Below are positions 1-64,000 of a stretch of 64,000 nucleotides of DNA, piece after piece. This DNA comes from Methylovirgula sp. HY1. GTDB taxonomy: Bacteria > Pseudomonadota > Alphaproteobacteria > Rhizobiales > Beijerinckiaceae. Under the pieces are notes generated by a model. That model did not search any database. It had not been told where the DNA came from and saw only the letters and a list, made by a program, of their open reading frames with translations. The stretch lies in NCBI RefSeq assembly GCF_019343105.1, contig NZ_CP073765.1:124001-188000 (forward strand). Reading direction: 5' to 3'. A program made the position numbers and the translations under genes. The stretch's first letter is position 1; each line of letters starts with the position of its first letter.

Positions 1-1709
1 CGAAAGACTACGTGGCGCAGGCCCTCAAATCGGGAGAACTGGAGCTTGCCTGTCATGATCCCGATGATCCAGCGAACTGGCCGCGCAACATGTTCGTCTG
101 GCGTTCGAACATTCTCGGCTCCTCCGGCAAGGGCCATGAATATTTTTTGAAACATTTGCTTGGCACCAAGCATGGCGTCATGGGCAAGGATCTCGGCGTC
201 GAAGGCGCCGTGCGCAATCGCGAAGTCGCCTGGCACGAGAAGGCGCCGGAAGGTAAGCTTGATCTCCTAGTGACGCTCGACTTCCGCATGTCGACGACCT
301 GCATCTATTCCGACATCGTTCTGCCGACCGCCACCTGGTACGAGAAGAACGACCTCAACACGTCCGACATGCATCCCTTCATCCATCCGTTGTCGGCGGC
401 GGTCGATCCGGCTTGGGAGTCGCGCTCCGATTGGGACATATATAAGGGCCTCGCCAAGTCCTTCTCCGAGATCGCACCGGAAGTGCTGGGCGTCGAGGAA
501 GACGTGGTCTTGACGCCCATTCAGCATGATAGCCCGGCAGAGATCGCTCAGGCGCTCGACGTAAAAGATTGGCGGCGCGGCGAGACAGAGCCTATCCCCG
601 GCAAGACCATGCCTGCGGTCGCCGTCGTCACGCGCGACTATCCCAATCTCTATGCGCAATTCACGGCGCTCGGCCCGCTGATGAGCGTGATCGGCAATGG
701 CGGCAAAGGTATCGGCTGGAAGACGGAGCACGAGGTCGAAGCGCTGGGCGCGCTCAACGGCGTGCGTGCCGATGGCATAGCCAAAGGGCTCCCGAAGATC
801 GAAACCGACATCGATGCGACGGAAGTGATCCTCATGCTCGCGCCGGAGACCAATGGCGAAGTCGCGGTGAAGGCATGGGAAGCCTTGTCGAAAATCACCG
901 GCCGCGAGCACGCGCATCTCGCTCTGCCGAAAGAGGATGAAAAGATCCGCTTTCGTGACATTCAGGCGCAGCCGCGCAAGATCATCTCGTCGCCGACCTG
1001 GTCCGGCATCGAGAGCGAGAAGGTCTGCTACAATGCCGGCTGGACCAATGTCCATGAGCTGATCCCCTGGCGTACGCTCACCGGCCGCCAACAGCTCTAT
1101 CAGGACCATCTGTGGATGCGGGCTTTCGGCGAAGGTCTCGTCACCTGGAAGCCGCCGGTCGATCTCAAGACGGTTCCAGCGATCAAGGACATGCGTCCCA
1201 ACGGACATAAGGAGATCGTCCTCAATTTCATCACGCCGCATCAGAAATGGGGCATCCACTCCACCTATACCGACAATCTTTTGATGCTGACCCTCAATCG
1301 CGGTGGCCCGGTGGTGTGGATCTCGGAGACCGATGCGAAAGTCGCCGGGCTCGTCGACAATGATTGGGTGGAGGTGTTCAACATCAATGGCGCCTTGACG
1401 GCTCGTGCGGTCGTCTCGCAGCGCATCAAGCCTGGCATGATGCTGATGTATCACGCCCAGGAGAAGATCGTGAACACGCCGGGCTCCGAACTCACCGGCA
1501 ATCGCGGCGGCATCCATAACTCGGTGACGCGAACGGTCTTGAAGCCGACCCATATGATCGGCGGCTATGCCCAGCAATCCTATGGCTTCAACTATTATGG
1601 GACCGTCGGCTCGAACCGCGACGAATTCATCATTGTCCGCAAAATGGCAAAGGTCGATTGGCTCGAAGAAGAGTTGACGGAAGAAACCTCGAAGGAGGCC
1701 GCAGAATGA
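1..1709 (+). CDS. narG: Respiratory nitrate reductase alpha subunit, 3' part
   Basis: Open from the first bases of the window to a TGA at 1707-1709, so only about the last 568 residues of an expected ~1,240 are here. NarG carries the molybdenum bis-MGD centre and reduces nitrate to nitrite on the cytoplasmic face of the membrane, taking electrons from NarH. The part present holds the C-terminal molybdopterin-dinucleotide-binding fold (around GGIHNSVTR and the HSTYTDNLL stretch). The identity follows from homology to the family and from narH, narJ and narI directly downstream in the usual order. The stop overlaps the narH start as ATGA, which implies translational coupling. The active-site Asp and the promoter lie outside the window. 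Confidence 0.95.
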   Translation, partial: KDYVAQALKSGELELACHDPDDPANWPRNMFVWRSNILGSSGKGHEYFLKHLLGTKHGVMGKDLGVEGAVRNREVAWHEKAPEGKLDLLVTLDFRMSTTCIYSDIVLPTATWYEKNDLNTSDMHPFIHPLSAAVDPAWESRSDWDIYKGLAKSFSEIAPEVLGVEEDVVLTPIQHDSPAEIAQALDVKDWRRGETEPIPGKTMPAVAVVTRDYPNLYAQFTALGPLMSVIGNGGKGIGWKTEHEVEALGALNGVRADGIAKGLPKIETDIDATEVILMLAPETNGEVAVKAWEALSKITGREHAHLALPKEDEKIRFRDIQAQPRKIISSPTWSGIESEKVCYNAGWTNVHELIPWRTLTGRQQLYQDHLWMRAFGEGLVTWKPPVDLKTVPAIKDMRPNGHKEIVLNFITPHQKWGIHSTYTDNLLMLTLNRGGPVVWISETDAKVAGLVDNDWVEVFNINGALTARAVVSQRIKPGMMLMYHAQEKIVNTPGSELTGNRGGIHNSVTRTVLKPTHMIGGYAQQSYGFNYYGTVGSNRDEFIIVRKMAKVDWLEEELTEETSKEAAE

Positions 1710-3232
1710 AGATCCGTGCCCAGATAGCCATGGTGCTGAATCTCGACAAATGCATCGGCTGCCACACCTGCTCCGTCACCTGCAAGAATGTCTGGACCAA
1801 TCGCGAAGGAGTCGAATACGCCTGGTTCAACAATGTGGAGACGAAGCCTGGTGTCGGCTATCCGCGGGAATGGGAAAACCAGCGCAAATGGAACGGCGGC
1901 TGGCAGCGCAAGTCGAGTGGCCGCATCGAGCCGAAGATCGGCGCGAAGTGGCGTATCCTCGCAAATATTTTCGCGAATCCGGATCTTCCCGAAATCGACG
2001 ATTATTACGAGCCATTCACCTTCGATTACCAACATTTGCAGACCGCGAAGGAATCCAAGGCGTTTCCGACGGCGCGCCCGCGTTCGGTCATCAGCGGCGA
2101 ACGCATCGAGAAAATCGAGTGGGGCCCCAATTGGGAAGAAATTCTCGGCGGCGAATTCGAGAAGCGCTCAAAGGATGTGAACTTCGAGGGCATCGAGAAG
2201 GCAATCTACGGCCAGTTTGAAAATACCTTCATGATGTATCTGCCGCGACTTTGCGAGCATTGCCTCAATCCCGCCTGCGTCGCCGTCTGTCCTTCGGGCG
2301 CGATTTATAAGCGCGAGGAAGACGGCATTGTCCTCATCGATCAGGACAAGTGCCGCGGTTGGCGCATGTGCGTCTCAGGCTGTCCCTACAAGAAGGTCTA
2401 TTACAACTGGTCGTCTGGAAAATCCGAGAAATGCATCTTCTGCTATCCGCGTATCGAGGCGGGTCAGCCGACCGTATGTTCGGAAACATGCGTCGGCCGC
2501 ATCCGCTATCTCGGCGTCGTCCTCTATGATGCCGACGGCATCGAAGCCGCGGCGCGTGCGCCGAACGACAAGGATCTCTATCAGGCACAGATCGATCTCT
2601 TTCTCGACCCGAAAAATCCGGCGGTGATCGCGCAAGCGCGCGCTGACGGTGTCCCGGAAGCTTGGCTCGACGCCGCGAAACATTCACCGATCTGGAAGAT
2701 GGCGATGGAATGGAAGATCGCCTTTCCGCTGCATCCCGAATACCGCACCTTGCCCATGGTCTGGTATGTGCCGCCGCTGTCGCCGATTCAATCGGCTGCG
2801 GCTGCCGGCAAGATTGGCGTCGACGGCGAGATGCCGGATGTGCGCTCACTTCGCATTCCCCTCAAATATCTCGCTAATCTGCTTACCGCCGGCAATGAGG
2901 AACCTGTGGCCATGGCACTCGAGCGCATGCTCGCCATGCGCGCCTATATGCGGGCCAAGACGGTGGATGGGCGGATCGACGAACGCATCGCGGCCAAAGT
3001 CGGGCTCACCGGCGCCGCCATCGACGAGATGTATCAGGTGATGGCGATCGCCAATTACGAGGATCGGTTCGTCATTCCCACCGCGCATCGCGAATGGAGC
3101 GAAGACACCTACGATCTGCGCGGCTCCTGCGGATTCTCCTTCGGGAATGGCTGCTCGGGAGGATTTTCCGAGGCCAATCTCTTCGCGACCAAGCACACTA
3201 AGAAGGCGACCAACCCGATGGAGATCGTGTGA
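1706..3232 (+). CDS. narH: Respiratory nitrate reductase beta subunit
   Basis: 508 aa, the usual length for NarH. It is the iron-sulfur subunit that passes electrons from NarI haems to NarG. Four ferredoxin-type Cys clusters are visible: CIGCHTCSVTC near the N-terminus, CEHCLNPACVAVCPSG, CRGWRMCVSGCPYKK and CIFCYPRIEAGQPTVC. The Trp within CRGWRMC is the known replacement that makes one cluster [3Fe-4S]. The chosen ATG at 1706 overlaps the narG stop and begins the conserved MKIRAQ start. The gene ends in a TGATG overlap with narJ. Confidence 0.97.
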   Translation: MKIRAQIAMVLNLDKCIGCHTCSVTCKNVWTNREGVEYAWFNNVETKPGVGYPREWENQRKWNGGWQRKSSGRIEPKIGAKWRILANIFANPDLPEIDDYYEPFTFDYQHLQTAKESKAFPTARPRSVISGERIEKIEWGPNWEEILGGEFEKRSKDVNFEGIEKAIYGQFENTFMMYLPRLCEHCLNPACVAVCPSGAIYKREEDGIVLIDQDKCRGWRMCVSGCPYKKVYYNWSSGKSEKCIFCYPRIEAGQPTVCSETCVGRIRYLGVVLYDADGIEAAARAPNDKDLYQAQIDLFLDPKNPAVIAQARADGVPEAWLDAAKHSPIWKMAMEWKIAFPLHPEYRTLPMVWYVPPLSPIQSAAAAGKIGVDGEMPDVRSLRIPLKYLANLLTAGNEEPVAMALERMLAMRAYMRAKTVDGRIDERIAAKVGLTGAAIDEMYQVMAIANYEDRFVIPTAHREWSEDTYDLRGSCGFSFGNGCSGGFSEANLFATKHTKKATNPMEIV

Positions 3233-3936
3233 TGGCGAGCGTGTGTGTCTCTTTGACCTTCAAGGCTCTCTCGGCACTGCTGATCTATCCGACGGAAGAA
3301 CTCGTCGCCGCCGTTCCGGAGATCGCGGCGGCGATCGCATCGGACCGCGTGATCGGTACGCCGGCGCGCCGAGCCCTCGACACGCTGCTCGTCGAGCTTG
3401 GGACGCACGATCTCTATGAGCTGCAGGAGCGCTATGTCGAATTGTTCGACAAGACGCGGAAATTGTCGCTGCATCTCTTCGAACATGTGCATGGCGAAAG
3501 CCGCGATCGCGGCCAGGCCATGGTCGATCTCGCCATGCTCTACGAAAAAGGCGGCTTGCTGCCGACGCATAATGAGCTGCCGGACTATCTGCCGCTTTTT
3601 CTCGAATATCTGGCGATGCGGCCGCTCGACGAGGCGCGAGCCTTACTCGCGGACACGAGCCATATCCTCACCGCTCTCGAGGAACGACTCTGCAAGCGGG
3701 ATGCTCCTTATGCGGCGATCTTCACGACCTTGTTGTCGATCGCCGGCGTGCGCCGCGTCGTTGCGGAGACGGTGGCGCCGGAAAAGGAGGTCGACGATTT
3801 TGCCGCGCTCGATGCCGCCTGGGAGGAGACCGCCGTAGCCTTCGGGCCTGGCGACAGCATGGATGGCTGTTCGGTCGAGCGCCTGCACACGCAACTGCGT
3901 GCGGCGAAGCGGTCAGCGCGCACGGCAAATACTTGA
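3232..3936 (+). CDS. narJ: Nitrate reductase molybdenum cofactor assembly chaperone
   Basis: 234 aa, typical for NarJ of the TorD superfamily. It binds apo-NarGH and is needed for insertion of the molybdenum cofactor and for membrane attachment; it is not part of the mature enzyme. The all-helical protein contains the family stretch around LFEHVHGESRDRGQAM. The ATG overlaps the narH stop by one base. A GTG three bases earlier is an alternative start. Confidence 0.94.
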   Translation: MASVCVSLTFKALSALLIYPTEELVAAVPEIAAAIASDRVIGTPARRALDTLLVELGTHDLYELQERYVELFDKTRKLSLHLFEHVHGESRDRGQAMVDLAMLYEKGGLLPTHNELPDYLPLFLEYLAMRPLDEARALLADTSHILTALEERLCKRDAPYAAIFTTLLSIAGVRRVVAETVAPEKEVDDFAALDAAWEETAVAFGPGDSMDGCSVERLHTQLRAAKRSARTANT

Positions 3937-3948
3937 CGGAGACGAACC

Positions 3949-4731
3949 ATGTCCACAGCCATAAACTCCGCGCTCTTCGGCTGGTATCCTTATTTTTGCC
4001 TGACGGTCTTCTTGCTCGGTAGTTTGCTGCGTTTCGACCGGGAGCAATACACATGGAAGAGCGGTTCTTCGCAACTTCTTCGGCGACGGCAACTGCGCTG
4101 GGGATCGAACCTCTTCCATATCGGCATATTGGTGATCCTCGCCGGCCACACGGTCGGTCTGCTGACGCCGATTGCCGTATTCGATGCTCTCGGCATCAGC
4201 CATAGCTTCAAACAGGGGCTCGCGATCACCGTCGGCGGCATAGCCGGCGTCGCCTGTTTTATCGGCATTACGCTGCTCGCCCATCGCCGGCTCTTCGATG
4301 CGCGTATCCGCGCGACTTCGAGCTTCAGCGATATTGCCATCCTCATGATGCTCTGGGCGCAGCTCAGCCTCGGCCTTTCCACGATCCTCGTCTCACTGCA
4401 TCACATGGATGGCCATGAGATGGTGAAATTCATGAACTGGACACAGGGTATTTTGACTTTGCAGCCGGCCGCGGCAGCCTATGTTGCCGATGTCAGTCCG
4501 GTCTTCAAAGCTCATTTGTTTTTAGGCATGACGATCTTCCTGGTCTTTCCCTTCACCCGGCTGGTCCATATTTGGAGCGCGCCGATCTGGTACCTCGGAC
4601 GTCCGGGCTATCAAGTGGTGCGCACCCGCTTCGCCGCACGCTCAACGGCGCAAACGACTTCTTCGCTTCCTGCATCGACGGTCGCTGCGCAGCCCATCGC
4701 CGCGCGCCCAACCCGCCAAGCCGCGGAGTAA
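3949..4731 (+). CDS. narI: Respiratory nitrate reductase gamma subunit, cytochrome b
   Basis: 260 aa integral membrane protein with five hydrophobic segments. NarI oxidises quinol at the periplasmic side and carries two b haems. His residues within helices (for example HIGILVILAGH and the C-terminal FTRLVHIWSAP) fit the haem ligands of the family. The C-terminus after about residue 225 is a low-complexity Thr/Ala/Ser tail. It lies 12 bases after narJ and 4 bases before ppiC, so it is in the same operon. Confidence 0.95.
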   Translation: MSTAINSALFGWYPYFCLTVFLLGSLLRFDREQYTWKSGSSQLLRRRQLRWGSNLFHIGILVILAGHTVGLLTPIAVFDALGISHSFKQGLAITVGGIAGVACFIGITLLAHRRLFDARIRATSSFSDIAILMMLWAQLSLGLSTILVSLHHMDGHEMVKFMNWTQGILTLQPAAAAYVADVSPVFKAHLFLGMTIFLVFPFTRLVHIWSAPIWYLGRPGYQVVRTRFAARSTAQTTSSLPASTVAAQPIAARPTRQAAE

Positions 4732-4735
4732 AATC

Positions 4736-5626
4736 ATGACCCTGGTCGATAATACATTCGCCGATCCGTCGCTCGTGGCCCAGGCGACGCAGGAACGCGC
4801 TTCGCCGGAAGCGCGTGCGCCTGAGCGCGGCGCTATGCCTCCAGTCAGCGTGAATGGCGTGACGATCTCTCGCCGTGCGATCGCGGCCGAAGTACAAAAC
4901 TTCCCCGCCCGAAGTCCGGCGGCAAGCTGGCACGCCGCGACCCGCGGTCTCGTCATTCGTGAATTGTTGCTCCAGGAAGCGCGGCGGCTCGCGATCCCGA
5001 TTGCCCAGAGACGAGACGAAGATGGCCGCAAGGAGACCGTGGAGGATGCGCTCTTGCGGGCTCTCATCCAACATGAAATACCGATCCCGGAAGCCGACGA
5101 GGCGACGTTGCGGCGCTTCTACGACAACAATCCCCGGCGCTTCGAGACTCCGCCACTCTACGAAGTGGGACATATCCTGGTCGCCGCGCGTCGCGATGAT
5201 GCGGTAGCCTTCGCTGCTGCGCGGGAGAAAGCCATGTCGCTTGCAGCGGATGTCGCGCGCGCATCCGAAAGATTCGCGGCGCTCGCCCGTGCCTTTTCCG
5301 ATTGTCCGTCAGCTGCGCTCGGCGGCAGCCTCGGCCAGATCGGTCCTGGCGATACGACGCCGGAGTTCGAGGATGCTCTTATGGAACTCGCACCGGGCGA
5401 AATTTCAGCGCCCGTGGAGACACGCTACGGGGTTCATCTGATTCACCTCGAACGGAAGATCGAGGGTCGGCAATTGCCCTTCGAGGCCGTCAAGGAGCGC
5501 ATCGCCGCCTATCTCGACGCGCATGTCCGTCGGCAGGCGACGGCACAATATATTTCGCTGCTCATCGGACAGGCGGATATTTGCGGGATCGCTCTCGATG
5601 GCGCGGATTCGCCGCTGACTCAATGA
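4736..5626 (+). CDS. Parvulin-type peptidyl-prolyl isomerase of the nar operon
   Basis: 296 aa. Residues about 140-250 form a PpiC/rotamase domain: VGHILVAA starts it, then GGSLGQIGPGDTTPEFEDAL and GVHLIHLERK. The N-terminal ~120 residues are helical and SurA/PrsA-like. No signal peptide is evident, so it may act in the cytoplasm. Parvulin genes follow narI in several proteobacterial nar operons (often called narM), which supports a role in folding or assembly of the complex. The 4-base gap to narI argues for co-transcription. Confidence 0.85.
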   Translation: MTLVDNTFADPSLVAQATQERASPEARAPERGAMPPVSVNGVTISRRAIAAEVQNFPARSPAASWHAATRGLVIRELLLQEARRLAIPIAQRRDEDGRKETVEDALLRALIQHEIPIPEADEATLRRFYDNNPRRFETPPLYEVGHILVAARRDDAVAFAAAREKAMSLAADVARASERFAALARAFSDCPSAALGGSLGQIGPGDTTPEFEDALMELAPGEISAPVETRYGVHLIHLERKIEGRQLPFEAVKERIAAYLDAHVRRQATAQYISLLIGQADICGIALDGADSPLTQ

Positions 5627-5636
5627 GGACGACGCG

Positions 5637-5918
5637 ATGCTCGGAAGACTGATCGAATCCCTCGACGACCCCCAGGTGGCCCTGAGCCTCATTGCAGCGC
5701 TCGACGATTCGGCGCTTTCGGAGCGTCTCGCGGTCGCTGCGGGGGCCGCGAGACGGCCGCAGTCGGATATCGTCGCGGCGGCTGTGCGCCGCTTCATTGA
5801 TTCCGCGTCCGACGACCATTGGCTGCAACTCATTGGCATCATGAACCGCGCCGAAGATCCTGGCCTCGCGGCGATGCGCGCCATTCTCGCCAAGACGCTG
5901 CCTGAACTCGTCCCTTGA
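5637..5918 (+). CDS. Small helical protein of the nar operon, function unknown
   Basis: 93 aa, acidic and predicted helical, no Cys, no membrane segment. I do not recognise the family. A GAGGA sequence lies about 7 bases before the ATG, and the gene starts 10 bases after ppiC. Position in the operon is the only clue to function. Confidence 0.65.
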   Translation: MLGRLIESLDDPQVALSLIAALDDSALSERLAVAAGAARRPQSDIVAAAVRRFIDSASDDHWLQLIGIMNRAEDPGLAAMRAILAKTLPELVP

Positions 5919-5960
5919 GCTTCAGCCGCCATCTTCAATCTATCCCAGAAGGAACTTACG

Positions 5961-6434
5961 ATGGATGATGTGATGATTGCCCGCGCGTTGCATGTTCTTG
6001 GCGTCATTCACTGGATCGGTGGTGTGGCCTTCGTCACGCTCATCGTGCTGCCGCTCGCCGCGTCGCGCGCCACTGCGCAAGAAGCTCTCGCGCTGTTCGA
6101 ATCGGTCGAGCGACGGTTTTCGGCGCAGGTCCGCATCTCCATTCCGCTGGTCGGCGCAACCGGGCTCTGGATGGCATACAGACTGGATCTGTGGGCCCGC
6201 TTTGTCGATCCGCATTTCTGGTGGATGGGAGCCATGCTCGGCCTATGGCTCGTGTTCGTGCTCATCGTTTTCGTACTGGAGCCAGTGTTGCACGCGCGCT
6301 TCGAGCAGACAGCGCGGCGCGATCCAGCTTCTGCCCTTCATAAGATGATCGTCATGCATACAATCCTGCTCGCGCTCGCGACGGTGACGGCGTTTGGCGC
6401 CGTCGCCGGGGCGCATGGGCTCGCCTTTTTCTAA
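5961..6434 (+). CDS. Four-helix membrane protein, CopD/urate-oxidase-N-like
   Basis: 157 aa with four hydrophobic helices. Helix 1 contains RALHVLGVIHWIGG, a His-rich pattern seen in the membrane domain of PuuD and in CopD-like proteins, where His may ligate haem. The C-terminus ends AGAHGLAFF. The protein at 21859-22365 has the same layout and nearly the same ending (AGAHGTFLFA), so the two look paralogous. AAGGA precedes the ATG by about 8 bases. A redox or quinone role with the nitrate reductase is inference. Confidence 0.7.
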   Translation: MDDVMIARALHVLGVIHWIGGVAFVTLIVLPLAASRATAQEALALFESVERRFSAQVRISIPLVGATGLWMAYRLDLWARFVDPHFWWMGAMLGLWLVFVLIVFVLEPVLHARFEQTARRDPASALHKMIVMHTILLALATVTAFGAVAGAHGLAFF

Positions 6435-6565
6435 TGTCTGATACGAAACTTCGCCGCTGGAGCTGAATCGCTTTGAAGCCACAGGCAATCATGGTTCGCT
6501 GTGATGGCCAGCCAAGACATCCCGCCGCACACGTTTGAGCTTGTTGCATAGAAGGATATTCCGCA

Positions 6566-7072
6566 ATGATAAGCCAACCAGATGACGACGATCCCGTCGC
6601 AGACGTTACCTCGCCCGCTTGCTCTATGCATGATGCTGACGATGCCTATATGGGCTATGTCGGCAAGGATGAGCTAATCGCCTTTCTGAATGAGCTGCTT
6701 GAAGCGGAGTCCGCCGGTGCGCGGGTTACACTCATGAGCGCGCGCGATGCCGGCGCCGGGCCAATCGCGGAGCTGATGTTGACCATTCACCGGGATGAAA
6801 CGCATTGGTGCGCCATGCTCATCCGCCAAATAAAAATGCGTGGCGAGACGCCTTCGACGAAAATCGGCGCCTTCTATGAAAAAGTGATGGCAATCGCCGA
6901 TCTCGGCGAGCGCATTTCTTTCCTCAATCGCGGCCAAGGTTGGGTGGTTCGAAAATTACGTGACATGCTACCGCGCGTGCGTGACGAAGCGTTGCGTAGC
7001 GATCTCACGGAGATGTTGCGATCGCACGAAACGAATATTGCTCTCGCCAATGGCGTCGGTGAAGCGGGCTGA
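6566..7072 (+). CDS. DUF6306-like ferritin-fold protein
   Basis: 168 aa. The body from about residue 25 resembles the DUF6306 family of small helical ferritin-like proteins: YMGYVGKDELIAFLNELLEAE, then a helix with TIHRDETHWC and a final helix with RSHETNIALAN. Glu and His residues are spaced as in metal-binding four-helix bundles, but metal binding is not shown. AAGGA lies 11 bases before the ATG. It sits 130 bases after the nar-associated membrane gene and may be separately transcribed. Confidence 0.7.
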   Translation: MISQPDDDDPVADVTSPACSMHDADDAYMGYVGKDELIAFLNELLEAESAGARVTLMSARDAGAGPIAELMLTIHRDETHWCAMLIRQIKMRGETPSTKIGAFYEKVMAIADLGERISFLNRGQGWVVRKLRDMLPRVRDEALRSDLTEMLRSHETNIALANGVGEAG

Positions 7073-7228
7073 GTTCCAGCTCGCGCAAGGCCAAGTCGAC
7101 GATCTCAGTCCGGGGGGGTCTGAAATATGGCTCCAGATGCGATCTGGTCTGGATCGCCGGGAACATCGAAGCCAGTGTTTTCGTTGACGCTCCAAAGCGG
7201 AGGAAATTTTACAAAGGAGCCAGGTCCA

Positions 7229-7516
7229 ATGACGGAGCCCAAAAGCAAATGGTCCGGCGAGGTCACCAAACACAGCAACGCGCTTGATCTGAAGCCGGAC
7301 ATTTTCAAGGCCGATGACCCAAAGACGATCGCGCGGTCGCTGAAACATTCCGCCGAGATCAGCAAGCGGCGAAAGGCCGATCCCTATCGCTCGGCGATGT
7401 CGATGCTGACCTTCTACATCAATCGAGCCGGAAAGAATCTCTCAAAGCTGCGGCGGCGCAAGCTCGAGGCGGCAAAGAACGAGTTGAGAACCGCGTTCGG
7501 GCGCGATCAAAAGTGA
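7229..7516 (+). CDS. DUF3175-like small basic protein
   Basis: 95 aa, strongly basic. It matches the DUF3175 pattern (KWSGEV near the start, DDPKTIARSLKHSAE, YRSAMSMLTFYINRAGKNL). The function of the family is unknown. The ATG at 7229 was chosen because AAGGAG lies 10 bases upstream; an upstream in-frame extension to 7127 has no ribosome binding site. Confidence 0.75.
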   Translation: MTEPKSKWSGEVTKHSNALDLKPDIFKADDPKTIARSLKHSAEISKRRKADPYRSAMSMLTFYINRAGKNLSKLRRRKLEAAKNELRTAFGRDQK

Positions 7517-7648
7517 ACGCTCCGAGATCAAACGCATTCCGGCCTAATGCGATCTTATTACTTTCAATCCGCGATTCGTCTTGAAGCGCTGAATCGCATA
7601 GCCGCGGCCATAGACCATTCTGATCAGGACATCCACGCGCGCACGCGT

Positions 7649-9487
7649 TTAGATGGCGGCGCATCGCTCGCTGACGATGGTAATCACCTTCACCTGCATT
7701 GCTTTGGCCGCCTCGGACTGGCTCACAAATTCGGGCAGGCGCAGTGTGAGCGCACGCGCGGCGAGGCGGGCAGCGAGATCGGCAACCGCCGCCTCAGCGC
7801 TGTGGGCCGTTAGACCGATCGTCCGCGCCAGCGCGAGGAAGTCCTGCGCGTTCAGGCGGTCATCCTTGCCGTTGAGCTTTAGAGCCATGCGGTCGCTGGC
7901 AAGGCCCGGGAAAACGCGCGTGGTGACGGCATCATAGAGCGGTGCGAGCCGCACCGCCGTGAATGCCTTGGCGCCGGCCTCGGCAGTCTTCAACAACGCG
8001 AGATTCTTCAGGTGCAGATCGCCGTCAGCGATCAGCCAAGCGAAGACCGCGCGACGGAAAAGGGTGTCGAGGTCAGCAGCTGGATCGGTCGATAGCGGTC
8101 GCAGAGCCCTGGCCACGCGTTCGATCGTGGCGTCGTATTTTGCCGAGGCCGGAAGATCCAAAATGGAGCAAAAATCCTCCAGAGCCAGGCGGCGTTGATC
8201 CTGAGAACCACGCCGGATGTCGAAACGTTCGACCACTAACGCCGGCGACATGCCTTCCGGCATCTCGATCAACGCCGCTGCCGGCACCTCAAAGCCAGCG
8301 GCACGGCCGAACTCAAGGCAAAGCCATTCGACGACAGGCAGCGTCTCAAACCCAGCCGTGCCGGCCGGCTTGAGAATGTGCGTGAACGGCTGGTCGATAG
8401 CCGGGACAAGATCGCCACCAGCGACCAGGCTCATTGGCGCCTTGATCTGGACGCCTGACAGGCGAGGCGTTTCGGCACGCGCATAGATCCGCGCGAGCTT
8501 TTGTTCGAAGCTCTCCTCGATCTCCCCGCGCGCTGGGCCTCCATAGTGTCCAGTGAACCGACCCGCATAGGTGAAGGCTGCAAGCGTCGTCGTGAGGACG
8601 TCGGCCGGTAAGGCGGCGAGCTCAGCGCGGTTTTGGACGATGACGATGTTTGACATGTAGCGTCGGCCACGACGAAGCGCCTCGCGCTCGTCGCGCTCGT
8701 GCAAAACCTGCGCGAGCCAGCCTTCTGGCAGGAGCGACTCGATGAAGGCCGGCAGCTTTCCTGGCGTTGTCTCCCGCACCAGCGCCGGCCCGGTGCGCCT
8801 CTGAGGTTTCCATCGCCATTCGAAGCCATCATGCGTCAGCCGGCCGAGCGGCTCGCCGTGCCATGCGACCAGGAGAGCGAGCGCCGCCTTGTTGACAGGA
8901 GCCTTGGTCGTTCCCGGTTGGGCTAGGAGGAAGCGCTCAGCGCCCTCGCCTTCGCGATACCAGGCGTTCTCTCGCGCCAGCGCCCAGACCGCGTCGGCCG
9001 CGGCCTGCGGCGAACCGTATTCTTCGACCAAACGCGACGCCATCTGGGTACGTACATCCGGGGTGACCGCGCTGGCATGTTCGCTTCTAAGCCGAAATGC
9101 CTCCAGGAATCGCTGACGAGGCGACGACACTTTGATGTGCAACTCCCCCAGATCGTCGCCGACCACCGCGACGGCGGTCGAGGGCTGCGGCGGGGCCTCG
9201 TTCTGGACGATCTCAAGGGTGCGCAGGCGGGTGCGTTGATTGCGCCGGCCGCTAATGAAAAGCCGCCCGTCAGGTGTCGGGGCGAGAAGAACCGCGCTCG
9301 CTGATGACAGATAGGCGTTTGGGTAGAGATAATGGGCAATGCGGACGGCATGCCCGAGGATCGCGATCTCCGCGTTCCCGTCGCGATCGACATATACGCC
9401 ACGGACAAGCTGGGTCAACTCGCCCGATTGAGCTCGAAGGTGCGCCTGCTTGGCATCGATTGTTTCGCCGACAAGATGTATCGCCAT
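7649..9487 (-). CDS. HipA-family kinase toxin with N-terminal AbiEi-like winged helix
   Basis: 612 aa. The C-terminal part (about residues 200-590) is a HipA Ser/Thr kinase: SGVQIKAPMSLVAGG (ATP-binding loop), THILKPAG, LVVERFD, the catalytic DGDLHLKN and the metal-binding LAPLYDAV. HipA kinases usually act as toxins that phosphorylate aminoacyl-tRNA synthetases. The N-terminal ~190 residues instead resemble AbiEi-type antitoxin/regulator domains, with LTQLVRGVYV in a winged-helix position. No hipB gene is adjacent. The start at 9487 is preferred because longer forms would place an operator palindrome inside the coding region. The gene may be a self-regulated one-protein toxin-antitoxin unit. 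Divergent from the ABC-F gene. Confidence 0.82.
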   Translation of the reverse strand: MAIHLVGETIDAKQAHLRAQSGELTQLVRGVYVDRDGNAEIAILGHAVRIAHYLYPNAYLSSASAVLLAPTPDGRLFISGRRNQRTRLRTLEIVQNEAPPQPSTAVAVVGDDLGELHIKVSSPRQRFLEAFRLRSEHASAVTPDVRTQMASRLVEEYGSPQAAADAVWALARENAWYREGEGAERFLLAQPGTTKAPVNKAALALLVAWHGEPLGRLTHDGFEWRWKPQRRTGPALVRETTPGKLPAFIESLLPEGWLAQVLHERDEREALRRGRRYMSNIVIVQNRAELAALPADVLTTTLAAFTYAGRFTGHYGGPARGEIEESFEQKLARIYARAETPRLSGVQIKAPMSLVAGGDLVPAIDQPFTHILKPAGTAGFETLPVVEWLCLEFGRAAGFEVPAAALIEMPEGMSPALVVERFDIRRGSQDQRRLALEDFCSILDLPASAKYDATIERVARALRPLSTDPAADLDTLFRRAVFAWLIADGDLHLKNLALLKTAEAGAKAFTAVRLAPLYDAVTTRVFPGLASDRMALKLNGKDDRLNAQDFLALARTIGLTAHSAEAAVADLAARLAARALTLRLPEFVSQSEAAKAMQVKVITIVSERCAAI

Positions 9488-9490
9488 CGG

Positions 9491-9519
9491 ATTATCTCGC
9501 ATCTCAGATGCGTGATAAT
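9491..9519. promoter_or_regulatory. Operator palindrome O1 of the hipA-like gene
   Basis: 29-bp inverted repeat, 14-base arms around one central base, with 13 of 14 positions paired. The core reads CGCATCTCAGATGCG. It overlaps the -10 box and transcript start of the minus-strand promoter and ends 4 bases before the ATG at 9487, an ideal place for repression. Confidence 0.75.
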
Positions 9520-9542
9520 TCAACACATTCTCAAAAAGTCAA
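9515..9542 (-). promoter_or_regulatory. Predicted sigma-70 promoter of the hipA-like gene
   Basis: On the minus strand, TTGACT (9542-9537) is followed after 16 bases by AATTAT (9520-9515), giving a start near 9508 and a leader of about 20 bases. O1 covers the -10 region and O2 lies just upstream of the -35. Confidence 0.6.
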
Positions 9543-9544
9543 GA

Positions 9545-9573
9545 ATTTTAACGCATTTCAGATGCGTAATAAT
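9545..9573. promoter_or_regulatory. Operator palindrome O2 of the hipA-like gene
   Basis: 29-bp imperfect inverted repeat with the core CGCATTTCAGATGCG, the same motif and orientation as O1. The two centres are 54 bp apart, close to five helical turns, so cooperative binding or looping is possible. Confidence 0.7.
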
Positions 9574-9679
9574 TCCGCCGCGCATCGTCTTGAGAAGATC
9601 GGCTTGTGGTTCGGTCGGTTGTTCAACTGTGCGCGACACGTGGTATAGGGCGCCGCAACTTTCCCAGGTTCCCGTGCCC

Positions 9680-11302
9680 ATGATTCGTGTCGAAAACATC
9701 AGTAAGCAGAACGGCTCCCAGATCCTCTTTATCGAAGCCGCCGCGGCGCTCCAAAAAGGCGAGAAGGTCGGCCTTGTCGGTCCTAACGGGTCTGGCAAGA
9801 CGACGCTGTTTCGGATGATCGCGGGGCAAGAGGACCCCGACGAGGGTCAGGTGGCTGTCGATCGCGGCGTCACCATCGGCTACTTCAGCCAGGACGTCGG
9901 CGAGATGTCGGGCCGCAGCGCGGTGTCCGAGGTGATGGATGGCGCTGGCCCGGTGAGCGCCGTGGCTGCCGAACTGGCCGAACTCGAATCAGCCATGGGA
10001 GATCCCGACCGGGTGGACGAGATTGAAAGTCTCATCGAGCGATACGGTGAGGTGCAGGCCCGCTTCGAGGAACTGGACGGCTATGCCCTGGATGGCCGGG
10101 CGCGTGAAGTCTTGGCCGGCCTTAACTTCAGCGAGGAAATGATGGAGGGCGACGTCGGCGCGCTGTCCGGCGGGTGGAAGATGCGCGTCGCGTTAGGCCG
10201 CATTCTTCTGATGCGTCCCGATGCCATGCTGCTCGATGAGCCGAGCAACCATCTGGATTTGGAAAGTCTCATTTGGCTGGAGGGATTTCTCAAAGGCTAC
10301 GAGGGCGCCTTGCTGATGACCTCGCATGACCGCGAGTTCATGAACCGCATCGTTTCCAAAGTGGTCGAGATCGATGGCGGCTCTCTGACGACCTATTCGG
10401 GCAATTATGAGTTCTACGAGCAGCAACGCGCGCAAACCGAGAAGCAGCAGCAGGCCCAGTTCGAACGTCAGCAGGCGATGCTCGCCAAGGAAATCAAGTT
10501 CATCGAGCGCTTCAAGGCACGCGCCTCGCATGCCGCGCAGGTGCAGAGCCGGGTGAAGAAGCTGGACAAGATCGAACGGGTGGAGCCGCCCAAACGCCGC
10601 CAAACGGTATCATTCGAGTTCCAGCCGGCGCCGCGCTCCGGGGACGATGTCGTCAGTTTGAAGAATGTCCATAAAAGCTATGGCGCAAAGAGCATCTATG
10701 AGGGATTGAACTTCGTGGTGGGCCGCAAGGAACGCTGGTGTGTCATGGGCGTCAATGGGGCAGGCAAATCGACGCTGCTGAAGCTGGTTGCCGGCTCCAC
10801 GCAGCCGGATGTGGGGACGGTCGCGCTGGGTGGCAGCGTGAAGATGGGCTATTTCGCCCAGCACGCGATGGATCTGCTGGATGGCGAGCGCACGGTGTTC
10901 CAATCGCTGGAGGACTCCTTCCCCCAGGCGAACCAGGGCTCGTTGCGTGCGCTGGCCGGCTGCTTCGGATTCTCCGGCGACGATGTGGAGAAGAAATGCC
11001 GGGTGCTGTCGGGCGGCGAGAAGGCACGGTTGGTGATGGCGACGATGCTTTACGATCCGCCAAATTTTCTGGTGCTGGACGAGCCGACGAACCACTTGGA
11101 CATGGCGACGAAGGAGATGCTGATCACGGCGCTGTCGCAGTATGAAGGCACCATGCTGTTCGTTTCGCACGATCGGCACTTCCTGGCCGCGCTGTCGAAT
11201 CGAGTGCTGGAACTGACACCCGAGGGCGTTCACAATTACGGCGGCGGCTACACTGAATATGTCGCGCGCACCGGCCAAGAGGCTCCGGGCCTACGTAGTT
11301 GA
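9680..11302 (+). CDS. ABC-F family ATPase
   Basis: 540 aa with two ATPase domains in tandem and no membrane segment, the ABC-F layout. First domain: GPNGSGKTTL, LSGGWKMRV, MLLDEPSNHLD. Second domain: GVNGAGKSTL, LSGGEKARL, LVLDEPTNHLD. Between them is the helical linker (about residues 240-300) rich in Glu/Gln/Lys that reaches into the ribosome in this family. Length and linker fit the YbiT/EttA-like translation factors; antibiotic-resistance members cannot be excluded. The ATG at 9680 begins the domain; a GTG 6 bases earlier is possible. Confidence 0.9.
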   Translation: MIRVENISKQNGSQILFIEAAAALQKGEKVGLVGPNGSGKTTLFRMIAGQEDPDEGQVAVDRGVTIGYFSQDVGEMSGRSAVSEVMDGAGPVSAVAAELAELESAMGDPDRVDEIESLIERYGEVQARFEELDGYALDGRAREVLAGLNFSEEMMEGDVGALSGGWKMRVALGRILLMRPDAMLLDEPSNHLDLESLIWLEGFLKGYEGALLMTSHDREFMNRIVSKVVEIDGGSLTTYSGNYEFYEQQRAQTEKQQQAQFERQQAMLAKEIKFIERFKARASHAAQVQSRVKKLDKIERVEPPKRRQTVSFEFQPAPRSGDDVVSLKNVHKSYGAKSIYEGLNFVVGRKERWCVMGVNGAGKSTLLKLVAGSTQPDVGTVALGGSVKMGYFAQHAMDLLDGERTVFQSLEDSFPQANQGSLRALAGCFGFSGDDVEKKCRVLSGGEKARLVMATMLYDPPNFLVLDEPTNHLDMATKEMLITALSQYEGTMLFVSHDRHFLAALSNRVLELTPEGVHNYGGGYTEYVARTGQEAPGLRS

Positions 11303-12137
11303 GTTCGGAACTGAACGGTGAACGCCTTATCATGCCGCGGATAGGAACCGAGGTTGCCGGCCCCTAGAGCATGTTGCGAAAAAAATTAATCGACTTTTCT
11401 GTTTTGAAAACTCGGATATATCCGAGTTCTCATTGATGAGAACATGGCGGAACCGCGTCGTCGCCGCATGATCGCCGTGTGAGCTCACACGTGACGGGTT
11501 CACAGGCTCTAATTCCGAGCGGCCTCCGCTGATCGTCTTTTGCATCGCTATCCCTCCGTCTACTCATTGGCTGGGGGGCTGGGCTATGCCAATCGTCATC
11601 TTCGTAACCGATGTTAATGTATAATAAAGTTTCATCCTGATTTCGTGATAACAATTTGATTATATTTGCAGAGACAAGAATGAAATCCAGCTAATATTTC
11701 ATCCTCGCGGATGAAGTGCCGACACAAGCCTGTTGCCGTGAATTAATTGTGTCTCATACTGGAGCCGATTCGACACAACGGTCTTTAAAAGTTCATTCCG
11801 CAAAATGTCGATATCGGTTGAAGCTGCCCTCTCTGGTGCGCATTGGTGTGAAACGGCGCCATGACGTGACAGGCGACGGCCAGTGCGGCCCATGTCAGAG
11901 GCGGGTATCCCGCCCCTGCCCCGAATGGCCGCCATTCCCGCGAACGCTGGGCTCGCTCGAAAGCCGCCATCAATGAGACGCACTGGTGATCGGTGGCATC
12001 CTATTCACACTAACGAATGCGTTGGGTGATAGGTGTATTCCTGCTGTCACGACCTGATCTTTTGCCACTTTGGCGCGCCAGTCCCTAGGCAACAACAATC
12101 TCTGCGTAGTCGGCCATTGGCCCGATAAAGCGATAAC
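11303..12137. other. Gene-poor stretch with one interspersed repeat
   Basis: No convincing gene on either strand: the open frames lack ribosome binding sites and recognisable domains. It holds the repeat at 11366-11428, an AT-rich patch near 11610-11680, and a short inverted repeat around 11698-11712. It marks the left border of the IS-rich island. Confidence 0.5.
11366..11428 (+). repeat. Interspersed palindromic repeat, copy 1 (CGGATATATCCG type)
   Basis: Begins AGAGCATGTT, then an imperfect A/T-rich hairpin region, then a perfect 20-bp palindrome at 11409-11428 with core CTCGGATATATCCGAG. The element at 37200-37266 has the same three parts in the opposite orientation with nearly identical spacing. 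Confidence 0.65.
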
Positions 12138-12251
12138 TGGCCTGCTGCCGGTTTGATGGACACCGAGATTAGGTGTTTTATTAAACCGGAGGTGGCAGAT
12201 GGAACGACGGAAGTTTTCGCGGGAGTTCAAGGTCGAGGCGGTTCGGCTCAA
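12138..12251 (+). pseudogene. IS3-family left end with orfA start, truncated
   Basis: Starts with a terminal repeat TGGCCTGCTGCCGGTTT (12138-12154) and continues through GGACACCGAGATTAGG to an ATG at 12199 that begins MERRKFSREFKVEAVRL, the helix-turn-helix N-terminus of IS3-group OrfA. Homology stops after about 17 codons. The repeat is the inverted counterpart of 52493-52509, so both fragments derive from the same IS type. Confidence 0.75.
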
Positions 12252-12652
12252 TCCAGTCTGCCTTGTCGCTCAAACCAACTTGTTCAGATATTCCTTAAGA
12301 GGCCCGGGTGGGAATGGTTGTGATCCCGGGGAAATCCCCGCCAAATTTGCCGATGAGCGACCGGCCGGGGGTGCGGTCTATGTCGAGGCGGGTCGCGCCG
12401 CCAGCAGAGAGATCCGTGAGTTGTCACAAGCGCAAAATTTCTCTTCATCAGGCGCGCAAATCCGCGGGCGACGCTATTGATCGGCATCAAGGAAGCGGAT
12501 AGCGATTATCGATATATCTTCATTTGTTTTGTGCGCCGACCATGGTGCTGCGATAAGCGCAGAGTTCTGGGGTCGAGAGCTTCACCGCCACTGGGGATGT
12601 GTGAAGTGTTTCCGAAGCGGCAGGGACGCTCATTCTCCGGGTGCCTAGCGTC
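12252..12652. other. Stretch without recognisable gene
   Basis: Between the IS3 remnant and sufE. Open frames here are short and do not resemble known proteins; part may be residual mobile-element DNA. A GGGGAAATCCCC inverted repeat lies near 12328-12340. Confidence 0.4.
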
Positions 12653-13084
12653 ATGATCCTTGAAGAAATCGTCGAAACTCTCAAATCCCTGGACGCGTGG
12701 GAAGACCGCTACCGCTTTCTGATTGGGCTTGGCCGAAGTTTGGAGCCGCTAGAGGAAGCCGCCCATAACGATGCCAATAAGGTGGTCGGTTGCGTGAACC
12801 GGGTCTGGATCGTCACGCGGATCGAGCGGCCGAAGGGTAGTGAGCCGGTTATGACGTTTCGCGGCGACAGTGATGCACATATCGTGCGCGGTCTCGTGGC
12901 ACTCATTCTGGCGATCTATTCGGGAAATACGGCAACGAAGATCCTCGCCACAGATGCACGGGATCTGTTCAAGGAACTCGGCTTTTCGGCGCATCTGACA
13001 AAACAGCGGGGCAATGGCCTCTGTTATATGATCGAACACATCAAGAAGGATGCCCGCCGCGTTGTCATAGATACGGTAGCGTGA
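12653..13084 (+). CDS. sufE: SufE-family sulfur acceptor
   Basis: 143 aa from this ATG. SufE accepts persulfide from cysteine desulfurase SufS and feeds Fe-S cluster assembly. The family active-site Cys lies in NKVVGCVNRVW, and the rest (EDRYRFLIGLGRSL, HLTKQRGNGL) fits SufE across its length. A GTG 12 bases upstream is an alternative start. No suf partners are adjacent; the next gene is a radical SAM enzyme needing several Fe-S clusters, so a supporting role is possible but unproven. Confidence 0.88.
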   Translation: MILEEIVETLKSLDAWEDRYRFLIGLGRSLEPLEEAAHNDANKVVGCVNRVWIVTRIERPKGSEPVMTFRGDSDAHIVRGLVALILAIYSGNTATKILATDARDLFKELGFSAHLTKQRGNGLCYMIEHIKKDARRVVIDTVA

Positions 13085-13352
13085 AACTCCGACGAATCTG
13101 CTCAACCACTCTCTTCAGGGGCATTGTGCATCGAGCTTGCAGCCCAACGGCCTGCCTTAACTTTAACCAAGGCGAGCATGGTTTCGGGCCTATATTTAAT
13201 CTGTTGGCGTTTGCGGACGTGCGGAATGGGCTTACCCGTTGCGAAACGCCCAAGGCAGTGCGCAGCAGGGCCTAGCCCCCAGATCGGCAGGCGCCGAGTC
13301 GAAAATAACCAAAAAGGGATGGTCGCGGGGGCGCGAAGCCAGGAGCAGACCG

Positions 13353-14762
13353 ATGAAAGAATCGGCTTACAATCTTTGTGCCCAGGATCGTGACGGAACT
13401 TATTACCTGTTCAATACCAGGCGCGGTGCGGCGCATGTTCTCTCGGCTGACGCCTACCGAACTTACTGGGCGGCTGCCGCCGGTCGGTCGGCATTCGAAG
13501 GCGCTGAGGACGTTCTGCGCGAGCTGGCCAACAAGGGTTTTCTTGTGGAGAATGACGCCGACGAGCTGGCGGAAATAATGGCCGCACACGATGGAGCCCG
13601 ACAGAGCCGCGCGCGCCTCGAGGTTCTTATTGCGCCCACGATGGCCTGCAACCTCGATTGTTTCTACTGCTTCGAAGCAAATCGATATAGAGGGCGTATG
13701 AGCCCGGAAGTGCAAGCGAACACTGTGCGCCTCGTGCGCAGCTATTTCGAGTCTGGAACGAGGCAGCTCGATGTTACGTGGTATGGCGGCGAGCCGCTGC
13801 TCGCCCTTCCCGCAATTGAGCATCTGAGCCGCGAATTCGTCGCACTGTGTGACAGGTTCGGCAGCGAATATTCGGCGTCTATCGTGACAAATGGGACATT
13901 GATGACCGCGGCGAAGGCACGGCAACTCGCGTCCTGGAAAGTGAAGCGGGCCCAGATCACGCTCGATGGCGTCCCCGAGCAGCATGACGTCCGGCGCGTT
14001 CCGAAGAATGGAGGTCCGACATTTTTCCGGATCCTGGACGGGATTGAGGCAGCAGCGGCGCATATGCACGTCTGCGTCCGAATCAATGCATGCCGGCAGG
14101 TTGTAGCCCGCCTGGACGAACTGCTGCAGATTCTGGCCGCGCGTGGCCTCAATAGGGTCATCACTGTCTACGTCGCCCCGCTGCAGAAGGCGCAACACCA
14201 CAAGGCGGCAACGCAGGAGGCAGGCCAGGCGCGCCGGTCACCGGCCACCCGACTTGGATACGACGACCTTGATGCGCTCGATGGCCGCAGCGCCGCCGAT
14301 CTTGCGCTTACCTTTAATGACCTCCTGCGGGGATATGAGTTTGCTGTCGCCGATCGTTTGCCTCACCCGCGCTGCACGACGTGTATGGCCGACAGAGAGC
14401 ACAGCTGGCTGATCGAGGCGAACGGAGACATCCAGAAATGCTATTGGACCGCGGGGCTTCGGGCCGAGGCGGTAGGGCGACTCACGGAACAGGGGATTGT
14501 CCTTCAGACCCCCTCTGGTAAGTGGCGAGATTGGACCGATTCCAGAAACTCGGAATGCCTGACGTGCGTCATGTTGCCGGTCTGCTTGGGTCGCTGTCCG
14601 CTGAACCACTTGCGGCACGATTCGAACTACTGCCCGCCCTTCAGATATAACTGGATGGGCGCGCTGGCGCGCGCAACCGGAGCGGCCAACGCGCAGCTCG
14701 CTCCTGCCCGATTGCCATTGGCCCCCGAGAAAGTGAAGGAACTTAAGTTCACAATCCAATGA
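13353..14762 (+). CDS. Radical SAM/SPASM peptide-modifying enzyme
   Basis: 469 aa. An N-terminal domain of about 90 residues (with a YYLFNTRRGAAHVLS stretch) precedes the radical SAM core, whose cluster motif is CNLDCFYC near residue 106; WYGGEPLL is the SAM-binding GGE motif. The C-terminal SPASM region has Cys groups CTTCMADREH, QKCYW, CLTCVMLPVCLGRC and a final NYC for auxiliary clusters. The layout matches enzymes that modify ribosomal peptides or proteins. AGGAG lies 8 bases before the ATG. The stop overlaps a 33-codon ORF (14759) as ATGA, so that peptide is a candidate substrate. Confidence 0.85.
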   Translation: MKESAYNLCAQDRDGTYYLFNTRRGAAHVLSADAYRTYWAAAAGRSAFEGAEDVLRELANKGFLVENDADELAEIMAAHDGARQSRARLEVLIAPTMACNLDCFYCFEANRYRGRMSPEVQANTVRLVRSYFESGTRQLDVTWYGGEPLLALPAIEHLSREFVALCDRFGSEYSASIVTNGTLMTAAKARQLASWKVKRAQITLDGVPEQHDVRRVPKNGGPTFFRILDGIEAAAAHMHVCVRINACRQVVARLDELLQILAARGLNRVITVYVAPLQKAQHHKAATQEAGQARRSPATRLGYDDLDALDGRSAADLALTFNDLLRGYEFAVADRLPHPRCTTCMADREHSWLIEANGDIQKCYWTAGLRAEAVGRLTEQGIVLQTPSGKWRDWTDSRNSECLTCVMLPVCLGRCPLNHLRHDSNYCPPFRYNWMGALARATGAANAQLAPARLPLAPEKVKELKFTIQ

Positions 14763-14860
14763 GCGTGCAGATTGTTCGTGAGGGTCATGGGATGGCCACC
14801 GACCATTTGCTGGGTTGGTTTCGGATGATGCCCCCCGAGCCGGCGCGCCAGCGGCATTGA
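14759..14860 (+). CDS. 33-aa ORF coupled to the radical SAM gene, candidate peptide substrate
   Basis: Starts on the ATGA that ends the radical SAM gene and runs 33 codons to a TGA at 14858-14860. The peptide holds one Trp, one Phe, four Met, and a Pro/Arg-rich tail; central residues read HLLGWFRMMPPEP. It has no Cys. I do not recognise it. Coupling to a SPASM enzyme is the only evidence that it is real. Confidence 0.45.
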   Translation: MSVQIVREGHGMATDHLLGWFRMMPPEPARQRH

Positions 14861-14920
14861 CGAGGTGGTCACATGCGAACAGATAGCGGTAAGGATATCC
14901 ATAAGGCTGATCATACGCCT

Positions 14921-15331
14921 ATGCGTATCGACGCGAGCGACACATTGCGGCGCGTTGAGATCATCACCGGTGTCGGGTGTCGGGCCTCGGCGGCGCTAGA
15001 GCGAGGACGAGAAGATTCGGATCGTGGAAGAGAGCCTTGCACCGGGCGGCAACATATCTGAGGTTGCGCGCCGCTACGACATAAGCCGCAGCCTGTTGTC
15101 TCAATGGCGCCGACAGCTGAGGTCTGATGGACCGAGCCGTGCTGCCGACGCAAGCAGCCCGCCGTTTGTCCCTGTAATGGTAGCGGAGGCTGAAGCGAGC
15201 GAGGCGCCGGCTGCGAATGAGACATCATCCGTCATGGAGATCGAAGTCGGGGACATTCGGATTCTGTCAAGGGCTGCGTCGACGGATCGGCGCTTCGCGC
15301 TGTGATGAATGTGGTACGGGCGACACGATGA
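14921..15331 (+). pseudogene. IS66-family orfA (tnpA) remnant with frameshifts
   Basis: The ATG at 14921 begins MRIDASDTLRRVEIITGVG, an IS66 OrfA start. The frame breaks near 14985-15005, and the homology resumes in another frame at about 15010-15265 with the helix-turn-helix region NISEVARRYDISRSLLSQW. After a second frame change near 15268, the normal tail VMNVVRATR ends at the TGA 15329-15331. Only orfA is left. Confidence 0.75.
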
Positions 15332-15395
15332 TTGCTGGGCGTTCCGGCTATGTCGCGATCGATGAGGTCGCCGATATGATCGCAGTGGCCAACGC

Positions 15396-16394
15396 ATGAG
15401 ACAAAGGCAATCGAGCCGTGCCGCCGGGTTAGGCCACTACGTCCCAGAAAACCGCATCGAGAACGCCGAAATCGAAGCGCAGCTGGGGCTTGAATCGGGC
15501 TGGATCGAGCGCCGAACCGGCATCAGGGCGCGTCGGTGGGCAGCTCCCGGCGAGGGATTGACCGATCTTGCCGCGAAGGCTGGCGCCGCAGCCCTTGATG
15601 ATGCGGGCGTCACGCGCGGCGAGGTGGCGTTGACGCTTCTCGCGACGTCGACGCCGGATCACCTGCTGCCACCATCGGCCCCTTTGCTGGCCCATCGACT
15701 TGGCTTGTCGAATTCGGGAGCACTGGATCTGGCGGGCGCTTGTTCAGGATTTCTCTATGCGCTGACGCTGGCGGACGGATTTGTGCGGACCCAGGGAAAA
15801 CCTGTTCTCGTGGTTGCAGCCAATATTCTGAGCAGGCGCATCAATCCGTTGGAACGCGCCAGCGCCGTTCTCTTTGCAGATGCGGCGGGCGCAATTGTGA
15901 TGGTTCCGTCAAATGAGCCCGATGCCGGGATACTCGGTGTCGATCTGGCTTCAGACGGAAACCACTACGGCTTGATCTCAATCCCCGGCGGTGGCAGCAG
16001 ACGCCCTTTCATCGCAGGCATGGACCCGCAAGAAATGCTAATGACGATGAGCGATGGGAAAGAGATGTTCACCCAGGCCGTGCGCATGATGACACAGTGC
16101 GCCATTCGAGCATTGGAACGGGCAGAGCTCACGGCAGCGGATATTCACCGTTTCGTACCGCATCAGGCCAATGCCCGGATTTTTGATGCGGTCTGCGAAA
16201 AGATCGGACTTGCGAGCAGCAAGACGGTGCGCACGATCGAAGAATTCGGAAACTCCTCGGCAGCGACCATTCCCTTGTCTCTGTCGCTCGCCAACCGTGA
16301 ACGTCCGTTCGCTCCAGGAGAACGCTTGCTCTTGACTGCAGCGGGAGCAGGTTTGACCGGTGGCGCTATCATTCTGGGCGTCTGCGAAAAATGA
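15396..16394 (+). CDS. 3-oxoacyl-ACP synthase III (KAS III) family protein
   Basis: 332 aa, full FabH length. The catalytic triad is visible: Cys in [12 protein letters not shown], His in VPHQANARI and Asn in [11 protein letters not shown]. FabH condenses acetyl-CoA with malonyl-ACP to start fatty acids; relatives make other short condensations. The gene directly follows an IS66 remnant and has no fatty-acid genes around it, so it may be a specialised or acquired paralogue rather than the housekeeping enzyme. The start is ATG on an ATGAG overlap with a 23-codon frame of doubtful status. Confidence 0.88.
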
Positions 16395-16837
16395 ATCATG
16401 CGGCTTTCTGGGAAGAACCATTTGTAGGCGCCATTCGCACTGCGCCCGATCGACGTGCCACAAACCACGCACCCACCTGCGCCCGGCTCCGTCCGCGCGG
16501 GTGTATAACCAAGCACCCGACGACGCCTCAACTCCGCCGCCAGAGGCTCTATCGGAACGTCACGCCGAAGGGTGAACTGCGGCCCTGGCGGCCTCGGCCT
16601 TCTCGCCCGATGGAGGCACCGGCCACATCTCATCCTGCGCCGTCACGTGCTCATATCAGCAAGGCGCTATGATACGAGAATGGGGCACGCGGCTTCGCTG
16701 TCGACCTCCACGGCAGAGGACTTTTGATAATGGTGCAGTCGTCTTCTGAAACCGACAATGGAGGCGTCCGCAGATGACATAAGACTATACGGAAGTCCTA
16801 TTTGAAATTAGGGTTCCGAAGTGCATCGGAGAACCTC
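16395..16837. other. Stretch without recognisable gene
   Basis: Separates the KAS III gene from the CbpA-like precursor. I see no supported gene, RNA or IS end. A promoter for the precursor gene is expected in the last 100 bases but no clear -35/-10 pair stands out. Confidence 0.4.
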
Positions 16838-16975
16838 ATGAAGCATACCATCGACACGAAGTCCGGAGCGCCGACCAAACCTCGGCCGGACGTAATCGCC
16901 ATTCGCAAGACCTGCGCCGCCGAAGGTACGGGCTTGTCGCACTACGTCCTTATGGACAAGCAGGTGAAACGGTGA
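16838..16975 (+). CDS. CbpA-like modified-peptide precursor
   Basis: 45 aa. GGAGA lies about 6 bases before the ATG. The basic N-terminal half looks like a leader; the C-terminal half contains the single Cys26 followed by AEGTGLSHYVLMDK (28-41). As I recall the family, the GTGLSHYVLMD block is the hallmark of the small precursor CbpA that always accompanies radical SAM enzyme CbpB. The stop overlaps the next gene's GTG start. Product and modification are unknown to me. Confidence 0.72.
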   Translation: MKHTIDTKSGAPTKPRPDVIAIRKTCAAEGTGLSHYVLMDKQVKR

Positions 16976-18417
16976 CGATGCCGACGCATCCGGCGTCGGA
17001 GGGGGGCCTCGCGTGGGGCTCCCTAACCACCCCGCTCCAGCCTTTCGAGATCGACCATCCCACCCATATCGCCGTCGTCGAACCGGACACGGCATTCTGG
17101 GGTCTGGTTCGAAAGGAAAAGCTAGCCGAGACGCTGTCGGGAAGCGAGTTGCTCGACACCTACCACGCCAAGGCCGAAGCCTTCAGGCGCGAGATGGACA
17201 TGCTGCGGTTTCACCTGAAACCATCGGCCATCTATTTCAATCCGACCGAGCGCTGCAACCTCAACTGCTCATATTGCTATATTCCCGAGCAAATGCGGCG
17301 CGGCGGCGAGCATATGACCACGGCCACCGTGCTCGATGCACTCGAACGTCTGCACAGCTATTTTCGTGGTCATATGCCGGAAGGCCGTTTGCCGCAGGTC
17401 ATCTTCCACGGCGCCGAGCCGATGCTGAACCGCGACGCGATCTTCGCTGGCATCAAAGCCTATGGCGACCGTTTCCGCTTCGGCGTGCAGACTAACGCCA
17501 CGCTGCTCGACGACGAAGCGGTCAATTTTCTCACCGCCCACGGCGTCGGTATTGGCCTGTCACTCGACGGCCCGGTGGCCGCCGTTGCCGACCGCACACG
17601 CCGGCGCTGGAACGGCAGAGGGGTGTTCGATCACGTCGTTCGTGCGATCGAGCGGCTCGATGGTTATCTGGGCTACAACGTCATATGCACCATGACGACC
17701 GAGAACCTGCCGCACCTGGCAAAATTGGTCGATTTCTTCCACGCTCGCCGAGTGCCCGCCTGTATGCTTAATGTCACCCGCTGTACCCTGCCGGGAGCCC
17801 GCATCGTGCGTGGGAGCGACGACGACGTATCGAGATACTACATTGCCGCTCTGGAGCGGACGCATCAGCTCTACCGGGAAACCGGGCGTAAGCTGGTCGT
17901 GGCCAATTTCGCGAACATTCTGATCGCCATATTGGCGCCGACGGCGCGCCGGCTGATGTGCGACATCTCCCCGTGTGGGGGCGGTCGCAGCTTCTTCGCC
18001 CTTGCTTCCAACGGCGATCTCTTCCCTTGCAGCGAATTCATCGGGCTTCCCGCCTTCAACGGGGGCAATCTGTTTCGCCAATCGGTCGAGGAGATCCTCG
18101 ACAGTCCGGCGTTCCGCCTGGTTACCGGCCGCAAAGTTGAGGATGTGGCTGGCTGCAATACTTGTCCGATACGCCATTTCTGCGGCTCTCCTTGTCCTGC
18201 CGAGGCGCATGAAATGAACGGCGGCATGAAGCAGAAAGGCGCTTTCTGCCGGTTCTACGAGGAGCAAGTACGTTTCGCCCTGAGGCTGATCGCCGATGGG
18301 CGTCACGAGGACTTCTTATGGGATGGATGGGATGATGGCACAGAGGAGACCTGCGCGATTGGCCGGCCTGAAATGGCGCCATCACCATCAATCACCGTTA
18401 GCCATGGATTCGAATGA
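16972..18417 (+). CDS. CbpB-like radical SAM/SPASM peptide maturase
   Basis: 481 aa from the GTG that overlaps the precursor stop (GTGA); an ATG lies two codons later. Radical SAM cluster motif CNLNCSYC near residue 100, followed by FHGAEPML in the GGE position and QTNATLL. The C-terminal SPASM part includes CDISPCGGG, LFPCSEF, and CNTCPIRHFCGSPCPAE with a last GAFC. The N-terminal ~75 residues are a family-specific extension. Overlap with the precursor gene and motif order make this the enzyme that modifies it. The usual additional partners of such systems are not adjacent. Confidence 0.82.
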   Translation: MTMPTHPASEGGLAWGSLTTPLQPFEIDHPTHIAVVEPDTAFWGLVRKEKLAETLSGSELLDTYHAKAEAFRREMDMLRFHLKPSAIYFNPTERCNLNCSYCYIPEQMRRGGEHMTTATVLDALERLHSYFRGHMPEGRLPQVIFHGAEPMLNRDAIFAGIKAYGDRFRFGVQTNATLLDDEAVNFLTAHGVGIGLSLDGPVAAVADRTRRRWNGRGVFDHVVRAIERLDGYLGYNVICTMTTENLPHLAKLVDFFHARRVPACMLNVTRCTLPGARIVRGSDDDVSRYYIAALERTHQLYRETGRKLVVANFANILIAILAPTARRLMCDISPCGGGRSFFALASNGDLFPCSEFIGLPAFNGGNLFRQSVEEILDSPAFRLVTGRKVEDVAGCNTCPIRHFCGSPCPAEAHEMNGGMKQKGAFCRFYEEQVRFALRLIADGRHEDFLWDGWDDGTEETCAIGRPEMAPSPSITVSHGFE

Positions 18418-19000
18418 GTCGACCGTGAAGAATATCCTGGCTGCTGATTGAACGTAGGATTTTGGTTTCGGCAAATATTCGTATTCGTTGGAATTGGCGG
18501 CTTGTGCATGGGGTTTCTTTCAAATTGATCGAAGGCTCTCAGCACGATTCTCTTTGCTTCTGGAACGAAGTGGAGGGTGATTTCATGCGGCCGAGAGCCA
18601 TGGTCTCGCCCGCAGGCCTCACCATGTTCGCTTTTGATCCCCGAAGAGAACCATCAGCTGTCAGCCTGATGCCCAAGCATACCGATATCAAGGGTTCCAT
18701 CATCCGGCGGAACGAGTATTTCCAGCCTGCAACGCGGCGTCGACGCGTTGGTCTGATCGTCAGGCCAGCTGAAGGCCTTGGGAGCAGAACATCGCCCGCA
18801 TTACGCAATCGCCCGCGAAAATGACCGGTCGACACCAACGGGCGGCCGCTCAATATCGACAGGCATCTGCTCTTAGCGAAATTTTATGTTCCAAATCAAA
18901 GACAGAGATCAGCGGGCTGCGATGTTGGCGGGCAACCATAGCGGCAAGGCACACAGATTGGAGTGCGCCAATCGACGGCCATAGAAGATGAGACGCCGAA
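18418..19000. other. Stretch with no supported gene
   Basis: An open frame at 18462-18824 (120 codons, plus) and another on the opposite strand overlap, and neither has a good ribosome binding site or known domain. If either is real, the plus frame with internal ATG at 18585 would be the better candidate, but I do not call it. Confidence 0.35.
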
Positions 19001-19687
19001 ATGACGGCGGATGAATGGTCGGTCCTGATGCGAGCCCCGCTTTTCAAGGCGATGGGGCTGGAGATTACACGGTCGCTCGTCCAGACACGGAGCACCCGAG
19101 CCTACGCCCGCGGCGAACGAATTTTCCAGCAGGGAGATCCTGCTGATGCTCTCTTTCTAATCATCGAAGGCTGCGTCAAACTCTATCGTGAGCGCGAAAG
19201 CGGTGAGCAGGTCGTCGTGGCAATTTTCGCGGCCGGCGAGACCTTCGCGGAAGCGGCGATGTTTCTCAGCGGCGACTACCCTGCGAGTGCCGAAGCGGTG
19301 TCGCCGTCACGAATCTTAAGAATCGATGGCAACGCGCTTAGACACACCATTCTGCAACAGCCGCAACTTGCATTCGCCATGCTCGCCGCCGCCTCGCTTC
19401 ACCTGAAACATCTTCTCGAACAGATTGAACAGCTTAAGGTGCAATCGGCGCCGCAACGCATCGCGATCTTCCTGTTGAAGCAAGTCAGCGTGACATCGGG
19501 TCCGGCCGACGTCGCATTGCCCTATGAGAAGGCGCTCATCGCCAATCGTCTCGGGATGAAACCGGAAAGCTTTTCGCGTGCCTTCGCCAAGCTGCGTGAG
19601 TTCGGCGTGATCGTCGAACGTGACAGCGTTCACATTCGTGATGTCGCCCGTCTGACCAAATTCACAGCGGTCTCGAACGATACCTGA
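19001..19687 (+). CDS. Crp/Fnr-family regulator, Dnr-like
   Basis: 228 aa. An N-terminal cyclic-nucleotide-binding-type domain (ARGERIFQQGDPADALFLI, FAAGETFAEAAMFL) is followed by a long dimerisation helix and a C-terminal winged helix with recognition stretch GMKPESFSRAFAKLR. There is no N-terminal Cys set, so it is not an oxygen-sensing Fnr. The PYEKALIANRLGMKPES pattern is typical of Dnr-type regulators, some of which sense NO through haem. Its position upstream of the pqqADE-like operon, which has an FNR-like box, suggests it controls that operon and perhaps the nar genes. Confidence 0.85.
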   Translation: MTADEWSVLMRAPLFKAMGLEITRSLVQTRSTRAYARGERIFQQGDPADALFLIIEGCVKLYRERESGEQVVVAIFAAGETFAEAAMFLSGDYPASAEAVSPSRILRIDGNALRHTILQQPQLAFAMLAAASLHLKHLLEQIEQLKVQSAPQRIAIFLLKQVSVTSGPADVALPYEKALIANRLGMKPESFSRAFAKLREFGVIVERDSVHIRDVARLTKFTAVSNDT

Positions 19688-19869
19688 CAGGGAGACCTGT
19701 TGAGATGCGAATCGAATGAACCCTGCCGCCGCTCTCGCGCAGCGGGTTCGTTAATGCACGGGCAGCATCATCGGAATACGCATTGAGGCACGTGAACGGG
19801 GCGACGAATTGATACTGCATCGGATCGTCAGGCACGCCTTCGATCTCCGACAATCCCGCTCATGACCTC

Positions 19870-19983
19870 CGAGAAATAGGCCCCGTTCAATGACGATCTC
19901 CGCGACCAGCGGCTCGGTGGAGTCAAGCTCGCACCAGGGCGCGACCATCCCGGCACTCCCGCACCGATCACGCGAATGCGCAT
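19870..19983 (-). pseudogene. Probable thiO (glycine oxidase) remnant
   Basis: On the minus strand an ATG at 19983 begins MRIRVIGAGVPG, an FAD-binding start. A shifted frame immediately after gives AGMVAPWCELDSTEPLVAE, which resembles the GGMLAPWCE region of ThiO. The sequence between these two motifs in intact ThiO is missing, so this is a collapsed fragment. Confidence 0.35.
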
Positions 19984-20157
19984 TGATAACCTCCATCCGA
20001 GTCGGATTCGATTGGTACATTGGGTTAGATGGCCATTGAATCTGTGATCAAAGCAGCGAGTAAACCACCGAATGCCAGGTCACCTCTATCGGTGACATGG
20101 ACCGAGTGAGACGAACTGTAAGTTCATTGTAAGATGTACAAAATCGCCTTTGCATCC

Positions 20158-20171
20158 TTAACCAAGGTCAA
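20158..20171 (+). promoter_or_regulatory. FNR/Dnr-like box upstream of pqqA
   Basis: TTAACCAAGGTCAA departs from the TTGAC-N4-GTCAA consensus by one base. A TGCTAT element at 20191-20196 could be the -10; the start would then be near 20203-20206 with the box centred near -40, the class II activator position. It is 83 bases upstream of the pqqA ATG. A second dyad, TTGTA-N5-TACAA, lies at about 20127-20141. Confidence 0.5.
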
Positions 20172-20254
20172 GCGATGGCGAGGGCAAGAATGCTATCCGC
20201 GGGTTTGCCAGAACTGCTGGCCGCAATAGTCTATCGTTCATCGGAGGAATCGCC

Positions 20255-20329
20255 ATGAATTGGATCGCGCCTGAATACTGTGACGTCCGCCTCGGCTTCG
20301 AGGTCACCGCCTACGTATATGTTCGCTGA
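20255..20329 (+). CDS. pqqA: PqqA-type precursor peptide
   Basis: 24 aa, the normal PqqA length. GGAGGA lies 7 bases before the ATG. The peptide has the family Trp3, Pro6, Tyr8, Arg12-Leu-Gly-Phe and the essential Glu16-Val-Thr-Ala-Tyr20 (ExxxY), the pair that PqqE crosslinks to form the PQQ skeleton. It resembles the pseudomonad-type PqqA more than the rhizobial type. A Cys at position 9 and a second Tyr at 22 are notable. A hairpin follows directly, then pqqD and pqqE. Confidence 0.85.
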   Translation: MNWIAPEYCDVRLGFEVTAYVYVR

Positions 20330-20337
20330 GTGAAAAC

Positions 20338-20366
20338 GGTGGAGAGACACATGTCGTCTCTCCACC
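20338..20366 (+). promoter_or_regulatory. Intercistronic hairpin between pqqA and pqqD
   Basis: GGTGGAGAGAC (20338-20348) pairs perfectly with GTCTCTCCACC (20356-20366) around a 7-base loop, 8 bases after the pqqA stop. No T-tract follows. It could stabilise or partly terminate the short pqqA message so that precursor exceeds enzyme. A second small stem, CCTCT-TCGG-AGAGG (20365-20378), overlaps it and covers the pqqD ribosome binding site. Confidence 0.65.
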
Positions 20367-20382
20367 TCTTCGGAGAGGAAGC

Positions 20383-20670
20383 ATGGACGACGAGAGGCCC
20401 CTGCGTCTTGAAGACGCCATAGAGATCAGCCCTACGCATCACTTTCGTTGGGAGGAACTGCAACAGGCGCATGTGCTGCTCTATCCCGAAGGGATCGTGA
20501 AGCTGAACGAGACGGCGGCAGTGGTCATTCGCTCCTGTGCGGGCGCGAAATCGATTGGGATCGGCGCGGTCGAACTCGGGAGTTTGTACGGCCGGACGGA
20601 TCTTGACGCGGAAATTCTAAAGTTCTTGGAGGTGGCACGTGCCAAAGGCTGGATCAGGGTTAAGTCTTGA
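20383..20670 (+). CDS. pqqD: PqqD-type peptide chaperone (RiPP recognition element)
   Basis: 95 aa. It matches PqqD: HHFRWEELQQAHVLLYPEG, VKLNETAAVVIRSCAG, and a C-terminal helix. PqqD binds the PqqA leader and presents it to PqqE. AGAGGA lies 7 bases before the ATG. The last 30 bases overlap the pqqE start in another frame. Confidence 0.88.
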   Translation: MDDERPLRLEDAIEISPTHHFRWEELQQAHVLLYPEGIVKLNETAAVVIRSCAGAKSIGIGAVELGSLYGRTDLDAEILKFLEVARAKGWIRVKS

Positions 20671-21787
20671 TGGCTTGGGAATGCCTTTGTGGCTTGTGCT
20701 CGAGCTGACCTACAAATGCCCGTTAAAATGCCCCTGGTGCAGCAATCCGGTCGAATTCGATCACTATCGGAATGAGCTGACCACTGCGGAATGGAAAGCC
20801 GTCATGCAGGAGGGCCGCAAGCTCGGCGCCCTGCAACTCGGATTCACCGGCGGCGAGCCGATGCTGCGCCGCGATCTCGAGGAGCTCGTCGAGGAGGCGA
20901 CCAGCCTCGGCTATTATACGAATCTCATAACCTCCGGCGTTGGCCTCACTCTTGACCGTCTGCGGGCGTTGAAAGCGGCCGGACTAAAACAAGTCCAGCT
21001 GAGCATCCAAGCCTGCGACCGCGAGCTCAACGAACGCCTCGTTGGACTCGACGTTTATGATCACAAGATCACGATTGCCCGTGCCATAAAGGCCGAAGGC
21101 TTTCCGATGGTGCTCAACGTGCCAGTGAGCCGATACAACATCGAGCATACCGCTGCATTCATCGATCTAGCCGCAGATCTCGGTGTCGAATATGTCGAGT
21201 TTGCCAATCTCCAATATTACAATTGGGCGCTGCTGAATCAGGCTGAATTGTTGCCGACGCGAGACCAAATCGAGCGGTCCGAAGCCCTGGTGCGTGAGGC
21301 GCGAGAACGCCTCGGCAAACGCCTGACGATCTATTTCGTCGTTCCGGATTATTACGATGATCGTCCGAAAGCCTGCATGAACGGATGGGGTTCGATCCAT
21401 TTGACGATCGCACCCGACGGCACGGCGCTGCCCTGCCAGGAAGCGCGGCTCATCAAAGGCATCGAATTCCCCAACGTCCGCGACCATGATCTCGCCTGGA
21501 TCTGGCGCGAATCGCCGGGATTTAAAAAATTCCGCGGCGATTCGTGGATGAAGGAGCCATGCCGGAGTTGCGACGAGCGAGGGAAGGATTTCGGCGGTTG
21601 CCGCTGCCAAGCCTTCCTTTTGACTGGCGATGCATCGAATACCGACCCTGTCTGCGCAAAATCGCCTAATCGGGCCGCTGTCGACACTTTGATCGCGGCG
21701 GTTCAGCAGCGCAGCGAGGCGAACTCTGCCTCTCTCGTCATGCGCGAAGGAAAGGGACAGACCGTTCACTTCGAGGTGGACGAATGA
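20639..21787 (+). CDS. pqqE: PqqE-type radical SAM/SPASM enzyme
   Basis: 382 aa, typical PqqE length. Cluster motif CPLKCPWCSNP, GGEPMLRRDL, then the long conserved block around PDYYDDRPKACMNGWGSI, GTALPCQEAR, and EPCRSCDERGKDFGGCRCQ with final DPVCAKSP, which carry the auxiliary cluster ligands. PqqE forms the C-C bond between Glu and Tyr of PqqA. GTG at 20639 is chosen because GGAGGTGG sits just upstream and the family N-terminus (MPLWLVLELTYKCP) follows at the right distance. The C-terminal ~35 residues after the last Cys are a divergent tail. Confidence 0.92.
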   Translation: MPKAGSGLSLDGLGMPLWLVLELTYKCPLKCPWCSNPVEFDHYRNELTTAEWKAVMQEGRKLGALQLGFTGGEPMLRRDLEELVEEATSLGYYTNLITSGVGLTLDRLRALKAAGLKQVQLSIQACDRELNERLVGLDVYDHKITIARAIKAEGFPMVLNVPVSRYNIEHTAAFIDLAADLGVEYVEFANLQYYNWALLNQAELLPTRDQIERSEALVREARERLGKRLTIYFVVPDYYDDRPKACMNGWGSIHLTIAPDGTALPCQEARLIKGIEFPNVRDHDLAWIWRESPGFKKFRGDSWMKEPCRSCDERGKDFGGCRCQAFLLTGDASNTDPVCAKSPNRAAVDTLIAAVQQRSEANSASLVMREGKGQTVHFEVDE

Positions 21788-21858
21788 CCGCGCGGTGGGT
21801 CGCGCGGCACCAATAGCCACGCATTATCGATCGAAGTAGCGCCAGCAAGGAAAGCGCC

Positions 21859-22365
21859 ATGGATTTTGCAATCCTCGACATTGCGGCCCGATGGCTGCAC
21901 ATCTCCAGCGTCGTGCTTTGGATCGGGCATAATTGGTCGAACGTCGTGCACACGCCGGCATACCGGCGTGTCTTGCCAGAGGATCCGCCCGAAGCCATTC
22001 ACGATGTATTCGTCGCAACATCGAAGCGCGAACATGGCATCTTTCGTTACGCCGCTTTGGTCGTCTGGGCGACCGGCCTCGTCATGTTGTGGTATCGCCA
22101 CGAAATCATTGATGCCTTCACACTTTCAGGAAAGGCAATCCTGATCGGTCTCGGCGCTTGGACGGGAACGGCGATGGTGCTGAACCTGTGGCTGATCATG
22201 TGGCCCCACCAAAAAAAGGTGTTGGGCTTCGTCGAGGCGACAGTTGAAGAGCGTCTTCGCTGCACCCGCGTCACCTTCCTGTCCTCCCGCACAAACAGCT
22301 TCCTCGCCGCTGCGACGGTGTTCTTAATGATTGCCGGAGCACATGGGACTTTTCTCTTCGCATGA
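21859..22365 (+). CDS. Four-helix membrane protein, paralogue of 5961-6434
   Basis: 168 aa, four hydrophobic helices. Helix 1 reads ARWLHISSVVLWIGHNW, similar to the haem-type membrane domain of PuuD (urate oxidase N-like). The ending AGAHGTFLFA nearly repeats that of the nar-linked protein. AAGGA precedes the ATG. Position between pqqE and the SerC-like gene suggests it serves the pathway, perhaps as a membrane electron acceptor for the PyrD-like enzyme; this is inference. Confidence 0.72.
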   Translation: MDFAILDIAARWLHISSVVLWIGHNWSNVVHTPAYRRVLPEDPPEAIHDVFVATSKREHGIFRYAALVVWATGLVMLWYRHEIIDAFTLSGKAILIGLGAWTGTAMVLNLWLIMWPHQKKVLGFVEATVEERLRCTRVTFLSSRTNSFLAAATVFLMIAGAHGTFLFA

Positions 22366-22375
22366 CGGGCCGGTC

Positions 22376-23440
22376 ATGAAGGCCTTCAGTTTCGCGTCTG
22401 GTCAATCTGTCCTGCCACCGACTGTCGTGGCCGAACTGTGCCGCGACTTGGCGGAATGGCGTGACAGCGGCCTCTCGCTTCTTGAGCTGCCCTTCACGCA
22501 TGCGGATTTTGGGGACTTGCTCGCGCAGGCTCAGGGCGACCTGCGTGCCTTGCTCGGACTTTCGGATTCTTATCGCGTCCTATTTCTCCAGGGTGGCGCC
22601 TCCGCGCAATTCGGACTGCTACCGATGAATCTCCTCGGCAGTAAAACCGGCGTCGACTATGTGGAGACGGGACATTGGTCGCGCCGTGCGATGGCCGCGG
22701 CGGCGGCCTGGTGCGATGTGCACGTTGTTGCGCAAGGAGATGGGGTCTCATTGCCAGCAACGTGGCATCTATCGGCCGATCCCGCCTATTGCCACCTCAC
22801 CACCAATGAAACTGCCGAAGGGCTGCAGTTCCATCATATACCGGAGACTGGCGACGTCCCGCTCGTGGCGGACATGACTGCAGATTTCCTCACTCGTCCT
22901 ATTTCCGTCGAACGATTTGGCCTCATATACGCGAGCGCCCAGAAAAACCTCGGTGTGGCGGGTCTTACCATTGTCGTGCTCAACGCCAAGCTCCTCGGCC
23001 GTGCACGCCACGGCGTACCGGCGCCGTTCAACTATACTTTACAGGCGGACGCCGGCAGCCGCATCAACACACCGCCGACCTTCGCCATCGCCGTCGCCGC
23101 CAAGATGCTCACCTGGCTGAAAGCGAATGGTGGGCTCGAGTCCGTAGGAGCGGGAAATGCTCACAAGAGCGCGAAGCTTTATGCCGCGATCGATGCAGAT
23201 GGCTTCTACCAATGCCCTGTACAGCCGCAGGACCGCTCTCTGCTGAACGTGCGATTCCACCTTCCGACTTTGCACCTGAATACGATCTTCCTCGAGGAGT
23301 CGGAAGCGCACGGCTTCCTCCATCTCCAAGGCCATCCGTCGATCGGTGGAATTCGCGTGTCGCTCTACAATGCCGTGCCGGAGGAAGCGGTCGATGCTCT
23401 CATCGTCTTCATGGACGACTTCCGCCGTCGAAGAGGCTGA
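22376..23440 (+). CDS. SerC-like PLP aminotransferase with altered substrate site
   Basis: 354 aa, the length of phosphoserine aminotransferase, and collinear with it. PLP residues are kept: Trp101, Asp166 in VADMTADF, Gln189-Lys190 in SAQKNLG, Asn231-Thr232. The residues that hold the substrate phosphate in E. coli SerC (His41, Arg42, Arg329) are replaced here by Phe40, Thr41 and Pro321; only the His before the last one (His320) remains. The reaction is therefore probably not phosphoserine transamination. ATG 22376 is chosen as the start of homology, 10 bases after the previous gene; an ATG at 22343 would overlap it. Same operon as pqqADE. Confidence 0.85.
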   Translation: MKAFSFASGQSVLPPTVVAELCRDLAEWRDSGLSLLELPFTHADFGDLLAQAQGDLRALLGLSDSYRVLFLQGGASAQFGLLPMNLLGSKTGVDYVETGHWSRRAMAAAAAWCDVHVVAQGDGVSLPATWHLSADPAYCHLTTNETAEGLQFHHIPETGDVPLVADMTADFLTRPISVERFGLIYASAQKNLGVAGLTIVVLNAKLLGRARHGVPAPFNYTLQADAGSRINTPPTFAIAVAAKMLTWLKANGGLESVGAGNAHKSAKLYAAIDADGFYQCPVQPQDRSLLNVRFHLPTLHLNTIFLEESEAHGFLHLQGHPSIGGIRVSLYNAVPEEAVDALIVFMDDFRRRRG

Positions 23441-23494
23441 GGGAAGCGACAGCCGGATACGGCAGAACGCGCAAACCGCAAGCGCGATCTCGTC

Positions 23495-24199
23495 ATGAAG
23501 CCCCACACGACCGCAATGGGCCTGACATTCGCCAATCCGGTCGGTTTGGCGGCCGGATTCGATCGCAGCGGGCAGCAAGCTGCGGCGCTCTCCGAACTTG
23601 GCTTCGGGCATATCGAAATCGGCACTATCGTCGCGGGGCAGGCCGCCATGATCGCGGCTCCGAGGTGCGGATCGCGCCTTGGGATCAACATCGGCAGCGG
23701 CCGGAGGGGGCTCGATCCGCAGGTGATCGAAGATTATGCGACAGCACTTCGGGCGGCCTATGATTCGGCGGACTATGTCTGCGCCAATCTCAGTTCGCCC
23801 TTTGCGGGCCGGGACGGTGACAGCTTCGGGGTGGATCAGTTGATCAGCCGGATGAAACGGGATGTTGAGGCTTGCGCGGCGCAGACCGGCCGACGCGTTC
23901 CCCTCCTTGTCAAAGTCGAGGGCGGTTTCAAAGGTTCTCCTTTGCCCGCAGCCATTGCCGCAACGCGGCATCATGGACTCGACGGACTCGTACTTGTCTC
24001 CGCTTGCCTCGAGCGCATCGCCGCCATCTGTCAATATCTCAACGGCGCGGCGGTCATATCGGTCGGCGGCATCGCGTCGGGCGCAGACATCAGCGCGCGG
24101 TTGGCCGCCGGTGCTTCACTCGTGCAAATCTACACGGCCTTTGTCCGCGATGGCGCTATAGGTTTGCATCGAATGCTCACGGAATTGGAAGCGTTGTGA
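23495..24199 (+). CDS. PyrD-like flavoprotein with altered substrate site
   Basis: 234 aa, about 100 shorter than class 2 dihydroorotate dehydrogenase. The FMN parts remain: NPVGLAAGFD, GFGHIEIGT, PLLVKVEG, VGGIASGAD, GASLVQIYTAFV. The catalytic Ser is present in NLSSP (98-102). The N-terminal quinone/membrane helices are absent, the NRMGFNN loop that binds orotate is missing, the N-T after SSP is Phe103-Ala104, and the SNTT motif is S-A-C (169-171). So it is likely an FMN oxidoreductase of a different substrate. It lies 54 bases after the SerC-like gene and overlaps the next ORF as GTGA. Confidence 0.82.
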   Translation: MKPHTTAMGLTFANPVGLAAGFDRSGQQAAALSELGFGHIEIGTIVAGQAAMIAAPRCGSRLGINIGSGRRGLDPQVIEDYATALRAAYDSADYVCANLSSPFAGRDGDSFGVDQLISRMKRDVEACAAQTGRRVPLLVKVEGGFKGSPLPAAIAATRHHGLDGLVLVSACLERIAAICQYLNGAAVISVGGIASGADISARLAAGASLVQIYTAFVRDGAIGLHRMLTELEAL

Positions 24200-24363
24200 A
24201 GACGCTCTGCCCGCCCGACCCTCTTTCGTCGCGTTTGGGCGATGTCATAACCTATGATCCGGCTCCAGCCGGACTCGCCTCAGGGTTTTCGGAGTTGATC
24301 TGCACCGGTTGCTCCGAACAGGACTCCGTTCGAGAATACGGCGTCCGGCGCATTCTTCTGTAA
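24196..24363 (+). CDS. 55-aa Cys-containing protein coupled to the PyrD-like gene
   Basis: Starts with GTG on the GTGA overlap with the PyrD-like stop. It contains Cys5 and the group ICTGCSE (two Cys three apart), no membrane segment and no signal peptide. I do not recognise it. Translational coupling suggests it belongs to the same pathway. Confidence 0.5.
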   Translation: MKTLCPPDPLSSRLGDVITYDPAPAGLASGFSELICTGCSEQDSVREYGVRRILL

Positions 24364-24644
24364 GCGGCCGGCAACGGGCGGCCCGCCGCATTCACGGCGC
24401 GGCGAAAATCTGCGACGACCGCTTCGAAAGCTTTAGCTTGCGGCAAAGCCGAGTCTTCTGCGTAGGCCTGAGTCAATTTTGAGATTATCTCACCGAATTA
24501 AAGGGCCAAGCCCAAGCGGCCAAGGTGGGCATCGAGTGTCGGTAAGGGAAAACGGCGGAAATATGCTTGATGGCAAATGGTCAGCAAGGCTTTCCTACCA
24601 CGAGGGCGAACCATTACGGATTTCGTGAAAATCACGGGCGCTTT

Positions 24645-27600
24645 CTAGAGGCCGCGCGCCTCTGCCTTTGGCAGTCGCCATCCCTTCACAAGCCCATAGA
24701 CCGCTGGGATCACGACCAAGGTCAGCAGAGCCGACGAGACCATGCCGCCAATCATCGGAACGGCGATGCGCCGCATCACTTCCGAACCGGTTCCTTGACT
24801 CCACAGGATCGGTAGAAGACCCGCCATGATGGCGACGACGGTCATCATCTTCGGCCTTACGCGGTCGACCGCGCCGCGCATGATGGCCTCATGGAGATCG
24901 GCCCGCGTGAAGGGGCGCCCCTCCTCGGCGCTCTTCGCCTTCATCTCCGCCAGCGCCTGCTCCAGAAAGATCAGCATGATGACACCGGTTTCGGCGGCGA
25001 CGCCAGCGAGCGCGATGAAGCCGACGACGACGGCAACCGACATGTTGAAACCAAGCCACCACATGAGCCAGATGCCGCCCACCAATGCGAAAGGCAGCGA
25101 CAGCATGACGATCGCTGTCTCGGTCAACGCCCGGAAGTTGAGATAGAGCAGCAAAAAGATGAGCAGCAGCGTCACCGGCACGACAATCCTGAGCCGTGCC
25201 GCCGCCCGTTCCATATATTCGAATTGCCCACTCCAGGTGACATAGGTGCCGGGCGGAAGCTTGACGTTTTTCGCCACCGCTTGCTGCGCCGCCGCGACAT
25301 AGCCGCCGAGATCGCGGCCGGTGATATCGACAAAGATATAGACGGCGAGCCGGCCATTTTCTGTCCGGATCGAACCCGGGCCGCGCGTGAGTTTGATTTT
25401 CGCCACCGCGCCAAGCGGCACGGTGCCGCCGCCAGGCATCGGCACCTCAACGTCGCGCGCGATCGACTGCGGGTCACTTCTGAAAGCACGCGGGTAGAGA
25501 AGCGTAACACCGTAACGTTCGCGCCCCTCCACCATTGTCGTTACGACCTTGCCGCCAAGCACGGTCGCGATCACATCCTGCACGTCGCCGACCGTAAGGC
25601 CGTAGCGGCCGAGCGCGTCTCTGTCCGGCACGATGTCGAGGTAGTAGCCGCCAAGCACTCGCTCAGCAAAGGCGCTCGACGTGCCGGGTACGGTCCGCAG
25701 TACCTTTTCGATCTCGCGGGCACTTTGCTCCATCTGCGCCAGATCGGTGCCAAACACTTTGACGCCCAGGGGCGTGCGAATGCCTGTCGCGAGCATGTCG
25801 ATACGGGCGCGGATCGGCATGGTCCAGGCATTGGACACTCCGGGAACCTGCAAGGCGCGATTCATCTCCGCCTTCAGGCTCTCGATGGTCACGCCAGGCG
25901 GCCATTCGCTCTTCGGCTTCAGATTGATGATTGTTTCGAACATTTCCATCGGCGCCGGATCGGTCGCCGTCAGTGCTCGACCCGCTTTGCCGAACATGGA
26001 CGCAACCTCCGGAAAGGATTTGATGATGCGGTCCTGCATTTGCAGAAGGTTAGTTGCTTCCGTGACAGAAATGCCCGGCAAGGTCGTTGGCATAAACATC
26101 AGCGTGCCCTCATCGAGGTTCGGCATGAATTCCGAGCCGAGCTGACGTGCGGGCCAGATCGTCACCGCGAGAACGAGGAGGGCGAGCAAAATCGTCAGGA
26201 CTTTTGCCTTGAGGATGCGACGGATCACGGGCCGGTAGATTGCGATCAGGAACCGGTTGATCGGGTTCTTGTGCTCAGGGATGATCCGCCCCCGCACGAA
26301 GATCATCATCAGTGCCGGCACCAGCGTCACCGAGAGCAGGGCGGCTGCGGCCATCGAAAATGTCTTGGTATAGGCGAGTGGGCCGAAGAGCCGTCCCTCC
26401 TCCGATTCGAGCGTGAAGATCGGCACGAAGGATACGGTGATCACGAGAAGGCTGAAGAACAGGGCGGGGCCGACCTCGCTTGCGGCTTCCGTCAATATTT
26501 CGAGCCGCGGCTTGCCCTTTGGCGCGCGTTCGAGATGCTTATGGGCGCTTTCAATCATCACGATGGCGGCATCGATCATCGCGCCGACCGCGATGGCGAT
26601 GCCGCCCAGGCTCATGATGTTCGCACCGAGCCCGATCGCCTTCATCGCCGCGAGGGCCATCAATATGCCGACCGGCAGCATGAGGATCGCGACCAGCGCG
26701 CTGCGCAGATGCAGCAGGAAAATGATGCAGACAAGCGCGACGATGAGGCTTTCCTCGATCAAGGTGTGCTTCAAGGTTTCGATCGCGCGCAGAATGAGGC
26801 CCGAGCGGTCATAGACGGGAATGATTTTGACGGCCTTTGGCAGACTCGTCGCAATTTCCGCAAGCCGCGACTTGACATTGTCGATGACAGTAAGCGCATT
26901 CGACCCGAAGCGTTGAAGCACGATCCCGGCTGCGACTTCCCCGTCGCCGTTGAGTTCGGCGATGCCCTGCCTTTCGTCGGGGACGATTTCGACGCGGGCG
27001 ACATCCTTGAGACGCAGAGGCACACCCTGGTCGGTTTTCAGGACGATGCTTTCAATATCGGCAACGCTCTTTAGATAGCCGCGGCCGAGCACCATGAATT
27101 GGAACTCCGAGAGCTCGACGGTGCGTCCGCCGACATCTTCATTGCTCGCTTTCACCGCCTGTCGCACACGCTCGAGCGAAACCCCCTGCGCCCGGAGCCG
27201 GAGGGGATCGACCACGACCGAATATTGCTTCACGAAGCCGCCGACGCTCGCCACTTCGGCGACGCCCTTGGCCTTGGAAAGGGCAAAGCGGATCACCCAG
27301 TCCTGCAGCGAACGCAGTTCCGCGAGAGTCATCTCCTTGGCGACGACGGCATATTCATAGACCCAGCCGACGCCGGTCGCATCTGGGCCGAGGGTCGGCG
27401 TGACGCCCGCCGGGAGACGCGCGCTTGCGGTATTGAGATATTCGAGCACACGGCTTCGCGCCCAATAAGGATCGGTGCCGTCCTCGAAGATCACATAGAC
27501 GAAGGAGACGCCGAAAGAGGATTGGCCACGCACGACTTTCGACCTCGGCACGGTCAGCATCGCCGTTGTCAGCGGATAGGTGACCTGATCTTCGACGACC

Positions 27601-27776
27601 TGCGGCGGCTGCCCCGGAAATTCCGTGTAGACGATGACTTGGACATCGGAGAGATCGGGAATCGCGTCGAGCGGCAGTGTACGAAGCGCATAGAGACCCG
27701 CGCCGACAGCGAAAGCCGTCCCCACGAAGACGAGAATGAGATTGCGGGCGGACCAGCCGATAAGGCGTGCGATCAT
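24645..27776 (-). CDS. cusA: RND heavy-metal efflux pump, CusA/CzcA family
   Basis: 1,043 aa with the RND layout: one membrane helix, a large periplasmic loop, a bundle of membrane helices, a second loop, and a final bundle. The proton-relay motif GGIAIAVGAMIDAAIVMIE in helix 4 and the EFPGQPPQVVEDQVTYPL N-terminal signature are typical of heavy-metal RND pumps and nearer to the monovalent-copper/silver branch than to Czc. It expels metal from the periplasm through a CusB/CusC channel. The start overlaps the cusB stop by 4 bases. No outer-membrane cusC gene follows. Confidence 0.92.
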   Translation of the reverse strand: MIARLIGWSARNLILVFVGTAFAVGAGLYALRTLPLDAIPDLSDVQVIVYTEFPGQPPQVVEDQVTYPLTTAMLTVPRSKVVRGQSSFGVSFVYVIFEDGTDPYWARSRVLEYLNTASARLPAGVTPTLGPDATGVGWVYEYAVVAKEMTLAELRSLQDWVIRFALSKAKGVAEVASVGGFVKQYSVVVDPLRLRAQGVSLERVRQAVKASNEDVGGRTVELSEFQFMVLGRGYLKSVADIESIVLKTDQGVPLRLKDVARVEIVPDERQGIAELNGDGEVAAGIVLQRFGSNALTVIDNVKSRLAEIATSLPKAVKIIPVYDRSGLILRAIETLKHTLIEESLIVALVCIIFLLHLRSALVAILMLPVGILMALAAMKAIGLGANIMSLGGIAIAVGAMIDAAIVMIESAHKHLERAPKGKPRLEILTEAASEVGPALFFSLLVITVSFVPIFTLESEEGRLFGPLAYTKTFSMAAAALLSVTLVPALMMIFVRGRIIPEHKNPINRFLIAIYRPVIRRILKAKVLTILLALLVLAVTIWPARQLGSEFMPNLDEGTLMFMPTTLPGISVTEATNLLQMQDRIIKSFPEVASMFGKAGRALTATDPAPMEMFETIINLKPKSEWPPGVTIESLKAEMNRALQVPGVSNAWTMPIRARIDMLATGIRTPLGVKVFGTDLAQMEQSAREIEKVLRTVPGTSSAFAERVLGGYYLDIVPDRDALGRYGLTVGDVQDVIATVLGGKVVTTMVEGRERYGVTLLYPRAFRSDPQSIARDVEVPMPGGGTVPLGAVAKIKLTRGPGSIRTENGRLAVYIFVDITGRDLGGYVAAAQQAVAKNVKLPPGTYVTWSGQFEYMERAAARLRIVVPVTLLLIFLLLYLNFRALTETAIVMLSLPFALVGGIWLMWWLGFNMSVAVVVGFIALAGVAAETGVIMLIFLEQALAEMKAKSAEEGRPFTRADLHEAIMRGAVDRVRPKMMTVVAIMAGLLPILWSQGTGSEVMRRIAVPMIGGMVSSALLTLVVIPAVYGLVKGWRLPKAEARGL

Positions 27777-29170
27777 CGCTTCGCCTCCGACGTGGCCATG
27801 CTTTGCAGCGCCGCCTTCAAATTGCTTTCGGCATCAATGAGGAAATTCGCGGCGATTACGACTCGATCGCCCTCGATCACGCCGCTGCGGATCTCGGTGA
27901 ATCCCTCGCCACGCATACCGACCTTCACTTTGCGGGGCTCGAACCTTCCTCCGCCGCGATCGAGGATGACGATCTGCCGTGTCCCCGTGTCCATGATGGC
28001 GCTGTTTGGCACGGCGACGACTTTAGCCGCGGGTCCGGTGTTGATCTCGACGTCGGCATACATGTCGGGCCGGAACAGGCCGTCGGGATTGGGCAACTCG
28101 ATGCGGACGGGGGTGGTACGCGTCGCGGTCTTGACCTGCGGATAAATGAGGGCGACCCGGCCAGCGAATGTATGACCAGGCAAGCCACGCACGCGCACTG
28201 TCGCAGACTCGCCGACCTTGACATTACCGAGATCGTACTCGGGTACGTCGGCGAGGACCCATAGGACGGAGACATCCGCGATACGGAACAGCACTTGGCC
28301 CGCCGCCGCCTTCATGCCGTCGATCGCGTTACGCTCCAGCACCACGCCATCGCGCGGCGACGACCAAGTGATGGTGAGTGGGATCTTGCGCGTGCGCTCG
28401 ATCTCGGCAATGACCTCTGGCGCCACATTGAGGTTCTCCATCCGACGACGCGATCCCTCAAAACCGGGAGACGCCACAAGCTGAGCGCCCGCCGCAACGA
28501 TCTCCGGCGAATAGAGGTGCACAAGCGGCTCACCCTTGGTGACCCGATCTCCCGTCGTGACATTCTCGACTTTGTCGATGAAAGCATCGGAGCGCGTGGC
28601 GACCACCGCGACGCGACGTTCGTCGAGCGTGATGGTTCCCGGCACGCGTATGGGTACAACGATAGCTCGGCGCTCGACCGGCTCGGACCGGACGCCTGTG
28701 GTCTGCAGCCGGCCCGGCGCCACTTTGATGATGGGACTGCCGTCATCGTCGCCCGCATAGACGGGGATGTAGTCCATCCCCATCGAGTCCTTCTTCGGCA
28801 CCGGCGAGGTGTCCGGCAGCCCCATTGCATTCCGGTAATAGAGGATGCGCCGCGGCCTAGTCTTCTCGGAATTTCCGGAAATAGGCGGCGGCTTGTCCTC
28901 GAAGCTGACGTCTTCGCTGGCACGGACGGCATGGAACGCGCGGCCGTCCTTCATTCGGCGCGGTGTTGCCGAATAGATCGGCGCGCCGTCCGGATCGCGA
29001 TAATAGATGATCGGTCCTGAGACTGCCGGTTTCGCCGTCGCAACGATCGGCGCGGCGCCGAGGCGCACACCGACACCGGGCATCTCGCTCTGCAGCCCGA
29101 GCCTATAGCCTGCGACCCCCGCCGCCAGAATGGCGGCGAGGGCAAGGCCTGTGAAAACGACCCGTTTCAT
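27773..29170 (-). CDS. cusB: RND efflux periplasmic adaptor, CusB-like
   Basis: 465 aa. An N-terminal membrane anchor or signal (VVFTGLALAAILAAGVAGY) is followed by a heavy-metal-binding motif ILYYRNAMGLPDTSPVPKKD with SMGMDYIPVY, and before it a degenerate copy starting IIYYRDPDG. The middle holds the lipoyl-like and barrel domains of membrane fusion proteins. It links CusA to the outer membrane and can pass Cu/Ag to the pump. It overlaps both neighbours by 4 bases. Confidence 0.9.
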   Translation of the reverse strand: MKRVVFTGLALAAILAAGVAGYRLGLQSEMPGVGVRLGAAPIVATAKPAVSGPIIYYRDPDGAPIYSATPRRMKDGRAFHAVRASEDVSFEDKPPPISGNSEKTRPRRILYYRNAMGLPDTSPVPKKDSMGMDYIPVYAGDDDGSPIIKVAPGRLQTTGVRSEPVERRAIVVPIRVPGTITLDERRVAVVATRSDAFIDKVENVTTGDRVTKGEPLVHLYSPEIVAAGAQLVASPGFEGSRRRMENLNVAPEVIAEIERTRKIPLTITWSSPRDGVVLERNAIDGMKAAAGQVLFRIADVSVLWVLADVPEYDLGNVKVGESATVRVRGLPGHTFAGRVALIYPQVKTATRTTPVRIELPNPDGLFRPDMYADVEINTGPAAKVVAVPNSAIMDTGTRQIVILDRGGGRFEPRKVKVGMRGEGFTEIRSGVIEGDRVVIAANFLIDAESNLKAALQSMATSEAKR

Positions 29171-29574
29171 GGCACGACCTCGAGAACGAGCTTGTTCTCG
29201 AGCGTGCCGGTCTCGCCCTGAATTTTAGCAGCGAGCGACAATTGCCAAGCGCCTGACGTCATCAGATCGGTCTTGAAACGATAGATGCCTGGCTTGGTTG
29301 ACGGCAGCGTTTCGATCGGCGCCGTCATGGTCGGCATTCCGTCGGGTGCCATGTCGATGCGCTTCGCGAAAATGACCGCATCCAGAACCGGCTTGCCGGA
29401 TCGCTTATTGATCAACCGCACGGAAAGGATCGTACCGTCGCCCATTTTGATTTGGGGCTGAACGAGCTGAAATTCATAGTCTTTGATGCCAGCAAGCGCG
29501 GGAGACAAAGCCGCGAGAGAAAGCGCAGCCGCGAGCGCGGCCGCAGCGGCGCATTCCGAGATGAGATTTTTCAT
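29167..29574 (-). CDS. Exported YtkA/FixH-like protein
   Basis: 135 aa from the ATG at 29574, which begins a signal peptide ending near PALAG. The mature part is a small beta-sandwich with VRLINKRSGKPVLDAVIFAKRIDM and a TAPIETLPSTKPGIYRF stretch, as in YtkA-like domains found with metal efflux genes. It probably acts in the periplasm with CusAB. The stop overlaps the cusB start. Confidence 0.72.
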   Translation of the reverse strand: MKNLISECAAAAALAAALSLAALSPALAGIKDYEFQLVQPQIKMGDGTILSVRLINKRSGKPVLDAVIFAKRIDMAPDGMPTMTAPIETLPSTKPGIYRFKTDLMTSGAWQLSLAAKIQGETGTLENKLVLEVVP

Positions 29575-29707
29575 GATTTCCGAGAATTCCAGGTTCACCA
29601 GAGTGCCGCGCATGCGGCAGAGCACGGCTGTGGGCCATGCACTCTCGACCGCCCGAGCTAGGCTGCGTCGGGGCGATCGAAGCCGACGCCGAGGCGCCGA
29701 AGGTGTC

Positions 29708-30055
29708 CTAGGATCTTGGAGGCCGAACGGGCGGTATCGACGCGCACGATGGCGGGAGCGCCTCGCTCATAGATGCGAGCACCTCGCCATTGGCCAATGC
29801 GCAATGGATCAAAACGGCGAGCGGCGGCACATCCGCAAAACAGTTCCCCATGCAGAGCGCCCTTAATGGGCAGTCTTTGTGACAGTCCGGCACGGCAGGC
29901 TGCTTATGGGGACAGCATGGCATGCCGTCAGTCATCGCGGATATTTTCGCAGCAGCCATCGCGGACCCGCTCGTCGAAGCGATGACCGGCCCGAAAATAA
30001 GCCCCACGATCGTAAGGACCGAGAGTATGCTGCGAAGCCACAACAGAGCCTTCAT
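29708..30055 (-). CDS. Exported Cys/His-rich protein of the cus operon
   Basis: 115 aa. An N-terminal hydrophobic segment suggests a signal peptide cut near SAMAAA. The mature region has CCPHKQPAVPDCHKDCPLRALCMGNC, where Cys, His and Met alternate like a copper-binding site; quoted parts span residues about 47-72. It resembles small copper-linked proteins (DUF2946-like) but I am not certain of the family. It is the first gene of the cus group on this strand. Confidence 0.68.
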   Translation of the reverse strand: MKALLWLRSILSVLTIVGLIFGPVIASTSGSAMAAAKISAMTDGMPCCPHKQPAVPDCHKDCPLRALCMGNCFADVPPLAVLIHCALANGEVLASMSEALPPSCASIPPVRPPRS

Positions 30056-30433
30056 GATGACTTTATACTACTAAATCGGAAGGCAGGAAAGATGCTGCGT
30101 GTCGCATGGGCCCGCTGATCGACGATGTGCCCAGCCGAGCGCTCGATCGCCGGCAGCACCTCCGACAGCGCAGGGATATAGCCGCCAGGGAAGATGTATT
30201 TTGCCATCCATGGGTTGGTGATCCCGGGACGGTCGGAGCGTCCAATCGAATGCAAAAGGAAGACACCATCCTCGGCAAGAAGGTTCGCACATTTACCGAA
30301 ATAGGCGTCATAGAAGCCGACGCCCACATGCTCGAACATTCCGACGGAAACGATGCGATCAAAAGAGCCTGTCACGTCCCGATGGTCTTGAAAATTAAAC
30401 TCGACGCGCTAGCGCATCCCTTGAGTCTTGCGG
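30052..30433 (-). pseudogene. Cyclopropane-fatty-acyl-phospholipid synthase fragment
   Basis: Minus-strand reading gives RVEFNFQDHRDVTGSFDR then IVSVGMFEHVGVGFYDAYF, LLHSIGRSD and WMAKYIFPGGYIPALSEV, the middle of a Cfa-type methyltransferase. An in-frame TAG lies just before RVEFN, the N-terminal half is missing, and the end runs into unrelated sequence over the start of the next gene. It is not functional. Confidence 0.8.
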
Positions 30434-30596
30434 CAGGATTGCACCATTAAAACCTGGGATCAAACACCTAGAGCCGAGGGGCAAGGTCCATAATGAAATG
30501 AGATCCGCGTTTTGGGGCCAGTCGGGAGTGAAATCGGCATGGTCTGCTATCGCGGACCAAACATTTGAATCATAGCAAACTTGTTTAGTCTGAACC

Positions 30597-31607
30597 CTAT
30601 GCAGCAACATGGACTACATTTTGTGGCTTGCCGTTCGCGAAGGCCTCGATGATCGTCATCGAAGACTCAAGAATACGGTGCATGGCCTCGATTGTATTGT
30701 ATGCGTTATGCGGCGTCACCAACACGTTCGGGTGATTTAGGAGGACGTGATCGGCGACCAATGCACGGAAATCGACAGCGTCTTTGTGATCCGACCGGAA
30801 AATTTGCGCTTCGTCGCCAATCATGGGTTCTTGCGGCAACACGTCCAACCCGGCGGCCGAAACCCGCCCGGTCGCAAGCGCCCGCACCAGTGCTTCGGTA
30901 TCGACGATGGTCCCCCGCGCCGTATTAATGAGAACTGCACCCGGCTTCATTAGGAGGAACTCGCGATCCGACAAAAGATGATGCGACGCGGCGGTCTCCG
31001 GCAGGTGCAGCGTTACGAAATCCGCGGATGCCAAAAGCTCATCTAGTCCGAGATAGCGAAAGCCGATGGATCGTGCCGCTTCGATGTTGGGCCGAACGTC
31101 ATGAGCGACGATAATCATCCCGAAGCCTTTTGCGATCTCAATGGCACGAAGACCAATTCTGCCCGTGCCGATCACCCCGAGCGTCTTGCCGCGCAGCTCG
31201 ACGCCTCTAAGACTTTCATGATCGAACTTGCCCTCTCGGCTGTGTTCAACGGCGGCGACGATGCGGCGATTGATGGCTAGCAGTAGTGCGAACGTGTGTT
31301 CCGCGACTGTATAGTCGCCATAGTCCGGGATGTTGCAAACGGTGACGTTGTGGTCGTGACAATATTTTAGATCAATATGGTCAAATCCGACCGACCGAGT
31401 CACGATTAGTTTCAGCGAGGGAAAAAGCTCCAGCACGCGATCGTTCAGAGTCGAAGCGATAAACGTGGAAATCACTTGGCTATCTGCGTAGGCTGCCGCA
31501 GTGTTCTCATTAAGCGCGTTCACGCTGCAGCGCAGATCATGATTGCTCAAACGTTGTCGGAGGGCTGCTTCTTCCCAGTTTTCCGTTTCGAAAATTGTCA
31601 CCTTCAT
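30597..31607 (-). CDS. D-2-hydroxyacid dehydrogenase (NAD-dependent)
   Basis: 336 aa. NAD-binding motif GVIGTGRIGLRAIEIAKGFG, then the Arg motif INTARGTIVDTEALV, Glu in the QEPMIGDE region, and His in TPHNAYNT, the catalytic Arg-Glu-His set of the family. It is closest in pattern to D-lactate dehydrogenase type enzymes; the substrate cannot be read from sequence. It is monocistronic or the last gene of the minus-strand cluster, 54 bases after the AhpD-like gene. Confidence 0.85.
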   Translation of the reverse strand: MKVTIFETENWEEAALRQRLSNHDLRCSVNALNENTAAAYADSQVISTFIASTLNDRVLELFPSLKLIVTRSVGFDHIDLKYCHDHNVTVCNIPDYGDYTVAEHTFALLLAINRRIVAAVEHSREGKFDHESLRGVELRGKTLGVIGTGRIGLRAIEIAKGFGMIIVAHDVRPNIEAARSIGFRYLGLDELLASADFVTLHLPETAASHHLLSDREFLLMKPGAVLINTARGTIVDTEALVRALATGRVSAAGLDVLPQEPMIGDEAQIFRSDHKDAVDFRALVADHVLLNHPNVLVTPHNAYNTIEAMHRILESSMTIIEAFANGKPQNVVHVAA

Positions 31608-31661
31608 AATTTATCACCTTGATCGTCTGCCTTTTAACGACAAGACCTTGCTTAGATGTTG

Positions 31662-32018
31662 TTACGGGGAACTATTCTTGTTCTCAAATTGTTGAAGCGC
31701 TTCAAAAGCCTCGCAGGCATACATGGCGGCCGGACCGCCTCCCATCATCATCGCGACGCCGAGTGTCTCGATCACTTCGGCATGGCTCGCGCCCGCCTTC
31801 AGCGCATCATGTACATGATAGGCGATGCAATCGTCGCAGCGGATCGCGACCGCGATGCCGAGCGCCATGAGTTCCTTGAACTTTGTCGCCAATGTGCCGG
31901 CAGCCATCGCTTCCTTGTGCAGATGTGCGAAACCGGAGACAGCGCCGCTCGCCTCCTTGCTCAATTTGCCCAAAAGCACCTGCAGATCATGGTACTTTTC
32001 CGGAAAATTCGTGCTCAT
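31662..32018 (-). CDS. AhpD/carboxymuconolactone decarboxylase-like protein
   Basis: 118 aa. The CDDCIAYHVHDALKAGA stretch carries the CxxC with nearby His of AhpD-like disulfide reductases. In mycobacteria AhpD is re-reduced by the lipoyl domain of an E2. The ATG overlaps the E2 stop (ATGA), so this protein probably takes electrons from the dehydrogenase complex or protects it; that is inference. A sporulation or alkylhydroperoxidase role is equally open. Confidence 0.8.
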   Translation of the reverse strand: MSTNFPEKYHDLQVLLGKLSKEASGAVSGFAHLHKEAMAAGTLATKFKELMALGIAVAIRCDDCIAYHVHDALKAGASHAEVIETLGVAMMMGGGPAAMYACEAFEALQQFENKNSSP

Positions 32019-33160
32019 TGCTTCTTGCCTTCTTCCAAAAGTTCTTCCGGCCGCGAGAGTATGTCGGCCAAGGTCTGGAGGAACCGCGCGGCATCGCCAC
32101 CAAAAATGACGCGATGATCGCAGTTCAAGGTACAGAAGGCCCCCTCTACCCTGTTTGTCGCGACTGACAGGATCGCGGACGCGCCCGCCGGAATGAGTGA
32201 ATCGAAGGCATAAACGACAGGAAAGACACCAAGATCTGAGACGTAGAAAGTGGCGCCGCGATAATCGCTTGGCGCCAGCCGGCGCGATTTCACCTTGTCG
32301 CGTAAGGCCTGCCAATCCGCGCCGAGTTCGGTCAATGACCGCATGCCCACATCGCGAAGGACGGGCGTGATCAGTCCGTCGGGACTGTCGACCGCGATGC
32401 CGATATCGATCCGGTCCCGCTGCGCGAGGCCCGTTTCGGTATAGGCGGCATTGAACAACGGGTGCGCCGCAATGCTGCGCGCGCACGCTCGCGCGAAGAG
32501 AAGCGTGAGTGATAGGTGCTTTTCTTTGGCGAGCATCACCAAGCCGCCGAGCGACAGCAATGCTGTGACCCGGAAGGTCGGCGTCGCCGCGCTTGCGATC
32601 ATCGTGCGCGCGACCGCTTCGCGCAGGCTCGAGGCGCGGGTGATGTTATAAGGTGGCCCGTCCGTCAAGAATGCTGGTCCTGGCGTGGTCGACGCGGGTT
32701 CGGCGCCGCGCAGGAGGCCATCGTCTGTGACGGCGGAATCATTCGCAGGCGCAGCGTGCTGATGCGCATGCCACCCGCCGCCGGACGTACGATTGGCTTC
32801 CGCAGCGGCCAATATGGGCGACAGCGGCTTGGCCGGAAGTATCGCCGCCGTCTCGGTAGCAGATGCTTTGGCTGGGGGCTTGGTCGGAACAGACGCGGGT
32901 GGCGGCGCTTCGGCCTCCGTCGCGGTGTCGGCGATATAGCCGATCGTGTCGCCCACGGGGAGTTCCTGATCAACCGCGGCCAGCGGGCCGGCGAGAAAAC
33001 CATCATGGAAGGCTTCGACCTCCATGATTGCTTTATCCGTTTCGACTTCGGCGACTGCCTCGCCGGTCTTGACCTTATCACCCGGCTTCTTGAGCCATTT
33101 GGCCAATCGGCCGTTGTTCATTGTATCCGACAGGGCCGGCATGGTGATCGCCTGCTTCAT
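32015..33160 (-). CDS. 2-oxoacid dehydrogenase E2 component
   Basis: 381 aa. One N-terminal lipoyl domain (VETDKAIMEVEA, Lys carries lipoate), a Pro/Ala-rich linker, and a C-terminal acyltransferase core with the final DHRVIFGGDAARFL active-site motif. A clear peripheral-subunit-binding domain is hard to see in the linker. It transfers acyl groups from E1 to CoA. It lies 16 bases after E1beta. Confidence 0.88.
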   Translation of the reverse strand: MKQAITMPALSDTMNNGRLAKWLKKPGDKVKTGEAVAEVETDKAIMEVEAFHDGFLAGPLAAVDQELPVGDTIGYIADTATEAEAPPPASVPTKPPAKASATETAAILPAKPLSPILAAAEANRTSGGGWHAHQHAAPANDSAVTDDGLLRGAEPASTTPGPAFLTDGPPYNITRASSLREAVARTMIASAATPTFRVTALLSLGGLVMLAKEKHLSLTLLFARACARSIAAHPLFNAAYTETGLAQRDRIDIGIAVDSPDGLITPVLRDVGMRSLTELGADWQALRDKVKSRRLAPSDYRGATFYVSDLGVFPVVYAFDSLIPAGASAILSVATNRVEGAFCTLNCDHRVIFGGDAARFLQTLADILSRPEELLEEGKKQ

Positions 33161-33176
33161 GGCGAATTGCCTTTCC

Positions 33177-34178
33177 TTACTCGGCCGCTTGGGTCTTCTG
33201 CGGTTCGCACAAGATGCGCGCCGCTTCGACAATGTCCGGGACGCGCGGGATGGTCGCTGCCTCGAGCGCGCCATTGAAGGGTGTCGGCATATCGAGCCCG
33301 GCGACGCGTTGTGGGGGCGCATTGAGCGAGAAGAAGCAGCGCTCGGCGAGCGTCGCCGCGACTTCGGCGCCGGCGCCGGCGAAGCGGCAGTCCTCTTCGA
33401 CGACGAGCAAGCGATGCGTCTTATTGACGGAAGCGGTGCAAGTGTCCCAATCGATAGGACTCAGGCTGCGCAGATCGATCACTTCCGCCTCGATGCCTTC
33501 CTTGGCCAGCTCTGTGGCCGCCTCCTGCGCCAGCAGCGCCATGCGCGAATAGGCGATGATCGTCACGTCCTTGCCGGGACGGCGCACGATGGCGCGATGC
33601 ATGGGCGGCGGCTCGGCAACGATGTCGACCTGGCCCTTGGTAAAATAGAGAAGCTCATGTTCGAGTAGAATGATCGGCTCGTTGCTGGCGATTGCTTGCC
33701 GCAGCTGCCAGTAGGCATCCTGCGGCGTCGATGGCGCGGCAACGCGCAGGCCCGGAACATTCATGAACATCTGTTCGAGCCGCTGCGCATGCTGGGCGCC
33801 AAGTTGGCGGGCGACGCCGCTCGGAGTCCGCACGACGATCGCCATCGGAAACTGGCCGCCCGACATGAAGGAAATTTTCGCCGCGCCATTGACGATCGAA
33901 TCGAGCGCCAGAAGCGCAAAATTGATCGTCATGATCTCGACGACGGGACGGGTGCCGACCAGCGCGGCACCGACGCCGACGCCGGTGAATCCTCCTTCCG
34001 AAATCGGCGTGTCGCGAACGCGCCACTCGCCATATTTTGCGTAGAGACCTTCGGTGACCCGATAGCTGCCGCCATAGAGACCGACATCTTCGCCGAGGGT
34101 GAAGACCGATTCGTCCTCGCTCATTTCGATGTCCATGGCGCGGTTGAGAGCCTGCCAATAGAGCATTTCTTCTGCCAT
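33177..34178 (-). CDS. 2-oxoacid dehydrogenase E1 beta subunit
   Basis: 333 aa. A transketolase-like pyrimidine-binding domain (SEDESVFTLGEDVGLYGGSY region, EGGFTGVGVGAAL) is followed by a C-terminal transketolase domain. With E1alpha it performs the thiamine-dependent decarboxylation. GGAGG lies 7 bases before the ATG at 34178. Pyruvate or acetoin are the likely substrates. Confidence 0.9.
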   Translation of the reverse strand: MAEEMLYWQALNRAMDIEMSEDESVFTLGEDVGLYGGSYRVTEGLYAKYGEWRVRDTPISEGGFTGVGVGAALVGTRPVVEIMTINFALLALDSIVNGAAKISFMSGGQFPMAIVVRTPSGVARQLGAQHAQRLEQMFMNVPGLRVAAPSTPQDAYWQLRQAIASNEPIILLEHELLYFTKGQVDIVAEPPPMHRAIVRRPGKDVTIIAYSRMALLAQEAATELAKEGIEAEVIDLRSLSPIDWDTCTASVNKTHRLLVVEEDCRFAGAGAEVAATLAERCFFSLNAPPQRVAGLDMPTPFNGALEAATIPRVPDIVEAARILCEPQKTQAAE

Positions 34179-34189
34179 GAGTTTCCTCC

Positions 34190-35242
34190 TCAGATCAGGA
34201 CTTCGTGGCCGCGATTGCAATTCAAGGCCTGCCAGGCCGCTTCCATCGTCGGCTGCGGGCTTGCGAGCGCATAAGCGGCCGCGTCATCGACGGCCTTCTG
34301 CACCTGTGCCTTGAGCGCCTCGACTTCTGCCTCGCGGACGTGGCCCGAATCGATCAGATGCTTCGCCAGACGTCCGACACTGTCGGGACCGATCGCAGCG
34401 AGCTCTTCGCGGCTCGGATAGCTGAATTCGAGGTCGCGGATCGCCGCCGAAACCGGGTCATGCGCCTGAAAGGCCTTCAGCTCGACGGCCGGCCGGTAGC
34501 TGCCGGGATCCGCCATCGAGTGGCCGCGATAGCGATAGGTCTCGCATTCGATGAACTGCGGACCGCCGCCGCGCCTGATCCGATCGAGCGTATGGCGCGT
34601 GGTATCATAGACTGAAAGAACATCCATGCCGTCGATGCGCTCGGCCGGGATGTTATAGGCCGCCGCGCGCTTATAAAGATCCGACAATGCCGAATGGCGA
34701 TGCACTTCGGTGCCGATCGCATAGTGATTGTTTTCGCAAACGAACAAGATCGGTAGATGCCACAAGCCCGCCATGTTGAGCGCCTCATGGAAAGCGCCCT
34801 GGTTCATCGCGCCATCGCCGAAGAAGCAAATGACGGCCTCCGGAAGATTTCGCATGGCGATCGCATAAGCGATGCCGACGCCGATCGGGCAGGATTCGCC
34901 GACGATCGCATAGCCCCCCATGAAGCGGCGCTCTCGATCGAACATATGCATCGAGCCGCCCATACCGCCGGACATGCCGTCGGCGCGGCCGAAAAGCTCG
35001 GCCATCACCTTGCCCGGCGGCACGCCACGCACCAGAGCGTGCGCATGTTCGCGATAGGTGCTGACGATGTAATCGGACGGACCTGCGGCGTTGATCACCC
35101 CGGCGGCGACGGCTTCCTCGCCCGGATAGAGATGCAGGAAGCCGACGATATTGCCCTTCGTATATTCTTCCGCCGCGCGCTCCTCGAAGGCGCGGGCGAG
35201 AAGCATATCGTGAAGGAGGCGATGCAAGGTTTCGCGTTCCAT
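34190..35242 (-). CDS. 2-oxoacid dehydrogenase E1 alpha subunit
   Basis: 350 aa from the ATG at 35242, chosen because GAGG precedes it; an ATG 12 bases earlier is possible. Thiamine-diphosphate motif GDGAMNQGAFHEALNMA, and MSGGMGGSMHMF and YRYRGHSMADPG are as in pyruvate and acetoin dehydrogenase E1alpha. No E3 (lipoamide dehydrogenase) lies in the cluster, so a shared E3 must be encoded elsewhere. Confidence 0.9.
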   Translation of the reverse strand: MERETLHRLLHDMLLARAFEERAAEEYTKGNIVGFLHLYPGEEAVAAGVINAAGPSDYIVSTYREHAHALVRGVPPGKVMAELFGRADGMSGGMGGSMHMFDRERRFMGGYAIVGESCPIGVGIAYAIAMRNLPEAVICFFGDGAMNQGAFHEALNMAGLWHLPILFVCENNHYAIGTEVHRHSALSDLYKRAAAYNIPAERIDGMDVLSVYDTTRHTLDRIRRGGGPQFIECETYRYRGHSMADPGSYRPAVELKAFQAHDPVSAAIRDLEFSYPSREELAAIGPDSVGRLAKHLIDSGHVREAEVEALKAQVQKAVDDAAAYALASPQPTMEAAWQALNCNRGHEVLI

Positions 35243-35311
35243 TTTGGACCTCATAATCAGATTAGATAGGCAGGCTGCGCAGGTTCACCGCGCAGCCTTG
35301 CGGAATCTGTC

Positions 35312-36589
35312 TCAATGGGCCGCATTATTGGCGGCGGAGCCGGTTTCCTTCAGGAACAGCGCGACGATTGCGGCGAGTACGATCGCGGCGATGAAGACGG
35401 TGCCACCTTTGTCGAAGACCCGCAGCGTCAACGCGCCGCCGCCCGCGAGCTTCTGCAACAGCATGCCGAAGAAGGGCGCGGCGAAGGCGCTCATCACGAA
35501 GACGATGAAGTTGATGGCGCCAGTAGCGCTGCCCTTCACGCGATCAGGGTTGATTTCCTTGATCATCGAATAGGGAATCATCGCGGCGCCGGAACCGATG
35601 CCGAGCAACAGACCGAGGACGTAGGGCGGGAAGGTATTCGGATGCAGGTAGATGAGGGCGAGCGTGCATAAAAGCATCAGCACCATGCCGCCAAAGAGCA
35701 CCGGCTTACGCCGACCGATGTGATCCGAGATATAGCCCAGCAGCGGGCACCCGATTACCCAGCCGAGCGGAACCATGGAGGCCCGCGTCACGGCTTGCGA
35801 CGTGCTAATGTCCCAGCCTTGATGCAGGAAGGAGACGCCCCAGATCATGCCGCCGACGGTGGTCGGCAGAAACAACAAGCCGGCGCAAATCCCGCACAGA
35901 TAGGACTGCGGATTGGTCAGAACCGTCTTATAGGGCTCGAACATCTGCCAGACGGGCGTATTGGTATGCTCCTCTATGTCCTGCTTCGGGGTGACGGCAA
36001 AGATCGCGATCGCGACTACGAATGTGAAGATACCTGAATAGATCCAGAACTGCTGCCAGCTCACCACGCCATGGACGATCGGGCCGACGGCGAATTGCCC
36101 GGCCGAACCACCGAGCATGCCAATCATCTGGGTGAAGCCGATCGCGGTCGCCAGATAGCGCGCCGGAAACCCATGCGTCGCGAGATAAACGGCGCCAACG
36201 AAGGCAAAAGCCGCGCCCGCGCCTTGCAGCAGCCGACCGAGAGTCGCGACCCAGCTGATGCCTAAGCCGAACATGACAATGCCAATGGCGAGGAAAAATA
36301 CGCCAGTGGGAATGGCGTATTTCGCACCCCAGCGGTCGAGAGAAGCACCCGCGACGATCGCGAAGGTCGAATAGGTGTAATAATAAATTCCGATGAGCGA
36401 ACTTAGGCCGACAGTCGTCAAGCCGTACGCGGTCCGCAATTCCGGCAGCATGACGCTCGGCGCCGAACGCACGGCATATTGCGTAAAGTAAAACACCAAG
36501 CAGAAGGCCCATGCGACAACGAAGGCGGCACGGAATCCGCCGCCGACTGATAGCCTTTTCACTTGAGGCTCCATAGTTTGCACTGACAT
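35312..36589 (-). CDS. MFS transporter
   Basis: 425 aa with 12 hydrophobic segments. MFS pattern around DHIGRRKPVLFGG between helices 6-7, and the symmetric DRWGAKYA between helices 2-3. GGAGGA lies 7 bases before the ATG. It resembles organic-anion (oxalate/formate antiporter type) permeases and likely imports the acid used by the downstream dehydrogenase complex. 69 bases separate it from E1alpha, so they may share a transcript. Confidence 0.88.
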   Translation of the reverse strand: MSVQTMEPQVKRLSVGGGFRAAFVVAWAFCLVFYFTQYAVRSAPSVMLPELRTAYGLTTVGLSSLIGIYYYTYSTFAIVAGASLDRWGAKYAIPTGVFFLAIGIVMFGLGISWVATLGRLLQGAGAAFAFVGAVYLATHGFPARYLATAIGFTQMIGMLGGSAGQFAVGPIVHGVVSWQQFWIYSGIFTFVVAIAIFAVTPKQDIEEHTNTPVWQMFEPYKTVLTNPQSYLCGICAGLLFLPTTVGGMIWGVSFLHQGWDISTSQAVTRASMVPLGWVIGCPLLGYISDHIGRRKPVLFGGMVLMLLCTLALIYLHPNTFPPYVLGLLLGIGSGAAMIPYSMIKEINPDRVKGSATGAINFIVFVMSAFAAPFFGMLLQKLAGGGALTLRVFDKGGTVFIAAIVLAAIVALFLKETGSAANNAAH

Positions 36590-37199
36590 GGACGGTTCCT
36601 CCGAAATTCATACTGAAATTGGGAGATCGCGGCTGATCCCGCGGGGAACGCTAAAGTCCATCCTTCTTCTTGCATTGACATGCATCAACCAATTCTGCGC
36701 TTGCCGGCATGGCGCATAGGCGGTGGCGAGACGCGCTTACTGAAGCGACGTTGCGCGAACAGGAGGCCAATTCGGCGACCGTCCAAAGGGCCGCTCTGGT
36801 GTTGCTGCGCGAAGCAAGCTTTCGATTTACATGCACCTCCACTTTGGTAAGGAACATTGCCCAGCGCATGGAGCGTTAGAATGCCGAGTTGGGAATACGC
36901 ACGGTCTTGGGCGGCCTCGCCGAATTCGCGCGCAAAGTCATGCCGGCGAAAGCAAAGCGTTAATGTCTTCGGTGCGATGCGCCCGCCGGGTTTCGGCGAC
37001 AGCGGACTTACGCTTTCGCAGGAGGGCCGGCTTGCGCTCCTGTCGCGCGGGCCAGACCCACGAAAAGCGTCGCAGCCACATGTTTGCAATTATATCCGAC
37101 GGCGCGGAGGATACCCTCGCGTCCGGTTTCAAGAAGGCGCGCTTTTGGGAGACGTATGCGAGCGCTTCGTTCAACGATCGTCGGCGCGCGATGATGGTG
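36590..37199. other. Stretch without intact gene, with a possible Fic C-terminal fragment
   Basis: Long overlapping open frames are present but none has a credible start or domain. Plus-strand codons at about 37126-37199 read FKKARFWETYASASFNDRRR, which resembles the end of Fic/DOC proteins of the DUF4172 type before homology is cut by the repeat at 37200. This is a weak call. Confidence 0.35.
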
Positions 37200-37266
37200 A
37201 GACATCGGATATATCCGATGTCTAATATCGGAAAAGGCGTTCAACTTTTCCGGAACATGCTCGAGC
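37200..37266 (-). repeat. Interspersed palindromic repeat, copy 2 (CGGATATATCCG type)
   Basis: A perfect 24-bp palindrome at 37200-37223 (core ATCGGATATATCCGAT), a hairpin GGAAAAG...CTTTTCC at 37230-37251, and AACATGCT with flanking CGAGCG. Read on the minus strand, it has the same part order and spacing as 11366-11428. Confidence 0.7.
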
Positions 37267-37284
37267 GTGAGCGAGCGGAAAGCC

Positions 37285-38430
37285 TTAAAGGACGCCCCAT
37301 GCGCGGTATCGGCCGCGCCCTGTCGTCTCACGCAAGCCGAGTTGCGCCACGAGATCCAAAGCGGCCCGCGGCGTCACGCCGAGAGCCGCGGCGATCATGC
37401 CGGCCGAAACCATGGGGCGGCTTAAAACATAGTCGATGAGTGTCGGTAGTTTTGATGTGGAACGCCGTCCATCGAGTTTGCGTGCGAGCACTGCGCGGGC
37501 ATTGAGCCAACGGTCGTGATCCTTGAGTCCGGCATCTGCTCCGGCGGTCATGGCGTCCAAGATTGCGACTAGGCGATCCGGTCCGCTCCGTGCGCGCCGT
37601 TGCTCACGCGGGATGGCGCGTAATCCGAGATTGAGGCAGGCAAGATGGACGCGTGTCTTGCCGCGCGCGCGGAGCAGCGCGGCCGCGAGCAGGCGGCCCA
37701 TCCAGGGCAGATGTTGAAGGGGGGCAATGTCGTCGAAGGCGGCGAGCACGATTGCGGCGGCGAGCGTTGGCGGCAGAGACTGGGTGGCAGCCGTGATGCG
37801 CTGCCATTCGCTGAGCCGCGCCGCCTCATCCCAATCGAGATCATAGATCAGCGGGTCTCGCTCTATCGCATATTGGGCGGCGGCGTTTGCGAGGTGTCGA
37901 TCCGTCTGGGCCATGGCGGCGTCGACGGCGGCGAGCGCCTGCGCAAGACGCGGATCGTCATGACCGGCAATAGCGCGGTCTTCGGAAGCGTCCGCGTTGG
38001 CATCGTCCGCGTCGGCATTGGCGGCGCCGCGCCCTTGTTGCGTGGCGCGGGGCATCTCTGTCGCATTATCGCCTGCTGAACGTCCGCAGAGATCCTGGAG
38101 GCCAAGCGGCGACAGCGCCCAGCCTGGGGCGCCCGCAAGCATCCTGCGGCGTGTTCGCAGCACAGTATGGGCGCGGTTGAGTTCGTGTGTCGGGGTACGG
38201 ACGTCCATGCCGGCGTCGTGGAGGACAAGGTCTTCAATGTGAACAAGTTCGCCTTGCAGCCAGAGGCTCGCGGATGCGTCGATAAAATGCGTGCGCGCGA
38301 TCCACCCATCTCGGATTGGGCTTTTGGCCAGCCGTTCGTCGAGGCGCGCGAGCGAATCTTCTGCGGCGGCAATGGGCAGAGCGAGAGCCGACCAGGGCAG
38401 CGGCGAGGCATTCGGGAGTGCGTCGTACAT
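37285..38430 (-). CDS. RHE_PE00001-family (DUF1612 plus helix-turn-helix) plasmid protein
   Basis: 381 aa. An N-terminal region (PLPWSALALPIAAAEDSLARLDERL and WIARTHFIDASASLWLQGEL) and the C-terminal helix-turn-helix (SRPMVSAGMIAAALGVTPRAA) match a family common on rhizobial repABC plasmids. Function is unknown; the winged helix suggests DNA binding. The middle (about 115-165) is a low-complexity Asp/Ala linker with tandem NADADDANADAS. It has inverted repeats just upstream (38463-38485) that may be its operator. Confidence 0.82.
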   Translation of the reverse strand: MYDALPNASPLPWSALALPIAAAEDSLARLDERLAKSPIRDGWIARTHFIDASASLWLQGELVHIEDLVLHDAGMDVRTPTHELNRAHTVLRTRRRMLAGAPGWALSPLGLQDLCGRSAGDNATEMPRATQQGRGAANADADDANADASEDRAIAGHDDPRLAQALAAVDAAMAQTDRHLANAAAQYAIERDPLIYDLDWDEAARLSEWQRITAATQSLPPTLAAAIVLAAFDDIAPLQHLPWMGRLLAAALLRARGKTRVHLACLNLGLRAIPREQRRARSGPDRLVAILDAMTAGADAGLKDHDRWLNARAVLARKLDGRRSTSKLPTLIDYVLSRPMVSAGMIAAALGVTPRAALDLVAQLGLRETTGRGRYRAWGVL

Positions 38431-38462
38431 GGTTGGGAGTTCGTTATTAAAGGAATAAAAAT

Positions 38463-38485
38463 GAAGCTAATACCTATTTAGCTTC
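38463..38485. promoter_or_regulatory. Inverted repeat upstream of the RHE_PE00001 gene
   Basis: GAAGCTAA and TTAGCTTC surround a 7-base spacer, 33 bases before the minus-strand start at 38430. Likely operator or promoter element. Confidence 0.45.
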
Positions 38486-38518
38486 AGTCATAGGTGGGTC
38501 CCAAAAAATAAACATATA

Positions 38519-38547
38519 ACTATCGATAATTATAATTTATCGATAGT
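38519..38547. promoter_or_regulatory. AT-rich inverted repeat, perfect 11-bp arms
   Basis: ACTATCGATAA and TTATCGATAGT around TTATAAT. It lies in the gap between two divergent units, before a short frame (from ATG 38558) that I cannot assign. Its form suggests a regulator binding site; an origin or recombination site is possible. Confidence 0.5.
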
Positions 38548-38783
38548 GTTGGAGAATATGATGCAAATTAGGGATTTTTGGCTTTCCGAGGGTGGCCGAC
38601 AGCACCTGTCCCGCCCGAAATCGATCTCAGCCTGCCATTCCCAGCCCAGCCGTTCCAGGAGTTGGCCCCCCCTGCCCGTCTTCGTCGCCTGGTGCTGTGC
38701 GATCTGCTTTTCGAGGGCCGGCCTTGAACAGGGGGCGACTTAAGACGATCTTCGATCGCCTTACCTTTATATGGATTGGATCG

Positions 38784-39041
38784 ATGGCTCGCGCCGATAG
38801 GCTCACCACGACTGTTTCCGCCAAGGGGCAGGTCATTTTGCCTAGTGCTATCCGGCAGAAGCTTGAATGGGGTGCGGCGCGGCCGTCGCTTGTTGCTTCG
38901 GTGAAGCTGCGCTTGCTACGCCCGGTCCAGATTGATGAGTTATTGCTCTCAATGAGATCATTGGAGGCCAAGGAAACGAGCGCTGGACGCGGTCTGAAGA
39001 CATCGTCATTCTCAAGCATTCCCTTGGGGAACCAGACGTGA
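38784..39041 (+). pseudogene. AbrB/MazE-type antitoxin, degenerate
   Basis: The ATG at 38784 begins with RLTTTVSAKGQVILPSAIRQ, an AbrB swapped-hairpin domain. After KLEWG the normal continuation is lost, while a short piece (LRLLRPV) resumes in the same frame. The rest is unlike antitoxins, and no toxin follows. The region up to the integrase also reads open in the integrase frame. Confidence 0.55.
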
Positions 39042-39070
39042 AGAAGGGCAATTCGACACTAGGGCGTCCA

Positions 39071-40243
39071 ATGAGCAAGGTCCCCGCCCCTACTCGTCTC
39101 ATCGACTCGGAAACGCGGCGCGCGTTGCAGCTCGACGCACTCGCGGCCGTTTTGCCGATGGATCGCCGCGATCGTCTCGCGCACCTGCTGACAGATGACG
39201 ACGTCGATACGCTCAAGCATCTTGCCCGCGTGGGGATGGGCGAAAACACGCTGCGGGCTCTCGCCTCCGATCTCGCCTATCTCGAAGCCTGGTGCCAGGC
39301 TGCGACCGCTTCTCCCCTGCCCTGGCCGGCCTCGGAAAGTCTGGCGCTCAAATTCCTCGCCCATCATCTCTGGGATCGTGCCAAACGAGAGACGGACCCG
39401 CGCCACGGCATGCCCGAAAATGTCGCCGCGGATCTTCAGAGTGCGGAACTGCTGCGGGTCGATGGTCCACATGCGCCATCGACGGTGAAGCGGCGTCTGT
39501 CGAGCTGGGCGACCTTGCATCGCTGGAAGGGGCTCGATGGGCCTTTCAAATCGCCTACCCTTCGCTCTGCGTTGCGTCTGGCGGTGCGCGCCAGTGCGCG
39601 GCCGCGCCGGCGTAAGAGCAAATGTGCCGTCACCCGGGACATTCTCGACACGTTGCTCGCGACGTGCCGATCCGACCGGCTCGCCGACAGACGCGACCTG
39701 GCCCTCTTGCTCATCGCCTTTGGATCTGGCGGCCGGCGGCGCAGCGAAGTCGCGCGCTTGCGGGTCGAACAGCTCCACGATGAGCCGCCTGTTCCGATTG
39801 ATCCGGAGGATTGCAACACGCTCTTTCTACCCTGCATGTCCATCGCGCTTGGTCGGACCAAGACAGGACAGGCGGACGATGATGCCCGCGTTTTGCTGAT
39901 CGGTTCACCGGTCGTGGCCTTGCGGGAGTGGCTTGCGCGCGCCGACATTCAAACGGGGCCGATCTTTCGGGCGATCGACCGCTGGGGGGCACTTGACGAA
40001 AGACCGTTGACGCCGCAGGCGGTGAATTTGATCGTGAAGCGGAGGTGTGTTCAGGCAGGGCTCGATCCAGAGGCATTTTCCGCGCATGGGCTGCGGTCCG
40101 GCTATCTCACGGAGGCGGCCCGCAATGGCGTCCCCTTGTCCGAGGCCATGCAACAGTCGCAGCATCGCTCCGTGCAGCAGGCGGCGAGCTATTATAACGA
40201 GGCGGAACGGCGTCTTGGAAGGGCGGCGCGGCTTGCCGTCTGA
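39071..40243 (+). CDS. Tyrosine recombinase (site-specific integrase)
   Basis: 390 aa from the ATG at 39071; a GTG at 39038 with GGGGA upstream is an alternative. N-terminal SAM-like core-binding domain (around LKHLARVGMGENTLRALASDL); catalytic Arg in GGRRRSEVARLRV, HGLRSGYLTEAA (His-x-x-Arg), and QHRSVQQAASYYNEAE with the second His and the Tyr nucleophile. Such enzymes on repABC replicons resolve dimers or mediate integration. It stands between the RHE_PE00001 gene and the partition sites. Confidence 0.9.
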   Translation: MSKVPAPTRLIDSETRRALQLDALAAVLPMDRRDRLAHLLTDDDVDTLKHLARVGMGENTLRALASDLAYLEAWCQAATASPLPWPASESLALKFLAHHLWDRAKRETDPRHGMPENVAADLQSAELLRVDGPHAPSTVKRRLSSWATLHRWKGLDGPFKSPTLRSALRLAVRASARPRRRKSKCAVTRDILDTLLATCRSDRLADRRDLALLLIAFGSGGRRRSEVARLRVEQLHDEPPVPIDPEDCNTLFLPCMSIALGRTKTGQADDDARVLLIGSPVVALREWLARADIQTGPIFRAIDRWGALDERPLTPQAVNLIVKRRCVQAGLDPEAFSAHGLRSGYLTEAARNGVPLSEAMQQSQHRSVQQAASYYNEAERRLGRAARLAV

Positions 40244-40277
40244 AATTGACAGCAGGCGGCGCTTTTTCGATCGTTAA

Positions 40278-40293
40278 GTTGTCAGTGTACAAC
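40278..40293. promoter_or_regulatory. parS-like site 1
   Basis: GTTGTCAGTGTACAAC matches the RepB centromere pattern GTT-N4-GC-N4-AAC except for one central base (GT for GC). It differs from site 2 at 41366 by a single base. The pair brackets mazEF. Confidence 0.55.
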
Positions 40294-40497
40294 AAGCTGG
40301 TTCGATCTGGTCCAACGGTGGATGCGGTCGCACGGCTCGTCGGCCAGGTACCGCAGCCGGAGTCTTTGATTACGGTTTGAAGGCACCGGCAATTTGGGTT
40401 TTCTCATAAAATAGGACTCATGGTTGAGCTGTGCCGCTCGCAAGCGCGAAATGGCCTTAGCTGAGTGTCAAGCTACGGCGCTTGCATACGCCTTAAA

Positions 40498-40517
40498 AGT
40501 GCTACATATGTTGCACT
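40498..40517. promoter_or_regulatory. Probable operator of mazEF
   Basis: AGTGCTACATATGTTGCACT is an imperfect palindrome 25 bases before the mazE ATG, in the place where MazE-MazF complexes repress their own promoter. Confidence 0.5.
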
Positions 40518-40542
40518 AGAAATTTGATCGCAGGATGAAATT

Positions 40543-40809
40543 ATGGCTGTAACCTCGAAGATACGGAAACAGGGCGGCGCGGCCGTCATGACCATCCCTC
40601 CCGCCCTGCTCAAGCTGATGCACGTCGACGTTGGTGCGCAGATGACTCTCAGCGTGCAGGACGGTAAGCTGATGGCGCAGCCGGTCGGGCCGACGCGGAG
40701 GCGTTATACGCTCGCGGAATTACTCGAAGGTTCGGACGTTATGAAGAGGCTGAATGCCGAGGTTGCCTGGGCTCGCGAGGGTGAACCCGTCGGGCATGAA
40801 ATTGTCTAA
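40543..40809 (+). CDS. mazE: MazE/AbrB-type antitoxin
   Basis: 88 aa. N-terminal AbrB-like DNA-binding domain (SKIRKQGGAAVMTIPPALLKL) and an acidic C-terminal tail that would bind and block the toxin. The stop TAA shares its last A with the toxin ATG, typical for antitoxin-toxin pairs. It helps keep the replicon in the population. Confidence 0.88.
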   Translation: MAVTSKIRKQGGAAVMTIPPALLKLMHVDVGAQMTLSVQDGKLMAQPVGPTRRRYTLAELLEGSDVMKRLNAEVAWAREGEPVGHEIV

Positions 40810-41171
40810 TGGTGCGTAGCGAAGTTCCGAACCGCGGCGACGTTTATTGGATTGACCCCAATCCAATTGCCGGGCGCGAGATGAAGGATCGGCATCGTTT
40901 CGTCGTGATTACACCTAGGCAGATCAATGCGCTCGGCGTGAGCATGACGGTGCCGATCACGACTGGCGGCGCGTTTACGCGAGATGCCGGCCTGTCGGTT
41001 TCCATTAGCGGCCACGAAACGACCGGCGTCGTGGTCTGTAATCAAGTTCGCAGCTTCGATATAGTGGCGCGAGTCCGAGCCGGCTCGGCAAGCTTCATTG
41101 AAATGCTCGATAAGGCGACGATGGACGAAATCATTGCTCGCGTGGTGAGTGCCATCGATCCTGAATCTTGA
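40809..41171 (+). CDS. mazF: MazF/PemK-type mRNA interferase toxin
   Basis: 120 aa. RGDVYWIDPNPIAGREMKDRH is the conserved MazF/PemK start, and CNQVRSFDIVAR with a C-terminal DEIIARV helix completes the fold. It cuts mRNA at specific short sequences when MazE is degraded. Overlaps mazE by one base and lies between the two parS-like sites. Confidence 0.92.
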   Translation: MVRSEVPNRGDVYWIDPNPIAGREMKDRHRFVVITPRQINALGVSMTVPITTGGAFTRDAGLSVSISGHETTGVVVCNQVRSFDIVARVRAGSASFIEMLDKATMDEIIARVVSAIDPES

Positions 41172-41365
41172 AAGTGAAAAGAAGCGGCGGATTATGGGAT
41201 GCGTCTTCGTATCGCCGACGCGCCAAGTCCGTATTTGCTGATCGTCCGATACCGCGCATCCGACCCGGTGAACATTCGGCGTCTCCGCCCATCAAAAATC
41301 CAAACCGAGGGCAGGGCAGGGCGGCGCGCCGACGCGCTCATACCAGATCCTCCGCCAGATGTTGA

Positions 41366-41381
41366 GTTGTCAGCGTACAAC
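41366..41381. promoter_or_regulatory. parS-like site 2
   Basis: GTTGTCAGCGTACAAC fits the repABC centromere pattern GTT-N4-GC-N4-AAC exactly. It lies about 180 bases upstream of repA and is the best candidate for the RepB binding site. The rest of the 41172-41561 gap contains no gene; GTTAAGCTTTCGTTAAC at 41447-41463 may be a repA operator. Confidence 0.7.
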
Positions 41382-41561
41382 TCTGAAGCCGCTTTTTTAA
41401 ACCGCAAACTTGTCGCGGCGGTTTGCTTTGCAGTCCCTCGCTGCCCGTTAAGCTTTCGTTAACGCAAATCCTCTTGCCGGGCGGAGAGAATCGGGCATTA
41501 CTGCTCTATCAGCGCTTTTTGGATCAAACAGCAAAAATCGCCGCAGATGCAGAGAAGGCCG

Positions 41562-42767
41562 ATGGCAAGCGCAGCAATACCGCAGGACTACCAATTAGGG
41601 GATCTGCGTGCCCTCATCAATGCGGATGCCGCGGAGCTTTCCGCGCGTCTGCGCGCGCAGCAGCTGCGCGATTTTCCGCCGGCCGCCGAAAAAACAATGC
41701 GGCGATTCTCGCCCGGGGAGGCGGCTAAATTCATCGGCATTCATGAAGGCTATCTTCGGCAATTGGCGGCCGAAGGCAAAGGCCCGGCCCCGCAAGCCAA
41801 CAACCGCCGCACCTATTCCTTGGACGATATCGACGCGATTCGCGCCAGCCTCGATCGGGATGGGCGGGGCGCGCGGCGCTATGTCCCGCATCGCCGGGAT
41901 GCCGAAACCTTGCAAATTATTTCGGTGATGAACTTCAAGGGCGGCAGCGGGAAGACGACGACCTCGGCGCATCTCGCCCAGTTTCTCGCCTTCCGCGGGT
42001 ACCGCGTGCTCGCGATCGATCTCGATCCGCAAGCGAGCCTGTCCACCCTGTTCGGGCACCAGCCGGAAATCGATGTCGGCGAGAACGAGACGCTTTACGG
42101 AGCGATCCGCTACGACGCCGGGCGCCGCGACATGGCCGAAATTGTCAGATCGACGTATATCCCGAATTTGCACCTCATTCCGGGGCAGCTTGAACTCATG
42201 GAGTTCGAACATGAGACCCCCAAGGCGTTGATGGAGCGCGAAGCCCGCGACTCGCTTTTTTTCGCGCGAATCGGCGAGGCGATCGGGCAAGTGAGCGATG
42301 TCTACGACGTCGTCGTCATCGATTGCCCACCGCAACTTGGATTTTTGACTCTTTCGGCGCTTTGCGCCGCCACCGCGGTCTTGATCACGGTTCATCCGCA
42401 AATGCTCGACGTCATGTCGATGTCCCAATTTCTGAACATGACGGGAGGCCTGCTCGATGTCGTCGCGAATGCAGGCGGCGGGACTCAGTACGACTGGATG
42501 CGCTACCTGGTGACGCGATACGAGCCGAGCGACGGTCCGCAGACGACGATGGTCGGCCTGATGCGGTCGATCTTTGGTTCACGTGTCCTCACGCATCCGA
42601 TGCTGAAAAGCACGGCGATCGCCGATGCCGGATTGACCAAGGAGACGCTTTACGAAGTCGAGCGTCAGCAGTTTACCCGCGGCACCTATGATCGCGCCAC
42701 GGAGGCGCTCGATCTGGTCAATGGCGAGATCGAAGGCCTGATCAAGCAGGCGTGGGGGAGATCCTGA
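41562..42767 (+). CDS. repA: RepA, ParA-type partition ATPase of repABC
   Basis: 401 aa from the ATG at 41562, chosen for GAGAAGG just upstream; the ATG at 41547 is possible. An N-terminal DNA-binding part (FSPGEAAKFIGIHEGYLRQL) precedes the deviant Walker A NFKGGSGKTTTSAHLA; DYDVVVIDCPPQ-like VVVIDCPPQLGFLTL is Walker B. RepA moves plasmids with RepB at parS and represses the repABC promoter. Stop and repB start are 2 bases apart. Confidence 0.95.
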   Translation: MASAAIPQDYQLGDLRALINADAAELSARLRAQQLRDFPPAAEKTMRRFSPGEAAKFIGIHEGYLRQLAAEGKGPAPQANNRRTYSLDDIDAIRASLDRDGRGARRYVPHRRDAETLQIISVMNFKGGSGKTTTSAHLAQFLAFRGYRVLAIDLDPQASLSTLFGHQPEIDVGENETLYGAIRYDAGRRDMAEIVRSTYIPNLHLIPGQLELMEFEHETPKALMEREARDSLFFARIGEAIGQVSDVYDVVVIDCPPQLGFLTLSALCAATAVLITVHPQMLDVMSMSQFLNMTGGLLDVVANAGGGTQYDWMRYLVTRYEPSDGPQTTMVGLMRSIFGSRVLTHPMLKSTAIADAGLTKETLYEVERQQFTRGTYDRATEALDLVNGEIEGLIKQAWGRS

Positions 42768-42769
42768 CC

Positions 42770-43789
42770 ATGGCGCGCAAGATCAATTTTGATTCCGCGC
42801 CGGCGGCGGCGCAGCCGGAGCAGGGCGGTCAGCCACACGTGCCAAACCGGCCGCTGCTTGGGCTCGAGCGCCCGATCCGGCAATCGGGCGCGCTTGGCGC
42901 GATCTCCCAATCTTTGGGAAACATCAATGAAAAGGTCCGGCGGGCCGAGGAAATCGAGCAGAAGCTCGTCGAAGGCCAGATGATCGTCGATCTCGATCCG
43001 GGGCTTATAGATGCTTCTTTCGTGCGCGACCGCATGGATGCGACGGAAGAGCAGAACATCGCATTTCGCGAGCTGATCCGCGAACACGGCCAGGCGAGCC
43101 CAATCCTGGTGCGGCCGCATCCGCATCAGCCGGAGCGCTTTCAGGTCGCCTTTGGGCACCGCCGTCTGCTGGCCGCGAGAGAGCTTGGGATTAAGGTCAG
43201 AGCGGTCGTCCGCGAACTGAGCGACGAGCAGCTGGTCGTCGCGCAAGGCCAGGAGAACAGTGGCCGGACGGATCTCACCTTTATCGAGCGGGCGCGATTT
43301 GCGGCCAGCCTCGAGGATCGGAAATTCTCGCGCGAAGTGATCATGGCCGCACTCAATGTCGACAAAGCGGCGGTTTCGCGTCTCATCTCGATCGTCAGCC
43401 GCGTACCGCCCAGCATTATCGATGCGATCGGACCCGCGCCCGCGTTCGGCCGAGTCAGGTGGCAGGAACTTTCCGAGCTTCTCGACAAGGACGCCAATCG
43501 CAAGCGTGCCGGCGAGATCGTCGCGGCCGCGGCCTTCCTGGAAATGGACACCGACAAGCGCTTCGAGGCGGTTTATTGCGGACTGCATGAAAAGCCGTTG
43601 CGAAGCCGGGCCGAGTCGTGGAGCGCCGAGGATGGCACGCGTGCCGCGCGCGTTTCCCGCGCCGGCAAAAAGCTCACTCTGACATTCGATGATCGCGTCG
43701 CGCCGGCCTTTGGCGATTTCGTCAAGGGCCACCTGCAGACGCTTTACGAGCAATACAAGGCAGCAAACAAAGGAGGCGCTTGCTCCTAG
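42770..43789 (+). CDS. repB: RepB, ParB-type centromere-binding protein of repABC
   Basis: 339 aa. ParB/Srx nuclease-like domain (PILVRPHPHQPERFQVAFGHRR), then the KorB-like helix-turn-helix (ALNVDKAAVSRLISIV) and a C-terminal dimer region. Binds parS and couples to RepA. The ATG at 42770 follows the repA stop by two bases; an in-frame start 18 bases earlier would overlap repA. Confidence 0.95.
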   Translation: MARKINFDSAPAAAQPEQGGQPHVPNRPLLGLERPIRQSGALGAISQSLGNINEKVRRAEEIEQKLVEGQMIVDLDPGLIDASFVRDRMDATEEQNIAFRELIREHGQASPILVRPHPHQPERFQVAFGHRRLLAARELGIKVRAVVRELSDEQLVVAQGQENSGRTDLTFIERARFAASLEDRKFSREVIMAALNVDKAAVSRLISIVSRVPPSIIDAIGPAPAFGRVRWQELSELLDKDANRKRAGEIVAAAAFLEMDTDKRFEAVYCGLHEKPLRSRAESWSAEDGTRAARVSRAGKKLTLTFDDRVAPAFGDFVKGHLQTLYEQYKAANKGGACS

Positions 43790-43790
43790 A

Positions 43791-43920
43791 GCGGGATGAG
43801 GAAAAGTGTGCGCGGTTTTCCGCTCGCATCCCGCTCTCAGCTTTTAGAATCGATCACGTTTGATTTGGAGCGTTTTCCGATCGGGGGATGCCTCCCGATC
43901 GGAAAACGCTCTAGATCGCG
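43791..43920. repeat. Rhizobiales-type extragenic palindromic repeats between repB and repC
   Basis: Two stem-loops in tandem. First: AGAGCGGGATG ... CATCCCGCTCT (43791-43839) with an inner GGAAAA...TTTTCC stem. Second: GAGCGTTTTCCGATCGG and CCGATCGGAAAACGCTC (43869-43914). The joining text (TTTTAGAATCGATCACGTTTG) type is widespread in Rhizobiales genomes. They may end repAB messages or simply be mobile repeats. Confidence 0.75.
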
Positions 43921-43976
43921 CGTGAAAATCGCGCCGCGTATTTGGCGCAAGAAGCAACCAGGAGAAATCACGGCAA

Positions 43977-44030
43977 AAGAAAAAGGCCCCCGTCACGTCG
44001 CCGTTCCGGAAGCCCTTCTTTGTAGTTGGC
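43977..44030 (-). ncRNA. incA: Antisense counter-transcribed RNA (incA) of repABC
   Basis: About 50 nt on the minus strand between repB and repC. Promoter at 44065-44037. Its intrinsic terminator is a stem (44014-44008 with 43991-43985, GGCTTCC/GGGGGCC with G-U pairs, 16-base loop) followed by a T-rich tract (43984-43977). In repABC plasmids this RNA pairs with the repC leader, lowers RepC synthesis and sets copy number and incompatibility. Confidence 0.8.
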
Positions 44031-44036
44031 ACTCAA

Positions 44037-44065
44037 AGAATCTCACTTCCGCGAATCACTGTCAA
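44037..44065 (-). promoter_or_regulatory. Promoter of incA
   Basis: Minus strand TTGACA (44065-44060), 17-base spacer, GATTCT (44042-44037). A consensus -35 with good spacing, as expected for the strong constitutive ctRNA promoter. Confidence 0.75.
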
Positions 44066-44098
44066 GAGTCTTCGGCACCGTTTCGGTGAGCGGATTTT

Positions 44099-44119
44099 CT
44101 TTGCCTAGCTGAGGCAAAG
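44099..44119 (+). promoter_or_regulatory. Hairpin covering the repC ribosome binding site
   Basis: CTTTGCCT pairs with AGGCAAAG around a five-base loop, three bases before the repC ATG. The GAGG ribosome binding site lies in the stem, so folding would block repC translation; this fits the alternative-structure control by the antisense RNA known in repABC. Confidence 0.7.
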
Positions 44120-44121
44120 AC

Positions 44122-45351
44122 ATGCAATCATATATTTCGACGACGCCTTTTGGGCGGCGACCGCTGACGCTTGCCAATGTGGCAAGTCAAGCCGCCGCCA
44201 AGGCAAGGTCTCCTGAGGTGGCGGTCCATAAATGGAACGTCTTTCGGGCCATTTGCACCGCCAAGGATCGGATCGGGGTTTCTGAACGGGCACTTGCGGT
44301 CTTGGATGCGCTTTTGAGTTTTCATCCTGAAACGGCTTTGACGGGAGACGATTTGATCGTCTTTCCGTCGAACCATCAGCTTTCCCTGCGGGCGCATGGC
44401 ATGGCGCCGGCGACGCTGCGGCGGCACCTGGCGGCTTTGGTGGATTGCGGTCTCATCATTCGCCGCGACAGCCCGAACGGCAAGCGCTACGCCCGTAAGG
44501 GCAGGGACGGGGCCGTCGAACTCGCGTTCGGTTTTGACCTGGCGCCGCTCGTGACGCGGGCGGCCGAATTCGAGGCCTGGGCAGACGATGTGCGCAGCGA
44601 GGAACGGGCTCTCAAGCTCGTGCGCGAACGCATCACGATCTGTCGGCGGGATATTGCGAAAATGATCGCGACCGGGATCGAAGAGGGCGTGGAAACCCGG
44701 CGAGACGGGCAGGGGCCCGCCGACTGGGCTGCGGTTCACATGCTCTATCGTGAGATTGTCGGGCGGATTCCGCGCACCGCACCGCGTCAGCAGCTCGAGC
44801 CGATCGCCGAAGAGCTTTCAATGCTTGCCGATGAAGTGCTTAGCCTCCTCGAAAATCATCAGAAAATATCGAATCTAAGCGGCAATGAGTCTCAAACTGA
44901 GCGGCACAAACAAAATTCAACCCCAAACCCCCTTACTGAACTTGAACCGGACTTTCCAACAAAGCCGGCCACAAACATAGAGCCCCTTCCGCAACAGCGA
45001 AATCTGCATGAAAAATCCTATCCTCTCGGGATGGTTTTGGACGCTTGTCCCGATCTCCTCGATTACGCTAAGGGCGGCATTTCCAATTGGCGCGATTTTC
45101 TGGCTACCGTCACGGTTGTGCGGCCGATGCTCGGGATCAGTCCGAGCGCTTGGGAGGAAGCGCAAGCTGCCATGGGCGAGGTTCAGGCCGCTATCGTCAT
45201 TGCCGCTATCTTGCAGCGCAGTTCCGCCATCAACAGTGCTGGCGGCTATCTGCGGAGTCTCACCCGAAAAGCCGATGCTGACGAATTTTCGCTGGGGCCG
45301 ATGCTGATGGCGCTGCTGGGCAGCCGCCACCGAGCCAAGCGACATGCGTGA
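44122..45351 (+). CDS. repC: RepC replication initiator of repABC
   Basis: 409 aa, typical RepC length. The N-terminal winged-helix part (LSFHPETALTGDDLIVFPSNHQLS and APATLRRHLAALVDCGLI) binds the origin, which in this family lies inside repC itself. The C-terminal domain contains NWRDFLATVTVVRPMLGISPSAW. Expression is controlled by incA and the start-site hairpin. It ends in an AT-poor region with three tandem GCGGTCC units at about 45377-45397. Confidence 0.95.
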   Translation: MQSYISTTPFGRRPLTLANVASQAAAKARSPEVAVHKWNVFRAICTAKDRIGVSERALAVLDALLSFHPETALTGDDLIVFPSNHQLSLRAHGMAPATLRRHLAALVDCGLIIRRDSPNGKRYARKGRDGAVELAFGFDLAPLVTRAAEFEAWADDVRSEERALKLVRERITICRRDIAKMIATGIEEGVETRRDGQGPADWAAVHMLYREIVGRIPRTAPRQQLEPIAEELSMLADEVLSLLENHQKISNLSGNESQTERHKQNSTPNPLTELEPDFPTKPATNIEPLPQQRNLHEKSYPLGMVLDACPDLLDYAKGGISNWRDFLATVTVVRPMLGISPSAWEEAQAAMGEVQAAIVIAAILQRSSAINSAGGYLRSLTRKADADEFSLGPMLMALLGSRHRAKRHA

Positions 45352-45627
45352 CCATTGCCGCCCTTCGGCATAGGGTGCGGTCCGCGGTCCGCGGTCCTGC
45401 CTGCGGAATGAGGAGACGGTCAGCACAGTTTGCTTGTAAGGCATGACATATATGAAACCATGTTTGATTTGGCAGGCGCCGGTTGCTCGTAGATTAACAT
45501 TGGTGCTGATTTTGAATCGGCTGCACGGATAGATAGTAAAATGCACGGCTGCTCGCCATTCTGGCGAAGGCATGATAATCGGCGCCGCGCTCATGATGCA
45601 TGGCCTGAGATAAGGTTGAATTGACGG

Positions 45628-46431
45628 ATGTTGGTAGTAACACCGCTGGAACGTGCGTGGCATTTTCGGGAATTGATCCGGGCCGTGGTTCGGCGCGAAC
45701 TGACCGTGCGGTTTCGCGGTTCGATGCTCGGCTGGCTCTGGGCGATCTTCGGCCCGCTCATCATGCTCACCGTCTATACGGTCATCTTCTCCAGCGCCGT
45801 CGGCGTTCCGGCGTCGGCCGCCTCGCATGGCGTCTTCAGCTATGCGCAATCGATCTTCGCCGGGCTGATCCTCTTCAATCTGTTCAGCGAGCTCGCCTAT
45901 CGGGCGCCGATGCTGTTGCATGAGCACACGACCTTCATCAAGAAATCGATCTTTCCGAGCGAGACTTTGGCCTGGACGGCGACGATCCGCGCCATCGTCT
46001 ATGCGGCGATCAGCTTCGGCGTTTTGCTCGTCTTTCAGCTTCTGCTGACGCATAGGATTCCGCCGACCATTCTGCTCTTGCCTTTCGTCTTCGTGCCGTT
46101 CTTCCTGTTTCTGCTCGGCGTCACCTGGTTCTTGATGGCGCTCGGTTCGTTTACCCGCGACGTGACCCATCTGATGGCCTCGATCATCCCGGTCTTGATG
46201 TTTGCGACGCCGATCTTCTATTCGATCAGCGACGTGCCGAAACATCTGCAGCTCGTCTACAAGATCAACATCGTCGGCGATTACATCCAGATGATGCGCG
46301 ATCTCTTATTGTTCGGCCGGCTGCCCGATCCCTTCCTCTACATAGGATGCGTTCTTGCCTCGCTCATCGTCTTCGCCTTCAGCTATCGCTTCTTCATGCG
46401 CTACAAGTCGGTCTTCGTCGATGTCATCTGA
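45628..46431 (+). CDS. ABC-2 polysaccharide export permease (Wzm/KpsM-like)
   Basis: 267 aa, six hydrophobic helices. The N-terminal VRRELTVRFRGSMLGWLWA motif is the ABC-2 exporter signature. It forms the channel that carries O-antigen or capsule chains across the inner membrane with the ATPase encoded next. Overlaps it by 11 bases. The 276-base gap before it has no gene. Confidence 0.93.
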   Translation: MLVVTPLERAWHFRELIRAVVRRELTVRFRGSMLGWLWAIFGPLIMLTVYTVIFSSAVGVPASAASHGVFSYAQSIFAGLILFNLFSELAYRAPMLLHEHTTFIKKSIFPSETLAWTATIRAIVYAAISFGVLLVFQLLLTHRIPPTILLLPFVFVPFFLFLLGVTWFLMALGSFTRDVTHLMASIIPVLMFATPIFYSISDVPKHLQLVYKINIVGDYIQMMRDLLLFGRLPDPFLYIGCVLASLIVFAFSYRFFMRYKSVFVDVI

Positions 46432-47224
46432 AGTGGTCATCCGCTGCGACAGCATCGGCAAGGCGTTTCAGCTGTATAAGCACAGAAACGACCAGCTGAA
46501 GCAGATCCTCTTCGGCCGCTGGAAGCAGTTTTATCATCCCCATTGGGTTTTGCGGGACATCAGCTTCGAAGTCCGCAAGGGCGAATGCTGCGGGATCATC
46601 GGCCGCAACGGGGCCGGCAAGACGACGCTTCTGCAAACGATCTGCGGCATCACCACGCCGACCCATGGCGAGGTTTCTGTCCTTGGCCGCATCGCGCCGA
46701 TCCTGGCGCTCGGCGCCGGCTTCGATCAGGAGCTGACGGGCGGCGAGAACGCGATGATCGGCGGCGCCATCCTCGGCCTCAAGCGCGGCGAGATCGCGGC
46801 GCGTCTCCCTTCGATCGAGGCTTTTGCCGATATCGGGGAATTCTTCGATCAACCGATGAAAATGTATTCGAGCGGCATGACGTCCCGCCTCGCTTTCTCG
46901 GTCTGCGCCCATGTCGACGCCGATGTGCTGATCGTCGATGAGGCGCTGTCGGTCGGCGACGCGGCCTTCTCGCTCAAATGCCTCGACTATATCCGCGACT
47001 TCGCGCGCCGCGGCACGATCCTCATGGTTTCGCATTCATCGGAATCCCTCGAAGACTTCTGCGACCGTGTCATCTGGATCGAGGACGGCATGATCAAAGA
47101 GCAGGGAAAGCCCGCCGAAGTCCTCGCCCATTACAAAGACTCCCTTGGCGCTGCGCACGAGGAAACCGAAGCGGCGGAAGCTGTAACTCAGCCGACCCCG
47201 TTGCGGATCATTTCCAGCATGTGA
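46421..47224 (+). CDS. Polysaccharide export ATPase (Wzt/KpsT-like)
   Basis: 267 aa. Walker A GRNGAGKTTL, signature YSSGMTSRLAF, Walker B VLIVDEALSVGD. There is no long C-terminal carbohydrate-binding domain, so it is the short KpsT-like form. The ATG at 46421 overlaps the permease stop. Confidence 0.93.
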   Translation: MSSEVVIRCDSIGKAFQLYKHRNDQLKQILFGRWKQFYHPHWVLRDISFEVRKGECCGIIGRNGAGKTTLLQTICGITTPTHGEVSVLGRIAPILALGAGFDQELTGGENAMIGGAILGLKRGEIAARLPSIEAFADIGEFFDQPMKMYSSGMTSRLAFSVCAHVDADVLIVDEALSVGDAAFSLKCLDYIRDFARRGTILMVSHSSESLEDFCDRVIWIEDGMIKEQGKPAEVLAHYKDSLGAAHEETEAAEAVTQPTPLRIISSM

Positions 47225-47350
47225 AAACAATACCATTTTGGCGAGTTATTTCTTCGAATATGAGTTTGATAGAACCTCTATTTCGCAAACATGCAGCCAT
47301 AATGCCTACCGTATGACCGCTGACTCAACGTCATTCTGTTGACGAATGAA

Positions 47351-50140
47351 ATGTCCGATGCTGTAACGCGTCGTCGTTCATTTTACGAAGGCTATCCGGT
47401 GTCGATTGAGGATCTGAATTTTCTGTTCTCGAAAGAAATCGAGCCGCTCTTCTGGTTTCCCGATCGGCTTGGGCGAAAAAGCGCGTGGTGGGGGCACGTC
47501 CCTTTCGCATCTTGGCTCACCGCAGTGAGCAAGCCCCGTGTGCTTGTTGAATTAGGTGCACATGATGGTGTGTCTTATGCGGCTTTTTGTGAAGCGGTTT
47601 TGAAATCACAGAACGAGACCCGTTGTTACGCTTTCGATGGTTCGGCAAGCGAGATGTCCGGGCGGTCGAATGGTACCGCTTTCGACAAACTCGAGGAGTT
47701 TCATGATCGGCGATATGCGGCGTTTTCACATCTTCTGCCGATGAAGAGTGGCGAGGCCTGCAAGTGCTTTGAGCCTGGAACCATCGACCTTTTGCACATA
47801 GGCGACTGCCCATCCTATGACGTGGCGCGGAACGAATTGGAAACCTGGCGACCGAAACTTTCGGATCGGGCCATCGTTCTCATCCACAATATTCATGAGA
47901 CCGGCAAAGAGTCCGGGGTTGGGCGTTTCTTTCGCGAGCTGAAATCGGAGCTGCCCGCTTTCGAATTCTTGCATAGCCAAGGTCTTGGCATTGTCGTCAT
48001 CGGCGCTGACGCGCCTGCCGCTGTGCGAAATCTTAGTGAACTGGCGGATGATCGCGCCATTGCCGCAATACGCGAACGGTTTTCGCATTTTGGTGCGCGC
48101 TGGGCGGCCGAGGATACGATCCGACAGAAGAATGAACAGATTGCGCAATTGAAGGATGAGTTGGCCTCGCGCGCAGCGGGCATTGAAGAACTGAAAGAAT
48201 GCCTGGAACAGGTTCGCGAATCCGCCGCGTTCAAGGACGCGCAAATTGCCGAACATCGGTATCATCTTGAACGAATCAATGCGTCGCCATGGTGGCGACT
48301 TGGCATGTGGGTCGCCCGGCGGATCGAGACTCTGCTTCGGATAGCAAAGATCCAATCAACAACGGATAATGTCCCGCGCCAGTCTTTACAGACCAATCGC
48401 TCTTATCAAAAATGGGTCGAACTCTATGACACGATCTCTGAACAGGATAGGCAGGCGATCAAAGTCCATATCCAAGGGCTTGCCTATCAGCCGCTGATTT
48501 CAATTGTGATGCCCGCTTATGAGACGCCGGAAAATTTGCTCCGCGAGGCAATCGCTTCTGTTCGTTCTCAGCTTTATCGTAATTGGGAATTGTGCATCGT
48601 CGATGATGGTTCACCGTCGCCGACGGTCGCGCGCGTATTGGCGGAGCTGTCAGCATGCGATTCCCGGATCAAATGGATGCGGCGCGAATCAAACGGACAT
48701 ATTTCAGAGGCAAGCAATTTTGCCTTGACGTTGGCGAGCGGCGAATTTGTTGCGCTCATGGATCATGACGATCTTCTGGCGGAACACGCGCTGTATGAGG
48801 TCGTGGCCGAGCTGAACAGGCACCCTGATGCCGATCTCATCTATTCTGATGAGGATCGGATCAACGATGCCGGTGTTCGCCATTCACCTTATTTCAAGAC
48901 GGATTGGAACCCAGAGCTGTTTTTGGGCCAGAATATGATCTCTCATCTTGGTGTGTATCGAAGATCGATCTTGGATAAGGTTGGTGGTTTCCGCGTCGGT
49001 TATGAGGGCAGCCAAGATTATGATTTGGCGCTGCGCGTCGTAAATGTGACGCGCAATGAAAAGATCAGGCATATTCCTGCCGTTCTTTATCATTGGCGCG
49101 GGCGTTCAGTGAACGCCTCTTTCTCCGAGACCCAACTTCAGCAGTGTGTCACGGCTGCGCGCCGCGCAAAGGCGGATTATTTTTCCGCGCGTGGCGAAGC
49201 CGCCAAAGTCCTTGAGAATCCGTTTGTTCCTTCTTGGGAGTGGATTCGTAGGCCAATCCAGTCTCCCTCACCTCTAGTGTCACTCATCGTTCCCACCCGT
49301 AATCGGCATGATCTGCTCGGGCCCTGTTTGGATGGCTTGCTCAATCGGACAAACTATCAGCCAATCGAAGTAATAATCATAGATCATGAAAGTGATCACC
49401 CTGAAACGATTGCGCTTCTTGATCGGTGGCGAGCCGACGAGCGGGTTCGAATCATACGTTATGAAGGAGATTTCAACTATTCGGACATGAACAATAAGGC
49501 CGTTACGTATGCGCGCGGTGAAATGATCGGCCTGATCAACAACGATATCGACGTGATCAATTCGGATTGGTTGTCGGAAATGGTGTCGCTTGCGGCGCTC
49601 CCGGAAAATGGTGCGATTGGCGCGAAGCTTCTCTACCCGAATGATCTTGTGCAGCACGCTGGAGTTGCCCTGGGGATGACCGGGGGTATCGCAGGCCACA
49701 TGTATTTGAATGCTATGAGACATGAAATTGGGTATTTTGGCAGGCTTGTGTTGAGCTCCAACGTGTCAGCCGTGACGGGTGCCTGCCTCGTCGTCCGAGC
49801 CGCCGTGTTTGAAGAGGTAGGGGGCCTAAACTCGGTCGATCTACCTGTTTCATACAATGATGTTGATTTGTGTCTTAGGATCCAGGCGAAGGGCTATCGA
49901 AATGTCTGGACTCCATTTGCACTTCTTTACCACCATGAATCGCCATCACGTGGGCCGGATACAGCTCCTGACAAAATTGATAGGGCTCGGCGTGAGGTGG
50001 AGTACATCCGACGCACATGGGGAGATCATCTCAATAATGACCCATTTTTCAATCCGAATCTGTCATTGCAATCTTGCTCATTTGAGCTGGCTTTTCCGCC
50101 CCGAAGAGTGAAGCCGTGGCTCTGTGTTGGCGTGGAATGA
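47351..50140 (+). CDS. Multi-domain glycosyltransferase (methyltransferase-like plus two GT2 domains)
   Basis: 929 aa. An N-terminal domain (about 50-230) with VLVELGAHDGVSYAAFCEA and IDLLHIGDCPSYDV is a class I methyltransferase-like fold. A coiled coil (about 260-310, IRQKNEQIAQLKDELASRA) follows. Then two GT2 domains: PLISIVMPAYETPENLLREA with WELCIVDDGSP, and PLVSLIVPTRNRHDLLGPCL with VEVIIIDHES-like text (IEVIIIDHES). Likely adds several sugars of a surface polysaccharide. The ATG at 47351 is preferred to an upstream TTG. The second GT2 ends in a FALLYHHESPSRG region. Confidence 0.88.
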   Translation: MSDAVTRRRSFYEGYPVSIEDLNFLFSKEIEPLFWFPDRLGRKSAWWGHVPFASWLTAVSKPRVLVELGAHDGVSYAAFCEAVLKSQNETRCYAFDGSASEMSGRSNGTAFDKLEEFHDRRYAAFSHLLPMKSGEACKCFEPGTIDLLHIGDCPSYDVARNELETWRPKLSDRAIVLIHNIHETGKESGVGRFFRELKSELPAFEFLHSQGLGIVVIGADAPAAVRNLSELADDRAIAAIRERFSHFGARWAAEDTIRQKNEQIAQLKDELASRAAGIEELKECLEQVRESAAFKDAQIAEHRYHLERINASPWWRLGMWVARRIETLLRIAKIQSTTDNVPRQSLQTNRSYQKWVELYDTISEQDRQAIKVHIQGLAYQPLISIVMPAYETPENLLREAIASVRSQLYRNWELCIVDDGSPSPTVARVLAELSACDSRIKWMRRESNGHISEASNFALTLASGEFVALMDHDDLLAEHALYEVVAELNRHPDADLIYSDEDRINDAGVRHSPYFKTDWNPELFLGQNMISHLGVYRRSILDKVGGFRVGYEGSQDYDLALRVVNVTRNEKIRHIPAVLYHWRGRSVNASFSETQLQQCVTAARRAKADYFSARGEAAKVLENPFVPSWEWIRRPIQSPSPLVSLIVPTRNRHDLLGPCLDGLLNRTNYQPIEVIIIDHESDHPETIALLDRWRADERVRIIRYEGDFNYSDMNNKAVTYARGEMIGLINNDIDVINSDWLSEMVSLAALPENGAIGAKLLYPNDLVQHAGVALGMTGGIAGHMYLNAMRHEIGYFGRLVLSSNVSAVTGACLVVRAAVFEEVGGLNSVDLPVSYNDVDLCLRIQAKGYRNVWTPFALLYHHESPSRGPDTAPDKIDRARREVEYIRRTWGDHLNNDPFFNPNLSLQSCSFELAFPPRRVKPWLCVGVE

Positions 50141-50150
50141 ACTTCCATCG

Positions 50151-52082
50151 TCAGCGTTGTGACCCGCGTTTGAGTTTTGCCGCTTGAACCAAATTTATGC
50201 CATCAGACAGGCGGCAACGAATCTCAATTTCCCTTATTTGGAACGGTTGCTTGCTTTGCACAACGTCCAATCTGAATTTGTCCGCGAAGCCGCTCTCGCT
50301 GACTAGATTAAACTCAACCTCGACAAAGCTTGGCCCTTCTATCTGAAACTTCTGTGTTCGAGAGGAAGCTTCCGTGAAATATCTTTGCCCCGGTGTTTTA
50401 AAAAACAACTCGGCGAAGTCCGATTTTTCCGCATGCACGAGAGCCGCGACCTGCACCATGAGGCAATGACGCAACATATTGTCGGCCCCCGTCTTAAACA
50501 AAATCTGGGGGTCTTCATTGGTGCTGACGAATTTCCATTCCTGCAGCGTATGGCCGGAGCTCGTTGCGTTATAAGGGGTCAGCACGGTCGAATGGAGGTT
50601 TGACAGACGAAAAAGTGGAGGTGGATTGTTTGTTCCAATAGGGAACGGTACAATTGGGAGATATTTAGTGAAGGACGATCCAAGCGACCGTGCGTACACT
50701 AGCGCTTTGGATAGATCCGTAGGCCATACCTTCGGGCAGTTTATGCCATGGCCCTTCATTATTTGAGACTGAATACAGGTAATATCTCCTGCTCTCATCG
50801 CGGCTATTGATCGATAGTCGGAAGCATTGTCTAACACGCCTCCGAAGGTTGCGAGGCCAACGACCACGAGAGCTGCCGGGGCGATTAGATAATCGCGACG
50901 TGAAAACCAATCGAATTTTAGAAGCAAGTGCAGCATTCCGGCCGCGAGCCAGGGCCACAGCAGCGTCAGCGGAAAAAAGTGGAAGCGATTTTGAAATCCG
51001 AAGGCGAAGACCTCCATCGCTGTATCGACGCTAGGCGGACGAAGCCTGGCGCGGCCGGCAGAGACTTCATTGAGATAAACAAAGTTTGCCGCGACCACTG
51101 AACAAAAGATCAAGGCGACGCGCATCTCGCGATCCTCGGTCAAAAGCCCCCTATAAGCGCGTTGCGCATGCCAGATAAACATTGCGGCAGTCGCGAGTAC
51201 TATGACGGCAACCAGCGTGATCGACAGAGGGGGACTTAGGTTTTGTAGGGCAAGCGCGCGGCCGACTTTGCCGAGCATGAAAAACCAATAATCCCAATCG
51301 TTCGGAAAAGTCCAATGTGCATCCGGTCGATGAAGCGCACCCTTTTGAAGAAACAGAATGACGCCAATTTGCAGGATCGCGGTGCCAATAGCTGCCGCGA
51401 GAAGTGCCAAACCAGCCCTGATTAGGATCGGGATGCGTCGTTCTGGGTCGCGACGCAATAGGGTCGTGCAAAAAAATACGATGGCGACGGCTATCTCGAT
51501 CAACGGGCCGGACACATAGGCAAGTCCGGTCACCAACCCCAGCATGAAGACGGAGGGGATCACCCACCAGGGGCCCCCGTCTCGCCGGTTAAAAATATAA
51601 ATAAAAACATAAATCGTCGCCATGACGCCCATGAAGGGAATGGCCTGGATATAGGCATTGTTCTGCAGTCCCCAATATGTATAGGGTTCTAGCATGAAAA
51701 TGGAAAAGCAGAAGAGAGAAGCGGCAATCAGGCGATTATTGAATGTCGAGCAAAGCAGACGCCACTGAATGAACAGAAAAAAGCCGAGCACACAAATCAT
51801 TGAAATGAACTGATAGGCTATGCTGTTGCCGTGCAGAACGATCTGAGCGAAAACGTCGAGCGCGCGACCGATCGGGAATATCGTGTCATTTCCCTTGGCA
51901 AATAAATGCGCTAGCGAGAAGGAAGTGGCTGTTTGGAAATAATAGTCGCTCCAGTCATCAAGAAAAGGCAGATCGGTCCCGTAGATGAGCCAGGATAGAG
52001 CGTTCAACGCTAGGCCGCCGAGAGGAATGCTGATGAGCAGCCAAGTCACGATGGGACGCCAATTTATTTGATTGGTGCTCAT
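50151..52082 (-). CDS. Large polytopic membrane protein, GtrII/glycosyltransferase-C-like
   Basis: 643 aa from the ATG at 52082, which has GGAG upstream; an extension to 52322 would overlap an IS3 fragment. About 11 hydrophobic segments, with FLDDWSDYYFQ after the first, an acidic Asp pair in the first outside loop as in GT-C glycosyltransferases. The last ~180 residues form a soluble, probably periplasmic domain. Likely modifies a lipid-linked or surface glycan. It is convergent with the preceding glycosyltransferase. Confidence 0.7.
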   Translation of the reverse strand: MSTNQINWRPIVTWLLISIPLGGLALNALSWLIYGTDLPFLDDWSDYYFQTATSFSLAHLFAKGNDTIFPIGRALDVFAQIVLHGNSIAYQFISMICVLGFFLFIQWRLLCSTFNNRLIAASLFCFSIFMLEPYTYWGLQNNAYIQAIPFMGVMATIYVFIYIFNRRDGGPWWVIPSVFMLGLVTGLAYVSGPLIEIAVAIVFFCTTLLRRDPERRIPILIRAGLALLAAAIGTAILQIGVILFLQKGALHRPDAHWTFPNDWDYWFFMLGKVGRALALQNLSPPLSITLVAVIVLATAAMFIWHAQRAYRGLLTEDREMRVALIFCSVVAANFVYLNEVSAGRARLRPPSVDTAMEVFAFGFQNRFHFFPLTLLWPWLAAGMLHLLLKFDWFSRRDYLIAPAALVVVGLATFGGVLDNASDYRSIAAMRAGDITCIQSQIMKGHGINCPKVWPTDLSKALVYARSLGSSFTKYLPIVPFPIGTNNPPPLFRLSNLHSTVLTPYNATSSGHTLQEWKFVSTNEDPQILFKTGADNMLRHCLMVQVAALVHAEKSDFAELFFKTPGQRYFTEASSRTQKFQIEGPSFVEVEFNLVSESGFADKFRLDVVQSKQPFQIREIEIRCRLSDGINLVQAAKLKRGSQR

Positions 52083-52278
52083 GTCGTCTCCGGCATAGGC
52101 CGCATTGGCAGGCGCGGTTGCCGCCCGGAAATCTCGTTTAGCGGCGAGAAGTGTCTGCTCGTCTGATACACATATTGGTATGGGCTGAGCAACAGATCTT
52201 CGCGAAGAGGCGCCAGATGGCAGCGCCGCTCTCGCCCCCCTGATACGCCGCCTTTCCGCTACGCCGTCACCAACTTCT

Positions 52279-52509
52279 GAAAATAGCTCCGCCGCGGTGG
52301 AGAGCTTCTTCTCGTCGCTCAAGACCGAGCGAACGGCGGCAAAGGTCTATCGGACCAGAGGCCAGGCCAGAGCCGACGTGTTCGATTACATTGAGCGTTT
52401 CTACAACGCGGTTCGCAGGCACTCGACTTTGGGCTATCTCAGCCCGATTGCGTTCGAAATGAAGGCCGCGTTAGCTTAACTGCGTGTCTACGAAACCGGC
52501 AGCAGGCCA
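52279..52509 (+). pseudogene. IS3-family right end with orfB C-terminus
   Basis: VESFFSSLKTERTAAKVY, YNAVRRHSTLGYLSPIAFE and stop at 52477-52479 are the end of an IS3-group transposase. The terminal repeat AAACCGGCAGCAGGCCA (52493-52509) is the inverse of 12138-12154. The rest of the element is missing. Confidence 0.85.
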
Positions 52510-52611
52510 AAGATCGCTGCGGATGGCGCTCGGCGCTTCGGGTCGATCAGCTGTAACTTGCATGGCCGTCTCCAGAGTGAGTGTTCGCAACCTCACTCTG
52601 CCAGAGTGTTA

Positions 52612-53154
52612 TTCGGCGTGCAATTCTGACCCCCTAATAGGGGGAATCGGCGCCCAATTCTGACCCCCTTAAGTGTATCTGGGCAGGTTACCCGCTTTGG
52701 TTGAGAGCGGGGCGGGGGATGTTGATTGTGGAAACGATTAGCCGGATCCGGCGGGAGCATTTCATCAAGGGCAAAACGATCAAGGAGATTGCCCGCGATC
52801 TGAAGATTTCGAGGAACACGGTCCGCAGGGTCCTTCGCTCGGAAGAGACGTCGCCTTCTTACGAAAGGACGGTTCAGCCTCGGCCGAAACTGGGCGGATG
52901 GAGCGACCATCTCGATCGCCTTTTAACGACGAATGCGAGCAAGGCCAGCCGCGAGCGTTTGACGCTGATCCGTATCTTCGAAGAGTTGCGCGGGCTTGGG
53001 TACGAGGGCGGCTATGACGCGGTACGCCGTTATGCCCGCAAATGGCAGCGCGAACATTCTGCGACCACGGCGGAAGCCTATGTGCCGCTCTCCTTCGCGC
53101 CGGGTGAAGCCTATCAATTCGATTGGAGTCACGAAGTCGTCTTACTTGCGGGCG
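52612..53154 (+). pseudogene. IS21-family element 1, left end with truncated istA
   Basis: Two copies of CAATTCTGACCCCCT (about 52621-52672) are the left multiple terminal repeats. istA starts at 52719 and reads a helix-turn-helix region (TIKEIARDLKISRNTVRRVL) to the first catalytic Asp in YQFDWSHEVV, then is cut at 53154 by IS21 element 2. The remaining two-thirds and istB are absent on the other side. Confidence 0.85.
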
Positions 53155-53265
53155 TGTTGATTTCCACTGAGAGTTGACCCGGCAAAGAGGGATATTTCCA
53201 CCGAGAATTGACCCATGTTTGAACCCTCCCTGCTTGTTTTTGGCGGGGGCAATGGAGTGATCGAC

Positions 53266-54795
53266 ATGGCGTTATTGAGCGTGATTAGACGCTGGCATTT
53301 TCGAGAGCATCTATCGATCCGAGAAATTTCGCGTCGGACCGGCCTGTCGCGGAACACCGTCCGCAAATATCTGCGTTCGGGCGACGTGGAACCGAAGTTC
53401 AAGGTCCCGGAGCGGCCGAGCAAGCTTGACGCCTTCGCCGACCGATTGTCGGCCTGGCTGAAAACGGAGGCCAACAAGCCGCGCAAGCAGAAGCGCACAC
53501 TCAAGCAGTTGCATGCCGATCTGACCGGCCTCGGCTATGACGGCTCTTACAATCGAGTTGCGGCCTTCGCGCGGGATTGGAAAGCTGCGCGACAGAGGGA
53601 ACTGCAAACGTCGGGTCGCGGGACCTTCGTGCCGCTGTCATTTGAACCGGGCGAAGCATTCCAGTTCGATTGGTCCGAGGACTGGGCGATCATCGGCAAT
53701 GAGCGCACCAAGTTGCAGGTGGCTCATACGAAGCTGAGCTACAGCCGGGCTTTCGTCGTGCGCGCCTATCTCCTGCAGACGCATGAGATGCTGTTCGACG
53801 CGCACAATCACGCCTTCCGGGCCTTTGGCGGGGTGCCCCGGCGCGGCATCTACGACAACATGAAGACTGCCATCGACAAGGTCGGACGTGGGAAGGAGCG
53901 CGATGTCAACGCGCGCTTCCTGGCAATGGCCAGCCACTATCTGTTTGAACCCGAGTTCTGCAATCCGGCATCCGGCTGGGAGAAGGGACAGGTTGAGAAG
54001 AACGTCCAGGATGCACGTCATAGACTCTGGCAGCCCATCCCACGCTTTGCCTCGCTCGATGCCCTGAACGAATGGCTGGAGAACCGCTGCAAGGAGCTCT
54101 GGCGGCAGACGTCGCACGGGCGATTGCATGGAACGATCGCTGACATCTGGGCCGAGGAGGCCCCGGCTCTCATGGCGGTGTCACGCCCTTTCGATGGCTT
54201 CGTCGAATACACCAAACGGGTCTCACCGACCTGCCTCATCCATCTGGAGCGCAACCGCTACAGCGTTCCGGCCTCCCTCGCCAACCGCCCGGTGAGCCTA
54301 CGTGTTTACCCGGAGAAGATCGTTGTCGCCGCCGAAGGCCAGCTGATCTGCGAGCATCGCCGCATCATCGACCGTTCTCATGATGGGCCGGGCCAGACGG
54401 TCTATGACTGGCGGCATTATCTGGCTGTCGTTCAGCGCAAGCCTGGCGCGCTTCGCAATGGCGCTCCTTTTGTCGAGCTGCCGGATGCCTTCAGAATGTT
54501 ACAACAGCAGCTTCTCAGGAAGCCGGGTGGCGATCGCGAGATGGTCGACATCCTGGCGCTTGTCCTCCAGCACGACGAGCAGGCTGTGCTCTCGGCCGTC
54601 GAGCTGGCCCTGGAGGCAGGCGTTCCGACGAAGACGCATGTGCTGAATCTGCTTCATAGGCTGATCGACGGCAAACCCGTCGTCCCACCAACCGTCGATG
54701 CGCCTCAGGCTTTGACGCTCACCAAGGAGCCGAAGGCCAATGTCGAACGCTACGACGCCTTGAGAGAAACAGCGGAGACGCGCCATGCATCATAA
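53266..54795 (+). CDS. istA: IS21 transposase IstA
   Basis: 509 aa from the ATG at 53266 with GGAG upstream. Helix-turn-helix [20 protein letters not shown], then the DDE residues: [20 protein letters not shown] and [13 protein letters not shown]-terminal beta domain follows. It cuts and joins the element ends. Confidence 0.95.
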
Positions 54796-55597
54796 TCCTG
54801 CAAGCGGTGCCATCGTCATCATGCTCAGAAGCCTCAAGATGCACGGCATGGCCCACGCCGTCAGCGAGTTGACCGAACAGGGGGCGCCCGCCTTCGAAGC
54901 CGCTATCCCGATCCTGTCCCAGCTCGTGAAGGCAGAAACGGCTGAGCGGGAGGTCAGATCGGTGGCCTATCAGCTCAAGGCGGCACGGCTCCCCGCCTAT
55001 CGCGACCTGAATGGCTTCGACTTCTCAAGCAGCGAGATCAACGAAGCGCTCGTGCGCCAGCTCCATCGCTGCGAGTTCATCGACGCGGCCAACAACATCG
55101 TTCTAGTGGGCGGCCCCGGCACAGGAAAAACCCATGTCGCGACCGCCATCGGCGTGCAGGCCATCGAGCACCACCATAAACGCGTCCGCTTCTTCTCGAC
55201 CGTCGAACTGGTCAATGCGCTCGATCAAGAAAAGGCGCAAGGCAGATCCGGGCAGATCGCCAATCGCCTCGTCCACTCAGATCTCGTCGTCCTGGACGAA
55301 CTGGGCTACCTGCCGTTCAGCGCATCCGGTGGCGCGCTGCTCTTCCATCTCTTGAGCAAGCTCCATGAGCGCACCAGCGTGATCATCACCACCAATCTCA
55401 GCTTCAGCGAATGGGCGAGCGTCTTCGGCGATCCTAAGATGACGACCGCATTGCTCGACCGTCTGACCCACCACTGCCACATCCTGGAGACAGGAAACGA
55501 CAGCTTCCGATTCAAAAACAGCTCGGCACACGCGGCCAAAGCAAAGAAGGAGAAAAATAGGAACTTGACCATCGCACGAGACCCGAAAGATACATAA
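54785..55597 (+). CDS. istB: IS21 helper ATPase IstB
   Basis: 270 aa AAA+ ATPase: Walker [14 protein letters not shown], Walker [13 protein letters not shown]. Related to DnaC; it selects target DNA and activates IstA. The start overlaps istA by 11 bases. Confidence 0.95.
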
Positions 55598-55732
55598 CAG
55601 GCGGGTCAGTTCTCAGTGGAAACGCCGGGTCAACTCTCAGTGGAAATCAACAACTTGGTATTTGCGCGGTTCGCGGGATGCGGCGAACCGATGTCTTAAA
55701 AATGTGATGTCGGTCGTCTCGGGAAGATAATA

Positions 55733-56719
55733 ATGGTCATGGTGATCAGCAGAACACCACTGCGAATGAGTTTTGTTGGCGGGGGCAGTGATTTTCCCGC
55801 GTTCTATCTAAATCATGGAGGGGCAGTCGTTAGCACCGCGATTGCCAAATATGTATATGTCACGATCAATAGAAAATTTGATGATGGCGTCCGTATTGCC
55901 TATTCTCAGAATGAAGAAGTGACATCTGTGACCGACATCAAGCACCCTATCGTCAAAGCCACGATGGAAATGATGAATATCTCTGGCGGCGTCGAGATTA
56001 CCACGATTGCTGATATTCCATCCCAGGGATCTGGTTTAGGCTCCTCCAGTACGTTCACCGTAGGTCTTATCAATGCGCTCAGCGCATATGATGGAAATTA
56101 TGTCTCAGCTGAGCAACTTGGCGCATTGAGTTGCCACGTCGAAATTGAGCGCTGCGGTGAACTTATAGGCAAACAGGACCAATACGCCGCGGCTTTTGGA
56201 GGCTTCAACTTTTTCGAATTCCGCCCCGACGATACGGTTGTTGTCTCTCCGATTGTTTGCAAGCCTTCCACGATGCAAGAGATCCGTAAAAATATACTTG
56301 TGTTTTATACGGGCATCACTCGGAGCGCTTCCCCGCTGCTAAGGCGGCAATGCGAAGAAGTTACTTCAACTAAGTCCAAGCAGCAAGTGCTCATACGTAT
56401 GGTTAGTTTAGCATATGACCTACGCAACGAACTGAACAATAATAATATTGATTCATTCGGTGACATTCTTCATGAGAACTGGCAGTTAAAGAAATCTTTG
56501 ACGCATGGGATCAGCACCTCCGAAATCGATGAATGGTATGGGCGCGCCCGGCGGGCGGGTGCCGCCGGCGGAAAGGTTCTCGGTGCGGGCGCTGGCGGCT
56601 TCCTGATGTTCTATGCTCCACAAGAACGGCACAGAAATATCATACAAGCGTTGGGTGAACTGCGTCTCATAGATATCGACTTCGATCCGCTCGGCAGTCG
56701 TATTATTTTCTATCACTGA
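55733..56719 (+). CDS. hddA: D-glycero-D-manno-heptose 7-phosphate 1-kinase (GHMP family)
   Basis: 328 aa. GHMP motifs: TPLRMSFVGGGSDFPAF, the phosphate loop QGSGLGSSSTFTVGL, and GKVLGAGAGGFLMFY. Phosphorylates heptose 7-phosphate at C1 on the route to GDP-heptose. GGGAAG lies 8 bases before the ATG. Followed after 22 bases by gmhA, the preceding pathway step. Confidence 0.9.
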   Translation: MVMVISRTPLRMSFVGGGSDFPAFYLNHGGAVVSTAIAKYVYVTINRKFDDGVRIAYSQNEEVTSVTDIKHPIVKATMEMMNISGGVEITTIADIPSQGSGLGSSSTFTVGLINALSAYDGNYVSAEQLGALSCHVEIERCGELIGKQDQYAAAFGGFNFFEFRPDDTVVVSPIVCKPSTMQEIRKNILVFYTGITRSASPLLRRQCEEVTSTKSKQQVLIRMVSLAYDLRNELNNNNIDSFGDILHENWQLKKSLTHGISTSEIDEWYGRARRAGAAGGKVLGAGAGGFLMFYAPQERHRNIIQALGELRLIDIDFDPLGSRIIFYH

Positions 56720-56741
56720 GTCTGCCAAACGGAGAAGAGAT

Positions 56742-57350
56742 ATGAACTCGTATGCGGGAACCGCAGCCACTTACCTTGCTAAATTGTCGAGGCTTCTCAC
56801 CTTCCTGAATTGCGGTGAGATTGACCAAGCAACCGATCTCGTTGCGCGAACTTGGCAAAGCGGTCGCCAAATTATTGTGCTAGGAAATGGTGGAAGCTCC
56901 ATGACAGCGCTTCACATGCTGACAGATTGGAATAAAAGTATATATCTTGCGACAGGTAAAGTATTCCGTGGGCGCAGCTTGGTCGATAACATAGGACTCG
57001 TCATGGCCTATGCAAACGACATGAACTTTGAGAATGTCTTTGTTGAACAGCTCAAAAATATTCTGGAGCCGGGGGACCTTGTCGTTGCAATCTCGGGCAG
57101 CGGCAATTCGGAGAATGTTATCCGTGCCGTCCGCTATGCTAATGAAAACAACGCTATAACTCTTGGCCTTTGCGGCTATAGGGGCGGCCGCCTTAAAGCG
57201 GAAGCGCAGCATGTCGTCTGGGCCGATGTCGATGACATGCAGCTTTGCGAAGACGTGCATGCGATCTTCGGGCACATCATCATGCAGGCACTCTGCAACA
57301 TGCTTCCGACGACATTGCCACAGCCTGAGACCAGTGCAAGCGCAGGATAA
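56742..57350 (+). CDS. gmhA: Sedoheptulose-7-phosphate isomerase (SIS domain)
   Basis: 202 aa SIS-domain protein: IIVLGNGGSSMTALHM, VVAISGSGNSENVIRAV, and a final HIIMQALCNML helix. GmhA makes D-glycero-D-manno-heptose 7-phosphate. GGAGAAG precedes the ATG. In GmhA proteins a Ser in GNGGSA and a Glu/His set are used; several are seen here. Confidence 0.87.
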   Translation: MNSYAGTAATYLAKLSRLLTFLNCGEIDQATDLVARTWQSGRQIIVLGNGGSSMTALHMLTDWNKSIYLATGKVFRGRSLVDNIGLVMAYANDMNFENVFVEQLKNILEPGDLVVAISGSGNSENVIRAVRYANENNAITLGLCGYRGGRLKAEAQHVVWADVDDMQLCEDVHAIFGHIIMQALCNMLPTTLPQPETSASAG

Positions 57351-57811
57351 TCGGAGCCGGATCCGGATAGGCTTGAAGTGAATTTGGCTATAGTCTAGGC
57401 TCCCGCCGCTTGCGGGAGTATCATGAGAGTAATGTCTGGGGATTATACCGTGTGGACGCATCGAGGCGGCTCTCGGAACGACCAAGGAATACAATAGTTG
57501 TCAAGATCAAGGGCGCTAGTGTCACAGATGAAATGCTACAAGCACTTGCATTGCCTTGCTGCCCAAGGAGATCCGAGACCGCCTGTGGTCATTTTTCGGA
57601 GTCGCGGCGCCGACACGGGCCTTCGCGCGGTCTGTGTCGCCTCATATTGTCGAATTTGCGGGAGCCCACAACGCAGACGCGGTGATAAAGGCGCCATGGA
57701 AGCGGTCACCGACTATGCGCGCCGCTAAGCGGTTGATTTGCGCATCGATGGTCATCGCACACGGACTTGGTATCACCGCTACGCAGTGAGATTTTAATTG
57801 TGAGGTAGGCA
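57351..57811. other. Stretch without recognisable gene; hairpin after gmhA
   Basis: CTCCCGC/GCGGGAG stem at 57400-57418 without a T-tract, possibly a weak transcription end. Short open frames further on share no family I know; they may be remains of an inserted element. Confidence 0.4.
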
Positions 57812-58789
57812 GTGTCAATTTTGATTACCGGTGTAGCCGGGTTTATCGGTAGCAATATAGCAAGATGTCTGGTCCAGGCGGGACATTTGGTAATTGGCTT
57901 CGATAATCTCTGCCGAGGCAAGCGTAGTAATTTGGCTGGCCTTATCGGCCATGAGCGCTTCGTTCTGGAGACAGTGGAACTAAGCGATGGCGTCGTCTAT
58001 AGAGAAGCACTCGCCCGCGCACACTGCCATGAACCTGTGACCGAGGTCTGGCATATGGCTGCCAATTCTGACATATCGGCAGGGATCGCCGATGCCGGAA
58101 TCGATTGGCGCGACACTTTCATGACAACCTTCAACACGCTTGAGATAATGAAGGAATTGAAAATTCCAGTGCTCGTCTTCGCTTCGAGTTCGGCCATCTA
58201 TGGTGACTTCAAGGGTGCCCGCATCCGCGAGGACATGGGTCCATTGCTGCCGATCTCCAATTATGGTGCGATGAAGCTCGCCTCGGAAGCGGCGATCAGC
58301 GCTGCGTCAGGGAGTTGGCTCAGCCGGGCATTTTTATACCGTTTTCCTAATGTCATAGGTGTCCCGGCGACGCATGGCGTAATCTATGACTTCATCCACA
58401 GGCTACGCGTAAATCCCGCGGTCCTCGACGTGCATGGCAATGGCACACAACAGAAGGCGTATCTCCACTGCGACGACTTGATCGATGCGATGTTGTTTAT
58501 CCGAGCCAAGGCGCCGGAAAATTTCACCTATTATAATATCGGTCCGCTGGACATGGGGGTGACAGTCCGCTTCATCGCCGAAGAAGTGGCGGCGCTCGTA
58601 GCGCCGTGCGCCAAGATCAACTACGGCGAAGACAGCCGAGGTTGGGTCGGTGACGTTCCTAAATTTGCCTATTCCATCGACAAGCTGCGCGCGCTCGGCT
58701 GGAAGCCGAGCCTCGATTCGACGGCTGCGGTACGCCGAGCGATCCGCGATATAGCCGAGCAAGAGATGGCTTCATGCGACAAGCCGTAG
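57812..58789 (+). CDS. NAD-dependent sugar epimerase/dehydratase
   Basis: 325 aa extended SDR. NAD motif GVAGFIGSNIA near the start; FASSSAIYGDF supplies the Ser, and NYGAMKLASEAA the Tyr-x3-Lys. Acts on a nucleotide-linked sugar; given the heptose genes, a GDP- or ADP-heptose epimerase or dehydratase is likely. GTG start with GAGG upstream. The end overlaps the next gene by 16 bases. Confidence 0.87.
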   Translation: MSILITGVAGFIGSNIARCLVQAGHLVIGFDNLCRGKRSNLAGLIGHERFVLETVELSDGVVYREALARAHCHEPVTEVWHMAANSDISAGIADAGIDWRDTFMTTFNTLEIMKELKIPVLVFASSSAIYGDFKGARIREDMGPLLPISNYGAMKLASEAAISAASGSWLSRAFLYRFPNVIGVPATHGVIYDFIHRLRVNPAVLDVHGNGTQQKAYLHCDDLIDAMLFIRAKAPENFTYYNIGPLDMGVTVRFIAEEVAALVAPCAKINYGEDSRGWVGDVPKFAYSIDKLRALGWKPSLDSTAAVRRAIRDIAEQEMASCDKP

Positions 58790-60681
58790 TCCTAGCGGGA
58801 GGCAAGGGTACACGGTTACGGGAGCGGCTTGGTGATTTGCCCAAACCGCTTGTCGACGTCGCCGGGGTTCCCCTCCTGGAGCGCCAAGTTCTGTTGGCCA
58901 AGCAATATGGCTTTGATGACATATTGCTGCTCGTCAATCATGGTGCAGAACGTATCATTGAATTCTGCAGGGCGCGCGGAAATTGGGGTCTTGACATCCA
59001 ATGCGTCGATGATGGAGTTCCCCGCGGAACTGCTGGCGCTACGCTCAAAGTGATGGACCGTTTGTCGGACGAGTTCCTCGTGATTTATGGGGACACCATG
59101 TTGGCCGTGGACTTACGGCGCTTTGTGGAATTTCATCAAATGCGGCCGGATGCGGCCGCAACACTGCTTGTGCATCCAAATGACCACCCCCACGACTCGG
59201 ATCTGGTCGAGGTTGACGAAGACGGGCGCGTGAGTGCCTTCCATCCTTATCCTCATGACGCCGGCCGATTCTATGCGAATCTCGTCAATGCCGCACTCTA
59301 TTGCGTGCGCAAAGCGGCACTGCAGCCTTGGCGAGAAGCTCCGGAGATGGAGGACTTTGGTAAGGATCTATTTCCTGCAATGTTGGCCCGCGGCGTCGTA
59401 CTAAGAACCTACAACAGTCCAGAATACATCAAGGATTGCGGAACCCCGGCACGGCTCGACAGGGTATGTGACGATTTGTTATCCGGCCGCGTCGCGCGTT
59501 CCAGTTTGGCGGTACCACAATGCGCTGTATTTCTCGACCGGGATGGCACGATTAACGCTGACTACGGCCATATTGATCGCGCGGAACGCTTTGACTTTTT
59601 GCCGGGAGCAGCGACCGCGATCCGTCGTCTTAACCGGTCCGAGTATAGGGCTGTCGTAGTGACTAATCAGCCGGTGCTGGCGCGCGGCGATTGCACGCCG
59701 ACTGAAATACGGCGCATTCACGCCAAGATGGAGACCGGGCTTGGACAAGACGGCGCTTATCTCGACCGCATCTATTTTTGCCCCCATCACCCTGACCGAG
59801 GCTTTGCGGGCGAGGTTCCCGAGCTGAAGATTGACTGCACTTGCCGTAAGCCGGGCATCGGCATGATCGAACGTGCGGTCAAGGAACTGAACATTGACGT
59901 TATGCAGTCTTGGCTGGTTGGTGATTCGACGGTCGACGTGCTGACAGCACGGCGCGCCGGGCTGCGATCGATCCTGGTCGAGACCGGGGCGGGCGGCCTT
60001 GATCGCCGTCATTGGATCAGTTCCGATTATACGGCGCCCGACTTGGCGGCGGCGGTCACCTTCATTCTTGATGAGCACTCAAGGCTGCTGACACTGTGCG
60101 CCGGACTCGCGCGCGATATAACGGAAGGTGATGTCGTCTTCGTCGGTGGTTTGTCGCGCAGCGGCAAAAGCACCTTGGCTAGCGGACTTGCCGAGGTGCT
60201 GCGCGCGCAGCACCGACACGCTGTGATCCTCAGCGCCGATCGTTGGTTGCGATCCTTCTCCGAGCGCAGCAAGGGTGTGCTCGGACGCTACGACATGGTT
60301 GCGCTCGCGGCGATGGTCAGCCATATCGCCGAGGCCAATCGTGACTTGGAGCTGCTAATCCCGGCCTATGACAAGGTCGACCGCCGATGCATTGATGCCA
60401 TTGAGACGCTGGCCATACCGGCCCATGCCGTGATCATTATCGAAGGCGTCGTGTCCCTGTTCGTTAGGTCGGCTGCCGCCGCGCGCACCAGTCATGCTTT
60501 CTTTGTCGAGATCGACGAAGATGTGCGCCGTGACCGGATCACCAGGGAATACATACGTAGGGGTGAAACGCGGGAAGGCGCCGAGGCGATCTACCGTACC
60601 CGGCAGGAAGACGAGTCGCTTGTTGTTCTCGGCGCTCTCCCTGCGTGCGCGCGCCGCATTGTAGTACCTTGTGCACAGTAA
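58774..60681 (+). CDS. Three-domain fusion: heptose-1-P guanylyltransferase, HAD phosphatase, P-loop kinase
   Basis: 635 aa. Residues 1-~235: nucleotidyltransferase (AVVLAGGKGTRLRE, LGDLPKPLVDV, FLVIYGDTM), HddC-like. About 245-420: HAD phosphatase like GmhB (FLDRDGTINAD, VVTNQPVLARGD, CTCRKPGIGM, LVGDSTVDVLTA). About 445-635: P-loop kinase (GGLSRSGKSTLASGL, LSADRW, IIIEGVV), uridine/phosphoribulokinase-like. The first two domains give the last steps to GDP-D-glycero-D-manno-heptose. The role of the third is unknown. Confidence 0.88.
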   Translation: MRQAVVLAGGKGTRLRERLGDLPKPLVDVAGVPLLERQVLLAKQYGFDDILLLVNHGAERIIEFCRARGNWGLDIQCVDDGVPRGTAGATLKVMDRLSDEFLVIYGDTMLAVDLRRFVEFHQMRPDAAATLLVHPNDHPHDSDLVEVDEDGRVSAFHPYPHDAGRFYANLVNAALYCVRKAALQPWREAPEMEDFGKDLFPAMLARGVVLRTYNSPEYIKDCGTPARLDRVCDDLLSGRVARSSLAVPQCAVFLDRDGTINADYGHIDRAERFDFLPGAATAIRRLNRSEYRAVVVTNQPVLARGDCTPTEIRRIHAKMETGLGQDGAYLDRIYFCPHHPDRGFAGEVPELKIDCTCRKPGIGMIERAVKELNIDVMQSWLVGDSTVDVLTARRAGLRSILVETGAGGLDRRHWISSDYTAPDLAAAVTFILDEHSRLLTLCAGLARDITEGDVVFVGGLSRSGKSTLASGLAEVLRAQHRHAVILSADRWLRSFSERSKGVLGRYDMVALAAMVSHIAEANRDLELLIPAYDKVDRRCIDAIETLAIPAHAVIIIEGVVSLFVRSAAAARTSHAFFVEIDEDVRRDRITREYIRRGETREGAEAIYRTRQEDESLVVLGALPACARRIVVPCAQ

Positions 60682-60919
60682 AGGCCCGGTCGCCTAGTAG
60701 CCACCCAGGTTCAAAGGGCTGCCGCGGCCGCGTGTCACAAGCCAATCAACGCCCACTTAGAGGTCTTGCCAAAATTAGTTCTTGGGAACGAGCATCTATA
60801 ATTCCCATAGGCCAATCCATGTCGATTGCAACGTCTGTGCTTTCCGTGGCATCCTTCTTTTTCGGATATTGATGTCGCCACACAGTCTGCGACCCCCGAA
60901 CACCCGAGGCATCTTTTCC

Positions 60920-63900
60920 ATGCAGAACAACGCGACGTTAGTTTTTACAGGTGAACGTTTTCATCCGGGAATTCCGGGAAATATTGAACTTGAACACATG
61001 CATCGCTACATTTACGCTCTAGCATACGCGGAAGGGAAAACTATCCTCGACATAGCGTCCGGTGAAGGCTATGGCACAGCGCTGTTAGCGAGCCGTGCCG
61101 CTTTCGTCTTTGGGGTCGATATCGCCGAAGACGCTGTGGCGCATGCAAGGAAGAAATATCAACAGCCGAACCTGGAATTTAGACTAGGTTCATGCTCGAA
61201 AATTCCCTTGGAAGGTTGCACCGTCGATCTTGTGGTATCGTTCGAGACGATTGAACACCACGACGAGCATGAACAAATGCTCGCAGAGATCAAGCGGGTG
61301 CTCAAGCCCGGCGGCGTGATCCTTGTCTCTTCACCCGATAAGGCGATCTATACAGATAAGCCGGGCGGCCACAATGCGTTCCACGTTAAGGAGCTCTATA
61401 AGGAGCAATTTGAAGCTCTTTTCCATCGTCATTTTGAGAATGTTCTTTGTCTTGGCCAAAAGGTTATGTTCGGCTCTGGAATCGTTCCCGAGTTCACCAC
61501 GGATGCAGTTGTCTTTGCATCGGCGGATTTGCAAAGGACTGAAACCAGCCCCGGCCTCAAGGAGGCGCTTTATAATCTGGTTCTGGCGTCGGATGAAGCG
61601 CTTCCTGCGGCCCCTCTCTCATTTTTGGACGTCAGCGGTACTGGCAGAGAGCAAGATCCTGAGCTCCCAACCCGTGTGCGACACCTTGAGGAGTGTGTTG
61701 CTCAAAAGGAATCCCAAATCGCGCAAAAGGATTCGCTAATCGTCCAAAAGGATTCGCTAATTGTTGAGAAGGAGTTACTTATTGCTCAAAAGGATTTACA
61801 AATCCGCGAAATTGCCGATCAGGTGCAGCAGCTCAACGAAGCCATAGCTCACATTTCGGCACGTTTTTCAACGTTGACCTGCAGCGAGCCGGACTTTGGG
61901 AGCAGATGGTTTGTCTTCGGCAGGCCTCGCCTGCCGCAAGGTGTCTCGCAGGAGGCGTGGGACGCCGTGCGTCGGTCTGCTTTTTTCGACGCGCGATTTT
62001 ATCTTGAAGTCAATCCAGATGTGAAGGCAGCCGGAATAGATCCGGCAATGCATTACCTTTTATATGGCGGTTCTGAAGGCAGGGACCCCGGCCGGTTCTT
62101 TTCGACTAATGATTATCTCGATCGAAATCCAGATGTTGCCGCTGCCGGCATGAATGCGCTTGTACATTATGAAATGTACGGACGGAGCGAGAGAAGAAAG
62201 CTGATCCGCAGCGCGGTGGCCATGCGCGAACCAGCCGTGAGAAACGTCGGCGTCGCGCCTTTGGACAATGCGTCCATCTTATATGTCTCAGGCGAACCCA
62301 ACAGCCCCGGCAATCACTATCGAGTCCTCCGCTACATCGGAGCGGCCATAGCCAATGGACTGAACGCGGCTTGGATGAGAGCGGACGAAATGCCGGAAAG
62401 AACCGAAGAACTCCGCGATTACAGTGTCGTCGTCTTCTGGCGCGTGCCGTGGAGCGAGCACGTCGACTCCGCTATGAGCCTCATGCGCTCGCTCGGCAGG
62501 AAGATCGTCTTCGATGTCGATGATCTAATGACCGAGCCGGACTTGGCGCAAACAAAAACCATCGACGGCATACGTTCGCAGTGCCTGACCGAAGACGGCG
62601 TGCGCCAGCACTATGCCCGTATTCGGCAAACGATGCTCGCAGCCGATATATGTTTCACGACAACGCAAGAGCTTGCCTTTCACTTACGTTGGGCAGGCAA
62701 GCCGACCTTTGTACTTCCCAATGGCTTCGACAGCCCGACGCATGATCGTTCCCGCCGGGCGATAAGAGAATGGCAACGGACGAGGACCGACGATCTTATC
62801 CGTATCGGCTATGCGGCCGGCTCGCGCACGCATCAACGCGACCTCCGCTTGGCGTTGGAAGCGATTGCTCGGTTGCTGCGAGAGAATACTCTTTGCCGCC
62901 TTGTGCTCTTCTGCGCGAAAGGAAAGCTCCGGCTCATCGATATCGAGGAATTCCCCGCGCTCGTCGGTCTTGAAGACCGCATCGAGTGGCGGCCGTTCGG
63001 TCCACTACAAGACTTGCCTCTCGAAATGGCGCGCTTCGACATCAATCTGGCGCCGCTCGAATTCGGCAATCCGTTCTGCGAGGCCAAAAGTGAGCTGAAA
63101 TTCTTCGAGGCGGCGCTGGTCGAAGTACCGACAATAGCCTCGCCGACCGGCCCATACCGACGGGCGATCGAACATGGAAAGACGGGATTCCTGGCTGCTA
63201 CCGCCGATGATTGGTATGTTTATCTGAAGCGATTGGTGGACGATCCCGCGCTCCGCGCCCATATTGGCAGGCAGGCCTATTATGTGGCGCTGGCTCAATT
63301 TGGCCCGGTCCAGCGTGGCGCGCAATTTGGGTGCGTCATGGAGCAACTCCGCGGCGGCGTTGCCACGGCCCGCGCCTTTGCGCTCGATGCACATCTGTCG
63401 ACGTTGAAATGTCCGCCGCCGCAAATATACGAGTCTGACCACCTTTTCGAAAGGGATTCGGGAGACTATGCGGAGGTTACCGTTATTATCCCGCTTTATA
63501 ATTATGAAAATTACGTCGTTGAAACGCTGGAATCCGTCCGCAAGCAAACGCTTGCTCTTCTCGATCTTGTGATCGTCGATGGGTGTTCGACGGATAATTC
63601 GCTCAAGGTTGCAACCGATTGGGCGCAAGCAAACGCAGATCGCTTCAACCGCATTCTTGTGTTGAAGAATAAAGCTAATTACGGCTTGGGCCTTTGCCGT
63701 AATTCGGGATTTGATGCAGCTAATACAGCCTATGTTCTACCACTCGATGCGGATAACCGAATTCTTCCCGACTGCTGCGCCAAGCTCCTTAACGCGGCGC
63801 GTCGAACGAGTGCCGTCTATGTCTATCCGCAGATTCAGCAGTTTGGTGCATCGACCGAAATCATGGGCAATGTGCCTTACGAGCCGCAACGTTTCGTGGG

Positions 63901-64000
63901 CGGAAATTATATCGATGCGATGGCTCTGGTCTCAAAGGAGGCCTGGGCGATTGTCGGCGGTTATAAACATGTGCGTTACGGTTGGGAGGACTATGACTTA
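60920..64000 (+). CDS. Giant glycosyltransferase with N-terminal methyltransferase, partial
   Basis: 1,027 codons to the window end without a stop. Domains: class I methyltransferase (about 25-190, ILDIASGEGYGTALL, VVSFETIEHHDEHEQ, VLKPGGVILV); a coiled coil of tandem heptads QKDSLIV type (about 255-300); a tandem FDARFYLEVNPDV/YLDRNPDVAAAG repeat region (about 350-430); a GT1/GT4-like transferase (about 450-800, ILYVSGEPNSPGNHYRVLRY, IGYAAGSRTHQRDL, CEAKSELKFFEAALV); and a GT2 domain (VTVIIPLYNYENYVVETLES, VIVDGCSTDNS). Builds a surface glycan. Confidence 0.85.
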   Translation, partial: MQNNATLVFTGERFHPGIPGNIELEHMHRYIYALAYAEGKTILDIASGEGYGTALLASRAAFVFGVDIAEDAVAHARKKYQQPNLEFRLGSCSKIPLEGCTVDLVVSFETIEHHDEHEQMLAEIKRVLKPGGVILVSSPDKAIYTDKPGGHNAFHVKELYKEQFEALFHRHFENVLCLGQKVMFGSGIVPEFTTDAVVFASADLQRTETSPGLKEALYNLVLASDEALPAAPLSFLDVSGTGREQDPELPTRVRHLEECVAQKESQIAQKDSLIVQKDSLIVEKELLIAQKDLQIREIADQVQQLNEAIAHISARFSTLTCSEPDFGSRWFVFGRPRLPQGVSQEAWDAVRRSAFFDARFYLEVNPDVKAAGIDPAMHYLLYGGSEGRDPGRFFSTNDYLDRNPDVAAAGMNALVHYEMYGRSERRKLIRSAVAMREPAVRNVGVAPLDNASILYVSGEPNSPGNHYRVLRYIGAAIANGLNAAWMRADEMPERTEELRDYSVVVFWRVPWSEHVDSAMSLMRSLGRKIVFDVDDLMTEPDLAQTKTIDGIRSQCLTEDGVRQHYARIRQTMLAADICFTTTQELAFHLRWAGKPTFVLPNGFDSPTHDRSRRAIREWQRTRTDDLIRIGYAAGSRTHQRDLRLALEAIARLLRENTLCRLVLFCAKGKLRLIDIEEFPALVGLEDRIEWRPFGPLQDLPLEMARFDINLAPLEFGNPFCEAKSELKFFEAALVEVPTIASPTGPYRRAIEHGKTGFLAATADDWYVYLKRLVDDPALRAHIGRQAYYVALAQFGPVQRGAQFGCVMEQLRGGVATARAFALDAHLSTLKCPPPQIYESDHLFERDSGDYAEVTVIIPLYNYENYVVETLESVRKQTLALLDLVIVDGCSTDNSLKVATDWAQANADRFNRILVLKNKANYGLGLCRNSGFDAANTAYVLPLDADNRILPDCCAKLLNAARRTSAVYVYPQIQQFGASTEIMGNVPYEPQRFVGGNYIDAMALVSKEAWAIVGGYKHVRYGWEDYDL

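Follow-up and report, generated by a model that had tools for sequence, protein, structure and literature searches.

The canonical route to PQQ is encoded by pqqABCDE(F). It requires oxygen at PqqC, and its product retains both nitrogens, that of Glu and that of Tyr. Mycofactocin biosynthesis (MftA-F) involves a small peptide, a PqqD-like chaperone, a PqqE-like radical SAM enzyme, a peptidase and a step at an alpha-amino group. The peptidase, MftE, belongs to the creatininase family, and the alpha-amino group is removed oxidatively by MftD, which is a flavoprotein and not a PLP enzyme. To our knowledge, the mycofactocin pathway has no SerC homologue. A cluster with the order pqqADE-puuD-serC-pyrD was noted in Hyphomicrobium denitrificans in 2025 (Hden_0548-0553, PMC12423496). 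According to the available part of that paper, it is suggested to complete PQQ synthesis without oxygen and is regulated by SoxR/sHdrR; a like cluster is listed for Halomonas, Stutzerimonas, Methylophaga and Azoarcus, several of the hosts being denitrifiers. No further mention of the cluster came up in the literature search, and a search on missing pqqB/pqqC found nothing.

The window, a 64,000-nt stretch of the genome of Methylovirgula sp. HY1, contains a tight same-strand run of six genes, pqqA'-pqqD'-pqqE'-X-serC'-pyrD', of which serC' is the fifth. The features of the locus are as follows.

20158..20171, + strand: FNR/NNR-like box upstream of pqqA', TTAACCAAGGTCAA, which departs from TTGAYN4RTCAA at one position
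20256..20330, + strand: pqqA', 24-aa precursor MNWIAPEYCDVRLGFEVTAYVYVR with a Glu-x3-Tyr core; TIGR02107 38.1 bits (cut-off 20)
20383..20670, + strand: pqqD', PqqD peptide chaperone; TIGR03859 71.8 bits (cut-off 46)
20639..21787, + strand: pqqE', PqqE radical SAM/SPASM enzyme; TIGR02109 508 bits (cut-off 381)
21859..22365, + strand: X, membrane protein of 168 aa, similar to the PuuD N-terminal part; Pfam Urate_ox_N 38.4 bits
22376..23440, + strand: serC', class V aminotransferase with P39-F40-T41 and P321 in place of the phosphate-binding S-H-R and R
23495..24199, + strand: pyrD', shortened class-2 dihydroorotate dehydrogenase-like flavoprotein; Pfam DHO_dh 92.7 bits

The gene set is the same as in H. 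denitrificans, whose SerC is described only as a putative phosphoserine aminotransferase (PMC12423496, available part). Relative to the canonical pqq operon, PqqA', PqqD' and PqqE' pass the respective models (TIGR02107, TIGR03859, TIGR02109), and X, SerC', usually an M48 peptidase and sometimes PyrD' are found instead of pqqB and pqqC, both of which are absent from the cassette. The pqqA' gene is shorter than the length limit of the open reading frame list but matches its model. PqqE' is the second PqqE copy of the genome, with 44% identity to the canonical one and 61-67% to the cassette PqqE of the ten other loci described below; at one of these (L035), two pqqE' genes lie in tandem (11474-12493 and 12623-13705, - strand; 47% and 63% identical to that of the window). 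The cassette resembles mycofactocin in the types of its elements. The mycofactocin peptide is different, however, and the test for a mycofactocin radical SAM maturase stays below its cut-off (TIGR03962, 104.9 bits against 265). In X, the alignment reveals conserved histidines (His14, His24 and His59, plus His117 in seven of eight sequences); its predicted structure is of low confidence (pLDDT 60).

The serC' frame encodes 354 aa (ATG at 22376, stop at 23440); an alternative upstream start, TTG at 22331, is possible. The protein shares 41% identity with E. coli SerC over 358 alignment columns, so that the full-length alignment claimed in the initial annotation is borne out, with every named position matching, and it is 41-46% identical to gammaproteobacterial SerC. 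Its AlphaFold2 model (pLDDT 84) superimposes on 4XK1 and 1BJN with a TM of 0.95-0.96, and the fold and PLP residues are common to SerC' and the class V phosphoserine aminotransferases (1BJN, 4XK1, 8A5V). The PLP residues said to be kept indeed are: Trp101, Asp166, Lys190 and Asn231-Thr232 correspond to W102, D174, K198 and N239-T240 of E. coli.

The differences lie on the substrate side. In the complex of human PSAT with phosphoserine, the phosphate is held by His44*, Arg45*, His335 and Arg336, and the alpha-carboxylate by Arg342 and Trp107 (PMC10031235). By alignment, these residues are His41, Arg42, His328, Arg329, Arg335 and Trp102 in E. coli. In the window protein, the PLP and alpha-carboxylate residues are intact and three of the four phosphate ligands are replaced, with Phe40-Thr41 at the positions of H41-R42 and Pro321 at that of R329. 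The proposed loss of the phosphate site thus holds for these three residues but not for the fourth, since His328 is retained as His320. In addition, a new basic residue, Arg229, occupies the position of E. coli M237, two positions before Asn231.

For comparison, 11 cassette SerC' (that of the window and ten relatives from other genomes) were set against nine canonical SerC. The SerC' proteins form one clade (support 100/99) that is divergent, with a mean identity of 55%. In all 11, Ser-His-Arg (S40-H41-R42) is changed, to Pro-Phe-Thr in ten and to Pro-Phe-Gly in one. The Arg329 column reads P, R, S, P, P, P, K, P, A, S, A. Its loss, correctly called for the window, is therefore not uniform across the clade: the residue is absent in 10/11, with Arg in L003 and Lys in L032. 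M237 is Arg or Lys in ten of the 11, two residues before Asn239, and W102, T153, D174, Q197, K198, N239, T240, H328 and R335 are kept throughout. Among the 68 columns that are invariant in the canonical proteins, only five are altered in every SerC', namely S40, H41, R42, I154 and S176. As three of these five form the phosphate-binding motif, the exchanges are not a matter of chance. The other two, I154 and S176, adjoin the PLP-binding T153 and D174.

The same genome holds a separate, canonical serC, as a search for such a copy established (serC_2, G000:C1:1352855-1353973); it exceeds the cut-off of the alphaproteobacterial model TIGR01365 with 677 bits. The cassette gene is therefore free to differ, and its identification as the housekeeping serC was rejected. 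Several homologues were likewise not accepted as cassette members. L005 (47% identical to the query) lies in a gyrA-serC-pheA-hisC context with a normal SHR motif and serves as a canonical control, as do L006-L009 and Thiothrix.

These data bear on two readings in which the enzyme has not been recruited to a new substrate. It might still be a phosphoserine aminotransferase, a spare or anaerobic SerC that binds the phosphate through His320 and the new Arg229, as the conserved histidine, the basic residue near the site and the match to the 3-phosphoserine transaminase model NF003764 (402 bits, cut-off 253) would allow. SerC' falls below the cut-off of the strict equivalog TIGR01364, however (362 bits against 443.6), as do the proteins of L028 (357.8) and L034 (418.5), and the loss of His41-Arg42 in the whole clade and of Arg329 in nearly all of it, the canonical serC and the constant company of pqqA'D'E' make this reading very improbable. 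Alternatively, the loss of substrate-binding residues could reflect decay or a non-catalytic protein. This is scarcely credible, as the reading frames are intact and the PLP residues, Lys198 included, are invariant over so divergent a clade. The initial annotation had favoured a changed substrate over decay. As far as activity can be judged from sequence, that view is upheld by the fixation of the exchanges next to invariant PLP and alpha-carboxylate residues, by the separate canonical serC and by the strict occurrence of serC' within the pqqA'D'E'-X-serC' cassette. Compared with SerC, SerC' lacks the phosphate-binding His41 and Arg42 and mostly Arg329, and has gained Arg or Lys at 237.

PyrD' displays the same pattern as SerC', with the cofactor side kept and the substrate side changed. 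It scores 136 bits against NF003652 (cut-off 267) and is under every PyrD cut-off. In the alignment, the FMN-side motifs are retained and the orotate-binding Asn motifs are lost (NLSSPF/VSACLE versus NISSPNT/TNTT in 1F76); part of the class-2 dihydroorotate dehydrogenase sequence is missing as well. PyrD' thus looks repurposed, too.

The order pqqA'-pqqD'-pqqE'-X-serC' is common to all 11 loci, which stem from several families; ten of these were reached via SerC' itself and only that in G460 independently, via X. The search with X covered 398 genomes from the phylum and returned one further strong match, the G460 locus. As this locus carries the whole run from pqqA' to serC', the association of X with serC' is borne out independently of the search via SerC'. 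PqqA' follows a motif like xWxxPxx[CY]-LRLGFEVTAYxYxR in 11/11 cassettes. An M48 peptidase gene comes next after the cassette in eight loci (L003, L004, L028, L030-L034) and is located nearby in L035. In L004, a creatininase-family-like protein (11157-11900, + strand; recognized by eye) is encoded directly 3' of the cassette; it was not seen in the other cassettes. The pyrD' gene is part of 5/11 cassettes (window, L004, L028, L034, L084), and in L003 an acyl-CoA dehydrogenase gene is inserted between pqqE' and X. Other plasmid PqqE matches at 54-55% (Thiodictyon, Paraburkholderia) belong to canonical pqqBCDE operons and were excluded.

The conserved order also speaks to the idea that SerC' transaminates another small amino acid, perhaps to provide a building block, and has no more than its regulation in common with the pqq genes. 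In H. denitrificans, the cluster lies next to anaerobic fatty-acid genes, ubiquinone genes and genes for NO reductase under one regulator, which would fit (PMC12423496, available part). This explanation is nevertheless improbable, given that serC' stays within the pqqE'-X-serC' order despite unrelated neighbourhoods, a 46-kb plasmid included.

In the class sample, serC' was found in 8/385 genomes. Neither the ten further genomes searched in the genus nor the 25 others searched in the family contain it, and vertical inheritance within the genus was rejected on this ground. One cassette resides on the 46-kb mobilizable plasmid of Acidibrevibacterium fodinaquatile, and the window sits on a 278-kb contig that carries repABC genes. 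From these locations and the missing serC' in genus and family, the cassette probably moves between lineages.

Several observations bear on a possible link between the cassette and oxygen supply. At the start of the window, narGHJI is encoded, and a gene for a Crp/Fnr-type regulator is located just upstream of the cassette. Across the class, narG is present in 5/8 cassette genomes versus 57/377 others (p = 0.0035; p = 0.0026 with cassette genomes counted by family), a statistic that covers eight cassette genomes, four of them from one family. In L028, a perfect FNR-type box is located upstream of pqqA', at a place like that of the window box. Such boxes occur in only two of ten loci (window and L028), and the box was rejected as proof of regulation, as chance occurrences are common in the window. 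The cassette product is perhaps made when oxygen is scarce or absent.

The gene for a CbpB 'cobopeptide' radical SAM/SPASM enzyme (16972-18417, + strand; TIGR04163 719 bits, cut-off 375) precedes the cassette by a few kb; immediately before it, a 57-aa frame (16802-16975) could be a candidate peptide substrate. The gene at 13239-14762 (+ strand) encodes a protein like a radical SAM/SPASM peptide maturase, its best match being TIGR04463 (236 bits, below the cut-off of 525). Together with PqqE', these make three RiPP-type radical SAM enzymes within 9 kb. A large protein with glycosyltransferase-like parts (47339-50140, + strand) has one part that is weakly MftF-like (110.8 bits, cut-off 280). 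Near serC', on the opposite strand (30597-31607), a D-2-hydroxyacid dehydrogenase similar to phosphoglycerate dehydrogenase is found (209.8 bits, cut-off 454).

The nine cassette genomes differ in their remaining pqq genes. Six of them (G000, G060, G120, G185, G335, G412) encode pqqB and pqqC elsewhere. In G000, the genome of the window, a second pqqC (G000:C1:1940597-1941304, 347 bits, over the cut-off) lies apart from the canonical pqq operon, at a distance of about 1.2 Mb; a second pqqB was not found in that genome. In the other three (G061, G241, G297), no pqqB or pqqC over the cut-off was found, and the cassette PqqE is the sole PqqE. These are fragmented metagenome assemblies, so genes may be missing: G297 is 96% complete with 8% contamination, G241 is 88% complete, and for G061 no completeness is given. 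G061 encodes a XoxF (890 bits to 6DAM) in which the vicinal CC and NRG motifs are kept; its gene shares a contig with the cassette, at a distance of about 9 kb, and is accompanied by apparent partner genes. In G297, the quinoprotein is an ethanol dehydrogenase (862 bits to 6ZCV), and G241 has a quinoprotein fragment only. The enzymes of G061 and G297 are of the ordinary type with a vicinal Cys pair. On the simplest interpretation, the cassette by itself suffices to provide PQQ or a compound that works in its place, although genomes without pqqBC may also take up PQQ from outside.

SerC' is probably a PLP enzyme that acts on alpha-amino acids with a non-phosphorylated substrate, in a PQQ-type pathway independent of PqqB and PqqC, and the cassette as a whole probably makes PQQ or a closely related cofactor with neither of the two enzymes that normally act late. 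By family membership, PqqE' and PqqD' would cross-link the Glu and the Tyr in PqqA', and a peptidase, M48 in most cassettes, would release the cross-linked Glu-Tyr amino acid. SerC' would then act on an alpha-amino group, either in this bulky bis-amino acid itself or in a ring intermediate further along the pathway. Since Arg327, Trp101 and Lys190 are kept, the substrate should still be an alpha-amino or alpha-keto acid, whose alpha-carboxylate would be held by Arg327 and Trp101. Phe40 and Arg229 would line the former phosphate pocket. To judge from its residues (Phe40, Thr41 and His320, with Arg/Lys229 near in sequence), this pocket suits a larger aromatic, carboxylate-bearing substrate, and the cross-linked Glu-Tyr amino acid would be a fitting example. 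The role of the oxygen-using PqqC would fall to X, together with PyrD' where present, which would deliver electrons from the ring system into the quinone pool. The product would be PQQ or a close relative usable by quinoproteins of the XoxF or ethanol dehydrogenase type.

As PQQ retains both nitrogens, plain deamination by SerC' cannot give PQQ unless the nitrogen is returned. This leaves three possibilities: a PLP reaction of SerC' other than net transamination, a return of the nitrogen that was removed, or a new cofactor that contains less nitrogen than PQQ. In its widest form, the proposal is tentative: an oxygen-independent route of the PQQ class, in which a SerC-derived PLP enzyme and a PuuD-like membrane protein, joined in some cassettes by a PyrD-like flavoprotein, take the place of PqqB and PqqC, is possible and may yield a deaminated quinone cofactor and not PQQ. 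A product other than PQQ, formed if one alpha-amino group of the cross-linked Glu-Tyr is taken off by SerC', as MftD does oxidatively for mycofactocin, would share the repurposed SerC with the preferred reading. It would account for the aminotransferase in every cassette and for the lack of pqqB and pqqC, the makers of PQQ proper, and a second product would explain the full canonical set in six cassette genomes. We consider it rather unlikely, as the quinoproteins of G061 and G297 are ordinary and no other source of PQQ was seen in these genomes.

Measured against the available part of PMC12423496, the cluster is known in passing, and the altered SerC, the M48 partner, the PqqA' motif and the cassette-only genomes are added here; the lost phosphate site, the M48 peptidase and the cassette-only genomes are not mentioned in that part. 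The residue exchange sharpens a vague annotation of the cluster into a testable claim, namely that the cassette 'serC' would not serve serine biosynthesis and would act on a pathway intermediate. It also corrects misannotations such as that of WP_240319371.1 on the Acidibrevibacterium plasmid, which is labelled phosphoserine transaminase. The cassette-only genomes point to clean test organisms. Given the oxygen requirement of PqqC, the cassette may bear on the question of how denitrifying and low-oxygen users of PQQ enzymes are supplied with PQQ.
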